From positions 1 to 52,748 of the forward strand of contig JAJDTT010000167.1 in assembly GCA_022827025.1 (NCBI GenBank): DNA of 52,748 nucleotides, read 5' to 3'. Origin of the DNA: Acidobacteriota bacterium (GTDB lineage Bacteria; Acidobacteriota; UBA6911; RPQK01; JAJDTT01). Position numbers and translations under genes: made by a program. Below the pieces are notes generated by a model, which did no database searches, had not been told where the DNA came from, and worked only from the letters and a program-made list of their open reading frames with translations. This document shows, in pieces, positions 1-52,748 of the stretch (its first letter is position 1; the number at the start of each line of letters is the position of its first letter).

Positions 1-186
1 CAACCACAACAAGTATAGTTAATTACAAAATATATGTCAATTAAATACATGGGTACACTCTACGACCCAGAATTCGACAGAAGCCCTTTCGAATCAATGA
101 CTTGCAATGAAAATTGGGGTCAGACAGGCTGGAAGTTCAGATTAAACCTCCGTCAGTAGACGCCGGAATCACGACGAGGAGGCGCG
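1..186. other. AT-rich 5' intergenic segment
   Basis: The first ~60 bases are strikingly AT-rich compared with the GC-rich remainder of the window. The segment carries no convincing coding frame and ends in a strong ribosome binding site (GAGGAGG, about 6 nt before the ATG at 187). It probably contains the promoter of the permease gene or the boundary of an upstream unit. I could not assign a -35/-10 pair with confidence. Confidence 0.4.
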
Positions 187-1848
187 ATGAAAAAGGTATT
201 GCACATCGTTCGCAAGGATTTTCGACATCTCCGCTTTTATCTGGCCGGATGGTTGGGCCTGGTGATCCTGCGGGCTGCCGTGATCGGATACGGGCCGCTC
301 GACTCCGGGACATGGGACTACGATTCGTTTTTCTACTACGAGCTGTTGGCCTGGTTTCCACAGATATGCCTGCTGCCGATCATGGTCGCGCGTCTCGTCC
401 AGGATGACTCCCTGGCCGGCAGCACGGCATCCTGGTTGAGCCGGCCAATCTCCGGCGGGCAGTTATTGGCTAGCAAGTCCCTGTTTCTGGTTCTTGCCGT
501 GGTTCTTCCACTCTTCATAGTCGAGCTGCTGCTCCTCGGCCTCCACGGGGTGACTCTTAGCGATGTCGCTCGCTCCATCCCTCAGATTCTGGCCTATGAA
601 CTCCTTCTGACTTCGGTTTGTCTGCTGCTTGCTGCCCTGACGCGGAACTTGGCCCACGCGGCCCTTTTGGGATTGCTGGGCATGGTCGGTTGGATGTGGT
701 TCTACAATTTCTCCCGCAGTCTTTTTCTCAAACAGGTTGATCTCGGTGACTCTTTCCTCATGTCGCTGGCGACGTCCCGGGAAATCGCATTCATGCTGAG
801 CCATTTTGCCGTCGCGGGAGTCGTCGTCGGTCATCAGTATCTGACTCGGCGGACGGGGAAGAGCGCTACCTTGGCCTGCTCTGGTCTCGTCGTCATCGGC
901 CTGTTCACGGGGATCTGGAGTTGGGATTTCGTGGCATCGGCCCAACGGCTGGACCCGAGGGTCATCGATCCAGGACAACTGACACCGCGGATCGAGGAGG
1001 AAACCCTGCGTTTCTTCAGGCGCGTCCGGTCCCAACCTTTGAAGCGAAGTATGGTTTTGAACGGGAACATAGCACTGGAGGGATTACCGCCGGGCGCTTT
1101 CGCGCTTCCCGAACAGGTCATTTCACAGGTTTCGTACGGGTCACCGGAAGAAACCCTCTCCAGTAGACATGGGCACCCATACTCCTGGGAAGGAGACGGC
1201 TTCTGGTGGAGCTTCAATCGTCCGCCCAGGTTGCATGATGACAGGGCTAAAACCCTGGCGGAGGTTTTGGGCGGCGTAGAATTTCTGCATGACGGGACGA
1301 GCCCGATACTCGAATACGTACCTGAGTTGCTGGAAATCAGCGAGGAGACCTACGATCTCCAAGGCGGGTCTCTATCCGACTTTGCGGCTAGGGTCGTCTT
1401 TCTGGTCCAAAGAAACGATTTAGCGACCTTCCCATTGGAGCATGGATCCCGCTACGACGCAGGATCCGAGCACTTCGAGATCGTCCGAGTGACCAGGGAC
1501 AAATCCAGCCTGAGAATCGGACTGAAGGAGTCGCGTCACCGCCTGTTCCAGGACCGGATGAAGAGCCGGTGGTATGTGCTGCGCAACCGGTCGACGGGGC
1601 AGGCACTGTTGAGCGAGGGATCCCTCGCCTACGCCATCCTGACACCTCCAATGGCGCCGTTTTTGTATCCCATGTTGGGAGTCAGCCATTCGAGTCTGCA
1701 TTTTCGTTTGCCTTCCACCGACCCTCCCGTAGACCCGGACTGGTTTGAAGACGCCGAGCTGGTCCGGATCGAGACCAGGAACCTGGGCCGCTTCTCCAAG
1801 ACGATCCGAATGGACAATCTGGTCCTCAAGGACATTCCCGGTCCCTGA
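187..1848 (+). CDS. ABC-2-type transporter permease-like membrane protein
   Basis: A 553-residue membrane protein. The N-terminus (MKKVLHIVRKDFRHLR) is the typical cytoplasmic lead-in of ABC-2 permeases. About six hydrophobic segments follow in the first ~250 residues (near 18-35, 55-75, 95-120, 135-180, 200-220 and 235-255). After them comes a ~300-residue mostly soluble domain that resembles nothing I recognise and is probably extracytoplasmic. The start at 187 is preceded by GAGGAGG. Family knowledge: such permeases pair with an ATP-binding subunit that drives export of lipids, drugs or polymers. No ATPase gene is visible here, so a partner would have to lie upstream of the window. The substrate is unknown. 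The permease call is by topology and N-terminal style rather than a diagnostic motif. Confidence 0.65.
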   Translation: MKKVLHIVRKDFRHLRFYLAGWLGLVILRAAVIGYGPLDSGTWDYDSFFYYELLAWFPQICLLPIMVARLVQDDSLAGSTASWLSRPISGGQLLASKSLFLVLAVVLPLFIVELLLLGLHGVTLSDVARSIPQILAYELLLTSVCLLLAALTRNLAHAALLGLLGMVGWMWFYNFSRSLFLKQVDLGDSFLMSLATSREIAFMLSHFAVAGVVVGHQYLTRRTGKSATLACSGLVVIGLFTGIWSWDFVASAQRLDPRVIDPGQLTPRIEEETLRFFRRVRSQPLKRSMVLNGNIALEGLPPGAFALPEQVISQVSYGSPEETLSSRHGHPYSWEGDGFWWSFNRPPRLHDDRAKTLAEVLGGVEFLHDGTSPILEYVPELLEISEETYDLQGGSLSDFAARVVFLVQRNDLATFPLEHGSRYDAGSEHFEIVRVTRDKSSLRIGLKESRHRLFQDRMKSRWYVLRNRSTGQALLSEGSLAYAILTPPMAPFLYPMLGVSHSSLHFRLPSTDPPVDPDWFEDAELVRIETRNLGRFSKTIRMDNLVLKDIPGP

Positions 1849-1911
1849 CCGGCTCCGTTTGTTGATTCCCGGGTATCCGGCTACTATCAATCTCGCAAGG
1901 AGGGAGCGCCG

Positions 1912-3468
1912 ATGAAGCCCGGATCACGCCAGACGAACCTGAATTCCCAGTTGGACCGGCGACGATTCATCCAGGGGAGCGCCGTCACCGCCCTGACCGC
2001 CGCCGCTTCCTGTGGCGGACCCGGCGGCGAATCCGCGGGCCGGGAGACGGCAATCGAGTTGGAGAACCGAAAGCCGGGCACCCGGGAATGGCAATTGACC
2101 CGCGTCTGGGTCGACCGCGGAAAGTACCGCAGCGCCCGCATCGAGGGGTACTGCTCCCACCAGTCCATCGAGGCCGGCGACACCCTCTCCATCTTTGTCA
2201 GCACCGAACCCGCCAGCCCTTTCCGCGTGGACATCTACCGGTTGGGCTACTACGGCGGCCACGGCGGACGGCTGATGAAGTCGGCGGGGCCGTTGGAGGG
2301 TCAACTCCAGCCGTTGCCCGAGGTCGGTCCCAATCGGCTGCGCGAGTGCCGGTGGGAACCGAGCCTCGAATTCAAGATTCCCGAGGACTGGACCAGCGGA
2401 GTCTATCTGGGCAAGCTCTCCACGCTCCCGGCGGGGAACCAGCCCTACTGGCAGAGCTACGTGATCTTCATCGTCCGGGACCGGCGGCCGGCGCACCTTC
2501 TCTTCCAGTGCTCGGACAACACTTGGCAGGCCTACAACCGCTGGCCCGACGACTACTCCCTCTACACCCACCCCGAGGGGGCCCATCATCCCGGGGTGGC
2601 AGGCAGCTTCGACCGGCCCTACGCCAAGTTCCCCATGTTCTCGGATTTCCCGCTGTCGGTGGGCACGGGGGAGTTCCTGCTCTGGGAGTACCCCCTCTGC
2701 TACTGGCTGGAACGGGAAGGGCTGGACGTCACCTACTGCAGCAACGCCGACGTGCTCGAGTCCTCATTCGTGACCCGTTGCGGGGCCTTCGTCAGCGTCG
2801 GACACGACGAATATTGGGACATCCGCCAGTACCGGGCCATCGAGACCGCCATCGGAGAAGGGGTCAACGTCCTCTGGCTCAGCGCCAACGACGTCTACAT
2901 GGTCAGTCCCTTCACCCCGTCCTCGACCGGCGTCCCCAACCGGATCATCACCCGGCTCCACAGCTATGGTCCGCTGCGTCCCGAAGAGATCGAGAGATAT
3001 TCGGAGATCCTGGGTCCCTTCAAGGGCGCCGGTCCCGATGAGCGGAACATCATCGGAGCCCGCACCGTGGTGCCCTTCAACGGATCGGGCGACTGGATCT
3101 GCACGGCTCCCGATCACTGGATCTTCGAGGGGACCGGGATGGCCAAGGGGGACTTCATTCCCGGCCTGGTGGGCTGGGAGTTTCACGGCGACCCCGACCT
3201 GGAGCGGGAGGGTCTGGAGGTCGTGGCCCAGGGAACGGTCTGGACCCATGGAGTGACACCAGGCGAGTGGGCCGCCACCATATTCCCCGGCCCCCAGGGG
3301 AACTTCGTCTTCAATGCCTCCACCATCTTCTGGGCCCAGGGTCTGGAATCTCCTCCGGGGCATACCGTGCCCTGGACCCATTTCACCCGGCCCCTCGGTC
3401 CCGACCCGAGGGTTCAGCGCATCACGCGAAACCTCATCGACCGGGCCGCCGCTCCGAACCCGGCCTGA
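1912..3468 (+). CDS. Tat-exported N,N-dimethylformamidase beta-subunit-like protein
   Basis: 518 residues. It begins with a twin-arginine type signal (RRRFIQG, residues 16-22), an alanine-rich hydrophobic stretch and a cysteine at about residue 34 that could be a weak lipoprotein site. The body matches the C-terminal domain family of the DMF amidohydrolase large subunit. Visible hallmarks are 'YRLGYYGGHGG', a beta-rich segment ending 'GVYLGKLS', 'FQCSDNTWQAYNRW', and 'SVGHDEYWD' followed by 'WLSANDVYM'. True DMFase acts on formamides with an iron centre and a separate small subunit, which is absent here. The exported homologues found in Acidobacteriota and Planctomycetes have no proven substrate. 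It is likely a periplasmic hydrolase or binding protein. Its stop lies 17 nt before the next start, suggesting co-transcription. Family assignment is good; substrate is not known. Confidence 0.75.
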   Translation: MKPGSRQTNLNSQLDRRRFIQGSAVTALTAAASCGGPGGESAGRETAIELENRKPGTREWQLTRVWVDRGKYRSARIEGYCSHQSIEAGDTLSIFVSTEPASPFRVDIYRLGYYGGHGGRLMKSAGPLEGQLQPLPEVGPNRLRECRWEPSLEFKIPEDWTSGVYLGKLSTLPAGNQPYWQSYVIFIVRDRRPAHLLFQCSDNTWQAYNRWPDDYSLYTHPEGAHHPGVAGSFDRPYAKFPMFSDFPLSVGTGEFLLWEYPLCYWLEREGLDVTYCSNADVLESSFVTRCGAFVSVGHDEYWDIRQYRAIETAIGEGVNVLWLSANDVYMVSPFTPSSTGVPNRIITRLHSYGPLRPEEIERYSEILGPFKGAGPDERNIIGARTVVPFNGSGDWICTAPDHWIFEGTGMAKGDFIPGLVGWEFHGDPDLEREGLEVVAQGTVWTHGVTPGEWAATIFPGPQGNFVFNASTIFWAQGLESPPGHTVPWTHFTRPLGPDPRVQRITRNLIDRAAAPNPA

Positions 3469-3485
3469 GGGAACGACCCATCGCC

Positions 3486-4391
3486 ATGAGCCTGACGTTG
3501 CTGGTGCTGGCTGCGGGGATGGGCAGCCGCTACGGGGGTCTCAAGCAGATCGACCCGGTGGGACCCGGCGGGGAGACTCTGCTGGACTACTCCGTCTACG
3601 ACGCCGTTCGCGCCGGCTTCGACCGCGTGGTCTTCATCGTGCGCGGAGACATGGAGCAGGATTTCCGCGCTGCGGTGGGAAGCCGAATCGAGCGGCGCGT
3701 CGCCGTGGAATACTGTCGGCAAGAACTGGAAATGGTTCCCGGGTGGTTCTCCATCCCGCCTGAGCGCCGCAAACCTTGGGGAACGGGCCATGCCGTGCTG
3801 GCGGCCCGGGACGCCATCGGCGGGAACTTCGCCGCCGTCAACGCCGACGACTTCTACGGCGCCGGCTCCTACCGGAGGCTGGCGGGCCACCTCCAGCAGG
3901 CGGCTGACGGCCGCCGCGGGGACTACGGCATGGTGGGATTCCGTCTGCGCGAGACGCTCTCGGATCATGGCACGGTGGCCCGGGGGGTCTGCCGCAGCCG
4001 TCAGGGCCTTCTGGAGCAGGTCGTCGAGCTGACCCGAATCGCGAGGCGCGGTGACGGGGCCGTTCATACCGATCCGCAGGGACGGGCCCGCAGCCTCTCG
4101 GGAGACGAACTGGTCTCCATGAACATGTGGGGGTTCACTCCCAGCATCTTCGAACATCTTGAACGGGCCTTCGCCCGCTTCCTGCGAGAGCGGGGCCGGG
4201 AAGACGGGGCCGAGTTCATGATCCCCACGCTGGTCAACGACCTCGTCGCCGCCGGCCAGGCGAAGGTCCGGGTGCTCCGGTCCTCCGATTCCTGGTTCGG
4301 GGTCACCTACCGGGAGGACCGGGAACGGGTCACGAGTCAGATTCGGGATCTGGTGCGCCGTGGATCCTATCCTGCTCCCCTTTGGCGATAG
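3486..4391 (+). CDS. Sugar-nucleotidyltransferase-like protein
   Basis: 301 residues, starting at the ATG at 3486. An upstream in-frame extension would overlap the previous gene, and conserved sequence begins right at MSLTLLVLAAG. The N-terminus holds the NTP-transferase signature, LAAGMGSRYGGLKQ (residues 8-21). A metal-binding acidic motif NADDFYG is at 119-125. Later motifs (VSMNMWGF, FMIPTLVNDL) match a family annotated as nucleotidyltransferase or UDP-sugar pyrophosphorylase-like. The predicted reaction is transfer of a nucleotidyl group to a sugar phosphate in the cytoplasm. It sits 17 nt after the DMFase-like gene. Which sugar it uses cannot be read from the sequence. Confidence 0.75.
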   Translation: MSLTLLVLAAGMGSRYGGLKQIDPVGPGGETLLDYSVYDAVRAGFDRVVFIVRGDMEQDFRAAVGSRIERRVAVEYCRQELEMVPGWFSIPPERRKPWGTGHAVLAARDAIGGNFAAVNADDFYGAGSYRRLAGHLQQAADGRRGDYGMVGFRLRETLSDHGTVARGVCRSRQGLLEQVVELTRIARRGDGAVHTDPQGRARSLSGDELVSMNMWGFTPSIFEHLERAFARFLRERGREDGAEFMIPTLVNDLVAAGQAKVRVLRSSDSWFGVTYREDRERVTSQIRDLVRRGSYPAPLWR

Positions 4392-4562
4392 TTTGTCCAT
4401 CGATAGATAATTTCGAGCCAGTTTTTGCGATTGATCGTAAAAACAGGTCCTATTGCGGGGAGGCGATGGATGACGATGCCGCGCCGGAACCGGAGCGTCG
4501 CTTGACACGGCTTCGGATTCGGGGGTACCGTCCAAACAGGTATCTACCCCGGCGGTGATCCC

Positions 4563-6041
4563 ATGAACTTGCCTGAAGGCCTCCAGTTTCCGGGACCCGA
4601 TTCCATTTCCCGGCGGCAACTTCTGGCCCGGTCCGGACTCGGTTTCGGCAGCATTGCGCTGGCCGGTCTGCTGGACTCCGAGAACCTCCTGGGAACGCCG
4701 GCGCTCGACAAGGCCCCGCCGCCCTACATGGACCTCAAGCCGCGGAAGGGCCACTTTCCGGGTCCGGCCAAGGCGGTGATCCAACTAGTCCAGAACGGCG
4801 GGCCCAGCCAGATGGATCTGTTCGATCCCAAGCCGGAACTCACCAAGAGAGCCGGGCAACCTCATCCCGACGGGGTCGAGATCCACCAGCCCAACAACCT
4901 GAACATCCTCATGCCCTGCCCCTACGAGTTCAAGAAACACGGGCAGTCGGGCATGGAGATCGCGGAAGTGCTGCCCCACCTGAGCGGCGTGGCCGACGAG
5001 CTCTGCATGGTCCGGTCCATGTACTCGGTGCACAACAACCATCCCGAGGGGCTCAACAATCTCCTCACCTCCCAGATCTTTCCGGGCCGGCCGGTGATGG
5101 GCTCCTGGATCAGCTACGCCCTGGGAACCGAGAACCAGAACCTTCCCGCCTACGTGGTGCTCCGGGCGCCGGAGGGATACAGCGTCAGCGGCAAGATCCT
5201 CTGGTCCAGCGGGTGGCTCCCGGCGCTCTACCAGGGGGTCGAGTTCAGCTCCATCGGAACTCCCGTGCACCACCTCCAGCAGGAGGTCCCCCTGCCGCCG
5301 GGAGTGCAGCGGCAGAGTCTCGATCTGCTGGCGAAGCTGAACAGCCGCCACCTCCTGCATCACCCCGAGACTTCGGAGCTGGAGGCCCGGATCCAGAACT
5401 ACGAGCTCGCCGCGCGGATGCAGTTGGCGGCGGCCGACGTCCTGGACCTCTCCCGGGAATCGGAAGCCACCCGGAAGATGTACGGCCTGGACAACCCCAT
5501 GACCGCTCCGTACGCGACCCGCTGTCTCATGGCCCGGCGCCTGGTGGAGTCGGGGGTCCGGTTCGTGCAGGTCTTCTCGGGCAAGGGCCAGCCCTGGGAC
5601 AGCCACGACAATCTCAAGACCAACCTGGCCAAGATCTGCGCCCAGACAGACCAGCCGACGGCCGCCCTGATCAAGGACCTCAAGAGCCGGGGACTGCTCG
5701 AGAGCACCATCATCATGTGGGCCGGCGAGTTCGGCCGGCTTCCCACCACGCAGAACTCGGACGGGCGGGACCACAACCGCAACGCCTTCACCATCCTGTT
5801 CGCCGGAGGGGGCTTCAAGCCCGGCTTGACCTACGGCGCCACCGACGAGTTCGCTTATAAGGCGGTGGAGAACCGGGTCAGTTGCCCCGACATGCAGGCC
5901 ACCTTGTATCGGTTGCTGGGGATCGACCACAGCCGGCTGACCTACCGCCACGGCGGCCGGGAGGAGACGCCCACCAACCTGGCCATCACCGGCGCCAAGG
6001 TGGTCAACGATCTCATTGAGCACCCCCTTCCCGGAGCCTGA
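4563..6041 (+). CDS. DUF1501 protein, Tat-exported
   Basis: 492 residues with a twin-arginine signal (SRRQLLARSG near residues 16-25, then a hydrophobic stretch). The rest is DUF1501, a family related to sulfatases and alkaline phosphatases. Visible hallmarks are 'IQLVQNGGPSQMDLFDPKPEL' in part, 'MVRSMYSVHNNHPEG', and the C-terminal 'MWAGEFGRLP' with 'GRDHNRNAFT', which supply candidate metal ligands. DUF1501 genes are nearly always next to PSCyt/DUF1549/DUF1553 genes, and that holds here: the next start is 5 nt downstream. The pair is abundant in Planctomycetes and some Acidobacteriota and is suspected to act on complex, often sulfated, polysaccharides. The biochemical role is unproven. The start at 4563 gives the correct Tat signal length. 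Confidence 0.88.
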   Translation: MNLPEGLQFPGPDSISRRQLLARSGLGFGSIALAGLLDSENLLGTPALDKAPPPYMDLKPRKGHFPGPAKAVIQLVQNGGPSQMDLFDPKPELTKRAGQPHPDGVEIHQPNNLNILMPCPYEFKKHGQSGMEIAEVLPHLSGVADELCMVRSMYSVHNNHPEGLNNLLTSQIFPGRPVMGSWISYALGTENQNLPAYVVLRAPEGYSVSGKILWSSGWLPALYQGVEFSSIGTPVHHLQQEVPLPPGVQRQSLDLLAKLNSRHLLHHPETSELEARIQNYELAARMQLAAADVLDLSRESEATRKMYGLDNPMTAPYATRCLMARRLVESGVRFVQVFSGKGQPWDSHDNLKTNLAKICAQTDQPTAALIKDLKSRGLLESTIIMWAGEFGRLPTTQNSDGRDHNRNAFTILFAGGGFKPGLTYGATDEFAYKAVENRVSCPDMQATLYRLLGIDHSRLTYRHGGREETPTNLAITGAKVVNDLIEHPLPGA

Positions 6042-6046
6042 CCTCC

Positions 6047-8968
6047 ATGAAATCCGGACCCGGATTGCTGGGAGCGTTGCCGCTGCTCTTGTCCACCGTT
6101 CTGGCCGCCGCTCCAGGGCCCACCTTCGAAAAGGACGTGCTCCCCATCTTCACGGCCCACTGCTTCGCCTGCCACGGCGGCACCTCCATGATCGGCCTGG
6201 ACCTGCGCACGGCCCAGTCGGTGCTCAGGGGTTCTCACAATGGGACGGTCCTGGTGGAGGGCAATTCCGCTGAGAGCCTGCTCTACCAGAAGGTGTCCGC
6301 CCGGGAGATGCCGCCCAAGGCCTTCAACCTGGACCTGTCCGAGGCCCAGATCGACACCATAAAGAATTGGATCGAGGCGGGCGCGCCTCACGAGAAGGTT
6401 CAGCCGATCCTTACGGCGGAGCAGGTGGAGCGGTTCAATCACGAGGCGCTGCCCATCTTCGAAGCCAAGTGCCTCGCCTGCCACGGCCAGGAACCCCCGC
6501 CGGGAGGCCTGGATCTGAGGACGCTGGAGGCCACCCTCAAGGGGAGTGAAAACGGACCCGTCGTGGTGGAGGGGGCGTCGGAGCTGAGCATCCTGATCCG
6601 CATGGTCTCCGCCGGGAGCATGCCGCCGCCGGGAGTCGGATCTCCCCTCACCGAAGAGGAGATCGACAACCTGCGGGCCTGGATCGATTCCTCCCGCTTC
6701 GGCCCCGATCTCATCACCGAGGAGCGGGAGACCTTCAGCCTCGCGGAAGCGCCTCCCATCACCGGGGAGGACCGGAATTACTGGGCTTTCCGCAAGCCGG
6801 AGGCCGCTGCGGTGCCCGGAGTCCGGGACCAGGACCGGGTGCGGACTCCCATCGACGCCTTCGTCCTGGACAAGCTGGAAGCCAAGGGTCTGAGCCTCTC
6901 CCCCGACGAGTCGCGGCCGACCCTGATGCGCCGGGCCCACTTCGATCTCACCGGCCTGCCTCCGACGCCGGAGGAGATGGAGAAGTTTCTTGCGGACACC
7001 CGGCCGGATGCGTACGAACGGCTGGTGAACCGGCTCTTGGAGTCTCCTCATTACGGAGAGCGCTGGGGCCGCCACTGGCTGGACCTGATGGGCTATACCG
7101 ACATCACCGGATTCGACAACGATCTTCACACCACCAACCTCTTCGAGGGGATCTGGCGGTACCGGGACTGGGTGGTGGAGGCGCTCAATCAAGACAAGCC
7201 GTATGACCGTTTCCTGACCGAGCAACTGGCCGGCGACGAGCTGGTCGACTGGCGGTCTGCCCAGGAGTACACGCCGGAGACGGTCCGGCTCCTGACCGCC
7301 ACCGGATTCATGCGCAGCAGCATGGACCGGACCGACTCGGACATCGTCAATCTGCCGGGCGAGCGATACTCGGTCATTTTCGATCTGGTGGAGCGGGTCT
7401 CCACCGGATTGCTGGGTCTCACCACCGGCTGCGCCCGCTGTCACTCCCACAAGTTCGATCCGATTCCCCAGCGCGACTACTACCGGTTGATGGCCGTCTT
7501 CACCCCCGCCTTCAATCCCATGCGCTGGAAGCAGCCCAAGGACCGCTTCCTGCCCGATGTCTCCCGCGCCGAGCAGGAGGCCATCGAGCGGCACAACGCC
7601 GAGATCGACGCGCCGCAGACGAAGCTGAAAGAAAAGCTGGCTGCCCTGCGCCAGCCTTACGAGGAAATGCTGCTGGACCGGAAGCTGGAGCAGATCTCCG
7701 AGGAGATCCGCTCCGACGTGAAGACGGCGTGGCAGACGCCCGAAGAGAAGCGCAACGAGATTCAGGAATATCTGGCGGAGAAGTTCGCGACGCTGTTGGA
7801 GGTGGATCCGGAGGACGTGGACAAGAGCCTCTCGGAAGAGCACAAGGCGGAAGCCGCGGATTTTCGGAGAAAGATCGATACCCTCGAGGGATACCGGCGC
7901 AGCTTCAACAAGATCCAGGCGCTGTTCGACGTGGGGGCTCCCCCCGTGACGCGCCTGCTGCAACGGGGAGACATCGAGTCTCCCGGACCCCGGGTCGCGC
8001 CGGCCGGCTTGGCGGTCCTGAGTCCGCCCGGCCAGGAATCGATCCGGAAACCGGAGGACGCCCGGGGGGAAACCAGCGGTTACCGCCTGGGTTTCGCCCA
8101 GTGGTTGACCAGCCGTGACCATCCGCTGACGGCGCGGGTCATGGTCAACCGGGTGTGGCACCACCTGATGGGACGGGGGATCGTCGCCACTCCCGGGAAC
8201 TTCGGCCGCAACGGTTCGCCTCCCACCCATCCCGAACTGCTGGATTGGCTGGCGGTGGACTTCATGGAGAACGGCTGGTCCGTGAAGCGGCTGATCCGAA
8301 CCATCATGACCTCCAGCGTCTACCGGCAGGCGCTGCGGCAACCGAACGGCGCGCCCGGCGAGATGGTGGACCCACAGAACCTGCTCTTCTGGCGCATGAA
8401 CCTGAAGCGCCTGGAGGCGGAGACGATCCGCGACTCCATCCTGGCGGCCAGCGGCCGGTTGGACCGGAGTCTGGGAGGAAAGCCGGCGCTGCTCGAGTTC
8501 GACGCCTCGGGCCTGCAGACCGTGACGGGCGAGGAGCCGGACACTCACAACCCGTTGCGCCGCAGCCTCTACATTCTGGCCCGGAGAAATTACCCGCTCA
8601 ATTTCCTGGAGGCCTTCGACTACCCCAAGATCACGGTCAACTGCACCCGCAGGGTGAACTCGGTGACGCCGATCCAGTCGCTGACTCTCATGAACGATCC
8701 GTTTCTGGTGGAGGAGGCTGGCCATCTGGCCCGGAGGGTCCGTGATCTGGCCGGCGAAAGTCCCGAAGAGAGAGTCCGGATGGCCTATCTCCTGACTCTC
8801 TCACGTCAACCCGAGCCGGAGGAGGTGCAGATCGGCCGGGACCATCTCCGGAAGCAGGAGCGCAACTATCGGTTCGCCAACGCCTCTCCCGAGAAGGCGT
8901 CCGAGGCGGCGTTGTCAAACCTCTGCCAGACGCTGCTTGCCACCAACGAATTCCTCTACCTGGAGTAA
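6047..8968 (+). CDS. Diheme PSCyt1/PSCyt2 (DUF1549)-PSD1 (DUF1553) protein
   Basis: 973 residues with a Sec-type signal peptide (residues 1-22). Two c-type heme motifs are present: C39-x2-C42-H43 (CFACH) and C142-x2-C145-H146 (CLACH). They lie in tandem 'planctomycete cytochrome C' modules covering about residues 25-220. DUF1549 follows, at about 265-480, with a further CARCHSHKFDP cysteine/histidine motif. A charged helical linker spans about 500-640. DUF1553 is at about 690-940 (WLTSRDHPLTARVMVNRVW, then the conserved LMNDPFL). It should be a periplasmic multidomain protein forming a functional pair with the DUF1501 protein 5 nt upstream. An extracellular electron-transfer or oxidative step in polysaccharide use is suspected from family distribution, not shown. 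Confidence 0.9.
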   Translation: MKSGPGLLGALPLLLSTVLAAAPGPTFEKDVLPIFTAHCFACHGGTSMIGLDLRTAQSVLRGSHNGTVLVEGNSAESLLYQKVSAREMPPKAFNLDLSEAQIDTIKNWIEAGAPHEKVQPILTAEQVERFNHEALPIFEAKCLACHGQEPPPGGLDLRTLEATLKGSENGPVVVEGASELSILIRMVSAGSMPPPGVGSPLTEEEIDNLRAWIDSSRFGPDLITEERETFSLAEAPPITGEDRNYWAFRKPEAAAVPGVRDQDRVRTPIDAFVLDKLEAKGLSLSPDESRPTLMRRAHFDLTGLPPTPEEMEKFLADTRPDAYERLVNRLLESPHYGERWGRHWLDLMGYTDITGFDNDLHTTNLFEGIWRYRDWVVEALNQDKPYDRFLTEQLAGDELVDWRSAQEYTPETVRLLTATGFMRSSMDRTDSDIVNLPGERYSVIFDLVERVSTGLLGLTTGCARCHSHKFDPIPQRDYYRLMAVFTPAFNPMRWKQPKDRFLPDVSRAEQEAIERHNAEIDAPQTKLKEKLAALRQPYEEMLLDRKLEQISEEIRSDVKTAWQTPEEKRNEIQEYLAEKFATLLEVDPEDVDKSLSEEHKAEAADFRRKIDTLEGYRRSFNKIQALFDVGAPPVTRLLQRGDIESPGPRVAPAGLAVLSPPGQESIRKPEDARGETSGYRLGFAQWLTSRDHPLTARVMVNRVWHHLMGRGIVATPGNFGRNGSPPTHPELLDWLAVDFMENGWSVKRLIRTIMTSSVYRQALRQPNGAPGEMVDPQNLLFWRMNLKRLEAETIRDSILAASGRLDRSLGGKPALLEFDASGLQTVTGEEPDTHNPLRRSLYILARRNYPLNFLEAFDYPKITVNCTRRVNSVTPIQSLTLMNDPFLVEEAGHLARRVRDLAGESPEERVRMAYLLTLSRQPEPEEVQIGRDHLRKQERNYRFANASPEKASEAALSNLCQTLLATNEFLYLE

Positions 8969-9049
8969 CGGGTGACCGTCCCTCCCGGCTGACCTTCACC
9001 GCGGTCCATTGAGCGGATCGTAAAATCGCCCCGGCCGAGTCGAACCATC

Positions 9050-10333
9050 ATGTCCCTGGAACTGCGAAACCGGATCTTTCAGCAACTGGACTCGATGTGG
9101 CTCATCGATCCCCACACCCACATCGACCCTCACCGGCCCGCCGCCGAAACGCTGGCCGACATCCTGGGATACCACTACTACACGGAACTGGCCCACTCCG
9201 CCGGCATGCCCCGGGAGGAGATCGAAGAGCCGGGGGTCGGACCCAAGGAAAAGACCAGGCGGCTGATCGCCTGTCTGGGGCCGGTGGAAAACACGGTCCA
9301 GTACAGTTGGCTGGTGGAGATGGCCCAGGCGCTGCTCGGCTTCGACGGCGACCGGATCACGCCGGACAACTGGGAGGATCTCTACGATACGTCTGAGCGC
9401 CTCATGTCCTCGCCGGCCTGGGAACAGGACGTGCTCCGGAGGAGCCGGCTCCGGCGCGTGTTTCTGACCAGCGACTTCGACGATCCCCTGGAGGGGTTCG
9501 ACACGGAATTGTACATCCCCTGTCTCAGGACCGACGACCTGGTGTTCGGCCTCGCCGATTCTGCCGTGCGGGGGCGCCTGGAAAAAGCCGCGGGTGTCTC
9601 CGTCCACGATCCCGCAGCCCTGCGGAGCGCCCTCGGCTCTCTTTTCGAGCACTTCAAGTCCCGCAACGCGCGAGCGGCCGCGATCTCGCTGCCGCCCGAC
9701 TTCACTCCCACGAAAATCTCCGAGCAAGAGGCGGCGGCCGCTCTGGACAGCATTCTGCTGGGCGGAGAAGGCGGCGGCCTCCGCTCGCGGCAATCGTTGT
9801 CCCATTTCGTTTTCTGGACACTGGCCGAGTTCTGCGCCGAGTTCCGGCTGCCCTTCGACCTGATGATCGGGGTCAACCGGGGTGTCTACGAGGCCGGGGT
9901 CTTCCAGGGGCAGGACCTGTACGACAGCCGCGTCTCCCTGATTCAGTACCGCGAACTGTTCAACGCCTTTCCCCAGGTGACCTTCCCCATTTCGGTCCTG
10001 GCCAGCGTCACCAACCAGGAGCTGACCAGCTACGCCTGGATCTTCCCCAACGTGGTGACCCACGGGCATTGGTGGTACTCCAACGCCCCCGCCTTCCTGG
10101 AAGGAGATCTGGCGGCCCGGCTGGAGACCGTGCCCGCCACCAAGCAGATCGGGTACTACAGCGACATGTACAAACTGGAGTTCGCGCTGCCCAAGTTCGC
10201 CATGTACAAGAGGACGCTGGCCAAGGTCCTGGCCGAGCGGTTCGTCATCGATCGGGGATGGCCGGAGCTCCGGGCCCTGGAGTTGGGACGCCAGGTTCTG
10301 CGCGGCAACGTCGACGCCACCTTCGGGTTCTGA
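9050..10333 (+). CDS. Uronate-isomerase-like amidohydrolase-superfamily protein
   Basis: 427 residues. The N-terminal D20-P-H22-T-H24-I-D motif is the first metal-ligand strand of the amidohydrolase fold. Near the C-terminus H338-G-H340-W-W-Y-S-N resembles the 'WWF/WWY' signature of glucuronate (uronate) isomerase. A bona fide UxaC converts D-glucuronate to D-fructuronate or galacturonate to tagaturonate. This protein is shorter than typical UxaC (~460-470) and diverges in between, so it may use another uronate-like sugar. It stands 81 nt after the PSCyt gene, plausibly in the same catabolic unit. Its stop is followed within 4 nt by a hairpin repeat. Fold assignment is strong, exact substrate weak. 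Confidence 0.7.
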   Translation: MSLELRNRIFQQLDSMWLIDPHTHIDPHRPAAETLADILGYHYYTELAHSAGMPREEIEEPGVGPKEKTRRLIACLGPVENTVQYSWLVEMAQALLGFDGDRITPDNWEDLYDTSERLMSSPAWEQDVLRRSRLRRVFLTSDFDDPLEGFDTELYIPCLRTDDLVFGLADSAVRGRLEKAAGVSVHDPAALRSALGSLFEHFKSRNARAAAISLPPDFTPTKISEQEAAAALDSILLGGEGGGLRSRQSLSHFVFWTLAEFCAEFRLPFDLMIGVNRGVYEAGVFQGQDLYDSRVSLIQYRELFNAFPQVTFPISVLASVTNQELTSYAWIFPNVVTHGHWWYSNAPAFLEGDLAARLETVPATKQIGYYSDMYKLEFALPKFAMYKRTLAKVLAERFVIDRGWPELRALELGRQVLRGNVDATFGF

Positions 10334-10336
10334 AAG

Positions 10337-10362
10337 GAGAGGGGACTTTCCTGTCCCCCCTC
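10337..10362. repeat. Hairpin repeat copy A (GAGRGGGGAC-TTTCCT-GTCCCCCCTC type)
   Basis: An inverted repeat with 10-nt arms (10337-10346 and 10353-10362, one A.C mismatch) around the loop TTTCCT. It lies between the convergent ends of the uronate-isomerase-like gene and the sialidase-like gene. The 3' arm and loop are identical to the copy behind recA at 51093-51118. It could end transcripts from both sides, but there is no U-tract. Confidence 0.75.
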
Positions 10363-10373
10363 TTCGCCGCCGG

Positions 10374-11423
10374 CTAATACCCCGAAACTTCCACCGGCTC
10401 AGGTTCAGGAATGTCCACCTTTGCCAGGTAGATGCTCGTCTTCCCCTCGTGGGTCGAGTAATAGCTCATCCAGAGCAGTCCCTCGTGCCACACCATTCCG
10501 GGGTAGCTGGTGTCCCCTCCGGAGGGGAGCCGGAGCAGCTCGGACACGGTCCCCGACTCGAGATCCACCGACCAGAGGAGGGTTCTTCTTTCCCGGTCGG
10601 GAAGGTAGAGCCGGCCCGCAGCCACCAGGCGCCCATCGGGTAGGGAGATCAGGTTGGGCCCGCCGATTCGCTGACCTGAATCCTTCCAGTTCCACAGCGT
10701 GTAGGGCGGCTCCGAGACGCCGATCTGGGCCGAGTTGTCGGGTTTTCCGTCCCGCCGCAACAGGCAGACCGCCGTCCCGTCCTCAAGGAAGATGATGGTC
10801 GATTCGTTGGGGTAGCCGCGGGCGAACAAGACGTTCACGTGGGTGTCGTACGCCACCCCGTCCCGGGTCTTGTAGAGCCGGGCGAACTCCTGCTGACTAT
10901 TGCGCTGGCTGTACGCTTCTCTCGTCGTGTAGCCGACCCCGTAGCCCGTTCCCTCATGCCAGGTCACTCTCCAAAGCCAGAAATCCGGTTCGCCGACGGG
11001 CTGCCGGGGTGTCCACACTTTGCCGTCCTTGGAGAAGGAGACCCAGGGGTTGTAGTCCTCCTGTTCGCCGCCCAACGACTTCCGTTCCGCGGCCAGCAGC
11101 ATCAGCCTGCCGTCGGGTGTGACGACGAGCTTGGGATCCCTCAGATCGTTGCCCGGTTCGGGCGGCATGTGGACGGCGGAAGACCAGTTCTCCCCGTCGG
11201 CGGAGGTGATCACGCGGATGGAACCGTCATGGGAGGTGTGATCCTGCCCTTCGCGGAAGGTGCAGTACCACTGGTCCTGGAACCGAACCAGGTCGGTGAA
11301 GGCGCTGTGGGGAGCCTGGTCCCAGATCTTCTGGACCGAAACCAGCTTGGCGCCGGAAGGTCCGCACCCCGCCGCGGCGGCCAGCACCAGCAGCAATCGA
11401 CAGCAACGGCTCCAACCTGACAT
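10374..11423 (-). CDS. Sialidase-like (BNR/Asp-box) lipoprotein
   Basis: 349 residues. The signal peptide ends in a lipobox (LAAAAGC, Cys at about residue 20), so the product is probably anchored to a membrane lipid. The remainder is a beta-propeller of sialidase/neuraminidase type. 'FREGQDH' lies near the N-terminus, Asp-box-like loops occur (SADGENWSS, SKDGKVWTP), and 'RDPKLVVTPDGRLMLL' and 'FLEDGTAVCLLRRDG' follow. Family members include exo-alpha-sialidases and many glycan-binding or hydrolysing proteins of unknown specificity, so sialic-acid cleavage is not proven. It is convergent with the upstream catabolic genes and followed by hairpin repeat copy A. A role in host- or algae-derived glycan use fits the context. 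Confidence 0.72.
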   Translation of the reverse strand: MSGWSRCCRLLLVLAAAAGCGPSGAKLVSVQKIWDQAPHSAFTDLVRFQDQWYCTFREGQDHTSHDGSIRVITSADGENWSSAVHMPPEPGNDLRDPKLVVTPDGRLMLLAAERKSLGGEQEDYNPWVSFSKDGKVWTPRQPVGEPDFWLWRVTWHEGTGYGVGYTTREAYSQRNSQQEFARLYKTRDGVAYDTHVNVLFARGYPNESTIIFLEDGTAVCLLRRDGKPDNSAQIGVSEPPYTLWNWKDSGQRIGGPNLISLPDGRLVAAGRLYLPDRERRTLLWSVDLESGTVSELLRLPSGGDTSYPGMVWHEGLLWMSYYSTHEGKTSIYLAKVDIPEPEPVEVSGY

Positions 11424-11491
11424 TGTCGTCTCCCTTATCTCGATCCGAATTGATCCAAGACCCAGCGGCCGTATTCGACCGACAAGAACAA

Positions 11492-11566
11492 TGGAGCCGG
11501 CGAAGGGAATTGAACCCCCAACCTACGCATTACGAATGCGCCGCTCTACCGTTGAGCTACGCCGGC
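11492..11566 (-). tRNA. tRNA-Thr (CGU anticodon), CCA encoded
   Basis: Read on the minus strand. The 7-bp acceptor stem is GCCGGCG/CGCCGGC and the D arm is GCTC...GAGC. The anticodon arm is GCGCA-TTCGTAA-TGCGT, giving anticodon CGT (reads ACG, Thr). The T arm is GGGGG-TTCAATT-CCCTT (two G.U pairs), the discriminator is T and CCA is encoded. Total 75 nt. A promoter lies just upstream. Confidence 0.95.
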
Positions 11567-11587
11567 TCCCAGTGGAGGAAAGGACAC

Positions 11588-11617
11588 ATTATAGGAACAA
11601 GTCCCCAGGACTGCCAA
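11588..11617 (-). promoter_or_regulatory. sigma70-like promoter of tRNA-Thr
   Basis: On the minus strand TTGGCA (11612-11617) is followed after 18 nt by a perfect TATAAT (11588-11593). The tRNA 5' end is 21 nt downstream. Confidence 0.7.
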
Positions 11618-11675
11618 CGAGCGTGAGCCAATCCCCGGTTGGAAATCGCATTCCCCGGTGAAAGGAGGTGTCGAG

Positions 11676-12158
11676 ATGATGAGCATGAGGATGAAAACAC
11701 ACCGGATCCGGGTCGTCGCATTGGCGCTGGCGGGACTGGTCTCCCTGCCGGCTCGGGCCGGGGTCATTCCCGGACGTTGGGAGAAGGTCTCGGCCCTGGC
11801 GGTCGCATCGCCCGTCACGGTGGAAATGAAGGACGGGGATCGAGTCAAGGGGCATTACGAGGGTCTGACCGCTACAGACGTCCTGCTCGTGACCCATGAC
11901 GCTCGGGCGGCGATTCCCAGGGAGGACATCGAGACCATCACCACTCAAGCGGAGGACAGTCTCGCCAACGGCATCCTGATCGGTGCCGGAGTTGGAGCCG
12001 GGATCATGGGGGCACTGGCGGCGGGGATTTCCAACGACCTGACTCCACTCGGAGTGTTGATTGTCGCCTCCATTGGACTGGCGCCCGGCCTGGCCGTGGG
12101 CGCCGCGGTCGATGCCGTCCATAAGCCCGCGACCATCGTACTCTACGAAGCGCCGTGA
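11676..12158 (+). CDS. Small exported protein with glycine-rich hydrophobic C-half, unknown function
   Basis: 160 residues from the ATG at 11676. AAGGAGGT sits 6 nt upstream, and a GTG 18 nt earlier would place this ribosome site inside the gene. A signal peptide ends near ARAG. A short beta-rich domain follows (VTVEMKDGDRVKGHYEGL...VLLVTHDARAAIPREDIETIT), which reads like an SM/LSm-type or envelope-stress beta domain. Two hydrophobic glycine-zipper-like segments come next (ILIGAGVGAGIMGALAAG and a second around residues 125-150). It is probably in the envelope. I do not recognise a named family. It stands alone between tRNA-Thr and convergent genes. Confidence 0.6.
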   Translation: MMSMRMKTHRIRVVALALAGLVSLPARAGVIPGRWEKVSALAVASPVTVEMKDGDRVKGHYEGLTATDVLLVTHDARAAIPREDIETITTQAEDSLANGILIGAGVGAGIMGALAAGISNDLTPLGVLIVASIGLAPGLAVGAAVDAVHKPATIVLYEAP

Positions 12159-12257
12159 CATCCGGGCGGTTGCGTCGCAGCCCGTGGCAAAATTCGACAC
12201 GGCGTTCGACCGGGTCCGCATCGGGCGTGGAGACGCGTTGCCCCGGTTCGGCGGCGG

Positions 12258-12581
12258 CTACGACTGAGCTTCCTTGAGGGCGGCGGCCTGGGCCTTGGCG
12301 CCCATGTCCTCCGCCTCCTGGATCCAGCCCTTGGCGTGGTAGAACATGGACAGGCTGGTGTAGGCCAACGGGTTGTCCGGCTCCACGTCCCGGTAGCGCA
12401 GGCCGTACTGCAACGCCTTCTCCAGGTCCTTTTTGTGGTAGCAGCACATGGCCGCGGCGTGCAGGGCGTCTCCGTATCTGGCGTCCTCTTCCAACGCCCG
12501 GTCGAACGCCGCAACGGCTTCGTCCATGCGGTCATCGGCGAAGAGGTCCATCCCCTTCAGGTAGTGGTCTTCCTTGGACAT
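12258..12581 (-). CDS. Small tetratricopeptide-repeat protein
   Basis: 107 residues starting MSKEDHYLKG. GAGGTG lies 3 nt before the ATG, a short spacing. It contains about two and a half TPR units: 'GMDLFADDRMDEAVAAFDRALEEDARYGDALHAA' in part, then 'HKKDLEKALQYGLRYRDVEPDNPLAYTSLSMFYHAKGWIQEAEDMG' in part. There is no signal peptide, so it should be a cytoplasmic protein-interaction module. It lies 95 nt downstream of the non-catalytic M16 gene on the same strand and may belong to that transcription unit. A longer overlapping frame upstream is a shadow of the M16 gene. Confidence 0.75.
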   Translation of the reverse strand: MSKEDHYLKGMDLFADDRMDEAVAAFDRALEEDARYGDALHAAAMCCYHKKDLEKALQYGLRYRDVEPDNPLAYTSLSMFYHAKGWIQEAEDMGAKAQAAALKEAQS

Positions 12582-12676
12582 CGGCACCTCGAAGACATCG
12601 TCCTCCACGCCTGGCGTCCCGTCAAGGCGCCGGACCGGGGAGTGTCGGTTCGTGAAATCCTGTCGTTCCGATTCGG

Positions 12677-14032
12677 CTACTCCAGCCGGTTCCCGTCCGT
12701 GTCGTAGACCGACACGGGGCCCAAATGCGCCAGGTCCTCCTCGACCTGGGAACGGTCCGCCACCACGGTGATGACGGTCCGTCCCGGATCCAGGTAGGTC
12801 CGGGCCGTTTCCCGGATCGTCTCCGGGGTGACCCGCTGCAGCCGCTGGACGTAGTTCCGGTAGTGGTCTTCCGGGAGGCCGTCCAGGCGCCGGCTGACCT
12901 CGAGATCCGCCACCGAATCGGATGTCTCCAGGACGCGGATGTATCGGCCGGTCAGTTCCGCCCGGCAACGGTTCAACTCCCGGGATCCGGGCGGCTCCCG
13001 CCTCAGGCGCTTTAGCTCCTTCAGGCTCTCCTGCAACGACTCGGCCGCCACGTCGCTGCGCACGTCGGCGCCGATGAGGACGACCCCGTCGCTCCGGTAC
13101 CATTTCATGGTGCTGTAGGCGCCGTAGGTGTAGCCCTTGTCCTCCCGCAGGTTCAGGAAGAGCCGGGAGCTGGCGCTGCCCCCCAGGACCTGGTTGGCCA
13201 GGAACAGGGGCGTCCCATCCCGGTGGCCCCGGGGCAACCCGCGGCTGGCCACGACGATCCGGGCCTGGACCGAATGGGGCCGGTGAACCAGCAAGACCCG
13301 CCGTGATTCCGGGGCCGGCGGCAGCGGGGCTCGGTCCTGTTGGGGCGCCTCTCCCGTCCAGATTCCCAGGTGACGCTCGGCCAGGCGTGACGCCCGGTCC
13401 GGCTGCACGGCTCCCGAGAAGGCGAGCAGGGCTCCGCGCGGCGCCAACAGCCGCCGGTGCACTCCGCGCAACGCGTCGCGGTCCGCCGCCTCCACGTGGG
13501 ACACGGGAAACGAGACGCGCGAATAGGGGTGGCTCCGGTAGAGAGCCGAGTGGCTCCGTTCCCGGGCCAGGAACACCGGTTGGGACCGCTGGGACAGAAG
13601 GTGGCTCTTCCACCGGCTCCGGGCCTTCTCCAATTCCTCCTCGGGGAATGCCGGGTTCAGCACCAGGTCCGCCAACAGTTCCAGGGCCGGCTCCAGGTAC
13701 CGGGCCAGCACCGTCAGGGTGAGCTGGCTCTGCTCCATGCGGACCTGAGTGCCGTAGTGAATCGCCAACTGGTCCATCAGGTCCGAGATCTGCCGGGAGT
13801 CGCGGGTCTCGGTTCCCTCTTCCAACAGCTCGACGGCCAGACTCGTCAGGGCCAGGTTTCCGGTGGAGTCGGAGCTGCGGCCGGTGGGCCAGGCCAGGCA
13901 GAGGGAGACCTTGGGAAGGGCGGAATCTTCGACCGTCAGAACCCGAAGCCCGTTCCCCAGGACGGCGTCGGGAATCTTCGGATAGCCGGGTATCGGCAAC
14001 GGCGCTATCGCTGGAGGCTGATCGGTTTTCAT
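12677..14032 (-). CDS. M16-family peptidase-like subunit lacking the zinc site
   Basis: 451 residues of two M16 (insulinase/pitrilysin) half-domains. The helix that should hold HxxEH reads LAVELLEEGTETRDS, so the inverted zinc-binding motif is missing. The C-terminal half keeps the substrate-binding 'GYTYGAYS' Arg/Tyr-type motif. Such inactive subunits pair with an active one, as in bacterial heterodimeric M16 peptidases and mitochondrial processing peptidase. The active partner is immediately upstream in the operon (49-nt gap). No signal peptide is visible. The predicted role is substrate gripping within an M16 heterodimer. The substrate is unknown. Confidence 0.88.
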   Translation of the reverse strand: MKTDQPPAIAPLPIPGYPKIPDAVLGNGLRVLTVEDSALPKVSLCLAWPTGRSSDSTGNLALTSLAVELLEEGTETRDSRQISDLMDQLAIHYGTQVRMEQSQLTLTVLARYLEPALELLADLVLNPAFPEEELEKARSRWKSHLLSQRSQPVFLARERSHSALYRSHPYSRVSFPVSHVEAADRDALRGVHRRLLAPRGALLAFSGAVQPDRASRLAERHLGIWTGEAPQQDRAPLPPAPESRRVLLVHRPHSVQARIVVASRGLPRGHRDGTPLFLANQVLGGSASSRLFLNLREDKGYTYGAYSTMKWYRSDGVVLIGADVRSDVAAESLQESLKELKRLRREPPGSRELNRCRAELTGRYIRVLETSDSVADLEVSRRLDGLPEDHYRNYVQRLQRVTPETIRETARTYLDPGRTVITVVADRSQVEEDLAHLGPVSVYDTDGNRLE

Positions 14033-14081
14033 GACAGGCGCCTATTGCGTCTTCCCGTTCCTCAATCGGACACGCCCCAAT

Positions 14082-15377
14082 TCAACCTTGTCCCGGCTCC
14101 ACCAGCAGCAAGGTGCGGTTTTCCGGACGGAAGGTCTCGGCCGCGACTTGGAGAATTTTCCGGGGAGTCGTTTCGGCGTACCGGGGCCATTCCCGGTTGA
14201 TTTCCCCGGCGTCTCCGTAGAACACGGCGTGGTGGGCCAGGATCTCGCCCACGTCCGACACCTTCTCCAGCCGGCGGACGAAACGAAACGCCAACTGATT
14301 GCGCGCCTTTTCCAGTTCCTGTGGAGTCACCACCTCCCGGCACAGCCGGCCCAGTTCGGCCTCGACCAGGTCCAGGACGGGGTCGACCGGGACCCCGTCC
14401 TGAATCTGCAGAAAGATGTGAAACAGGCTCGGGCCGCGGTACTGGTTCGGTCCGGCCGACAGTCCGGCGACCCAGTTCCGTTCGTACACCAGTTGGCGGT
14501 AGAGGCGCGAGGAGGAGCCGTCCGTCAGCAGCAGGGCGAGGATGCCGAGCGCGTAGTACTCGGGACTGCCCACGGGCGGCATGTGGTAGCCCGTGATGAC
14601 CAGAGGAAGCACGGCCAGGGGGTCCCGGATTGTCTCCCGCTTCTCCTCCCGTTGAGACGGCTCCCGGAATACGGGCCGTGGGGATCGAGTCCGATCCGGA
14701 ATCGATCCGAAGTAGCGGTGGATCGACTCCAGGGCGGCCTCCTCCTCCAGGTCTCCCGATAGAACCAGCACGGCGTTTCCCGGTCCGTAGTGCGTCCGGT
14801 GAAACTCCCTGGCGTCGGCGAGGGTCGCCCGCTGCAGATCTTCGACCGCGCCGATGATGGGATGGGAGTATTCCCAGCTCTCGTAGGCCAGGTCGTCCAG
14901 CCTCAGAAAAGCTCGGCCGTAGGGCCGGTTGTCGTAACTCTGCTTCTTCTCTTCGATGACCGTCTGCCTCTGATTCTCGAAGTTCTCCGCCGTCACCTCC
15001 AGGGAACTCATGCGGTCGGCTTCCAGCCACAGCCCCAGGTCCAGGCAATTCGACGGCAGCGTTTCGTGGTAGGCGGTGCGGTCCTTGCTGGTGGTGGCGT
15101 TCCAGCGTCCTCCCGCCTCGTCCACGTATCGGCCGTGCTCGTTCTTGGCCACGTTCCGGGATCCCTGGAACATCATGTGCTCGAAGAGGTGGGCGAGACC
15201 GGAGAGGCCCGGTACTTCGCAGGAGGAGCCGACCCGGTAATGGAGGCTGATATGCACCAGGGGGACGCGGCTGCTCGGCCGCAGAATGACCTGGAGGCCG
15301 TTGGACAAGGTTTCCTGCCGGAACTTGACGTGAGGGATGTCCCAGAGTTCTTCGGTCGGGCCGGAATCCGTTTTCAT
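14082..15377 (-). CDS. M16-family zinc peptidase, catalytic subunit
   Basis: 431 residues. The inverted zinc motif H63-L-F-E66-H67 (HLFEHM) is intact, and the downstream glutamate helix 'TAENFENQRQTVIEEKKQSYDNRPYG' (in part) follows the usual spacing. The N-terminal 'TLSNGLQVILRPSSRVPLV' is the classic first strand of the fold. The second half-domain supplies the clamp. No export signal is evident, although many bacterial M16 peptidases are periplasmic. It is the first gene of the operon that continues with the inactive M16 subunit and the TPR protein. Likely action: cleavage of short peptides or unfolded segments within a closed chamber formed with its partner. Confidence 0.92.
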   Translation of the reverse strand: MKTDSGPTEELWDIPHVKFRQETLSNGLQVILRPSSRVPLVHISLHYRVGSSCEVPGLSGLAHLFEHMMFQGSRNVAKNEHGRYVDEAGGRWNATTSKDRTAYHETLPSNCLDLGLWLEADRMSSLEVTAENFENQRQTVIEEKKQSYDNRPYGRAFLRLDDLAYESWEYSHPIIGAVEDLQRATLADAREFHRTHYGPGNAVLVLSGDLEEEAALESIHRYFGSIPDRTRSPRPVFREPSQREEKRETIRDPLAVLPLVITGYHMPPVGSPEYYALGILALLLTDGSSSRLYRQLVYERNWVAGLSAGPNQYRGPSLFHIFLQIQDGVPVDPVLDLVEAELGRLCREVVTPQELEKARNQLAFRFVRRLEKVSDVGEILAHHAVFYGDAGEINREWPRYAETTPRKILQVAAETFRPENRTLLLVEPGQG

Positions 15378-15414
15378 GCGGGGATTCTACCGGTTGGCGC
15401 TCGGTCCCGGCGAA

Positions 15415-16038
15415 CTACCGGACCTCGAACTCGAAGAAGACCAGAGGCTCCTTGGCCGAAAAATTATAGACCTCGGGGAGGTAGAAGCGGCTCTTGGAAA
15501 GGTCCCATCCGTCCCACGGGATTTCGTAGAAGACCACGCCGAAGTCCTTGGTGTAGGGGGCAATGAGCTTTTCGCCGAAGTCCTTCTGCTCGAAGTCGGC
15601 GAGCATCTCTTCGCTGGCGACCTTGATCCTCCGGGAGCCGCCGCGTCCCGGGACCGGTGCCGGGAATGTGGAGATCGGGGGCCGCCGCTTGTTGTTCAGG
15701 TCCGCCAGCACGTCCAGATAGTGCATGGGACGATGCCGGGTCCCGGCGCCGTCGATCAGAAAAATGGCCCGGCCGTCCAGGCTCACCACGAAGTCGTTGT
15801 TGTTCTCCACCACGATGAGCACCGGGAGAATCCGCTTCATGGCGAACTTGTCGGTGTCGAACAACTGGCGGGCCTTGTACCGAGTGTCGCAAGGATAGGC
15901 GGCAATGACCAGGTTCTGGGATTCCTGGTGGGCGGCATACTCTCTGGCTTCTTTCGCGCGGATCTCCACGGAGTCGTAGCCTGGAATCAGGGCGCCCGCC
16001 AGAAGCTGGCCGGCCAGAAGAACGTAAACGCCAGTCAT
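15415..16038 (-). CDS. Exported protein of unknown function
   Basis: 207 residues with a short hydrophobic N-terminus (VYVLLAGQLLAGALI) that may be a signal or anchor. It has no repeats and no motif I can place. Features include 'VVSLDGRAIFLIDGAGTRHRPMHYL', in part, and a C-terminal beta-rich stretch (VVFYEIPWDGWDLSKSRFYLP and FFEFEV). It starts at 16038 and ends 38 nt before the M16 catalytic gene, so the two may be co-transcribed. I do not assign a function. Confidence 0.6.
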   Translation of the reverse strand: MTGVYVLLAGQLLAGALIPGYDSVEIRAKEAREYAAHQESQNLVIAAYPCDTRYKARQLFDTDKFAMKRILPVLIVVENNNDFVVSLDGRAIFLIDGAGTRHRPMHYLDVLADLNNKRRPPISTFPAPVPGRGGSRRIKVASEEMLADFEQKDFGEKLIAPYTKDFGVVFYEIPWDGWDLSKSRFYLPEVYNFSAKEPLVFFEFEVR

Positions 16039-16102
16039 TGAATTTCGATACCCATTGTAAGCGGTCAGCGCCGGTTTGCGCGGGGCAGGCTCCTGGTCCC
16101 CT

Positions 16103-16660
16103 TCAAGTCTCTCCCGTTGACGATGCCCGGACCAGGATTCGATCCACGCGCCGGAGGATCTCGCCGTGCAGAACCGACCGGTTCTTCCGGGTCAGTCTGA
16201 CCAGGTGCACATCCTTCCGGTCCCGAATGCGTTTCAGGACTCCGGAGCCGTGCAGTGCGATGGTGCCCAGGACCGGACAAGGCGAATCCAGGAGCTCGAT
16301 TATCGCCTCCCGCAAGGGCCGTGAGAGGAGCTCCATCTTGGCGATCTCGTCCACCACCACCAGGTCCGGCCGCTTCCGCTTCCAGTCCAGATGAGGCAGG
16401 ACCAGGTTCTCCAGCATCCCGGGGTGGACGCCGTAGGGTCCCAGCCGGTGCCGGGACGTGGTCTGGTAGTCCCGGTGCGCGAACACTCCTGAAGTCCCGT
16501 TCAGGGCCACCGCCCGGAAGCCCATGCGCCGGTCCCGGGCGCGGATCTCCTCGGTGTAGAAGCCGCTCAGAGCCAGGTGTCCGAGCCGCTCGATGAGCCG
16601 CTTGACGAGAGTGGTCTTCCCGATTCCCGGATGTCCCGTGAGCAGCAGGTTCGTGGTCAT
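16103..16660 (-). CDS. THEP1-type nucleoside-triphosphatase
   Basis: 185 residues from MTTNLLLTGHPGIGKTT. Walker A is GHPGIGKT (about residues 9-16). 'GFYTEEIR' and 'GFRAVAL' are the conserved strands of the family, and 'VVVDEIAKMELLS' is the Walker B region. These match the NTPase_1/THEP1 family, which hydrolyses ATP/GTP slowly and is related to adenylate-kinase-like P-loops. The cellular role is unresolved, with nucleotide turnover or RNA-linked functions proposed. Its ATG overlaps the stop of the upstream hydrolase (ATGA), indicating translational coupling. The conserved family start sets the N-terminus, and the longer upstream frame is not supported. Confidence 0.85.
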   Translation of the reverse strand: MTTNLLLTGHPGIGKTTLVKRLIERLGHLALSGFYTEEIRARDRRMGFRAVALNGTSGVFAHRDYQTTSRHRLGPYGVHPGMLENLVLPHLDWKRKRPDLVVVDEIAKMELLSRPLREAIIELLDSPCPVLGTIALHGSGVLKRIRDRKDVHLVRLTRKNRSVLHGEILRRVDRILVRASSTGET

Positions 16661-17673
16661 CGGCGGCGCCCCAGATGGCGGTGCAGGTAACGGATGATGT
16701 GCCATCCGTCCAGGCAGACGAAGGGAAATCGGGCCGTCGTGTAGTGGCCGCATGGGAGCTCGATCCGATCGAACGGGATTCCGTGCTCCCGGTATCTCAG
16801 AAAGACCTGTTGCGAGAGTTCCGGGGTGAAGGTCAGATCGTAGCGGGCGGTGATCAGGAGATGGGGCCGGCGGGATTCCCGGAGCCGGGGAATGAAGTAC
16901 CAGGGACTGATGGGCGCCCAGCAGTGTTCCAGGTCGTCCCGGGAGATGTAGCCTTCCAGGCCCCACCGAACGTATCGCGTGGCCAGTCCGGTCCAGACGA
17001 CCTGGGCGAAGGAGGAGGAGACGTGGTTGAACACGCCGGTCTCGATGAGCGGGTCATGGACGAAGGCCAGGAACGTGACGCAGGAGCCGATGCTGGTTCC
17101 CACGACTCCTATGTGTCGGTAGCCCTCGTCCCGGAGCCAATGGGCGGCCTGGAGCACTTCCAGCACGGCTTGGCGCGTGGCCTGAAGGGTCCTGCCGATG
17201 TTGGGGCTGACCATGTGTTCGGCCCGGATTTCCCCCGGAGGCAGCCTCCGTTCGTGGTAGGGCAGGGACAGGCGCACGGCGGTGATTCCCAGGCGTGTCA
17301 AGAGCCGGCAAAGTCCCACGTGGCTGGTGGCGTCGGCGTTCCACTGGGGGACCACGACGACGGCCCGGCGCCGATCCGGACCCGGAAAGATCCGGGCATG
17401 GACCGTATTGTTCCCGGGGTAGGCGCTCTCGACCGGGGTCTCGAAAGTGAGACGGCCGCCGGAAAGCCGGGGATTCCGCGGGGGCGTGCTCTCGTAGAAT
17501 CGGTGGTCCGCCAATGCAGTCCGGGCATACCGTTTCACCCGGGAGAGGGGTTCGCGGCCGACTGTCTGGCCGAGGCACTCCAGGCCCCAGTCGAAGGGCA
17601 GGATCCGGCGGCTCGTGTCCCGCAGCGTCAGGATCCGTTCCCGGCGCTCGATCCAGCGGCCGTAGGTGTTCAT
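16657..17673 (-). CDS. Alpha/beta hydrolase
   Basis: 338 residues beginning MNTYGRWIERRERI. The nucleophile elbow G-T-S-I-G (in VVGTSIGSC), a plausible acid in 'ITARYDLTFTPE' and a C-terminal catalytic His in 'LPCGHYTTARFP' form the triad in order. An oxyanion-hole-like 'VPQWNAD' stands in the place usually held by HG. This is the dienelactone-hydrolase/'abhydrolase' type with a cytoplasmic look. Its ATG overlaps the stop of the AI-2E-type transporter (ATGA), and its stop overlaps the THEP1 start, so three proteins are coupled. The substrate is not deducible. A much longer frame upstream is a shadow of the transporter gene. Confidence 0.8.
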   Translation of the reverse strand: MNTYGRWIERRERILTLRDTSRRILPFDWGLECLGQTVGREPLSRVKRYARTALADHRFYESTPPRNPRLSGGRLTFETPVESAYPGNNTVHARIFPGPDRRRAVVVVPQWNADATSHVGLCRLLTRLGITAVRLSLPYHERRLPPGEIRAEHMVSPNIGRTLQATRQAVLEVLQAAHWLRDEGYRHIGVVGTSIGSCVTFLAFVHDPLIETGVFNHVSSSFAQVVWTGLATRYVRWGLEGYISRDDLEHCWAPISPWYFIPRLRESRRPHLLITARYDLTFTPELSQQVFLRYREHGIPFDRIELPCGHYTTARFPFVCLDGWHIIRYLHRHLGRRR

Positions 17674-18764
17674 TCGGACGGCCGATCGGTCGCGCGCTGT
17701 CCGAACTCGAGCTGGAAGAGTTCCAGGAACGACAGGCCGAGGGCCACCAGGATGGGACCGAAGATGAGGCCCGGCAATCCCAGGTAGGACACGCCTCCCA
17801 TCAGGGAGAAGAAGACCAGGAGAGTGTGCATCTTCACCCGTCCCTCGATAAAGAAAGGCCGAACGACGTTGTCGAGCAACCCGACCAGGAGGAAGAGGCC
17901 GATGAAGACGAAGCCGCTGGCGCCCGAGACGGTGCTCAGGAGATAGATCGCCCAGGGAACCCAGACGATTGCCGTTCCCACGACGGGAACCAGGGAAAAG
18001 AAGGCCGTGAGCGTACCCCAGAAAATGGCCTGGTCGATGCCCACGATCCAGAAGACCAGTCCTCCGGCAATCCCCTGGACCACCGCCGTGACCAGGCTCC
18101 CCACCACCGTGGCCGAGGCAACTTGGCGAAACGTGGTCAAGATCTGGCGCTGGTACTCTTCCGAGAGGGGTGAGAGGTGCCGGTAGTCCCGGGACAGGCG
18201 GCCGCTGTCCCGGAAGAGGAAGAACATGGTGACCAGCATGATCAGGAAGCTGGTGACGAAACTCAGCAGCCCGGTCACCAGTTCGGAGCTGTGTTCCAGG
18301 AGGAAGAGGCTGAGTTTTTCCAGCAACGTGGCCAGCCCCTCCCCCAGGTCGAGTCGACCCAGGCCGACCCGGTCCAGGTCGACATACCGTTCCACGAATT
18401 GGCGCAAGCGATCCGGGACCATGTCGTCGCTCAATTGCCACAAGGGGCCCTCCCATTCCCTCTGGTCCAGAGCGGCCTGGAACTTGTCGTAGATCTCCTT
18501 GGCCTGGGTCGCCACCTGGGTCAGTATCAGGGCGAAAGGCAGCAGAATGAGAGCCGTCATCCCCATGCAGGTGACCAGTGCGGCCAATCCGTTGCGGCCC
18601 TTCAGCCTCCCGCGGATCCAGTCGAAGGCGGGATAGCAAAGGCTCACCAGCACCGCGGCCAGCGCCACCGGCAGCAGAAACGGCCGGAAGATCTGCACCA
18701 CGTAGTAGAAGACCGGCAGGGAGAAGAGCAGCAGAACCAGTCGCGCGTAGCGTCCCCGATACAT
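17670..18764 (-). CDS. AI-2E family transporter
   Basis: 364 residues with about eight hydrophobic segments arranged as in the AI-2E (TqsA/YdiK/PerM) family. An N-terminal pair is followed by a long amphipathic extracytoplasmic stretch (residues ~60-150) and a C-terminal bundle. That bundle contains 'GGLVFWIVGIDQAIFWG', 'LVPVVGTAIVWVPWAIYLL' and 'FIGLFLLVGLLDNVVRPFFI'; the last, with DNxxRP, is the family signature. Known members export AI-2 or other small molecules or sodium/protons, and specificity here is unknown. It is the first gene of a tightly coupled three-gene unit. A TATCAT lies on the minus strand ~10 nt before the ATG without an obvious -35. Confidence 0.9.
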   Translation of the reverse strand: MYRGRYARLVLLLFSLPVFYYVVQIFRPFLLPVALAAVLVSLCYPAFDWIRGRLKGRNGLAALVTCMGMTALILLPFALILTQVATQAKEIYDKFQAALDQREWEGPLWQLSDDMVPDRLRQFVERYVDLDRVGLGRLDLGEGLATLLEKLSLFLLEHSSELVTGLLSFVTSFLIMLVTMFFLFRDSGRLSRDYRHLSPLSEEYQRQILTTFRQVASATVVGSLVTAVVQGIAGGLVFWIVGIDQAIFWGTLTAFFSLVPVVGTAIVWVPWAIYLLSTVSGASGFVFIGLFLLVGLLDNVVRPFFIEGRVKMHTLLVFFSLMGGVSYLGLPGLIFGPILVALGLSFLELFQLEFGQRATDRPSE

Positions 18765-18970
18765 CAGCCCGAATGATACACTGAAACCCGCTTCCGCAGT
18801 CCGTGGCGAGAGTCCCGCGAAATGGCGACAGCAGTGATCATCGGGTCATGGCGGTGTCTGGGCCGGGCTCGTGTCGCGGCGATTCTTCCCGGCGGCCGGC
18901 GTCTCCGCCGGCTGGGATGCGGCTTCGGCCCGGTCGTGTGACGGAAAAGGTGACGAGCCGGGAAATCCCC

Positions 18971-19927
18971 ATGGATCCCTGTCCGATTTGTCGAGGGCGT
19001 GACTGGGATCACTTCTGCGCCGTTCCGGACCGCCTGCGAAAGATCACGGACCAGAGTTGGGAAATCCTCCGTTGCCGCTCCTGCGGATTCGGCCGAACCG
19101 AACCCGCACCCGGTGAGCAGGACCTCATGGCCTACTACCCTCCCGGATACTGGGGAGACGTGGTCAAGACGGTGGAGCAGTTTCAATCCGGACAACTGGT
19201 GTCGGCCCGCTCCTGGCGCCAGGAGGCCGAAAAGGTCCGCCTGCTGGAACGCTACTTGCGGGAAGGGTCCCTGTTGGACGTGGGTTGCGGGGACGGCAAG
19301 TTTCTCTGGGGACTGGATTCCGGCCGCTGGCGCCGGACCGGGGTCGAGCCCTCGCGGCGAGTCGTCCAACTGGTCCGCGAGCGGATACCGGACATCGATT
19401 TCGTGATCGGGGACCTGTACTCGGCTCGACTGCGGCCGGCTTCCTTCGACGCCATCACGTTCTGGCACGTGCTGGAGCACCTTCCGGACCCGAGGCGAGT
19501 CATGCGCCGGGTCCGGGATCTGTTGCGGCCGGGGGGCTGGCTCATCGTCTCACTCCCCAACCTGGGCAGCTTGCAGGCTCGTATTTTTCGCCGGCACTGG
19601 TACGCATTCGATGACGTGCCCCGCCACCTTTTTCACTATTCGCCCCGATCGCTGGCCCTGCTGCTGGACCAGGAAGGCTTCGAGGTTCGAGATCAGCTCG
19701 GATTCTCCAGGATCATCGGTTTTCACTGCCTGAAGCACAGCCTGGTCAACTGGTCGGAGAGCCTCTTCGGTTCCCGGGCGCCCTATTATTCGCTCAAGCC
19801 GATCCTGCCCCTCTGCGCTCTGCTGGAACGAGTGGTGCGGCGCTCCGGCATCGTTACCCTGGTCGCCCGGAAACGGCGGCGGCCGGAGACCGAAGTGAAA
19901 CAACGCCCCGAACGCGACGTACTGTAG
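18971..19927 (+). CDS. Class I SAM-dependent methyltransferase with zinc-ribbon N-terminus
   Basis: 318 residues from the ATG at 18971, where conserved sequence begins; an upstream in-frame GC-rich extension looks non-coding. The N-terminus holds a zinc ribbon (C4-x2-C7 and C-x2-C near residues 35-38: CPIC...CRSC). Motif I is LLDVGCGDGKFL (about 100-111) and the post-motif is 'FWHVLEHLPDP'. This is the methyltransf_23 arrangement seen in glycan and cell-surface modifying enzymes. It stands 8 nt upstream of the ECF sigma factor start and could be read through into it. The substrate is unknown. Confidence 0.85.
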   Translation: MDPCPICRGRDWDHFCAVPDRLRKITDQSWEILRCRSCGFGRTEPAPGEQDLMAYYPPGYWGDVVKTVEQFQSGQLVSARSWRQEAEKVRLLERYLREGSLLDVGCGDGKFLWGLDSGRWRRTGVEPSRRVVQLVRERIPDIDFVIGDLYSARLRPASFDAITFWHVLEHLPDPRRVMRRVRDLLRPGGWLIVSLPNLGSLQARIFRRHWYAFDDVPRHLFHYSPRSLALLLDQEGFEVRDQLGFSRIIGFHCLKHSLVNWSESLFGSRAPYYSLKPILPLCALLERVVRRSGIVTLVARKRRRPETEVKQRPERDVL

Positions 19928-19935
19928 GTTGGAGG

Positions 19936-20532
19936 ATGGAGAAGACCGATGCCGAGTTGGTCATCGCGAGCCTGGAGGGCGCGCCGTATGCGTTCGAGCA
20001 GATCGTCCAGCGCTACGAGCGGCTGGTCTTCAGCATCGTCTACCATCAATTGGGCCGGCGGCAGGAAGTGGAAGACGTGGCTCAGGAGGTCTTCCTCAAG
20101 GTCTTCAACGCCCTCAGCCGATTTGATCGGCGCCGCCCGTTGAAGGCCTGGATCGCCAAGATCACGGTCAACCAATGCCGAGACGTATTGAGAAAGCGGC
20201 GGAGTTCCAGGGTGGAGGCGTTCTCCAACTTCACCGAAGAGGAAGAGAGGAGAATCCGGTCCCTTCACGATCTTTCCGCGGGCACGGCCGCCATGACGGA
20301 GGCGCAATCCAGAGCTTGCCTGAAGCTCCTGGACCAGCTCGTGCGCCGCTTGTCCCACAAGGACCGAACCGCATTCCTGCTCAGGGAGGTGGAGGGATTC
20401 GGCTATGATGAGGTCTCCAAGGTCCTGGGAAGCAGCCAGGTGGCGGCTCGAATCCGAGTCAGCCGCACGCGCAAGCGGCTGCTTGCGGCGCTGTCTCGAG
20501 TCCTTTCCGGCGGAGAAACGTTGAAACCATGA
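19936..20532 (+). CDS. ECF-type RNA polymerase sigma factor
   Basis: 198 residues. Region 2 is clear: 'YERLVFSIVYHQLGRRQEVEDVAQEVFLKVF' in part, then the promoter-melting helix 'FDRRRPLKAWIAKITVNQCRDVLRKRR' in part. Region 4 is also clear: 'LSHKDRTAFLLREVEGFGYDEVSKVLG' in part, followed by the HTH 'SQVAARIRVSRTRKRLL'. There is no region 3, which defines the ECF group. The gene starts at 19936 after a GGAGGA-like site. Its stop overlaps the ATG of the next membrane protein (ATGA), typical of a sigma/anti-sigma pair. It should direct transcription of an envelope-related regulon, possibly its own operon. Confidence 0.93.
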   Translation: MEKTDAELVIASLEGAPYAFEQIVQRYERLVFSIVYHQLGRRQEVEDVAQEVFLKVFNALSRFDRRRPLKAWIAKITVNQCRDVLRKRRSSRVEAFSNFTEEEERRIRSLHDLSAGTAAMTEAQSRACLKLLDQLVRRLSHKDRTAFLLREVEGFGYDEVSKVLGSSQVAARIRVSRTRKRLLAALSRVLSGGETLKP

Positions 20533-20951
20533 ATCGGAAAAAATTTCGGTTTGAAGACCTGGAGCGGAACGATACGCTGGATGAGGAACATCTGAAGTCC
20601 TGCGGACGGTACCGCCGGGAATTGCGCGCCTACCGCCTGTTTCGATTTCACCTGGAGCACTTGCCCCGAATCGAGCCTCCCCCCCATTTCGCCCGGACCG
20701 TGGCCCGGCTGGCCGAGGAAAGGCGGGTTGTGCCGTTCGCCCTGTTCCTGGAACGGGCCGCCCGGCAGTTGGCGCCCGGCTTGATCGCCCTGATGGGGGC
20801 CGTCTCCGTCCTGCTCTATCTGTTTTCGCAGCCGGTCGATGTGGGCTTGACTCCGTTGGAGAGCCTGCCCGAGGAGGCCTCCCTGGAATACACCGTCGAT
20901 TCCTTGAGGGCGTCGTCGGAAGGGGGTTGGATCATTGACGAATCGAACTAG
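20529..20951 (+). CDS. Probable anti-sigma factor, single-pass membrane protein
   Basis: 140 residues. The cytoplasmic N-terminus carries H-x3-C (HLKSC, residues ~20-24) but lacks the second cysteine of the usual Hx3Cx2C zinc anti-sigma motif. One transmembrane segment lies at about residues 80-100 (LAPGLIALMGAVSVLLYLF), followed by a short extracytoplasmic acidic tail. Position and overlap with the ECF gene argue for anti-sigma function. Sequence alone is not decisive. It overlaps the next gene by 17 nt. Confidence 0.6.
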   Translation: MNRKKFRFEDLERNDTLDEEHLKSCGRYRRELRAYRLFRFHLEHLPRIEPPPHFARTVARLAEERRVVPFALFLERAARQLAPGLIALMGAVSVLLYLFSQPVDVGLTPLESLPEEASLEYTVDSLRASSEGGWIIDESN

Positions 20952-21375
20952 GGCCGTCTGCTGGATCATCTTCGTATTCCTGGCGGGCAGCTTCGTCGGC
21001 GGCGTCTTGACCCACGTCCTGATCCGGCCGGCGCACTTCCATGCCGGAGGCGGCCCGGATCGGCGACACTCGGTACGAGAGCCCGGACGGCCCCGCCGCA
21101 ACGGGTCGCGGTTCCTCCGCCATCTGGATCAGGCTCTGGATCTGGACCCGGACCAGGAAGTCCAGGTGCGCCGGATCTTGGAGACCACCCGGAAATCGTT
21201 CCGCGAAGCGGCCGAGGAAGCCGGCAAGATGCACAGAGAGATCCGCAACCACGCCGGAAATCAGATTCGGGCCCTCCTCAGGCCGGAGCAGGTGGAGAAA
21301 TTCGACGAGATGACCCGGCGTATGGATCGAAGATTACGCGAAGGAAGACGTCGCAGGCCCGGGCCTGTTCAATGA
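20935..21375 (+). CDS. CpxP/Spy-like (periplasmic heavy-metal-sensor-type) membrane-anchored protein
   Basis: 146 residues from a TTG start at 20935, preceded by AGGGGG. An N-terminal anchor (WIIFVFLAGSFVGGVLTHVLI in part) is followed by a basic, Arg/His-rich segment. A helical region follows, with 'LDLDPDQEVQVRRILETTRK' and 'LRPEQVEKFDEM'. These are the paired 'LTxxQ...LTPEQ...F' helices of the CpxP/Spy/ZraP and heavy-metal-resistance family, which bind unfolded proteins or metals in the periplasm. Its location after the sigma and putative anti-sigma genes suggests it is the sensory or output component of the envelope response. Confidence 0.65.
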   Translation: MTNRTRAVCWIIFVFLAGSFVGGVLTHVLIRPAHFHAGGGPDRRHSVREPGRPRRNGSRFLRHLDQALDLDPDQEVQVRRILETTRKSFREAAEEAGKMHREIRNHAGNQIRALLRPEQVEKFDEMTRRMDRRLREGRRRRPGPVQ

Positions 21376-21440
21376 TTCAGCCTATCTACCGCGCAGACTC
21401 CTCGTCTTTCGAGGCGGTCCCCGCATCCTCCCGATATAGA

Positions 21441-22157
21441 ATGACGGCCTTCCTCAGCAGGTGTTGCCTCGCACTGGTCCTGTCGGGTGGCATCGCCCAG
21501 CCGCTCCCGGGTCAGGGTACAGCCGAAACCCACCCCAGGAAATGGGAGTTCTCGTTCCTGGCCGGCGCCGGGTTCCTGTCCGACGGGACATCAGGCCCTG
21601 CGGAGGCCGGGAATGGCTCCTCCCTGGTGACGCTCGACTACAAAGCCGGTTACTCGATGGCATTCGGCGTGATCGAGAACCTGGCCGAGAAGTTCGGGGC
21701 CGAGATGCGCTACGGCATCAACAGTCTTCCGTTCGGCTCGGTGGGCTCGGCGGAGGGACCTCCGATGCCGGAGCAGGCCCACTATGTCCATGAACTCACC
21801 TACAGCCTTCTGGTCTATCCTCACGGCTGGAAGCGGGGCCGTCTCATTCCGTATGCGTTGGCGGGCCTCGGCGCGTCGCTGTTCCAGCCGTCCGGCGACG
21901 CCGATGCGGCCTCCCGGGGCCTGGCCCTCAAGGGCCGCTGGAAGTTGGCGGGCGAGATGGGCGGTGGCGTCAAACTCTACCTGGATCCGTCCTGGAGCCT
22001 CCGCTTCGAGGTTCGGGACCGGCTCACGGGAGTCCCCGACTACGGTCTGCCCCGCGCGGCATCCCGGGACCAGGGTGCCGGAACAGCTCTGCCGGCAAGC
22101 GGCCGGCTGCACCATTGGCGGTTCCAGGCCGGCCTCACCTACAACGTCGCCCCCTGA
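21441..22157 (+). CDS. Outer-membrane beta-barrel-like exported protein
   Basis: 238 residues from the ATG at 21441, which places a normal signal peptide (MTAFLSRCCLALVLSGGIAQ) at the front. An ATG at 21372 overlaps the stop of the previous gene and would add 23 polar residues; neither start has a clear ribosome site. The mature part alternates beta strands with aromatic ends (WEFSFLAGAGFLSDG, TLDYKAGYSMAFGV, 'LIPYALAGLGASLF', 'GGGVKLYLDPSWSLRFEVRDRL'), and this together with the terminal 'HHWRFQAGLTYNVAP' resembles OmpA/OprF-type eight-stranded barrels. It probably belongs to the ECF sigma operon and may be its regulated output. Confidence 0.65.
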   Translation: MTAFLSRCCLALVLSGGIAQPLPGQGTAETHPRKWEFSFLAGAGFLSDGTSGPAEAGNGSSLVTLDYKAGYSMAFGVIENLAEKFGAEMRYGINSLPFGSVGSAEGPPMPEQAHYVHELTYSLLVYPHGWKRGRLIPYALAGLGASLFQPSGDADAASRGLALKGRWKLAGEMGGGVKLYLDPSWSLRFEVRDRLTGVPDYGLPRAASRDQGAGTALPASGRLHHWRFQAGLTYNVAP

Positions 22158-22252
22158 TTCTCTCCTCCGAAGATTCAAACCACGAATGCGGCCGGGAGAC
22201 CGGCGGGACGACCCCGGACGCCACGCCTCTCACGCCTCGCGTCTCCCCGGCG

Positions 22253-23035
22253 TCAGTGGGTCATGGCGTAAACGATGTAGTTGATTCCCAACTGGAAGGC
22301 CAGATTGGCGTACTTTCGAGGGTATTCTTCCACTTCGGCCCACTCCCACGCATCTCCGAGATCCACGTTGTGGTTGATCATCACCATGAGGCGTCCCCGC
22401 TCATCCATGACTCCCATGTAACGCGCGTCGTATCCGCCCTTCTCCCAGGTTTTTCCGTAGAACAGGTACTGGATTCCCGGAATCTGGATCAACTCGTCGA
22501 TGTCGTAATAGCAATGGAAGACCGGGTGAGACAGAGGCAGGTCCACCGGCTCGTATTCCGGGAACACCTTCTTGATCTGCTGGTAGAAGTTGTTCCACTC
22601 CCAGGGGCCGTGGAAGTCGTCCACCACGAGAAACCCGCCCCGCAAGAGGTATTCCCTCAGCTTCGACGCTTCCTGGTCGGAGAGATGCATTCTCCCGACC
22701 TCCACGGCGTAGAGAAAAGGATAGTCGAACACCTCCGAGTCCAGTATGGAGAGGGCCTTGTTGCCGGAAGAGACGAAGGTGAAGTCGCTCAGTTTCTCCA
22801 GGCCGTACAGGAATTGGAGGTCGGCCTTCGGATAGTCGGTCTGCCAGCTCCAGCTCCATCCCCGGCGCGCCCAGCCGGGACCCGAGTAGATGAGTCGCAG
22901 AAAAGTGAATTCCGAGTCATGCCGGCCGGCCGCTTCGGGCTCATGGTGGTCGCCACCGGCAGCCAGGGCCAACCAGGTCAGCGGCGCCGCCGCGATCAGC
23001 AGCCACAGCTTTCCGAATGCCGGTTTCGGGAACAC
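22253..23035 (-). CDS. DUF4159 protein, exported
   Basis: 260 residues with an N-terminal hydrophobic signal (LWLLIAAAPLTWLALAAGG). The body is DUF4159, with the recognisable 'FTFLRLIYSGPGWARRGWSWSWQTDYP' (in part), 'YAVEVGRMHLSDQEASKLREYLLRGGFLVVDDFHG' (in part) and 'HPVFHCYYDI'. The fold is a glutamine-amidotransferase-like (flavodoxin-type) domain. These proteins are widespread in Acidobacteriota and Planctomycetes, often near MoxR/DUF58/BatA clusters, with no known activity. Here it stands alone, convergent with the barrel gene and divergent from the S41 gene. Confidence 0.82.
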   Translation of the reverse strand: MFPKPAFGKLWLLIAAAPLTWLALAAGGDHHEPEAAGRHDSEFTFLRLIYSGPGWARRGWSWSWQTDYPKADLQFLYGLEKLSDFTFVSSGNKALSILDSEVFDYPFLYAVEVGRMHLSDQEASKLREYLLRGGFLVVDDFHGPWEWNNFYQQIKKVFPEYEPVDLPLSHPVFHCYYDIDELIQIPGIQYLFYGKTWEKGGYDARYMGVMDERGRLMVMINHNVDLGDAWEWAEVEEYPRKYANLAFQLGINYIVYAMTH

Positions 23036-23225
23036 GGCTATCGACCTCGTTGCGGAGAAATGCGAGTTTTCATAGGAAACGCGGATTCAATGTAAGGGAC
23101 CCGGGCTTCCGAGACAACTTGAAGAATTTGGGAGGAAGCGGGAAAGGCGGCTCTCTCCGGCTCCGTCCATCCGGTGGACCGTTCCCCGCATGGCCCGTCT
23201 CCTCGTCTTCCTTCTCACCCTCGTG

Positions 23226-23231
23226 TATACT
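23226..23231 (+). promoter_or_regulatory. Possible -10 element upstream of the S41-like gene
   Basis: TATACT (5/6 to consensus) lies 76 nt before the start codon, in the 272-bp divergent spacer with the DUF4159 gene. No good -35 is present at the proper distance, so this is weak. I see nothing else definite in the spacer. Confidence 0.3.
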
Positions 23232-23307
23232 CTTGCCCCGTTTGCAATAGTCCACGGGTTGTCTTTATTTCCTTTTCATCTGGCGCGTACAAGGGCGGGG
23301 ACATCTG

Positions 23308-24618
23308 ATGCAGTGGATCACGCCGATCGGCCGTAGCGGTCGAGGGAATGACGGGGTGACGGTCGTCTTCGCCAAGGGGAAGCTGGCGATTCTGTTGCTT
23401 TCGGCGCTGGTGGTCGGCTACGGGCTCGTGGGCGGATCCATGGACCGGGTTGCGGCCCGGGACGCGTCATACCAGGAACTCTCCCTCTTCATAGCGGTCG
23501 TCAAGCGGGTCCGGGAAGACTATGTCGAAAAACCTGTGATGAAGGACGCTTTCTTGGGCGCTCTGCACGGCATGGTCGAGGCGGTGGACCCCTACTCAAG
23601 CTACGTACCCCAGGAGAGTTACGAGCAGGTTCAGGCGCGTACCGAAGCCCAAGCCTCACCCGGGATCTACATTTCCAAGCGTTACGGTTACGCCTACGTG
23701 GTCGCCGTAGTGCGCGGGAGTCCGGCCGAGCGGGAAGGGATGCGAACCGGCGATTGGATCGAGTCCATCGATTCCCGAAAAACGACGCAGATGAGCCGCT
23801 GGGAGGCGCAGAACATGCTCCAGGGAGCGCCCGGCACCGAGGTGAAGCTCAGGCTGATCCGGCCGCGCCGGCCGCCCGCCGTAATCCGGTTGGTGCGGGA
23901 GGCGCCCATCCCCGAACAGGTCAAGGCGGAGGTCATGGAGACGGGGCTGGGCCGGCTCCGGATTCCGAGTCTTCAGGCCGGCAGCGCCGAACAGGTGCGG
24001 AAGGGGTTGCGGATGCTGCGGTCCGCGGGTGTGAAGGGAATCCTGGTGGATGTGCGAGGCGTGGCCGCGGGGGAAGTGGCCGAGGCCGTCGAGATTGCGG
24101 GACTCCTGCTTCCCAAGGGGAGCAGGGTGCTCACCGTCAAGGATCGTCAGAAACGTTCCGTGGTGCACGCCACGACCGCCGAGCCCTTGCTGGCCGGAGT
24201 TCCGGCGGTGGTGTTGGTAGACGGAGGAACCAGCGGGGCGGCCGAGGTGCTTGCGGCGGCGTTGAAGGACCATGACGTGGCTACGGTCGTGGGTTTGAAG
24301 ACGGATGGCAGAGGGTCGGGACAGGAGCTTTTCCATCTCGGAGACGGATCGGTGCTGTATCTCGCGACCAAGCTCTACTATCGGCCCAACGGCAGCGCGA
24401 TCCAAAAGAAAAAGCTCAAGGATTCCGGAATCTCCCCCGATGTTCGAGCTCCGGACGAGGATTTCGTTTCCAGTTTCTACCTGGAGAACGTCTCGGACGA
24501 CCCTGATGCGGAATTGGGAGTCGATTTTTACAAGGGCTTGGAAAGAGCTGTCCGCGAAAGACAGTTCCAGCAGGGACTCGACGAACTGCGAGGCCGGCTG
24601 GCCAGGAAAGCTGCATGA
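23308..24618 (+). CDS. S41 (CtpA/Tsp)-type protease homologue with both catalytic residues replaced
   Basis: 436 residues. It has an N-terminal anchor (about 27-45), a helical lead (AVKRVREDYVEKP), a PDZ domain (about 112-195, 'GSPAEREGMRTGDWIESID'), then the S41 core. In active enzymes the core has a S-x-S-A-S-E nucleophile loop and a T-F-G-K-G lysine 25 residues later (E. coli Tsp Ser430/Lys455). Here the loop reads G-G-T-S-G-A-A-E with Gly310 at the serine position, and the lysine motif reads T-D-G-R-G with Arg335, exactly 25 residues on. The conserved Asp (LKD) 11 residues after the serine site is kept. It is therefore probably a non-proteolytic periplasmic PDZ scaffold or chaperone. Ser309, one residue earlier, could in principle substitute. 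It lies 53 nt before HU. Confidence 0.88.
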   Translation: MQWITPIGRSGRGNDGVTVVFAKGKLAILLLSALVVGYGLVGGSMDRVAARDASYQELSLFIAVVKRVREDYVEKPVMKDAFLGALHGMVEAVDPYSSYVPQESYEQVQARTEAQASPGIYISKRYGYAYVVAVVRGSPAEREGMRTGDWIESIDSRKTTQMSRWEAQNMLQGAPGTEVKLRLIRPRRPPAVIRLVREAPIPEQVKAEVMETGLGRLRIPSLQAGSAEQVRKGLRMLRSAGVKGILVDVRGVAAGEVAEAVEIAGLLLPKGSRVLTVKDRQKRSVVHATTAEPLLAGVPAVVLVDGGTSGAAEVLAAALKDHDVATVVGLKTDGRGSGQELFHLGDGSVLYLATKLYYRPNGSAIQKKKLKDSGISPDVRAPDEDFVSSFYLENVSDDPDAELGVDFYKGLERAVRERQFQQGLDELRGRLARKAA

Positions 24619-24671
24619 GGGTTGGACGTGGAAGGTTCACGTGATCGATCCGTAGGAAAGGAGAACGGGGA

Positions 24672-24944
24672 ATGAACAAGGCTGAGTTGATCGGAGTTGT
24701 CGCCGGAAAGGCGAACCTCAGCAGAAGCGATGCTCGATCCGCGGTGGAGGCCATGGTGTCCACCATCCGGGCGGCCATGAAAAACGGCGGCAAGGTTTCC
24801 CTCGTGGGGTTCGGCACGTTTTCGGCTCCCCTCCGTCCCGCTCGGCCGGGGCGCAACCCTCGGACCGGAGAAGCGATTCAGATTCCCGCCAGAAAGGTTC
24901 CCAAATTCACGCCGGGGAGATCATTGAGGGACTCGATTCAGTAG
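24672..24944 (+). CDS. hup: HU-family nucleoid protein
   Basis: 90 residues, the standard length, starting MNKAELIGVVAGKANLSRS after AAGGAGAACGGGGA. The DNA-binding beta-arm signature 'VGFGTFSAPLRPARPGRNPRTGE' (in part) has the invariant GRNP, and the C-terminal 'PARKVPKFTPGRSLRD' is also typical. It forms dimers that bend DNA without strong sequence preference. IHF subunits share the fold but differ in flank residues, so HU is the better call. A hairpin terminator overlaps its last codons. Confidence 0.95.
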   Translation: MNKAELIGVVAGKANLSRSDARSAVEAMVSTIRAAMKNGGKVSLVGFGTFSAPLRPARPGRNPRTGEAIQIPARKVPKFTPGRSLRDSIQ

Positions 24945-24970
24945 GGATCGAGTCCGCTTTCGTTTGCGCA
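24929..24970 (+). terminator. Hairpin terminator after HU gene
   Basis: GGACTCGAT (24929-24937) pairs perfectly with ATCGAGTCC (24947-24955) around a 9-nt loop containing the HU stop codon. GCTTTCGTTT, a loose T-rich tail, follows. Confidence 0.6.
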
Positions 24971-25073
24971 GCAACAGCCCGCGACGACTTTCCCCATGGA
25001 CGGTTATGTATCGACGCGCCATCGGGCACGGACCCCGGTGGGCCGCTGGATTCGTATGTTATGATCCCCTCGT

Positions 25074-25148
25074 AGGTGCGTAGCTCAGGGGGAGAGCACT
25101 TCCTTGACGCGGAAGGGGTCAGCGGTTCAAATCCGCTCGCACCTACCA
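25074..25148 (+). tRNA. tRNA-Val (GAC anticodon), CCA encoded
   Basis: Acceptor AGGTGCG/CGCACCT; D arm GCTC-AGGGGGA-GAGC; anticodon arm CTTCC-TTGACGC-GGAAG giving GAC (reads GUC/GUU, Val); T arm AGCGG-TTCAAAT-CCGCT; A discriminator and encoded CCA. A TATGAT at 25060-25065 sits at the right distance for a -10. The thrS start codon is 43 nt downstream. Confidence 0.95.
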
Positions 25149-25190
25149 TTTTTTTATGCGGTTGGCATTGGTATCCGGGGTTCGATCCAA

Positions 25191-26993
25191 ATGGCCGGAC
25201 AGAACATAATGAAGACCATCCACCGGGATGGAACCGTTCATGAAGTCTTCGATCCCGACGAAGCCCTGGAAACCCTGCGCCATTCGACATCTCACCTGAT
25301 GGCCCTGGCGGTCAGCCACCTCTTCCCGGAAGTGAGTCTGGGCATCGGTCCTCCTACCGGCGAAGGCTTCTACTACGATTTCCAGATGCCGCACCGGCTG
25401 ACGGAGGATGATCTGCCCCGAATCGAAGCCAAGATGGAAGAGCTCAGGGCAGAGAATCTGGTTTTTGAGCCGTCCATTCTGGAGCGGTCCGAAGCGCTGG
25501 ATTTCTTTCGCAGTCACGGCGAGGAGTTGAAGACCGAGTTGATCGAAGAGCGGAAAGGAGAGGTTCTCTCTTCCTATCGCCTGGGTGACCTGGTGGATTT
25601 CTGCACCGGCCCGCACGTGCTCTCCACGGCTCAGCTCGGCTCCTTCCGGCTGCTTTCCGTTGCCGGTTCCTATTGGAGGGGCGACGAACACCGGGAACAA
25701 CTGCAAAGGATCTACGGAACGGCTTTTTTCTCGTCCCGGGAACTGGATGACTACCTGAAGCGGCTGGAGGAAGCCAGGAACCGCGACCATCGGAAACTGG
25801 GCCGGGAACTGGATCTCTACTCGGTTCCGGAGGGCGTCGCTCCAGGTCTCATATTCTGGCATCCCAAGGGGGCCAAGGTCCGCGAGAAGATCGAGGAGTT
25901 TCTGCGCGAAGAGCATGAAAAGCGCGGTTACGAGTTCGTATACACGCCCCATATCGCCAAGTCCGACCTCTGGAGGACGTCCGGCCACTACGAGTTTTTC
26001 CTGGAGAACATGTACACGTTGCCCGTGGACGAGGAAGAGTACGTACTCAAGCCCATGAACTGTCCCGGACACATCCTCATATACAAGTCGAGGAAACGCA
26101 GTTACCGTGAACTGCCCATCCGTCTCGCCGAATTCGGTACGGTCTATCGGTACGAGAAGTCGGGAACGCTCCACGGGATGCTTCGCGTTCGGGGATTCAC
26201 CCAGGACGACGCGCATATCTTCTGCCGCCCGGACCAGGTTTTTTCGGAAGTGGTTGCCACCTTGGACCTTGCCGAGTATCTTCTCAGCACGTTCGGCTTT
26301 CAGGGCCATGAGATCATGTTGGCCGTCTGGGATTCGGAACACACCGAGCACTACGCCGGAAAACCTGAAGATTGGGAGAGGGCCGAGTCGGTTCTGATCC
26401 AGGCGTTGGAGGAAAAGGGTTGGACGTACCGCCGCCAGGAGGGCGAGGCTGCTTTCTACGGTCCCAAGATCGACATCAGCCTGATCGATGCTCTGGGGCG
26501 CACCTGGCAGGTCACCACGTTGCAGTTCGATTTCAACCTGCCGGCCCGCTTCAACATTACCTATGCCGATTCCGATTCCCGCGAACAGCACGTCATCATG
26601 TTGCATCGGGCTCTGCTGGGTTCCATGGAGCGGTTCATGGGGATCCTGGTCGAGCACTATGGAGGCGCGTTTCCACCCTGGCTGTCGCCGGTGCAGGCGG
26701 CGGTGGTCCCGGTGAGCGAACGGCACCATGACTACGCGGTCGAGGTCCGCGACCGGCTCCGGGGGACAGGCTTGCGTGTCGAGGCGGACTTGAGAAACGA
26801 GAAGTTGGGTTACAAGATCAGGAGCGCCCAGATGAGCAAGGTGCCGTACATGCTCGTCGTGGGCGATCGAGAGGTGCAGGGCCGTACCGTATCGGTGCGA
26901 GATCGCCGGCGGGGCAATCAAGGGGCATGCCCGTTGGACGATTTTTCCCGGATGCTGGGTCAAAAGGTGGCGCAAAGATCGCTGGACGTCTGA
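25191..26993 (+). CDS. thrS: Threonyl-tRNA synthetase lacking the N-terminal TGS domain
   Basis: 600 residues from the ATG at 25191 (a second ATG at 25209 is possible). The editing domain is present with HSTSHLMALAVSH (H-x3-H) and 'DFCTGPHV', the Cys/His set that removes misactivated serine. The class II core has 'KSDLWRTSGHYEFF', the zinc ligand in 'MNCPGH', 'RVRGFTQDDAHIF' and 'HRALLGSMERF'. The anticodon-binding domain at the end has 'VEADLRNEKLGYKIR'. Only ~30 residues precede the editing domain. E. coli ThrRS has a ~60-residue TGS domain there, so TGS is missing. No upstream coding frame could supply it because tRNA-Val occupies that DNA. It heads the translation cluster. Confidence 0.96.
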   Translation: MAGQNIMKTIHRDGTVHEVFDPDEALETLRHSTSHLMALAVSHLFPEVSLGIGPPTGEGFYYDFQMPHRLTEDDLPRIEAKMEELRAENLVFEPSILERSEALDFFRSHGEELKTELIEERKGEVLSSYRLGDLVDFCTGPHVLSTAQLGSFRLLSVAGSYWRGDEHREQLQRIYGTAFFSSRELDDYLKRLEEARNRDHRKLGRELDLYSVPEGVAPGLIFWHPKGAKVREKIEEFLREEHEKRGYEFVYTPHIAKSDLWRTSGHYEFFLENMYTLPVDEEEYVLKPMNCPGHILIYKSRKRSYRELPIRLAEFGTVYRYEKSGTLHGMLRVRGFTQDDAHIFCRPDQVFSEVVATLDLAEYLLSTFGFQGHEIMLAVWDSEHTEHYAGKPEDWERAESVLIQALEEKGWTYRRQEGEAAFYGPKIDISLIDALGRTWQVTTLQFDFNLPARFNITYADSDSREQHVIMLHRALLGSMERFMGILVEHYGGAFPPWLSPVQAAVVPVSERHHDYAVEVRDRLRGTGLRVEADLRNEKLGYKIRSAQMSKVPYMLVVGDREVQGRTVSVRDRRRGNQGACPLDDFSRMLGQKVAQRSLDV

Positions 26994-27026
26994 CCACTAT
27001 CTAAGGCATTCCGATCATTTGTCCCC

Positions 27027-27581
27027 GTGGGTTCTAAATTGATTCGAAGAAGAAGAGGAGCCGATTCTATTCAGAGAGCACGAGTCAATCATCGGATAAG
27101 AGCCAGGGAAATCCGGGTCATCGACGAGAATGGGAGCCAGTTGGGCATCATGGGTCCGCCCGAGGCCAGGCGGCTGGCTCAGGAGAGGTCCCTCGACCTG
27201 GTCGAGGTCGCTCCCACTGCCAGGCCTCCGGTTTGTCGAATCATGGACTACGGGAAGTACCTGTACCAGCAACGAAAGAAGGCTCAGGAGGCGCGAAAGC
27301 ACCAGAAGGTCATTCAGGTCAAGGAAGTCAAGTTCCGGCCCAAGATCGACCAGCATGACTATGAATTCAAGAAGAAACACATTCTGCGTTTCTTGAAGGA
27401 CGAAAACAGGGTCAAGGCCACCGTCATTTTCAGGGGCCGGGAGATCACCCACTCCGAGCTGGGCGAGGAGATCCTGAACCAGCTCCGTGGCGAGCTGACC
27501 GAGGTCGCGGACGTCGAGCGGCGACCCCGGTTGGAAGGCCACACCATGACCATGATTCTGGTGCCCAGAAAACAGCCCTGA
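27027..27581 (+). CDS. infC: Translation initiation factor IF-3
   Basis: Up to 184 residues. The N-domain ('[23 protein letters not shown]' in part), linker ('[19 protein letters not shown]') and C-domain ('[16 protein letters not shown]', 'MTMILVPRK') are all intact. No ATG exists in frame between the thrS stop and the conserved sequence. The candidates are GTG 27027, TTG 27039 and ATT 27042. GTGGG lies ~7 nt before the TTG/ATT pair, favouring a start there, while 27027 gives the longest product. A rare start codon is known to let IF-3 repress its own translation in E. coli. Order thrS-infC-rpmI-rplT-pheST is the classic cluster. Confidence 0.96.
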
Positions 27582-27684
27582 ATCCACTCGGATTTCCGCT
27601 TCAGACCCGGTTCCACAAACGGCCGGGCCCGGTTTTCACCAAGCCGGGCATGAGCGATCCGGGTACAAAGCGAGGAAAACGGCG

Positions 27685-27876
27685 ATGCGATTGAAGACCA
27701 AGCGCGCGGCAGCCAAGCGATTCAAGATCACGGGGTCGGGAAAGATCAGCCGGCGGCACAGCCACCACAGCCATATCCTGACCAAGAAGAGTCGGAAGCG
27801 GAAGCGGAAACTGAAGGACTGGGCCGGCCTGTCCTCTGCAGACAAGAGGCGGGTGCGGAAGATGCTGCATATTTAG
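27685..27876 (+). CDS. rpmI: 50S ribosomal protein L35
   Basis: 63 residues, very basic, with [20 protein letters not shown] at the front and the conserved '[19 protein letters not shown]' segment. The length matches the family (~64). A GAGGAAAACG-type ribosome site precedes the ATG. It is co-transcribed with infC and rplT, and assembles in the large subunit near the exit-tunnel side. Confidence 0.96.
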
Positions 27877-27912
27877 CAGCCGCGGGGTCCTGCGGGTGCT
27901 GGAGGTTCCATC

Positions 27913-28269
27913 ATGTCGAGGGTAAAGAGAGGCGTTAAGCGAAAGCGGAGACGCAAGAAGATTCTGCGCTTGGCCAAGGGTTACTGGGGCGCCAAGGGCC
28001 GGCTGCACCGGGCAGCGAAGGAACAGGTAAATCGTTCTCTGGCCTACTCCTATCGGGACCGGCGGCAGAAGAAGAGGAACTTTCGCAGGCTCTGGATCAT
28101 CCGGGTCAACGCGGCCGCGCGCCAGCACAGCCTTTCCTACAGCCAGTTCATGCACGGCCTGAAGAAAGCCGGATTGGATCTGAGCCGAAAGATGCTGGCC
28201 GATCTGGCCGTCAGAGATCCAAAGGCCTTCGGCAAGATCGCCGACATGGCGCGGAGTGCCTTGCGTTAG
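27913..28269 (+). CDS. rplT: 50S ribosomal protein L20
   Basis: 118 residues, full length, with '[31 protein letters not shown]' (in part), '[17 protein letters not shown]' and '[25 protein letters not shown]' (in part). GGAGG sits ~7 nt before the ATG. L20 nucleates 23S rRNA folding and, in E. coli, represses rpmI-rplT translation. I could not make out a matching pseudoknot here. Confidence 0.97.
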
Positions 28270-28327
28270 ACAGGCGTTTGCGCCGGATTCTCAACCTTCC
28301 CCGAATTCCATTCCTGGATCAGAGTCG

Positions 28328-29356
28328 ATGAAGCCGGAAGATCCGACTCATCTCTGGCAGAGTTTTCAGGCTGAATTGCGGGATGTCTCCTCCAAGGCGG
28401 CTCTCACCCGGCTGCGGGACCGCTATCTCAGCCGTCAAAGAGGCCTGCTGACGCTCCAGTTGAGGGGTCTGGGACGACTCGCTCCCCAGGACCGGCCCCG
28501 GGTGGGCAAGAGCCTGAACCAGATCAAGGGCCGGATCGAATCGGCTCTGGCTGAGCGGGGCCGGGCACTCGAGGCCGAACAGCGCCGGGCCCAGCTCGAA
28601 TCGGAACGTCTGGATATCACTCTCCCGGGCTATCTCCCCCCTCAGGGCCGGCCTCATCCGCTGACACGGGTGCGGCGCGAAATGGAGGAGATCTCCGTGC
28701 GAATGGGGTTCTCCGTCCTTTCGGGACCGGAGCTGGAACTGGATCACTACAATTTCGAAGCGCTCAACATGCCCAAGGGGCATCCTGCCCGGGACATGCA
28801 GGATACGCTCTATATCACCGAGAACCTGCTGCTGAGGACCCACACCTCCCCGGTCCAGATCCGGACCATGGAGCGCCAGCAACCCCCCATCCGCATGGTG
28901 GTTCCCGGTCGCGTCTACCGCCGCGACACCGTGGACGCGACTCACAGCCCCATGTTCCACCAGATGGAAGGCCTGGTCGTGGACGAGGGGATCACCTTCG
29001 GAGACCTGAAGGGAACTCTGGAAGTCTTCTTGAGAGAGCTGTTCTCCAGTGACCTGAAGGTGAGGTTCCGGCCCAGCTACTTCCCCTTCGTCGAGCCCGG
29101 AGCCGAGGTGGACATCGAGTGCATCTTCTGCTCATCACGGGTGGGGTGCGGAGTCTGCAAACGCACCGGATGGATCGAGATCATGGGCGCGGGCATGGTC
29201 CATCCCCGGGTATTTTCCATGGTGGGATACGACGCCGAGCGCTATACCGGATTCGCTTGGGGAATGGGAATCGATCGCATTGCCATCCTCAAGTATCGCG
29301 TCAGAGACCTGCGACTCTTTTTCGACAATGACCTCAGGTTTCTCCGGCAGTTCTGA
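28328..29356 (+). CDS. pheS: Phenylalanyl-tRNA synthetase alpha subunit
   Basis: 342 residues from the ATG at 28328. An N-terminal coiled coil (about 1-100) contacts the tRNA acceptor arm. Class II motifs follow: 'HPLTRVRREMEEISVRMGF', the substrate loop 'MPKGHPARDMQDTLYI', 'RVYRRDTVDATHSPMFHQMEGL' (in part) and motif 3 'FAWGMGIDRIAILKYRVRDLR'. A Cys-rich insert is present (CIFCSSRVGCGVCKRTGW), giving four cysteines that could bind zinc. Zinc-like cysteine sets occur in a subset of bacterial PheS. It pairs with pheT 35 nt downstream to form the alpha2beta2 enzyme. Confidence 0.96.
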   Translation: MKPEDPTHLWQSFQAELRDVSSKAALTRLRDRYLSRQRGLLTLQLRGLGRLAPQDRPRVGKSLNQIKGRIESALAERGRALEAEQRRAQLESERLDITLPGYLPPQGRPHPLTRVRREMEEISVRMGFSVLSGPELELDHYNFEALNMPKGHPARDMQDTLYITENLLLRTHTSPVQIRTMERQQPPIRMVVPGRVYRRDTVDATHSPMFHQMEGLVVDEGITFGDLKGTLEVFLRELFSSDLKVRFRPSYFPFVEPGAEVDIECIFCSSRVGCGVCKRTGWIEIMGAGMVHPRVFSMVGYDAERYTGFAWGMGIDRIAILKYRVRDLRLFFDNDLRFLRQF

Positions 29357-29391
29357 CCCGGCGGCGCCGTGTCGAATCAGACAGTGACGTC

Positions 29392-31446
29392 ATGAAGATC
29401 GGGTGGAGATGGCTGCGGGAATACCTGGACCTCCAGGGAATCGACTCGGATCGGCTCTCCGAAGCTCTGGGCATGCTGGGTTTCCCCGTGGAGTCCGTGG
29501 AGGAGACCGGGGAGGGTCGGGTCCTGGAACTGGAGGTGACGACGAACCGGCCTGATTGTCTGAATCACCTGGGCGTCGCCCGGGAGATCTCGGCCAGATT
29601 CGGACTGGAACTCGGGATCCCCGACCTTTCGGAGCCGTCCGGGAGCGCCGTCTCAAGGCCGCGGGCGCAGGTCTCGATCGAGGCGCCGGACCTGTGCCCC
29701 AGGTACGCGGCCCGGGTCATGTCGGGCGTGAAGATCGGACCCTCCCCCGATTGGCTCAAGAGGCGGATCGAGTCAGTCGGGCAAAGGCCCATCAACAACG
29801 TCGTCGACGTCACGAATTTCGTCCTCTACGAGTTGGGCCAGCCCCTGCACGGCTTCGATCTGGACCGCTTGGGCGAACGGAGAATCGTCGTCCGCAGAGC
29901 GTCGGAAGGGGAGTCCCTGACCACGTTGGACGGCGTGGACAGGCGCCTCGACCCGTCCATGCTGGTCATTGCCGATGCCACTCGAGCCGTGGCGCTGGCC
30001 GGCATCATGGGAGGGATGGAAACGGAGATTTCCGGCGCGACCAGGAATCTGCTTCTGGAGAGCGCCTACTTCGAGCCGATGTCCGTCCGGCGCGCCGCCA
30101 AGCGGTTGGGAATGCGAACCGATGCCTCCTACCGTTTCGAGCGGGGCGCGGATCCGGACATGGCGCCCAAGGCCTTGAACCGGGCCTGCCGGATGATCCA
30201 GGAGATTGCCGGAGGCGCCTGCGAGGGTCCGGTGATCGACGAGTTCCCCCGGCCCATTCCCGCCCGGGAGATCCGGCTTCGAAGCTGCCGGTTGGCCCAG
30301 GTGCTGGGTGTCCCTGCGGATCCGGATTTCATCGAAGAGGTGCTGGGCCGCCTGGGTTTCGAGCTGGAGCCCCAGGGTGACGGTTCCTGGAGGATTCGTG
30401 TTCCCAGCTTCCGGGCGGACGTGGCCCTCGAGGACGATCTGGTGGAGGAGGTTGCACGCGAATATGGCTACGATCGGCTTCCGACCACCTATCCCGCCGC
30501 CGCGACGGCCGGCAGGTTCTCCGAGTCGGAAGGACATAAGAGGCGGGTGTCGTCCTCACTGGAGTCCTGTGGATTCTACGAGGCCATGAACTACGCCTTC
30601 ACCAATCCGGGCAGGGAGGAGATCTTCCTCGGCCGGCGGACGCCGCTGGTTCCCATTGCCAACCCGCTTTCCGAAGATCACACGCATCTGAGAAGCACGA
30701 TCCTTCCGGGTTTGGCGGAATCGATTCGGCACAATCTGAATTTCGGCAACCGGAGCGTCCGTCTCTTCGAGACCGGGAAGGTCTTCTTTCAGAGAGGCGA
30801 GGATCCCGAGCAGGCGCAGGAGGCGCCATGTCTGGGGCTGGCGGCCACCGGGTCGGCCCATGGTCCGTTTTGGAGCGGCGCTTCGGAGCCTTTCGGATTT
30901 CATCACCTGAAAGGGGTCCTTCAACTGCTGTTCCGGAACTTCGGATTCGAGGTCGAATACCGCGCGGTTGCCAGGCTGCCGTTTCTTCATCCCGGCGTCG
31001 CCGCGGAGATCGTGCGGGACGAACGCCGCGTCGGCCTCTTGGGAAAACTTCACCCCCGGCTCCATGCACACTACAAATTTTCTCAGGACGTACTGGTGGC
31101 GGAGCTCCGGTTGGACGAGTTGTACGGCCGGGACCTCCAGGACCCGGCGTATGGGGTTTTGTCGCGGTTTCCGTCGGTGGAGCACGACTTTTCGTTTCTC
31201 GTTGACAAGAGTGTGAGTTTCGCTAAACTTGAAAATGCCATTCGGGGCCTGAGCATTCCGGAGCTTCGGGACATCAGGCTCATTGATCTCTATCGCGGCT
31301 CGAGTGTTCCCAAAGATAAGGTTGGCTTGACTCTGCGTCTGACCTTCGCCGATGTGGAGAGGACGCTGACTCTGCCTGAGGTCAAGCACCTTAGTGAACG
31401 GGTTTTTTCCTTTATGCGCCAGGAATTGGGCGTGGAAGGGCGGTAG
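29392..31446 (+). CDS. pheT: Phenylalanyl-tRNA synthetase beta subunit, short form without the EMAP-type tRNA-binding domain
   Basis: 684 residues, against ~790-800 in E. coli and most bacteria. After the first ~30 residues (MKIGWRWLREYL...LGFPVESVEE) the sequence goes directly to 'VLELEVTTNRPDCLNHLGVAREIS' (in part). The OB-fold tRNA_bind (EMAP/B2-like) insert of about 110 residues is missing. B3/B4 (the editing domain, 'YELGQPLHGFDLDRL', 'GIMGGMETEIS') and B5 follow, then the catalytic-like core. The C-terminal FDX-ACB domain ('FPSVEHDFSFLVDKSVSFAKLE', in part) is complete. Both frame and length are clean, so this is a genuine short form. Confidence 0.95.
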   Translation: MKIGWRWLREYLDLQGIDSDRLSEALGMLGFPVESVEETGEGRVLELEVTTNRPDCLNHLGVAREISARFGLELGIPDLSEPSGSAVSRPRAQVSIEAPDLCPRYAARVMSGVKIGPSPDWLKRRIESVGQRPINNVVDVTNFVLYELGQPLHGFDLDRLGERRIVVRRASEGESLTTLDGVDRRLDPSMLVIADATRAVALAGIMGGMETEISGATRNLLLESAYFEPMSVRRAAKRLGMRTDASYRFERGADPDMAPKALNRACRMIQEIAGGACEGPVIDEFPRPIPAREIRLRSCRLAQVLGVPADPDFIEEVLGRLGFELEPQGDGSWRIRVPSFRADVALEDDLVEEVAREYGYDRLPTTYPAAATAGRFSESEGHKRRVSSSLESCGFYEAMNYAFTNPGREEIFLGRRTPLVPIANPLSEDHTHLRSTILPGLAESIRHNLNFGNRSVRLFETGKVFFQRGEDPEQAQEAPCLGLAATGSAHGPFWSGASEPFGFHHLKGVLQLLFRNFGFEVEYRAVARLPFLHPGVAAEIVRDERRVGLLGKLHPRLHAHYKFSQDVLVAELRLDELYGRDLQDPAYGVLSRFPSVEHDFSFLVDKSVSFAKLENAIRGLSIPELRDIRLIDLYRGSSVPKDKVGLTLRLTFADVERTLTLPEVKHLSERVFSFMRQELGVEGR

Positions 31447-31469
31447 CGTCGAGTTCTGGAGCCGGACAC

Positions 31470-31727
31470 GTGGACGTTGACCAGGCTTGGCGGGACCTGG
31501 AAGACTCAACCGATGAGGTGGTGAGACTTCTGGTGCGCCTGCGGAATGAAAACGCTTTGCTCCAGGAAAAAATCGATCAGCTAAACCGAGAATTGGAGGA
31601 GCTGGGTAGAGACAACCAGATCAAGACTGGGGCGGTGGAGCGATTGCGAAGCGACGTGAAATCGCGAGTGGAAAGCATTATGGAAAAGGTGTCCACACTG
31701 GAGCAGCATCACCCGTACGGGTTGTAG
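31470..31727 (+). CDS. Short coiled-coil protein, ZapB/DUF904-like
   Basis: 85 residues from a GTG at 31470 with GGAG ~9 nt upstream. Nearly the whole chain is heptad-patterned coiled coil: 'VRLLVRLRNENALLQEKIDQL', in part, and 'LNRELEELGRDNQIKTGAVERLRS' in part. It sits between pheT and zapA, where a ZapB-like partner of ZapA is often found. I infer a Z-ring accessory role from this position and architecture only. Confidence 0.65.
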   Translation: MDVDQAWRDLEDSTDEVVRLLVRLRNENALLQEKIDQLNRELEELGRDNQIKTGAVERLRSDVKSRVESIMEKVSTLEQHHPYGL

Positions 31728-31746
31728 GCGAGGCCTGACAGCCGAC

Positions 31747-32049
31747 ATGGATCAAAGCGTCACGGTCAAGATATTTCACCGTACGTATCGTATTCGGAGC
31801 CGAGGTGATGCCGAACACGTCCGGGACCTGGCAGACTACGTGGACCGCCACATGGTCCGGATCTCCGATCAGACGCCGACGGTAGACACGCTCAGGGTCG
31901 CCATTTTGGCCGCATTGAGCATTGCCGACGAATGCCTTGCCGCCAGAAGGCGGCTGGAAAGAGTTGAAGCGACAGTCTGCCGCAGGAGCGGAGAATTGAA
32001 TGAGCTCCTGAGGTCCGCGCTGAGTCCCGAGGACTCCGAACGGACCTGA
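31747..32049 (+). CDS. zapA: Cell division protein ZapA
   Basis: 100 residues. The N-terminal globular part 'VTVKIFHRTYRIRSRGDAEHVRDLADYVDRHM' (in part) and the following helix 'TVDTLRVAILAALSIADECL' are characteristic. ZapA tetramers cross-link FtsZ filaments at midcell. It starts 19 nt after the coiled-coil gene. It is followed by the 6S RNA, echoing the zapA-ssrS linkage known in proteobacteria. Confidence 0.9.
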   Translation: MDQSVTVKIFHRTYRIRSRGDAEHVRDLADYVDRHMVRISDQTPTVDTLRVAILAALSIADECLAARRRLERVEATVCRRSGELNELLRSALSPEDSERT

Positions 32050-32068
32050 GTGGACATGAATGGTAGCC

Positions 32069-32243
32069 GACCCCTGCGATGTGCGTGATGGTTTGTGAGA
32101 TTTGAGTCAACACCTATGAATCGGGAGCCTGAGTCCGGACGCCGCGAGTTTCACCGGGATCGGTGAAGCCTGAGGCCGTCGGCAGGGCACCCACCTGTTT
32201 TCGACAGGTTCAATCTCACGTTCCACACGGCAGAGCGGGGGTG
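32069..32243 (+). ncRNA. ssrS: 6S RNA (RNA polymerase-holoenzyme regulator)
   Basis: The ~175-nt spacer between zapA and rny folds as 6S RNA. The closing stem pairs CCCCTGC (32071-32077) with GCA...GGGG (32230-32240). A long-arm stem GTGAGATT (32095-32102) pairs perfectly with AATCTCAC (32212-32219). The 3' strand carries the small hairpin ACCTGT-TTTCG-ACAGGT (32193-32209), in the place and style of the 6S 3' bubble hairpin. The apical stem is TTCACCG-GGAT-CGGTGAA (32150-32167). Length matches 6S (~180 nt), and the unpaired central regions around 32103-32140 and 32170-32190 would form the open-promoter-like bubble that traps sigma70 holoenzyme. The ends are approximate. Confidence 0.78.
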
Positions 32244-32310
32244 ACTCGTCGCCCCGTGTCGTCCCTTCCCGTATCGGTTGCTCGCCCGGGCTCCCTGAGG
32301 AGCGCATGAC

Positions 32311-33879
32311 ATGGACCAGCTATCCGCAGTCATTCTGGTTCTATTGGCCGTGGTCCCGGTGGCCGCGATCGGAGTGTGGTATCTCCTCAAGACTCGCGTG
32401 GTGGACCGGAGGCTGCGAGACGCGGAACGAAACGCCAACAAGATCAAGGAGGATGCCGCCAGGGAAGGGGAGCGGGTCCGGAAGGAGAGTCTCCTCGAGG
32501 CCAAGGACCAGGTCTTCAAGTGGCGCACCGAGGCGGAGCGAGAGCTTCAGGAGCGCCGGCAGCAGAACCAGGCGGTGGAACGCCGCCTGTCCCGGCGGGA
32601 AGAAGACCTGGAGCGGCGGGACCGGCAGCTGCAACGTCGAAATCGGGATTTCGAACAGCGTATCCGGAAGCACCAGGGGCGCGAGAGGCGGCTGGAAGAA
32701 CAGAGGAAAAAAATTGGCGAAATGGAGCAGGAGCATCTCCATCGGCTGGAAGCGGCCGCGGGCATGAGCATCGAGGAGGCCAAGCAATCCCTGCTCAAGT
32801 CGGTGGAGTCCGAGGCCATGAAAGAGGCCGTGGTCCTGGTCAAGAACGTGGAGGACGAGGCTCGCCGGAAGGCGGATCAGGAAGCGCGGAAGATCATCAC
32901 CCAAGCGATCCAGCGTTGTGCGGCCGAGCACGTGGTGGCCACTACGGTATCCGCCGTGGATCTTCCTGCCGAGGACATGAAGGGCCGCATCATCGGGAGA
33001 GAGGGGCGGAACATCCGGGCCTTGGAACAGGCCACCGGCGTCGAGTTGATCGTCGACGACACACCCGAGGCCGTTATCCTCTCGGCCTTCGATCCTTATC
33101 GCAGGGCGGTCGCCAAAATCGCCATCGAGCGTCTGATCCAGGACGGCCGAATCCACCCGGCCCGGATCGAGGAGGTGGTCGCCCACGTCGAACGCGACAT
33201 GGAAAAGCACCTGGTCCACGAGGGGGAGCAGGTGGCCTTCGAGTTGGGAATCCACAACATGGATCCGGAGTTGGTTCAGCTTCTGGGGCGGCTCAAGTAC
33301 CGGACGAGCTACGGGCAGAACGTGCTCAACCACAGCCGCGAAGTGGCCTATCTTGCCGGGATCATGGCCCGTGAGCTGGGAGCCGACGTCGAGGTCTGCA
33401 AGCGCGCCGGGTTGCTGCACGACGTGGGCAAGTCCATCGACCGGGACGTCGAACGAACGCACCTGCAGCTTGGTGTGGAGATTGCCAAGAAATGCGGAGA
33501 GAGTCCCGAAGTGGTCCACGCCATAGAAGCCCATCATTTCGACGTCGAGTTCCGCACCCTGGAAGCGATGCTGGTGCAGGCTGCCGACGCCGTGTCCGCG
33601 GCCCGGCCCGGGGCTCGCCGGGAGATGCTGGAGAACTACATCAAGCGGCTGGAAGATCTGGAGACCATCGCCAATTCCTTCAAGGGCGTTTCCAAAGCCT
33701 ATGCCCTGCAGGCCGGCAGGGAGGTCCGCATCATCGTCGAGAGCAGCGAGGTGTCCGACGAACAGACGTTCTGGCTCACCAAGGACATCGCGCGGCGGAT
33801 CGAGGGTGAAGTCCAGTATCCGGGGCAGGTCAAGGTGACGGTCATCCGGGAGATGAGGGTGGTGGACTACGCCCGGTAA
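32311..33879 (+). CDS. rny: Ribonuclease Y
   Basis: 522 residues. One N-terminal transmembrane helix (about 4-22) is followed by a long charged coiled coil (~30-190). The KH domain (~210-270) has 'GRIIGREGRNIRALEQATGVEL' (in part). The HD phosphohydrolase domain has 'LNHSREVAYLAGIMARELGAD' and 'LLHDVGKSID' metal ligands, with 'EAHHFDVE' later. The enzyme is a membrane-attached endonuclease that starts mRNA decay. It begins after the 6S RNA gene and is followed 49 nt later by ymdB, a common and probably co-transcribed pairing. Confidence 0.96.
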   Translation: MDQLSAVILVLLAVVPVAAIGVWYLLKTRVVDRRLRDAERNANKIKEDAAREGERVRKESLLEAKDQVFKWRTEAERELQERRQQNQAVERRLSRREEDLERRDRQLQRRNRDFEQRIRKHQGRERRLEEQRKKIGEMEQEHLHRLEAAAGMSIEEAKQSLLKSVESEAMKEAVVLVKNVEDEARRKADQEARKIITQAIQRCAAEHVVATTVSAVDLPAEDMKGRIIGREGRNIRALEQATGVELIVDDTPEAVILSAFDPYRRAVAKIAIERLIQDGRIHPARIEEVVAHVERDMEKHLVHEGEQVAFELGIHNMDPELVQLLGRLKYRTSYGQNVLNHSREVAYLAGIMARELGADVEVCKRAGLLHDVGKSIDRDVERTHLQLGVEIAKKCGESPEVVHAIEAHHFDVEFRTLEAMLVQAADAVSAARPGARREMLENYIKRLEDLETIANSFKGVSKAYALQAGREVRIIVESSEVSDEQTFWLTKDIARRIEGEVQYPGQVKVTVIREMRVVDYAR

Positions 33880-33928
33880 CTGCTTTCCCGCCCCCGCCGT
33901 CGACTTTTCCGAAAAAGAGAGGTTCCGC

Positions 33929-34729
33929 ATGAAGGTTCTGTTTGTGGGGGACATCGTGGGCCGGCGCGGCCGCAAGATGGTTCGCCGCATGATCCCGGCT
34001 CTCCGCCGTGAGAACGACATCGACCTGATCATCGCCAACGTGGAGAACGCCGCGGGAGGATTCGGAATCACCCCGGCCGTCGCTCGCCAGATCCTGGCCA
34101 TGGGCGTGGACGTCATGACCTCGGGCAACCATATTTGGGACAAGAAGGAAGTCCTGCCGTACATCGATGACGAACCCAGGTTGCTGCGTCCGCACAACTA
34201 CCCGCCGGGAGTCCCGGGACGCGGCGCCTATGAGGGCGTCACCGGCGAGGGCGTCCGGTACGGGGTTTTGAACCTGCAAGGCCGCGTCTTCATGCCCAAC
34301 ATCGATTGTCCCTTCCGTTGCGCCGAGGAGCAGGTTTCGCGGCTCCGGAAGCGGACGCAGGTTCTGATCGTCGATTTTCACGCCGAGGCCACGTCGGAGA
34401 AGCTGGCCCTGGGTTGGTCCCTGGACGGCAGGGTCTCGGCCGTCCTGGGAACTCACACCCACGTTCCCACGGCGGACGCTCGGCTGCTCCCGAAAGGGAC
34501 GGCCTATGTCTCCGACGTGGGAATGACCGGCTGTTACGACTCGGTCATCGGTGTGAGCGTGCAGACGGCGTTGCCGCGGTTTCTGACCGCGATGCCCACG
34601 CGTTTCGCAGGGGCGACCGGATTGGCCAGCATGGCCTCGGTCCTGCTGGACATCGACGAGTCGACCGGTCTGGCCCGGTCCATCCGGAGGATCGGTCCCG
34701 ACCTGCCGACAAGTTCCTCAGACGAGTAG
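33929..34729 (+). CDS. ymdB: YmdB-type metallophosphoesterase (TIGR00282 family)
   Basis: 266 residues. It begins 'MKVLFVGDIVGRRGRKMVRRMIPAL' (in part). Metal ligands are visible in GDIVG, 'NVENAAGG', 'SGNHIWDKKE', 'DFHAEATSEK' and 'GTHTHVPTAD'. In Bacillus, YmdB hydrolyses cyclic nucleotides and affects RNase Y-dependent RNA levels, and the adjacency to rny fits. AGAGAGG stands ~8 nt before the ATG. Confidence 0.92.
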   Translation: MKVLFVGDIVGRRGRKMVRRMIPALRRENDIDLIIANVENAAGGFGITPAVARQILAMGVDVMTSGNHIWDKKEVLPYIDDEPRLLRPHNYPPGVPGRGAYEGVTGEGVRYGVLNLQGRVFMPNIDCPFRCAEEQVSRLRKRTQVLIVDFHAEATSEKLALGWSLDGRVSAVLGTHTHVPTADARLLPKGTAYVSDVGMTGCYDSVIGVSVQTALPRFLTAMPTRFAGATGLASMASVLLDIDESTGLARSIRRIGPDLPTSSSDE

Positions 34730-34761
34730 GGGGAGGGTTTCCCGCGGATGAGGAATTCGGG

Positions 34762-37581
34762 TCAAGGCCGTTCCAGGGCCTGTCTCAGGAATTGCCCGGT
34801 GTAGGATCCGTCGGTGCGGGCGATGGTTTCGGGTGTTCCCTCCGCCACCAGGAACCCGCCCTTGTCCCCCCCTTCGGGACCGAGGTCGATGACCCAGTCG
34901 GCGCTTCGGATCACGTCCATGTTGTGCTCGATGATCACTACGGTCGCCTGCTTCGAGATCAACCGGTCCAGGGCTCGCAGGAGCTTCTGGATGTCGTCGA
35001 AGTGCAGTCCGGTGGTCGGTTCGTCCAGGATGAAGATCGAATCGGACCGGGTGGACTTGGCCAGGTAGGAAGCCAGCTTGATCCGTTGCGCCTCCCCTCC
35101 GGAGAGAGTGGTGGAGGCTTGGCCCAGTTTCACGTAGCCGAGACCCACCTCTTCCAGCACCTTGAGCTTTTTCGAAAGGCGGGGAAAGGACCGGAAGAAC
35201 TCCAGGGCCTCGGTCACGGTCAGGTCGAGCACCTGTGCGATGTTCTTTCCCCGGAAGCCGATGTCCAGGATCGTGGACTTGTACCTGGCCCCGCGGCAGT
35301 CTTCACACATCAGCTCCACGTCGGCCAGGAACTGCATGTTGACCGTAGAGAACCCCGCTCCGTCGCAGGTCTCGCAGCGGCCTCCCGGAATGTTGAAGGA
35401 GAAGTGGCCGGGACGGAGGTTCTGGCGTTGCGACGCCCGTTGCGACGCGAAGATCTGGCGAATCTCGTCGAACGCTTTGAGATAGGTGACGGGATTGGAG
35501 CGGGGCGACTTCCCGATCGGCGACTGGTCCACCAGGAGAATCTCATCCACCAGTTCGGCGCCTTCGATGCTGTCGAACTTTCCGACCTCCCCCTTCCATT
35601 GGGACTTCTGTTTCTTGAGGCCGGCGTAGATCACGTCTCCCACCAGCGTCGATTTTCCGGACCCTGAGACCCCCGTGATGCAGACCATCAGTCCCAGGGG
35701 CAGCCGCACGTCCAAATTCTTCAGATTGTGCTGGCGGGCGCCCCGCACGGTCACGAACCGGTCGCCGAGGGAACGCCGATAAAACGGTGTGGGGACCCGG
35801 CGCTCACCGCGTAGATACTGCGCCGTCAGGGAGTCGGCGGCGGTGCGCAGGGAGTCCACGCCGCCGCTGTAGACCACGTGTCCGCCATGCTCTCCGGGTC
35901 CCGGGCCCATGTCCACCACCTGATCCGCCGATTCGATCATTTCCCGCTCGTGCTCGACCACCACGATGGTGTTGCCCAGGTCCCGCAGATTTCTCAGGAT
36001 GGAGATGAGGCGCCGCGTGTCTCTGGGATGGAGTCCCACGGAGGGTTCATCCAGCACGTAGAGGGTTCCGGTCAGGGACGAACCCAGGGCGGCGGCCAAC
36101 TGGATCCGCTGCATTTCGCCCCCGCTCAGGGTGCTGGTGATCCGATCCAGAGTCAGGTAGTCGAGGCCCACCTTCATCAGGAAGTCGAGGCGTTGCCGGA
36201 TCTCCCTGAGCAGGGAATCCGCCACCGCCCGCTGACTCTCATCCAGGCGGAGCCGGCGAAAGAATTCCTGGATTTCCTGAATCGGCATGGAGGTGAGCTG
36301 GGAAATACGGCGCCCTCCCAGTTGAACGTCCCTCGCTTCCTGGCAGAGGCGTTCTCCCGAACAGTCGGCACACCGGGTGTATCCCCGGTATCGGCTGATC
36401 AGGATCCGGATGTGCATCTTGTACTTCTTCCGTTCCAGGTAGGCGAAAAATCCCTTGACTCCGGGAAAGCCGTCGCTTCCGTCCCAGATCCGGCGCCGAA
36501 CCGTCTCGGGCAGCTCCCGGTAAGGGACGTCCAGCGGGATGCCCTCTCGAAGCGCGTACTCCTGCAGCTTCCGGCCGAATCTTCGATAGCGCGGCTTGTT
36601 GAAGGGGTCTACGGGGCCCTCGGCCAGCGTCTTCGCCTGATCCGGGATAATGAGCTCGGGATCCAGGGTGATGGTGCTCCCGAAGCCGTGGCAGGTCGGA
36701 CAGGCCCCATAGGGGTTGTTGAAGGAGAACAGCCTGGGTTCCGGAACCCGATAGGAGATCCGGCAGTACTGGCATTCGAGCCGCTGGGTGAACTCCAGTT
36801 CCCGGTCGGCGCTGCGGCCGTCCTTCGAAAGGACCGAGATCCGGGCGGCCCCTCCGCCCTGGTGAAAACAGGTCTCCAGGGAATCGCTCAATCGCTGGCG
36901 CGCGGTGTCTCGAACCACGACTCGATCGACCAGGACCCGGGCCCCTGAAAGATCGGAGGCCGGCAGTCCGTCCTGGACCTGGACCACCCGGAGGCGTCCC
37001 GCAGCTTCCAGCACGAGGCGATGAAAACCCTGCTTCATCAGGCGCCCGGCCAGTTCCCTGGAGGGCGCGCCGGGTTCCGGCTGGAAGCTGGACCCGGACA
37101 AGGAAAAGCAGAGAAAGAGCCGGGCGCCTTCCGGCAGCCGCAGCAACTGCCGCACCGCCTGCTCCACGGTGTCGCGTTTCACCTGGCGGCCGCAGCCGCG
37201 GCAGACCAGGGTTCCGATCCGGGCGTAGACGAGCCGCAGATGGTCGTAGATCTCGGTGACGGTTCCCACCGTCGATCTGGGGTTTCGGGAGACCGTCTTC
37301 TGACGGATGGCGATGGCGGGACTGAGCCCCTCGATCTCCCGGACCAGGGGCTTGCGGATCCGTTCCAGGAACTGGCGGGCGTAAGCCGACAAGGACTCCA
37401 CGTAGCGGCGCTGACCTTCGGCATACAAGGTGTCGAATGCCAGCGAAGACTTGCCCGATCCGCTGACTCCCGTGATCACCGTGAGCCGGTTGATGGGGAT
37501 CCGGAGATCGATGTTCTTGAGATTGTTCTGGCGCGCACCCGCAATTCGGATCCAGGCGCCGTCGTGGTTGTCGCCATTCAT
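34762..37581 (-). CDS. uvrA: Excinuclease ABC subunit A
   Basis: 939 residues from the ATG at 37581 (MNGDNHDGAWIRIAGARQNNL in part), the length expected for UvrA. The two ABC modules each have Walker A (GVSGSGKSS; GVSGSGKST) and signature plus Walker B (LSGGEMQRIQLA...LDEPSVGLH; LSGGEAQRIKLA...LDEPTTGLH). Two zinc modules are visible: CQYC...CPTCHG in the first half and CETCDG...CEDCRG in the second. UvrA dimers scan DNA for bulky damage and load UvrB. The gene is transcribed alone, convergent with ymdB and divergent from the NHL-type gene. A longer N-terminal reading exists but lacks family similarity. Confidence 0.96.
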   Translation of the reverse strand: MNGDNHDGAWIRIAGARQNNLKNIDLRIPINRLTVITGVSGSGKSSLAFDTLYAEGQRRYVESLSAYARQFLERIRKPLVREIEGLSPAIAIRQKTVSRNPRSTVGTVTEIYDHLRLVYARIGTLVCRGCGRQVKRDTVEQAVRQLLRLPEGARLFLCFSLSGSSFQPEPGAPSRELAGRLMKQGFHRLVLEAAGRLRVVQVQDGLPASDLSGARVLVDRVVVRDTARQRLSDSLETCFHQGGGAARISVLSKDGRSADRELEFTQRLECQYCRISYRVPEPRLFSFNNPYGACPTCHGFGSTITLDPELIIPDQAKTLAEGPVDPFNKPRYRRFGRKLQEYALREGIPLDVPYRELPETVRRRIWDGSDGFPGVKGFFAYLERKKYKMHIRILISRYRGYTRCADCSGERLCQEARDVQLGGRRISQLTSMPIQEIQEFFRRLRLDESQRAVADSLLREIRQRLDFLMKVGLDYLTLDRITSTLSGGEMQRIQLAAALGSSLTGTLYVLDEPSVGLHPRDTRRLISILRNLRDLGNTIVVVEHEREMIESADQVVDMGPGPGEHGGHVVYSGGVDSLRTAADSLTAQYLRGERRVPTPFYRRSLGDRFVTVRGARQHNLKNLDVRLPLGLMVCITGVSGSGKSTLVGDVIYAGLKKQKSQWKGEVGKFDSIEGAELVDEILLVDQSPIGKSPRSNPVTYLKAFDEIRQIFASQRASQRQNLRPGHFSFNIPGGRCETCDGAGFSTVNMQFLADVELMCEDCRGARYKSTILDIGFRGKNIAQVLDLTVTEALEFFRSFPRLSKKLKVLEEVGLGYVKLGQASTTLSGGEAQRIKLASYLAKSTRSDSIFILDEPTTGLHFDDIQKLLRALDRLISKQATVVIIEHNMDVIRSADWVIDLGPEGGDKGGFLVAEGTPETIARTDGSYTGQFLRQALERP

Positions 37582-37684
37582 TGAAACAAGCCAGTCTACC
37601 ATCGAACGGGAACACGATTTTCGGCTTGGGAACTCCGGTCTCCAACTTGGAAATCGGCCCCTCGGCCCGTGGTATAGTGACCCC

Positions 37685-38653
37685 ATGAGAATCACTTCGG
37701 TCTTTCCGGGGGCGGCTCTTCCGGCAGGAATCGTCCGGATCGAACTCGATTCTTCGGACAACGTTCCGGCCCGTCTGGTCGACATGGGCGGAGCGGCCGC
37801 CTCCATCATGGGCGCCTCGCCCCGGGCGTTGACCGTCCGCGTCCCCGAGAACGCCGGGCATGGGATCGCGGTTCACAATCACGCCGTGGCCCGGGCCGAT
37901 CTGAACGTGGGCCGCGCCATCGCTTCGGATCTGCAGCCGGTCTCCAATCCGGTGGTGGACGCTTTCGGAAACGTCTACGTGACCTACAGCGGGACTCGGG
38001 GGGAGAAGGTTCCTTTCAGCGTATTCGTCGTCTACGCCGACGGCAGCAAGCACCCCTTTCTGGCGGAGATCGTCAACCCGACCGGCCTGGCCATCGGTCC
38101 CGACGATTACCTCTATATCAGCAGCCGCCATACCGGATCCATTTATCGATCGACCTTCGACCGCCAAGTGGAAAAATTTGCCGACGGGCTGGGGTTGGCC
38201 TCCGGTCTGGTCTTTTCTCCCGCGGGCGACCTCTACGTCGGCGACCGGAGTGGATTCATCTACAGGATCTCGGCGAATCGGGAAACCTCGGTGGTGTGTG
38301 AGTTGGAGCCGAGTGTCTCCGCCTACCACCTGGCGTGGGGGCCCGATGACCGGCTCTACGTCACCGGCCCGACTCTGGCCACACAGGACAGTGTCTACCG
38401 CGTCTCGCCCGAGGGAGAAGTCGAGGTCTTCTTCAAGGGCGTGGGGAGACCCCAGGGTCTGGCGTTCGACGCCGGCGGAACCCTTCATATCGCCGCTTCC
38501 TACCGGGGCAGAAGGGGTCTCTTCGCCGTGGACCGGGAGGAGGCCCGCCTGGTGGTTTCCGGTCCCATGCTCGTGGGTCTCGCATACAGCGGGGACGGAC
38601 GCCTGCTCTACCTGGTGGACGGATCGCACCTGTACCAGATAGAGCTGAGTTGA
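37685..38653 (+). CDS. NHL/SMP-30-like beta-propeller protein
   Basis: 322 residues. The first ~85 residues look like an IPT/TIG-type Ig fold ('ITSVFPGAALPAGIVRIEL'). The rest consists of repeated propeller blades with the 'G-hydrophobic-A-D-G-xLYVxD' rhythm ('VVDAFGNVYVTYS', 'LAIGPDDYLYISSR', 'LVFSPAGDLYVGDR', 'LAWGPDDRLYVTG', 'LAFDAGGTLHIAAS'). No catalytic set or signal peptide is obvious. It probably binds a ligand or partner protein. It starts 104 nt from uvrA, divergently, and overlaps the tgt start by 4 nt, so it may be co-transcribed with tgt. Confidence 0.75.
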   Translation: MRITSVFPGAALPAGIVRIELDSSDNVPARLVDMGGAAASIMGASPRALTVRVPENAGHGIAVHNHAVARADLNVGRAIASDLQPVSNPVVDAFGNVYVTYSGTRGEKVPFSVFVVYADGSKHPFLAEIVNPTGLAIGPDDYLYISSRHTGSIYRSTFDRQVEKFADGLGLASGLVFSPAGDLYVGDRSGFIYRISANRETSVVCELEPSVSAYHLAWGPDDRLYVTGPTLATQDSVYRVSPEGEVEVFFKGVGRPQGLAFDAGGTLHIAASYRGRRGLFAVDREEARLVVSGPMLVGLAYSGDGRLLYLVDGSHLYQIELS

Positions 38654-39822
38654 GCCGGTCCCGTCCTTCTCTACGAAACTCTTTCCGGGTCGAGCGGAAG
38701 GACCCCCGCAGTCAGGCCCGATGCGGCGTGTTGGAGACCGCTCACGGCGCCGTGGAAACCCCCGTGTTCATGCCGGTGGGAACCGCCGCCACGGTCAAGG
38801 CCATGTCCCCCGACGCCCTGGAGGAGATGGGGGCCCGGATCATCCTCGCCAATGCGTATCATCTGTACCTTCGTCCCGGCGAGGCCGTGGTCGGGAAGAT
38901 GGCGGGTCTGCACCGCTACATGTCGTGGAATCGCGGCATTCTGACCGACAGCGGGGGGTATCAGGTCTTCAGCCACCGGAGGCTCAGAACCATTCGGGAG
39001 GATGGCGTCGAGTTCCGTTCCCACTTGGACGGAAGCCTCCATTTTCTGAGTCCGGAGGACGTGGTCCGGATCCAGGAGACTCTGGGCTCCGACATCGCCA
39101 TGGTCCTGGACGAGTGCACGCCCTATCCCGTGACCCGGGAGCGGGCGCGGAGTTCCATGGACCGGTCGATGCGCTGGGCGCGCCGTTCGAAGGATCGGCA
39201 TCGGGATGGCGGGCAGATGCTCTTCGGCATTGTCCAGGGAGGCATGTATCCCGAACTTCGCCGGGAGAGTCTCGAGCGGCTCGTGGAGATGGACTTCCAG
39301 GGGCTGGCGTTGGGAGGGTTCAGCGTGGGCGAACCGAAGCCGCTCATGTATGACCTGGTCCGGGAGCTGGGCCCGCGCATGCCGGCGGACCTTCCCCGCT
39401 ACCTGATGGGCGTGGGGACGCCACTGGATCTTCTGTTTTGCGTCCGGCAGGGAATCGACATGTTCGATTGCGTGCTGCCGACGCGGAACGCCCGCAACGG
39501 CACTCTCTTCACCTCCCGGGGACGGCTGAACATCAGGAACGCGGCCTACCGGACCCAGGAGGACGCGTTGGACCCCGAATGCGCGTGCCGCGTCTGCCGG
39601 AGCTTCAGCCGAGCCTACCTGAGGCACCTGCACGTCGCCGGAGAGATCCTTTCCCTGGTCTTGAACACCTACCACAACCTCTACTTTTACCTTGACTTGA
39701 TGCGCAAAATCCGCCAGAGTATCGCGTCCGGAACGCTCCTCGAATTGGAGAATCACTACCGGGATCAGTACCCTGCGGCGAAGCGCGGGGACGGACCCTC
39801 TGAGGCAGACAAACAACCATGA
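38650..39822 (+). CDS. tgt: tRNA-guanine transglycosylase
   Basis: 390 residues. It exchanges guanine-34 for preQ1 in GUN-anticodon tRNAs. Seen: 'PVFMPVGTAATVKAM', 'LTDSGGYQVF' (the general acid/base Asp), 'FGIVQGGMYPELR', 'LALGGFSVGE', the nucleophile Asp in 'DMFDCVLPTRNARNG', and zinc ligands in 'CACRVC' plus 'NTYHNL'. The proposed start is a TTG at 38650 overlapping the preceding stop; no closer ATG keeps the conserved N-terminus. It leads the tgt-yajC-secD-secF run. Confidence 0.95.
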   Translation: MSRSRPSLRNSFRVERKDPRSQARCGVLETAHGAVETPVFMPVGTAATVKAMSPDALEEMGARIILANAYHLYLRPGEAVVGKMAGLHRYMSWNRGILTDSGGYQVFSHRRLRTIREDGVEFRSHLDGSLHFLSPEDVVRIQETLGSDIAMVLDECTPYPVTRERARSSMDRSMRWARRSKDRHRDGGQMLFGIVQGGMYPELRRESLERLVEMDFQGLALGGFSVGEPKPLMYDLVRELGPRMPADLPRYLMGVGTPLDLLFCVRQGIDMFDCVLPTRNARNGTLFTSRGRLNIRNAAYRTQEDALDPECACRVCRSFSRAYLRHLHVAGEILSLVLNTYHNLYFYLDLMRKIRQSIASGTLLELENHYRDQYPAAKRGDGPSEADKQP

Positions 39823-40115
39823 CGGAGTCACTTTTCCTGGCCCAGCAATCCGGTTCGTCCTTAGCCGGATTCCTCCCGATCCTGCTGCTGGTGGCGATCT
39901 TCTACTTCATGCTCTACCGGCCGATGCGAAAGCGGCAGAAGAACCATGAAGAGATGATCTCCTCCCTCAAGACCGGCAGCAAGGTGATCACGAGCGGCGG
40001 CGTTCATGGAACCGTCGTAGCGGTCAAGGACAATACAGTCATGTTGAAAGTGGCCGATCAGGTCAAGATCGAGGTGACCAAGAGCGCCATCTCCTCGCGG
40101 CAGGTGACCGACTAG
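39819..40115 (+). CDS. yajC: Sec translocon accessory subunit YajC
   Basis: 98 residues. One transmembrane segment (FLPILLLVAIFYFMLYRP) is followed by 'MRKRQKNHEEMISSLKTGSKVITSGGVHGTV' (in part), the YajC signature. The ATG overlaps the tgt stop, so the two are translationally coupled. YajC copurifies with SecDF. Confidence 0.95.
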   Translation: MTESLFLAQQSGSSLAGFLPILLLVAIFYFMLYRPMRKRQKNHEEMISSLKTGSKVITSGGVHGTVVAVKDNTVMLKVADQVKIEVTKSAISSRQVTD

Positions 40116-40151
40116 CCCTGTTTTGACCTCGCTGTAACAAACTGAAGCAAG

Positions 40152-41738
40152 ATGAAGAGGAAACTTCAGTACCGATTACTCTTCGCCCTGGCCGTCTTTG
40201 CGGTCAGCGTCTATTTCTTCTACCCGCCCTCCGAGAAGGTCAAGCTGGGTCTGGACCTCAAGGGCGGCATTCACCTCGTGCTGCAGGTCATCATCGACGA
40301 CGCTCTCAAGGCGGAGGCGCATCTGTTGAGAGATCGCCTGGCGCGGGCGCTCGAGGAGGAGGAAGCCGTCTTCCAGGAGATCCGGGTCAATCCTCAACTG
40401 GAGATCGAGATCCTGGGGGTGCCGGAGGAATCGGTCGACACCGTCGAGGATCAACTGGACGGATATGCGGGCGGCTACAGCTACCGGAGCCGGTACGATC
40501 AGGGCCGGCAGGACTTCACCCTCGCGATCAGTTCGGCATATCGCAAGGAGCAGGCGAACCTGACGGTCCGTCAGGCCCGGGAGACGATACAGAACCGGGT
40601 GGACCAGTACGGAGTCGCGGAGCCCACCATCACGGTTTACGGGAGCGGAGAGGTCCAGGACCAGATCATCGTCGAGCTGCCGGGTGTCGAAGATCCGGAC
40701 CGGGTGATCAAGCTCATCCGCAGCACGGCGAGGCTGGAGCTGAAGCTGGTGCATCCGGCCCGCGGCGGCCCCTACGCGACTCGACAGGCGGCGGAAGACG
40801 CGTTCGACGGGTCGGTGCCGGACGAGTACGAGATCCTGCCCTATCGGAACCCCTCCGAAATCGGGAGCCGGACTCAGTACATGGTGGTCCGCAGGGCGGC
40901 GACCATCAGCGGCCAGCACATGAAGAACGCCCGGCGAACCCAGGACAGCTTCACCGGGCGCTGGAACGTGACCTTTTTTCTGAACTCGGAGGGGCGACAG
41001 TTGTTTGCGCCCGCCACAGAACAGAACGTGGGCAATCCCCTGGCCATCGTTCTGGACGGCGAGATCCGGACCTTTCCCAATATCAGTGAGAAGATCGACA
41101 CCGAATCGGCCCAGATCACCGGCAACTATACGCCTGAAGAGGCGGAGGATCTGGCGTTGGTGCTTCGGTCCGGAGCTCTCCCCGCCTCCATCCGGATCAT
41201 CGAGAACCAGATTGTCGGACCCTCTCTGGGGATGGACTCGATTCGCAGCGGCCTGTCGGCGTCTGCGTTGGGACTCCTCCTGGTGGTCGTCGTGGTCCTG
41301 TTCATCTATCGCTTTTCCGGCGTCAACGCCGTGGTCTGCCTGGTATTGAACCTGGTGATCCTGGTAGGGGTACTGGCCTACTTCAGGGCGACGCTGACTC
41401 TGCCGGGAATCGCCGGGGTCATCCTGACCATCGGCATGGCCATCGACGCCAACATTCTCATCTTCGAGCGGATCAAGGAGGAGCTGCGCCTGGGGAAGAC
41501 CGTCCGCTCGGGGGTCGAAGCGGCGTTCGGACGCGTGTTCATCACCATTCTGGACACCAATATCACGACCTTGATCGGGTCCCTCTTTCTGTTCCAGTTC
41601 GGTACCGGGCCCATACGCGGATTCGCGGTGACGCTTTCGGTGGGACTGGTGGCGAACATCTTCACCGCGACCTTCGTTTCCCGCACCCTTTTCGGCCTGA
41701 TTCTCCAGGGGAAACCACGAGAGACGCTGTCGATCTGA
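40152..41738 (+). CDS. secD: Protein translocase subunit SecD
   Basis: 528 residues. TM1 is at ~8-25, then 'KLGLDLKGGIHLVLQV' opens the large periplasmic P1 region (~45-360). 'ARLELKLVHPARG' and 'NISEKIDTESAQITGNYTPEEAEDLALVLRSGALPA' (in part) are conserved, and five further TM segments follow with 'GIAGVILTIGMAIDANILIFERI' (in part). SecDF uses the proton gradient to pull exported chains through SecYEG. It is followed 7 nt later by secF. Confidence 0.96.
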   Translation: MKRKLQYRLLFALAVFAVSVYFFYPPSEKVKLGLDLKGGIHLVLQVIIDDALKAEAHLLRDRLARALEEEEAVFQEIRVNPQLEIEILGVPEESVDTVEDQLDGYAGGYSYRSRYDQGRQDFTLAISSAYRKEQANLTVRQARETIQNRVDQYGVAEPTITVYGSGEVQDQIIVELPGVEDPDRVIKLIRSTARLELKLVHPARGGPYATRQAAEDAFDGSVPDEYEILPYRNPSEIGSRTQYMVVRRAATISGQHMKNARRTQDSFTGRWNVTFFLNSEGRQLFAPATEQNVGNPLAIVLDGEIRTFPNISEKIDTESAQITGNYTPEEAEDLALVLRSGALPASIRIIENQIVGPSLGMDSIRSGLSASALGLLLVVVVVLFIYRFSGVNAVVCLVLNLVILVGVLAYFRATLTLPGIAGVILTIGMAIDANILIFERIKEELRLGKTVRSGVEAAFGRVFITILDTNITTLIGSLFLFQFGTGPIRGFAVTLSVGLVANIFTATFVSRTLFGLILQGKPRETLSI

Positions 41739-41745
41739 GGGATCC

Positions 41746-42921
41746 ATGGACATCGTCAAAGAGCCCAAGATCGACTGGCTGCGCAAGAGGTGGCTCTTTC
41801 TGGGCGCATCGCTGCTTCTCATCCTGGCCGGAATGGCTTCCATCGTCACCAAGGGCGGGCTCAAGATGGGCGTCGATTTCGTCGGCGGCACGCTCGTCTA
41901 CGCCCGCTTCAAGGAGGAGCCTTCCCTGGATCGGATCCGGGGAGCCCTGGCGGAGGGCGGGCTCCGGGCCGAGGGAGTGACCCGTTTCGACGATCTTTCC
42001 AAGAACGAAGTCCAGATCCGCCTCGCCCGCATCGAGAGTGAAGAGACGGCCGACCTGATCTTGGAAAGCGACAACATCGCTCAGGCTCTGCGCCAGGAAT
42101 ACGACTCGGATTCGCAAGGGGAGGGCCGGGTGGACCTCAACAACGTCCCCCGGTCGGTGCTCTCCACGCGGCTCCAGGAATGGGATCCTGAAGGGTTGCG
42201 GGAGGATTCGTCGGTAACCGACCTTTCCGCCCACTACCAGGAGGTGGCTTCCAGAATCGTCGACCTCAGGACCGGCGCCGGACTGTTCGGGGACTACTCG
42301 GAATTGTCCGAGGCGGGTCTCGGGCCGGATACGGTCAAGGTGATCGAGGAGAATTCCTATCTCGGCAACTTCGTGGTGCTGAGCGTGGAAAGCGTCGGTC
42401 CCAAGGTCGGGCAGGAGATGCAGGAGAGGGCCTGGAACGCCGTCTTCTTCTCGCTGCTGGGCATCCTGGCCTACATCACGATCCGGTTCAAATTCGTGCA
42501 CGGCCTCGCGGCCATCGCGGCGTTGTTTCACGACGTGCTCATTACCGTGGGCGCCTTGTCGCTGACGGATCGGGAGTTGACATTGACGGTGGTGGCGGCG
42601 CTGCTGACCCTGGTCGGCTATTCCATCAACGACACCATCGTCGTATTCGACCGGCTGCGGGAGAACGAGGTGCGAATGAGGCGATCGAGTTTCTACGATC
42701 GCATCAATGCCAGCATCAATCAGATCCTGAACCGCACCATCATGACCTCCGGATCGACGTTCGTGGCTCTGCTTGCCCTCTTCCTTTTGGGAGGACCGGT
42801 TCTCAACAGCTTCTCCTTCGCCCTGGTCATAGGTATAATCGTCGGGACTTACTCGTCCATCGGCGTCGCCAGCCCCATCGTTTCGGGCTGGCACAAGTTC
42901 AGGGAGTCCCGGCGCAATTGA
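41746..42921 (+). CDS. secF: Protein translocase subunit SecF
   Basis: 391 residues. 'MGVDFVGGTLVYARF' after TM1 is the SecF hallmark. The C-terminal bundle has 'FKFVHGLAAIAALFHDVLITVGALSL' (in part) and 'LTLVGYSINDTIVVFDRLREN' (in part). It is longer than E. coli SecF (323) because the periplasmic loop (~60-210) is expanded, including an acidic stretch about 'LSEAGLGPDTVKVIEENSYL'. It forms the SecDF complex with the upstream gene. Confidence 0.96.
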   Translation: MDIVKEPKIDWLRKRWLFLGASLLLILAGMASIVTKGGLKMGVDFVGGTLVYARFKEEPSLDRIRGALAEGGLRAEGVTRFDDLSKNEVQIRLARIESEETADLILESDNIAQALRQEYDSDSQGEGRVDLNNVPRSVLSTRLQEWDPEGLREDSSVTDLSAHYQEVASRIVDLRTGAGLFGDYSELSEAGLGPDTVKVIEENSYLGNFVVLSVESVGPKVGQEMQERAWNAVFFSLLGILAYITIRFKFVHGLAAIAALFHDVLITVGALSLTDRELTLTVVAALLTLVGYSINDTIVVFDRLRENEVRMRRSSFYDRINASINQILNRTIMTSGSTFVALLALFLLGGPVLNSFSFALVIGIIVGTYSSIGVASPIVSGWHKFRESRRN

Positions 42922-42947
42922 GAATGCCTTTGGGTCGGATTAGACTC

Positions 42948-42976
42948 TTGACTCGAAAAAAGGCGGGTAGTAGTAT
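42948..42976 (+). promoter_or_regulatory. sigma70-like promoter of the tonB-exbBD operon
   Basis: TTGACT (42948-42953), a 17-nt spacer, then TAGTAT (42971-42976), lying 64-92 nt before the tonB start. Confidence 0.7.
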
Positions 42977-43039
42977 CTCCGGCGTGTTTTCCGGGGGGAG
43001 CTTACCTTAGTCTTCGCGGCATAGAGAGGGCGGCTGACC

Positions 43040-43801
<762 letters not shown>

Positions 43802-43869
43802 GGGCATTTTCTTGAGATCGCTTCGGCGCGAAGTCGCAAGTCATTCAAGTCATTGGGGAGGATAGAAGG

Positions 43870-44547
43870 ATGGAAGTAGGATTTGTCGAGCTGTGGGGCC
43901 ATATGGGATTGATGGCCAAGGCGGTCGTTGTCGTTCTGGGCATTCAGTCCGTGTGGTCCATCGCGGTGATGGCCGAGCGGTATCTCTTGTACCGGGCGGC
44001 CCGGAAGCAGTCCCAGGAGTTTGCTCCGGCAGTTGCCGAGAGCCTCAGGAACGGGAATATCCAGGAAGCCATCGAATTGTCCGAGGAAAAGAAGAAGAGC
44101 CACCTGGCCAAGGTGGTGGCTGCCGGATTGAGCGAGTTCCAGGCCCATCAGGGCTCTGCGGCCACCATTTCCGGTGCGACCATCGATGCCTCTCGCCGGG
44201 CGCTTCAGCGTGCGACGGCGGTCGGAGTCGAGGAGTTCAAGCGTGGCCTGGGCGGTCTCGCAACGATCGGCGCCACCGCGCCCTTCGTCGGACTGTTCGG
44301 CACCACGGTTGGCATCATCAACGCTTTCGCCGGAATGAGCCAAGCCGAGGACACGGGTCTGGCGGCTGTGGCCGGCGGCATCTCCGAAGCATTGGTGGCG
44401 ACGGCCATCGGTCTGTTCGTGGCGGTGCCCGCAGTCTGGATGTACAACTACTTTACGGGAAAGATCGAGTCCTTCGTGGTGGAGATGGACAACTCCTCCT
44501 CCGAGCTCATCGATTACTTCCTGAAGAGGAGTTCCGATGGCAATTAG
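43870..44547 (+). CDS. exbB: ExbB/TolQ/MotA-family proton channel subunit
   Basis: 225 residues with three TM segments: ~15-35; ~135-160 in 'GLGGLATIGATAPFVGLFGTTVGIINAF' (in part), the signature; and ~180-200 in 'EALVATAIGLFVAVPAVWMYNYF' (in part). It forms the pentameric channel around ExbD helices that converts the proton gradient into force on TonB. GGGGAGGATAG-like sequence precedes the ATG. Its end overlaps the first exbD by 11 nt. Confidence 0.94.
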   Translation: MEVGFVELWGHMGLMAKAVVVVLGIQSVWSIAVMAERYLLYRAARKQSQEFAPAVAESLRNGNIQEAIELSEEKKKSHLAKVVAAGLSEFQAHQGSAATISGATIDASRRALQRATAVGVEEFKRGLGGLATIGATAPFVGLFGTTVGIINAFAGMSQAEDTGLAAVAGGISEALVATAIGLFVAVPAVWMYNYFTGKIESFVVEMDNSSSELIDYFLKRSSDGN

Positions 44548-44977
44548 TGGCGGAACGGCCAAGCAGAGCGGCGTCAGCGCCGAGATCAACGTGACGCCCA
44601 TGGCCGACATCATGTTGGTCCTTCTGATCATCTTCATGATCACGACCCCCCTGCTTCAGGAGGGCGTCTTCGTCAACAAGGCGAAGGCCAAGAACGCTCA
44701 GGAAGCGGAAGGCGTGGAAGCGGAAGAGGCCACCACGGTGACGGTCACTCGCGATGAACTCATCTACATGAACAAGAGGCCGGTTCCGGATGAGGACCTG
44801 GCCGAACGGCTGACGGAGCGGGCCGAGGTGGCCGGCGACAGGCCGCTGTTCATCAAGAGCGACGTGGCCACGTCCTACGGGCGTGTGGTGCAGGTGATCA
44901 ACAGCGCTCGGGATTCGGGTTTCCAGAAGATCGGCCTGTTGGTGGACCGGGAAAAGCAGCAGGAAAGGATATTCTGA
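44537..44977 (+). CDS. exbD: ExbD-type biopolymer transport protein (first copy)
   Basis: 146 residues. 'SAEINVTPMADIMLVLLIIFMITTPLL' (in part) supplies the conserved membrane aspartate, which carries protons. The soluble domain ends 'VIINSARDSGFQKIGLLVD'-like. It differs from the second copy by an acidic insert (AQEAEGVEAEEATT). It overlaps exbB and lies 3 nt before the second exbD. Confidence 0.93.
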   Translation: MAISGGTAKQSGVSAEINVTPMADIMLVLLIIFMITTPLLQEGVFVNKAKAKNAQEAEGVEAEEATTVTVTRDELIYMNKRPVPDEDLAERLTERAEVAGDRPLFIKSDVATSYGRVVQVINSARDSGFQKIGLLVDREKQQERIF

Positions 44978-44980
44978 GCC

Positions 44981-45394
44981 ATGGCGATGCAAACCGGCGG
45001 CAGGGGCTCGATGGCCGACATCAACGTCACGCCCTATATCGACATCCTCCTGGTTCTGCTCATCATCTTCATGGTGATTCAGCCCACCACCCAGTATGAC
45101 CTGGAGGCCAGGGTTCCCGAGAAGGCGCCCGAGGACATCCCGGAAGACGTGATCGTCAAGTCGGACGCCATTGTCGTTTCAATCGATTCCCAGGGCTTGC
45201 TGCGCATCAACCAGGACCCGGTGACTCTGGACCAGTTGCCCAATCGATTGTTCGACATCTACAGCGCGCGGGCCAACAAGAACATGTTCATCCAGGGAGA
45301 CCCGGATCTTTCCTTCGGAGATGTGGTGCGCATCATCGACATTGCAAAGGGGTCCGGAGTGGGAGACATCGGCTTGATGACGCCGGAGGGATAG
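44981..45394 (+). CDS. exbD: ExbD-type biopolymer transport protein (second copy)
   Basis: 137 residues. 'MADINVTPYIDILLVLLIIFMVIQP' (in part) holds the membrane aspartate. The periplasmic part has 'LPNRLFDIYSARANKNMFIQGDPDLSFGDVVRIIDIAKGSGVGDIGLM' in part. Two ExbD paralogues downstream of one exbB is the usual layout of the Ton/Tol-like cluster in Acidobacteriota; they may form a mixed ExbD dimer. Confidence 0.93.
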   Translation: MAMQTGGRGSMADINVTPYIDILLVLLIIFMVIQPTTQYDLEARVPEKAPEDIPEDVIVKSDAIVVSIDSQGLLRINQDPVTLDQLPNRLFDIYSARANKNMFIQGDPDLSFGDVVRIIDIAKGSGVGDIGLMTPEG

Positions 45395-45457
45395 CCTCCC
45401 TCCCGAGCCCATCAGGCGGACTCCACGAAACCTGAGAGAAGCAAGGGCAGGTTTGAG

Positions 45458-46261
45458 ATGAGTCAGATGAGTAGATTTGGATGTGCGCTTTTGGCTGTGG
45501 GTCTGGCTTCGAGTACGCTGGGCTGCAACCTCTTCACGATCCTGGACAAACTCAGCGCCCGGGACGAACTCAACAAGGGTGTGAAGGCCTATTCCTCTCA
45601 GAAATTCGACGAGGCGGTGACGCACCTGCAAAACGCCGTGGACCTTGATCCGGAATTGATCGACGCCGAGTTGTATCTGGCCACGACCTATCGGGTCCAG
45701 TACCAGCCCGGTGGCCAGAGCATGGACAACCTGCAGATGGCCCAGCAGGCGATCCGGATTTTCGAGAGAGTGCTGGCAAAAGATCCGGGCAATGAGAGTT
45801 CCATGGCGAACATCTCCGGGATCTACAACAGCATGGGCGACTACGACATGGCCAAGGAGTGGTACCGGAAGCAGATGGAAGCCAATCCAAGCAATCCGGA
45901 GCCTCTTTACGGAATCGGCACCATCGACTGGCAGCTTTCCTATGATCGGACCGGAATGACCGGCGACAATGTGGAGAATCTGACCGACGAGGAGAAGGCC
46001 GAGGTCAATGCCACCGTCGATGAAGGCGTGGAAGCCCTGAGGAAGGCACTCGAAATCAACCCTCAGTACACGGATGCCATGCAGTATCTGAACCTTCTCT
46101 ACAGGGAGAAGGGCAAGTTGGCTGCTGACGACGAAGAGAAGGTCAACTGGGAGATGGAAGCCGACAAGCTGGCTCTGCAGGCTCTCGAGATGAAGAGAAT
46201 GCAGGAAGAAGAGGCCGAGCGGGCCAAGCGCACTTTTACCGGCGCCACCGAGGCCGAATAA
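45458..46261 (+). CDS. TPR-repeat lipoprotein of the Ton cluster
   Basis: 267 residues. The signal ends in a lipobox (STLGC, Cys23). Then come about four TPR units ('LNKGVKAYSSQKFDEAVTHLQNAVDLDPE' in part; 'IRIFERVLAKDPGNESSMANISGIYNSMGDYDMAKEWYRKQME' in part; 'ALRKALEINPQYTDAMQYLNLLYREKGK' in part). The C-terminus is a charged helix. It is 63 nt after exbD and likely in the same transcript. It is probably a periplasmic scaffold for the TonB/ExbBD complex or its client receptors, inferred from context. Confidence 0.82.
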   Translation: MSQMSRFGCALLAVGLASSTLGCNLFTILDKLSARDELNKGVKAYSSQKFDEAVTHLQNAVDLDPELIDAELYLATTYRVQYQPGGQSMDNLQMAQQAIRIFERVLAKDPGNESSMANISGIYNSMGDYDMAKEWYRKQMEANPSNPEPLYGIGTIDWQLSYDRTGMTGDNVENLTDEEKAEVNATVDEGVEALRKALEINPQYTDAMQYLNLLYREKGKLAADDEEKVNWEMEADKLALQALEMKRMQEEEAERAKRTFTGATEAE

Positions 46262-46512
46262 AGGATCCTGCTCAAAGAACTGCTTTCCGGAGTTTCCCCG
46301 ACCGCGATTCCCGCAACGACCGTCAATCGTGTGCCCGCCGGTGCCGTATCGACTTGGCGGGCAGAGGTCACATTCGCCGCACGTTGTCTTCGCTGGCGCC
46401 GCCCGGCGCCGGCTGAATCCTCTTTGACCCGGTCCCGTCCGGCATCCTCATTTCAGCCCTTCGCCTCCGACGCCGGAGATGCCTCTGCGCAGCTTTACCG
46501 GGTACAGGCGCC

Positions 46513-48678
<2,166 letters not shown>

Positions 48679-48703
48679 CGGCCGGACGCCGCATGGGCTC
48701 CGG

Positions 48704-48901
48704 TCAGGGGATGGCCGGCTTCTGAACCAGGCCGTTTTTCAGACACTTGGCGCAGACGCGGATTCGCCGGGTGGTCCCGTTGATATTGGCGCGTACCCGC
48801 TGAAGATTGGGGCTCCACTTGCGACGGGACAGATTGTGGGCATGGGAAACATTGTTCCCGAATAGAGGCCCTTTCCCGCAGATCTGACAAACTTTCGCCA
48901 T
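48704..48901 (-). CDS. rpmB: 50S ribosomal protein L28, zinc-binding form
   Basis: 65 residues. It carries C5-x2-C8 (VCQICGK) and a second CxxC (RVCAKCLKNG), so this is the zinc-ribbon (C+) version. The conserved 'GNNVSHAHNLSRRKWSPNLQRV' (in part) and 'RIRVCAKC' confirm the family. Such L28 genes can be replaced by Zur-controlled cysteine-free copies in zinc starvation. It is convergent with spoT. Confidence 0.95.
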   Translation of the reverse strand: MAKVCQICGKGPLFGNNVSHAHNLSRRKWSPNLQRVRANINGTTRRIRVCAKCLKNGLVQKPAIP

Positions 48902-48924
48902 CGTTCAATTCGCTCGCAAGGTGG

Positions 48925-48954
48925 ATTTTGCCACTCTAGTCCGAAGGCTGTCAA
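48925..48954 (-). promoter_or_regulatory. Promoter of rpmB
   Basis: On the minus strand a perfect TTGACA (48949-48954), an 18-nt spacer and CAAAAT (48925-48930, 4/6), with the ATG 24 nt further. Confidence 0.55.
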
Positions 48955-49130
48955 GCCGCTCCTCGGGTCGGAGAACCGTCACCAGCAACCGGTAGAATGA
49001 CCTGATCCAGATCACTCGGTTCGGCGACTCTCCCATTCCGGAGCCAAGTGGCGCCATCCACCGGACTTCGTGTCACGGTGATGATGTCGTGGATCCGTCG
49101 TGGAGTTCGTTCTAAAGGTTGGAGTCTGAG

Positions 49131-49985
49131 ATGAAGATCGCTGTCATCGGGGCGGGAACCATGGGACGTGGAATTGCGCGTGTCTGCGCGGCCCACGGCC
49201 ACCGGGTCGCGCTCCAGGATGTCGATTCGAAGATTCTCGGCAACTCCATGGAATTGATCCGGCGCGGTCTGGAGAAGTCGCTGGAGCGGGATTCCGGTGA
49301 AATGGGATCCGTCGCGGCGGTGCTGGATCGGATTCGGCCGACAACCGGTTGGGAGAATACGGCCGGATCGGAGATGGTCATCGAGGCCGTCGTGGAGAAA
49401 TTCGAATTGAAGCGGGAGGTCTTTCGCAAACTGGGCGATCTTTGCGATGCGGGAGCCATTCTGGCCAGCAACACCTCTTCCATCCCCATCACGCGTCTCG
49501 CGGCCGTGACGAAGCGTCCGGAGCGGGTGATCGGCATGCACTTCATGAATCCGGTCCCCAGGATGAAGCTGGTGGAGGTGATCCGGGGATTGCAGACGGG
49601 CCGGGAGACGGTGGATTCCACCGTTGCGCTGGCCAGACAACTGGAGAAGGTCCCGGTGGAGGTCCGGGATTTCCCGGGGTTCGTGACCAATCGGATCCTC
49701 ATGCCCATGATCAACGAAGCGGTCACGGCATTGATGGAAGGGGTGGCCGAGGCGGAAGGCATCGATCGGATCATGCATCTGGGGATGAACCATCCCATGG
49801 GACCTTTGCGGCTGGCCGACCTCATCGGTCTTGACGTCTGCCTGCACGTGATGGAGGTCCTGTTCGATGGTTTCAAGGATCCCAAGTATCGGCCGTGCCC
49901 GCTTTTGAGACAGATGGTGGATGCCGGATGGCTGGGCCGCAAGACCGGCCGAGGCTTCTATACGTACCCGGGTGACCGGCACTGA
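49131..49985 (+). CDS. 3-hydroxybutyryl-CoA dehydrogenase-type enzyme
   Basis: 284 residues from the ATG at 49131. GGAG lies 6 nt upstream; a TTG four codons earlier is less likely. The Rossmann motif is '[20 protein letters not shown]' (residues ~5-24). Then come '[10 protein letters not shown]', the catalytic '[17 protein letters not shown]', and the C-terminal dimerisation domain '[22 protein letters not shown]' (in part) with '[12 protein letters not shown]'. It is NAD(P)-dependent and oxidises 3-hydroxyacyl-CoA, or reduces acetoacetyl-CoA, in butanoate or fatty-acid metabolism. The recA start is only 11 nt downstream, an unusual but compact neighbour. Confidence 0.92.
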
Positions 49986-49996
49986 AAGGAAGGCTG

Positions 49997-51070
49997 ATGA
50001 AAGGAAGATTGACGAAGGCAAAGAGGATGGATGGGCGAGTGATGGATCAGAAGCAGAGACACAGGGCCATCGAAATGGCGTTGACCCAGATCGAACGGCA
50101 GTTCGGGAAGGGTTCGATCATGAAGATGGGGGACCGATCCAGGATGGACATTCCGGTGATCTCCTCCGGATCCATAGCCCTGGACTCGGCGCTGGGGATC
50201 GGTGGATTTCCGCGAGGGCGGGTGATCGAGGTTTACGGTCCCGAGTCCAGTGGAAAGACCACCATGGCTCTTCACGTGATCGCCGAGGCTCAGAAGACAG
50301 GGGGGACGGCGGCCTTCATCGACGCGGAACATGCCTTGGATCCCAGATATGCGGACAAGCTGGGCGTGAAGGTGAGCGATCTTCTGATTTCCCAACCTGA
50401 CTATGGGGAACAGGCTTTGGAGATTGCCGAGGTCCTGGTGCGAAGCGGGGCTCTGGACGTGGTCGTCGTCGACTCGGTCGCGGCGCTGGTGCCCCGGGCG
50501 GAGCTGGAGGGTGAAATGGGCGATCCCCACATGGGACTGCAGGCCCGGCTCATGTCCCAAGCGCTGCGGAAGCTCACCGCCATCGTCTCCAAGTCACGGA
50601 CCAGTCTGATCTTCATCAATCAGGTGCGACAGAAAATCGGCGTCATGTTCGGCAACCCGGAGACCACGACAGGAGGCCGGGCCCTCAAGTTCTACTCCTC
50701 GATCCGTCTGGAAATCCGCCGGATCGCGGCCATCAAGGAGGGAGATCGGAACGTGGGGAACCGGACCCGGGCCAAGGTTGTGAAAAACAAGTTGGCGCCT
50801 CCCTTCCGCCAAGCCGAGTTCGACATCGCCTTCGGTGTGGGAATCTCCAAGGAAGGGGAGCTTCTGGACCTCGCCGTGGCACAGGGGGTTGCACAGAAGA
50901 GCGGCGCCTGGTTCTCCTACGGACGGGAGCGTCTCGGCCAGGGCCGCGAGAACGCCAAGCGGTACCTCAGAGACAACCAGGAGGCGTTTCGCGAAATCGA
51001 GCACAAGGTCAAGATCAAGCTGGGCATCATCAAGCCGCCTCTGAAGAAGGTGGAATCCGCCGGGAAATAG
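49997..51070 (+). CDS. recA: Recombinase A
   Basis: 357 residues from the ATG at 49997, which has AAAGGAAGG at the right distance; an ATG at 50042 would remove 15 poorly conserved residues. Walker A G81-PESSGKT-T88, '[16 protein letters not shown]', '[26 protein letters not shown]' (in part) and the C-terminal domain are all present. RecA coats ssDNA for strand exchange and triggers LexA cleavage. No LexA-type box is recognisable upstream, and the short distance from the preceding gene suggests at least partial co-transcription. Two hairpin-repeat copies follow the stop codon. Confidence 0.97.
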
Positions 51071-51074
51071 GAGT

Positions 51075-51120
51075 AGGGACTTTCCCGTCCAGGAGGGGGG
51101 ACTTTCCTGTCCCCCCTCTT
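51075..51120. repeat. Hairpin repeat copies B and C behind recA
   Basis: Copy B (51093-51118): GAGGGGGGAC-TTTCCT-GTCCCCCCTC, a perfect 10-bp stem extendable by two weaker pairs. Immediately before it is a degenerate copy (GGGACTTTCCCGTCC, 51076-51090). The set begins 5 nt after the recA stop. The same loop and 3' arm occur in copy A at 10337-10362, so this is a dispersed short palindromic element that may also act as a transcript end. Confidence 0.8.
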
Positions 51121-51193
51121 CATCACCGCCCCACCCCACCCCGAATACCGTGGCGGCTGAAGCCAGTGGCTGCTAAGATCATTCGGACCCGGT

Positions 51194-51268
51194 TCGGGGG
51201 TCGTCCAATTGGTAGGACAGCGGCCTTTGGAGCCGCCGATCCAGGTTCGAGTCCTGGCCCCCGAGCCA
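51194..51268 (+). tRNA. tRNA-Gln (UUG anticodon), CCA encoded
   Basis: Acceptor TCGGGGG/CCCCCGA; D arm GTCC-AATTGGTA-GGAC; anticodon arm GCGGC-CTTTGGA-GCCGC giving TTG (reads CAA, Gln); T arm CCAGG-TTCGAGT-CCTGG; discriminator G and encoded CCA. The character of the DNA changes directly after its 3' end. Confidence 0.95.
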
Positions 51269-51285
51269 TACCTTCCCGTGACCGG

Positions 51286-51843
51286 TCATCTGCACGCCGC
51301 GCAGCGACCGAAGAGAATCAGTTCGTGGCTGTCGACCTCGAAGCCCTCTGGCGCCAGCTCCTCGACTTTTTCCAGGCACCTGTCGATGTCGAACGCCAGA
51401 CCGCAGGCGCGGCAGAGGAAGTGGTGGTGATGCGGGTGCTCGGCCAACTCGTACCGGAGCCCGCTGCCCGGAAGCTCCACTTCCGACAACCACCCCTCAC
51501 CCGCGAGGATCTTCACGTACCGGTACACGGTGGCCAGCCCGAGTGACGGCATCGTCATCTTGCCGTGCTAGGAGCCTGCGCGGCAGAAATTAATCTACTG
51601 CGAAAGCGTAGAATCGGTCCATATTCCCCCGATTTCTCGGCGAATAGAACAACTATGCACCTCTAAATCGTGAAAATCTGGCCTCGATTCTCCACTTTCT
51701 CGCTACGATCATTTCTACCGCGCAGACTCCTCGAGGGCCTCTCCGGCCGTGAGGGGCCGCCCGGCGTTCATGAATACGCTGCGTATGGTGCGGCGCTGAC
51801 GGGTGTCTCGTTGCACCGAAGTGGGCGTGAAGGATGGCATCAT
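51286..51843 (-). pseudogene. Fur/Zur-family regulator gene split by a palindromic insertion
   Basis: Two halves of one gene. The 5' half starts at 51843 (MMPSFTPTSVQRDTRQRRTI in part, then 'VFMNAGRPLTAGEALE'), which is the first helices of a Fur winged helix, and runs into a stop inside the palindrome. The 3' half (51558-51286, 90 codons) continues with 'PSLGLATVYRYVKILAGEGWL', 'HHHHFLCRAC' and the terminal 'GRCAAC', the DNA-recognition helix plus zinc cysteines. Removing ~160 nt (51571-51730) restores a joined 'EALE...HGKMTMPSLGLATVYR', with the six-residue spacing usual for the family and a total of ~130 residues. As written it cannot yield a full repressor; the 3' half has its own ATG but lacks the start of the DNA-binding domain. 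Confidence 0.8.
51571..51730. mobile_element. MITE-like 160-bp imperfect palindrome
   Basis: Terminal inverted repeats of 20 nt (51571-51590 and 51711-51730; 18 of 20 match, GGAG..CTGCGCGG..AGAAAT). Similarity continues inward: GAAAG..G..AGAATCG and CCA.ATT....CGATTT occur in both arms, up to an ATAG near the centre. The whole unit could fold into one long hairpin. It contains no coding frame and interrupts a fur-family gene. I see no target-site duplication and cannot assign an IS family. Integron attC ends (GTTRRRY/RYYYAAC) are absent. Confidence 0.65.
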
Positions 51844-51898
51844 TCCGTGACCAACGATGTCGATGTCCGGACGAGCGACCCACCGCCGACGGTCGTCG

Positions 51899-52327
51899 TC
51901 ACCCTCCGCGATCCGCCTGCTCCGCGTCGGCGCATACCGCGCACGCGTTCGCCTGGCAGACACGGGCGCTCTGCAACAGGGCGCCTGCGAGGATCAGGCT
52001 GCCGGCAGCCGACGTGACGTTCTCGGGCAGCGGATCGAGGTAACCGGCAAGGGAGGCCGCCCAGAGTGCAGCCCCCCCAATGAAGGTGAGGACCACGGCG
52101 GCGTTCCGGCAAGCCGAGCCCAGCACGAGCATTACCGCGCCGAGACCGACCGTCCCGACCCACACGGCTCGTTCGACGCCTTCGGAGAGCGCAAGCGCGG
52201 GTATCGCCGCGACCAGGAACGGCGTGAGCGCGCAGTGCAGGCTACACCAGACCGCAGCGCATGCCGCGATTCGCGATCCGGTAGCCAGATACGCGCTCGA
52301 CGGGGCCGTTGCGAGAAAGGTCTTCAT
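51899..52327 (-). CDS. MerC-domain membrane protein
   Basis: 142 residues with four hydrophobic segments. Cysteines are placed as in MerC: 'WCSLHCALTPF' in TM1 and a Cys-rich tail 'VCQANACAVC'. MerC carries Hg(II) inward in mercury operons. MerC-like genes beside Fur/Zur regulators outside mer operons probably deal with zinc or another soft metal, and that is the better reading here because merA, merP and merR are not visible. It is upstream of the broken fur-family gene on the same strand (55-nt gap) and downstream of a Fur-box-like palindrome. Confidence 0.78.
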   Translation of the reverse strand: MKTFLATAPSSAYLATGSRIAACAAVWCSLHCALTPFLVAAIPALALSEGVERAVWVGTVGLGAVMLVLGSACRNAAVVLTFIGGAALWAASLAGYLDPLPENVTSAAGSLILAGALLQSARVCQANACAVCADAEQADRGG

Positions 52328-52383
52328 GGTTTAGCGTCGGCGGTCGGGACGGAAAAGCATCATGTGAGTGCCTGAGTTACAAA

Positions 52384-52404
52384 TGATAATGAATTCTCAT
52401 ATCA
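52384..52404 (-). promoter_or_regulatory. Fur/Zur-box-like operator upstream of merC
   Basis: TGATAATGA-ATT-CTCATATCA is a near-palindrome, 56 nt before the merC ATG. Its left half matches the GATAATGAT Fur hexamer pattern. It lies in an AT-rich patch and probably overlaps the promoter. Confidence 0.6.
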
Positions 52405-52525
52405 ATGTCACGAGTGCCGACCGCGGCGCCTCAGGTCCGCCACGTGTGATTCCTACACGGCAGGAATCGAGGACGAGGTTCGTGGTTTCAACAATATCGA
52501 GTTAATCGAAGATGCTTGGCCGGCG

Positions 52526-52748
52526 TTAACCGTGGTGGCCCCTGAGGGAGATCTCTCCGACGAATCCTCTGACGCCCCGTTTCAGCAGCGAAAACGTGTA
52601 GAGGCCCGCCAGCAGGGCCAGGCATAGAAGTTCCAGGTTGGCGGGAGCGCCGGCCGCGGAACCCTCCAGCGCCGTGGCCGGGATCTGGGGCAGGATCGCG
52701 TTGGTCAGGTATCCCATCGCCACCGCAAGCAGGATGATGGTGACGCTG
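52526..52748 (-). CDS. C-terminal end of an unidentified membrane protein (runs off the window)
   Basis: The frame is open through the window edge. Visible residues are hydrophobic (SVTIILLAVAMGYLTNAILP, then 'LELLCLALLAGLYTFSLL'), giving two TM segments and a short basic tail ending 'VGEISLRGHHG'. A GTG at 52723 is unlikely to be the true start because the reading frame continues with hydrophobic residues upstream. I do not recognise the family. It is on the same strand as merC but separated by ~200 bp containing the operator and a small hairpin (GATTCCT...AGGAATC). Confidence 0.5.
   Translation of the reverse strand, partial: SVTIILLAVAMGYLTNAILPQIPATALEGSAAGAPANLELLCLALLAGLYTFSLLKRGVRGFVGEISLRGHHG

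Follow-up and report, generated by a model that had tools for sequence, protein, structure and literature searches.

A CtpA-like pseudoprotease probably kept as a binding protein across the phylum Acidobacteriota

Can a bacterium lose the catalytic residues of a conserved envelope protease and keep the protein, and if so, for what? The question is raised by a gene in a 52,748-nucleotide stretch of an Acidobacteriota genome (GenBank assembly GCA_022827025.1, contig JAJDTT010000167.1; hereafter the window), which databases label merely as an S41 peptidase domain protein. An earlier note, made from the DNA sequence, had described it as an S41/CtpA-type protease (CTP) without its catalytic pair, and as a possible maintained pseudo-protease rather than a decaying gene. 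Pseudoproteases have mostly been studied in eukaryotes. Here, we analyse this gene, referred to as pseudo-CTP, together with its relatives and neighbours.

An intact CtpA-like gene with a degenerate active site

The reading frame is open and intact over 436 amino acids (Table 1). Homologues at the order level begin about 19 residues downstream, and a later start was therefore considered and rejected: of the 12 base differences that genus members show over the first 57 bases, 11 are at third codon positions, which favours the longer form and makes the ATG at 23308 the likely start. Pfam detects Peptidase_S41 (PF03572; E = 1.1e-33, residues 214-380) preceded by a PDZ domain (PDZ_6; E = 1.2e-12, residues 131-185), and the NCBIfam model TIGR00225 (prc) gives 201 bits, under its curated cut-off of 218.6. 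The AlphaFold model has pLDDT values mostly between 84 and 97 over the PDZ domain and core, falling to low values in the first 60 residues; Foldseek returned the CtpA proteins of Helicobacter pylori and Pseudomonas aeruginosa and CtpB as best matches (E ~1e-32), and the S41 core fold is kept in the predicted structure. The two CtpA enzymes (S41A) are also the best matches in sequence and share the N-terminal dimerisation region, PDZ domain and S41 core, while Bacillus subtilis CtpB (S41A) has the same domain order, the PDZ gate and the triad Gln that pseudo-CTP retains. Pseudo-CTP is expected to be a membrane-anchored envelope protein facing the periplasm.

Table 1 Features of pseudo-CTP and of the conserved downstream genes, in window coordinates.
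Feature	Position	Strand	Basis
Pseudo-CTP gene (S41A-like, predicted catalytically dead), 436 aa	23308..24618	+	ORF, Pfam, alignment to CtpA/CtpB
N-terminal membrane anchor, ~residues 24-45	23377..23442	+	Helix in model
Ser32 codon in anchor helix	23401-23403	+	Ser in 93/100 dead-clade members
N-terminal dimerisation-type region, residues 53-114, including Tyr96	23464..23649	+	Homology to CtpA/CtpB
PDZ domain, residues 115-198, including Gln172	23650..23901	+	Pfam; column conservation
S41 core domain, residues 205-385	23920..24462	+	PF03572 match, fold match
Eroded oxyanion-loop motif, Val-Ala-Ala-Gly (252-255) for Asn-Pro-Gly-Gly	24061..24072	+	Column comparison
Gly310 at nucleophile Ser position	24235..24237	+	Alignment to active CTPs
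Asp321 kept (Tsp Asp441 position)	24268..24270	+	Alignment
Arg335 at general-base Lys position	24310..24312	+	Alignment to active CTPs
Gln339 kept (CtpB Gln338 position, third CtpB triad member)	24322..24324	+	Alignment
HU-family DNA-binding protein gene, next downstream	24672..24944	+	PF00216 8e-31; syntenic in much of class
thrS, infC, rplT, pheS, pheT, conserved downstream block	25104..31446	+	ORFs, synteny
zapA, closes conserved downstream block	31747..32049	+	PF05164 1e-18, synteny

Alignment to the solved CtpA and CtpB structures sets the GGTSGAAE of pseudo-CTP against GGSASAAE or GGSASASE and Arg335 against the Lys of (F)GKG, with the 25-residue spacing between Gly310 and Arg335 exactly as in active enzymes; CtpB Ser309, Lys334 and Arg168 correspond to Gly310, Arg335 and Gln172. 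The by-eye reading of the earlier note (Gly for the nucleophile, Arg for the catalytic Lys at preserved spacing, structural Asp and PDZ domain kept, gene otherwise intact) is borne out. Because Gly and Arg stand where the Ser-Lys dyad was looked for, pseudo-CTP falls outside the active S41A proteases, with which alignment and tree indicate common descent.

Whereas CtpA enzymes carry Ser and Lys and hydrolyse their substrates, pseudo-CTP has lost more than this pair. We compared the columns of the dead clade described below with those of 32 active CTPs; the roles of the matching residues are known from CtpA and CtpB (PMC11021448, PMC3808539). The oxyanion-loop motif, with Asn and both Gly present in 32/32 active enzymes and Pro in 30/32, is eroded. 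The active-site His (27/32 active CTPs) is Tyr96 in the window protein and is lost in dead members, and Arg or Lys at the CtpB Arg168 position is found in 31/32 active sequences versus 38/102 dead ones. This PDZ switch Arg is frequently missing from the dead clade, as is the first Gly of the carboxylate-loop motif, so ligand binding may differ from that of CtpB. The residues that dead members retain, Asp248, Arg250, Gly255, Glu313, Gly334 and mostly Gln339, are all common to active enzymes. Tyr55, Gly84, Thr308 and Thr332 are the columns that the dead clade has gained; no catalytic constellation was found among them. Judged from these columns, CTP-type catalysis has almost certainly been lost, and the purified protein would be expected to lack proteolytic activity. 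Ser32 in the membrane helix, kept in nearly all dead members, is unconserved in active CTPs; a plain anchor would not need it, so its retention hints at a partner within the membrane.

Purifying selection and a conserved locus

The genus contributes three further orthologues (G001-G003; 87-90% identity), with Gly at 310 and Arg at 335. Every full-length orthologue in the order has Gly at 310, its residue at 335 being R, Q, H or E; elsewhere in the class, G, A or S is found at 310 and M, I, V, A, L, F or Q at 335. Lys at 335 occurs in none of the class orthologues and the dyad is missing from all class members; close orthologues carrying Ser and Lys, which would have spoken against the earlier proposal, were not found. 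Pairwise dN/dS within the genus is 0.16-0.21, similar to the ranges for pheT (0.18-0.24) and HU (0.07-0.30) in the same genomes; infC gives 0.03-0.08. Pseudo-CTP is maintained by purifying selection; this and the loss of the dyad across orthologues support the view of a maintained pseudo-protease.

Within the class, pseudo-CTP is present in 37 of 38 genomes, together with a separate active Ser/Lys paralogue. The count includes G009, where a stretch of N breaks the gene, and G012, where it is split between contigs; the one genome lacking it, G036, is 76% complete. An apparent deletion of the catalytic loop in the G009 homologue (L046/L090) proved to be an artefact, as the frame crosses the N stretch into unrelated sequence.

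The gene order in most of the class is mltG and ruvX (opposite strand), pseudo-CTP, HU, thrS, infC, rplT, pheS, pheT and zapA. The mltG-ruvX pair is usually divergent from pseudo-CTP; a single family, f7 (L180), has ruvX-mltG-pseudoCTP-HU-thrS all on one strand. About 18 family codes in all have the pair upstream, f19, f24, f26, f29, f32, f36, f40, f51, f61 and f62 among them. Its recurrence in many families, several of which share the thrS to zapA block downstream, makes mltG-ruvX / pseudo-CTP / (HU) thrS-infC-rplT-pheST-zapA the likely ancestral locus. The conserved locus before HU suspected earlier is thus real, but its deep neighbours are mltG-ruvX and the thrS to zapA block, not HU alone.

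Other arrangements occur. In the Terriglobia-type family f18, a class A PBP gene lies downstream in 9/9 genome loci read, usually with a PASTA protein, and in f26 pseudo-CTP is followed by uppS, cdsA and dxr (cdsA and dxr being assigned by sequence and not by family search). In deep families such as f31, f33, f34 and f52, the loci read showed none of these neighbours, and orthology goes by profile and tree only. The window's genus has lost mltG-ruvX from this side of the locus, and mltG is located on a different contig. The place held by mltG-ruvX in the class is occupied in the window by a divergent DUF4159 gene (22253-23035, minus strand), itself under strong purifying selection in the genus (dN/dS 0.06-0.10). 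Beyond it, positions 19936-22157 encode in a row an ECF sigma factor, a weak anti-sigma match, an LTXXQ-like (Spy/CpxP type) protein and a possible outer-membrane beta-barrel, perhaps an envelope-stress cluster.

The active copy is encoded elsewhere. The window genome has a second S41 gene, on contig 164, with an intact NSASASE...SFGKA site, and the full-length S41 paralogues read in the class all carry Ser and Lys with one exception (L148, on contig 274 of G037), a separate paralogue with Ser but Thr for Lys that groups with active CTPs. Active paralogues are 540-700 aa long and about 28% identical to the dead copy. In 8/14 loci read, the active gene is followed by one for a LysM/SLT (MltD-like) transglycosylase; at L344:1889-5389 this gene comes directly after it.

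A clade of short CTPs across the phylum

We searched 396 acidobacterial genomes with a profile of the dead clade (A3) and read extra short hits from families where the active enzyme was the best hit. The combined set contains 132 distinct short CTPs and spans more than 70 acidobacterial family codes. The dyad is missing in 129 of them, with Gly at the nucleophile position in 106 and Lys at the general-base position in six. Ser and Lys are both present only in L227, L228 and L254, all of family code f33, while L230 and L253, members of the same largely dead clade, combine Gly with Lys; in these five, catalysis may have been either retained or regained.

A quick tree that also included active CTPs from Acidobacteriota and from eight further phyla unites the short CTPs in a single clade (SH-aLRT 100), to the exclusion of every active CTP sampled; deep order within that clade is weak. 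Parsimony on this tree gives Gly as the clade-base state at 310, with 12 changes, and Lys as still present at the base at 335, with 43 changes. As a lead from one quick tree, this suggests a single loss of the nucleophile at the root of the clade, with Lys drifting later. With the nucleophile apparently gone first, the Ser of f33 would be a regain, and its position beside a kept Lys makes f33 a candidate for a pseudoprotease regaining its active site.

The apparent restriction of the dead clade to this phylum comes from searches with two order-level peptide patterns, whose non-acidobacterial matches all carry Ser and Lys. The short CTPs are, by these sequence criteria, a new, phylum-wide branch of predicted pseudoenzymes in the S41A family. 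Our literature searches, which covered papers available without subscription, turned up no account of dead CTPs as a clade in this phylum. Nearly the whole phylum keeps a dead CTP copy in addition to a working one, often close to genes for the cell wall, and the dead copy is therefore probably a binding protein retained for use and not a broken gene.

A proposed binding role and its alternatives

What would such a protein bind? Our best explanation overall, held with modest confidence, is a maintained pseudoprotease that acts through binding rather than cutting. One ancient acidobacterial CTP paralogue would have lost its nucleophile early while retaining its fold and PDZ domain. The PDZ domain and dead core could then capture the exposed C-terminal tails of envelope proteins, the best candidate clients being the peptidoglycan enzymes MltG and class A PBP, of a type that active CTPs break down in other bacteria. 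Held near the membrane, these would be shielded from the cell's active Ser/Lys CTP or passed to it. A role in shielding or delivery best accounts for a membrane-anchored dead CTP whose gene has mltG or a class A PBP gene as its neighbour. In E. coli, MltG is a substrate of Prc (PMC7481392), which leads us to propose a non-proteolytic PDZ scaffold regulating peptidoglycan enzymes or the active CTP; MltD is among the proteins degraded by NlpI-Prc, which also has effects on PBPs (PMC10671308). Prc/Tsp, acting with NlpI, belongs to the same superfamily, and the gene for its client MltG adjoins pseudo-CTP in most of the class, although Prc is proteolytically active, periplasmic and far longer. Pseudo-CTP is predicted to bind peptides. 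The cell-wall role and the peptidoglycan clients are suggested by gene neighbourhood only, and against them the link is missing in the window's genus, was not seen in several deep families, and mostly involves a divergent mltG-ruvX pair. A bolder version, in which pseudo-CTP is an ancient, near-universal counterweight to the active CTP in peptidoglycan control and a membrane-bound protector or deliverer of MltG and PBP1a, we hold to be unlikely.

Pseudo-CTP might instead be a regulatory subunit, pairing through its N-terminal region with the active Ser/Lys CTP in a mixed dimer or ring whose dead member controls activation or the delivery of substrates. The CtpA N-dimers of P. aeruginosa (PMC11021448) and H. 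pylori (PMC12749690) have one active subunit each, an arrangement that a permanently inactive partner would fit. Dead and active copies co-occur in class genomes, and conservation of the dimerisation region in the dead clade comes close to that in active CTPs (2.21 versus 2.39 bits). However, the length and divergence of the active paralogue make an interface match doubtful, and the two genes are non-adjacent in the loci read, leaving this a minority possibility.

Somewhat less probable is a binding protein unrelated to peptidoglycan, its mltG context being only a relic of the ancestral gene order around housekeeping genes. The thrS-infC-rplT-pheST-zapA block is indeed mostly housekeeping, and both the window's genus, without an adjoining mltG, and deep families with none of these neighbours keep pseudo-CTP. 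Yet the three separate arrangements, with mltG, with PBP1a and PASTA, and with uppS-cdsA-dxr, each add genes for the cell wall or for envelope precursors.

That the protein is still an enzyme, with Ser309 or Thr308 as nucleophile or with new chemistry in the S41 pocket, appears improbable. Thr308 stays Thr or Ser across the dead clade and Gly310 is strongly conserved, as its few inferred changes indicate; but the general base is gone, the oxyanion loop is degenerate and the gained columns offer no catalytic constellation. Ser309 was rejected as a substitute nucleophile, since position 309 varies (S, A, T, G, N) and no general base is left. Decay towards loss would account for the missing active-site residues but is contradicted by conservation, both in the spread of the gene over class and phylum and in its low dN/dS, and can be given almost no weight.

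The favoured reading, a dead protease kept for binding, has parallels. IRBP, a retinoid-binding protein with S41-like domains, puts the S41 fold to a non-protease binding use, though it differs from pseudo-CTP in being vertebrate and secreted and in having a small-molecule ligand. The rhomboid pseudoproteases iRhom and Dfm1 offer a precedent for dead homologues maintained to bind clients or regulate active partners; unlike pseudo-CTP, they are eukaryotic and have an unrelated intramembrane fold.

In this case a whole bacterial phylum retains, alongside a conserved envelope protease that is still live, a paralogue of it that is dead. Members of family f33 provide a test case for the return of a lost active site. 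If peptidoglycan enzymes are indeed shielded or delivered by pseudo-CTP, this would be a non-proteolytic form of CTP control over the cell wall, testable in cultured Acidobacteriaceae.
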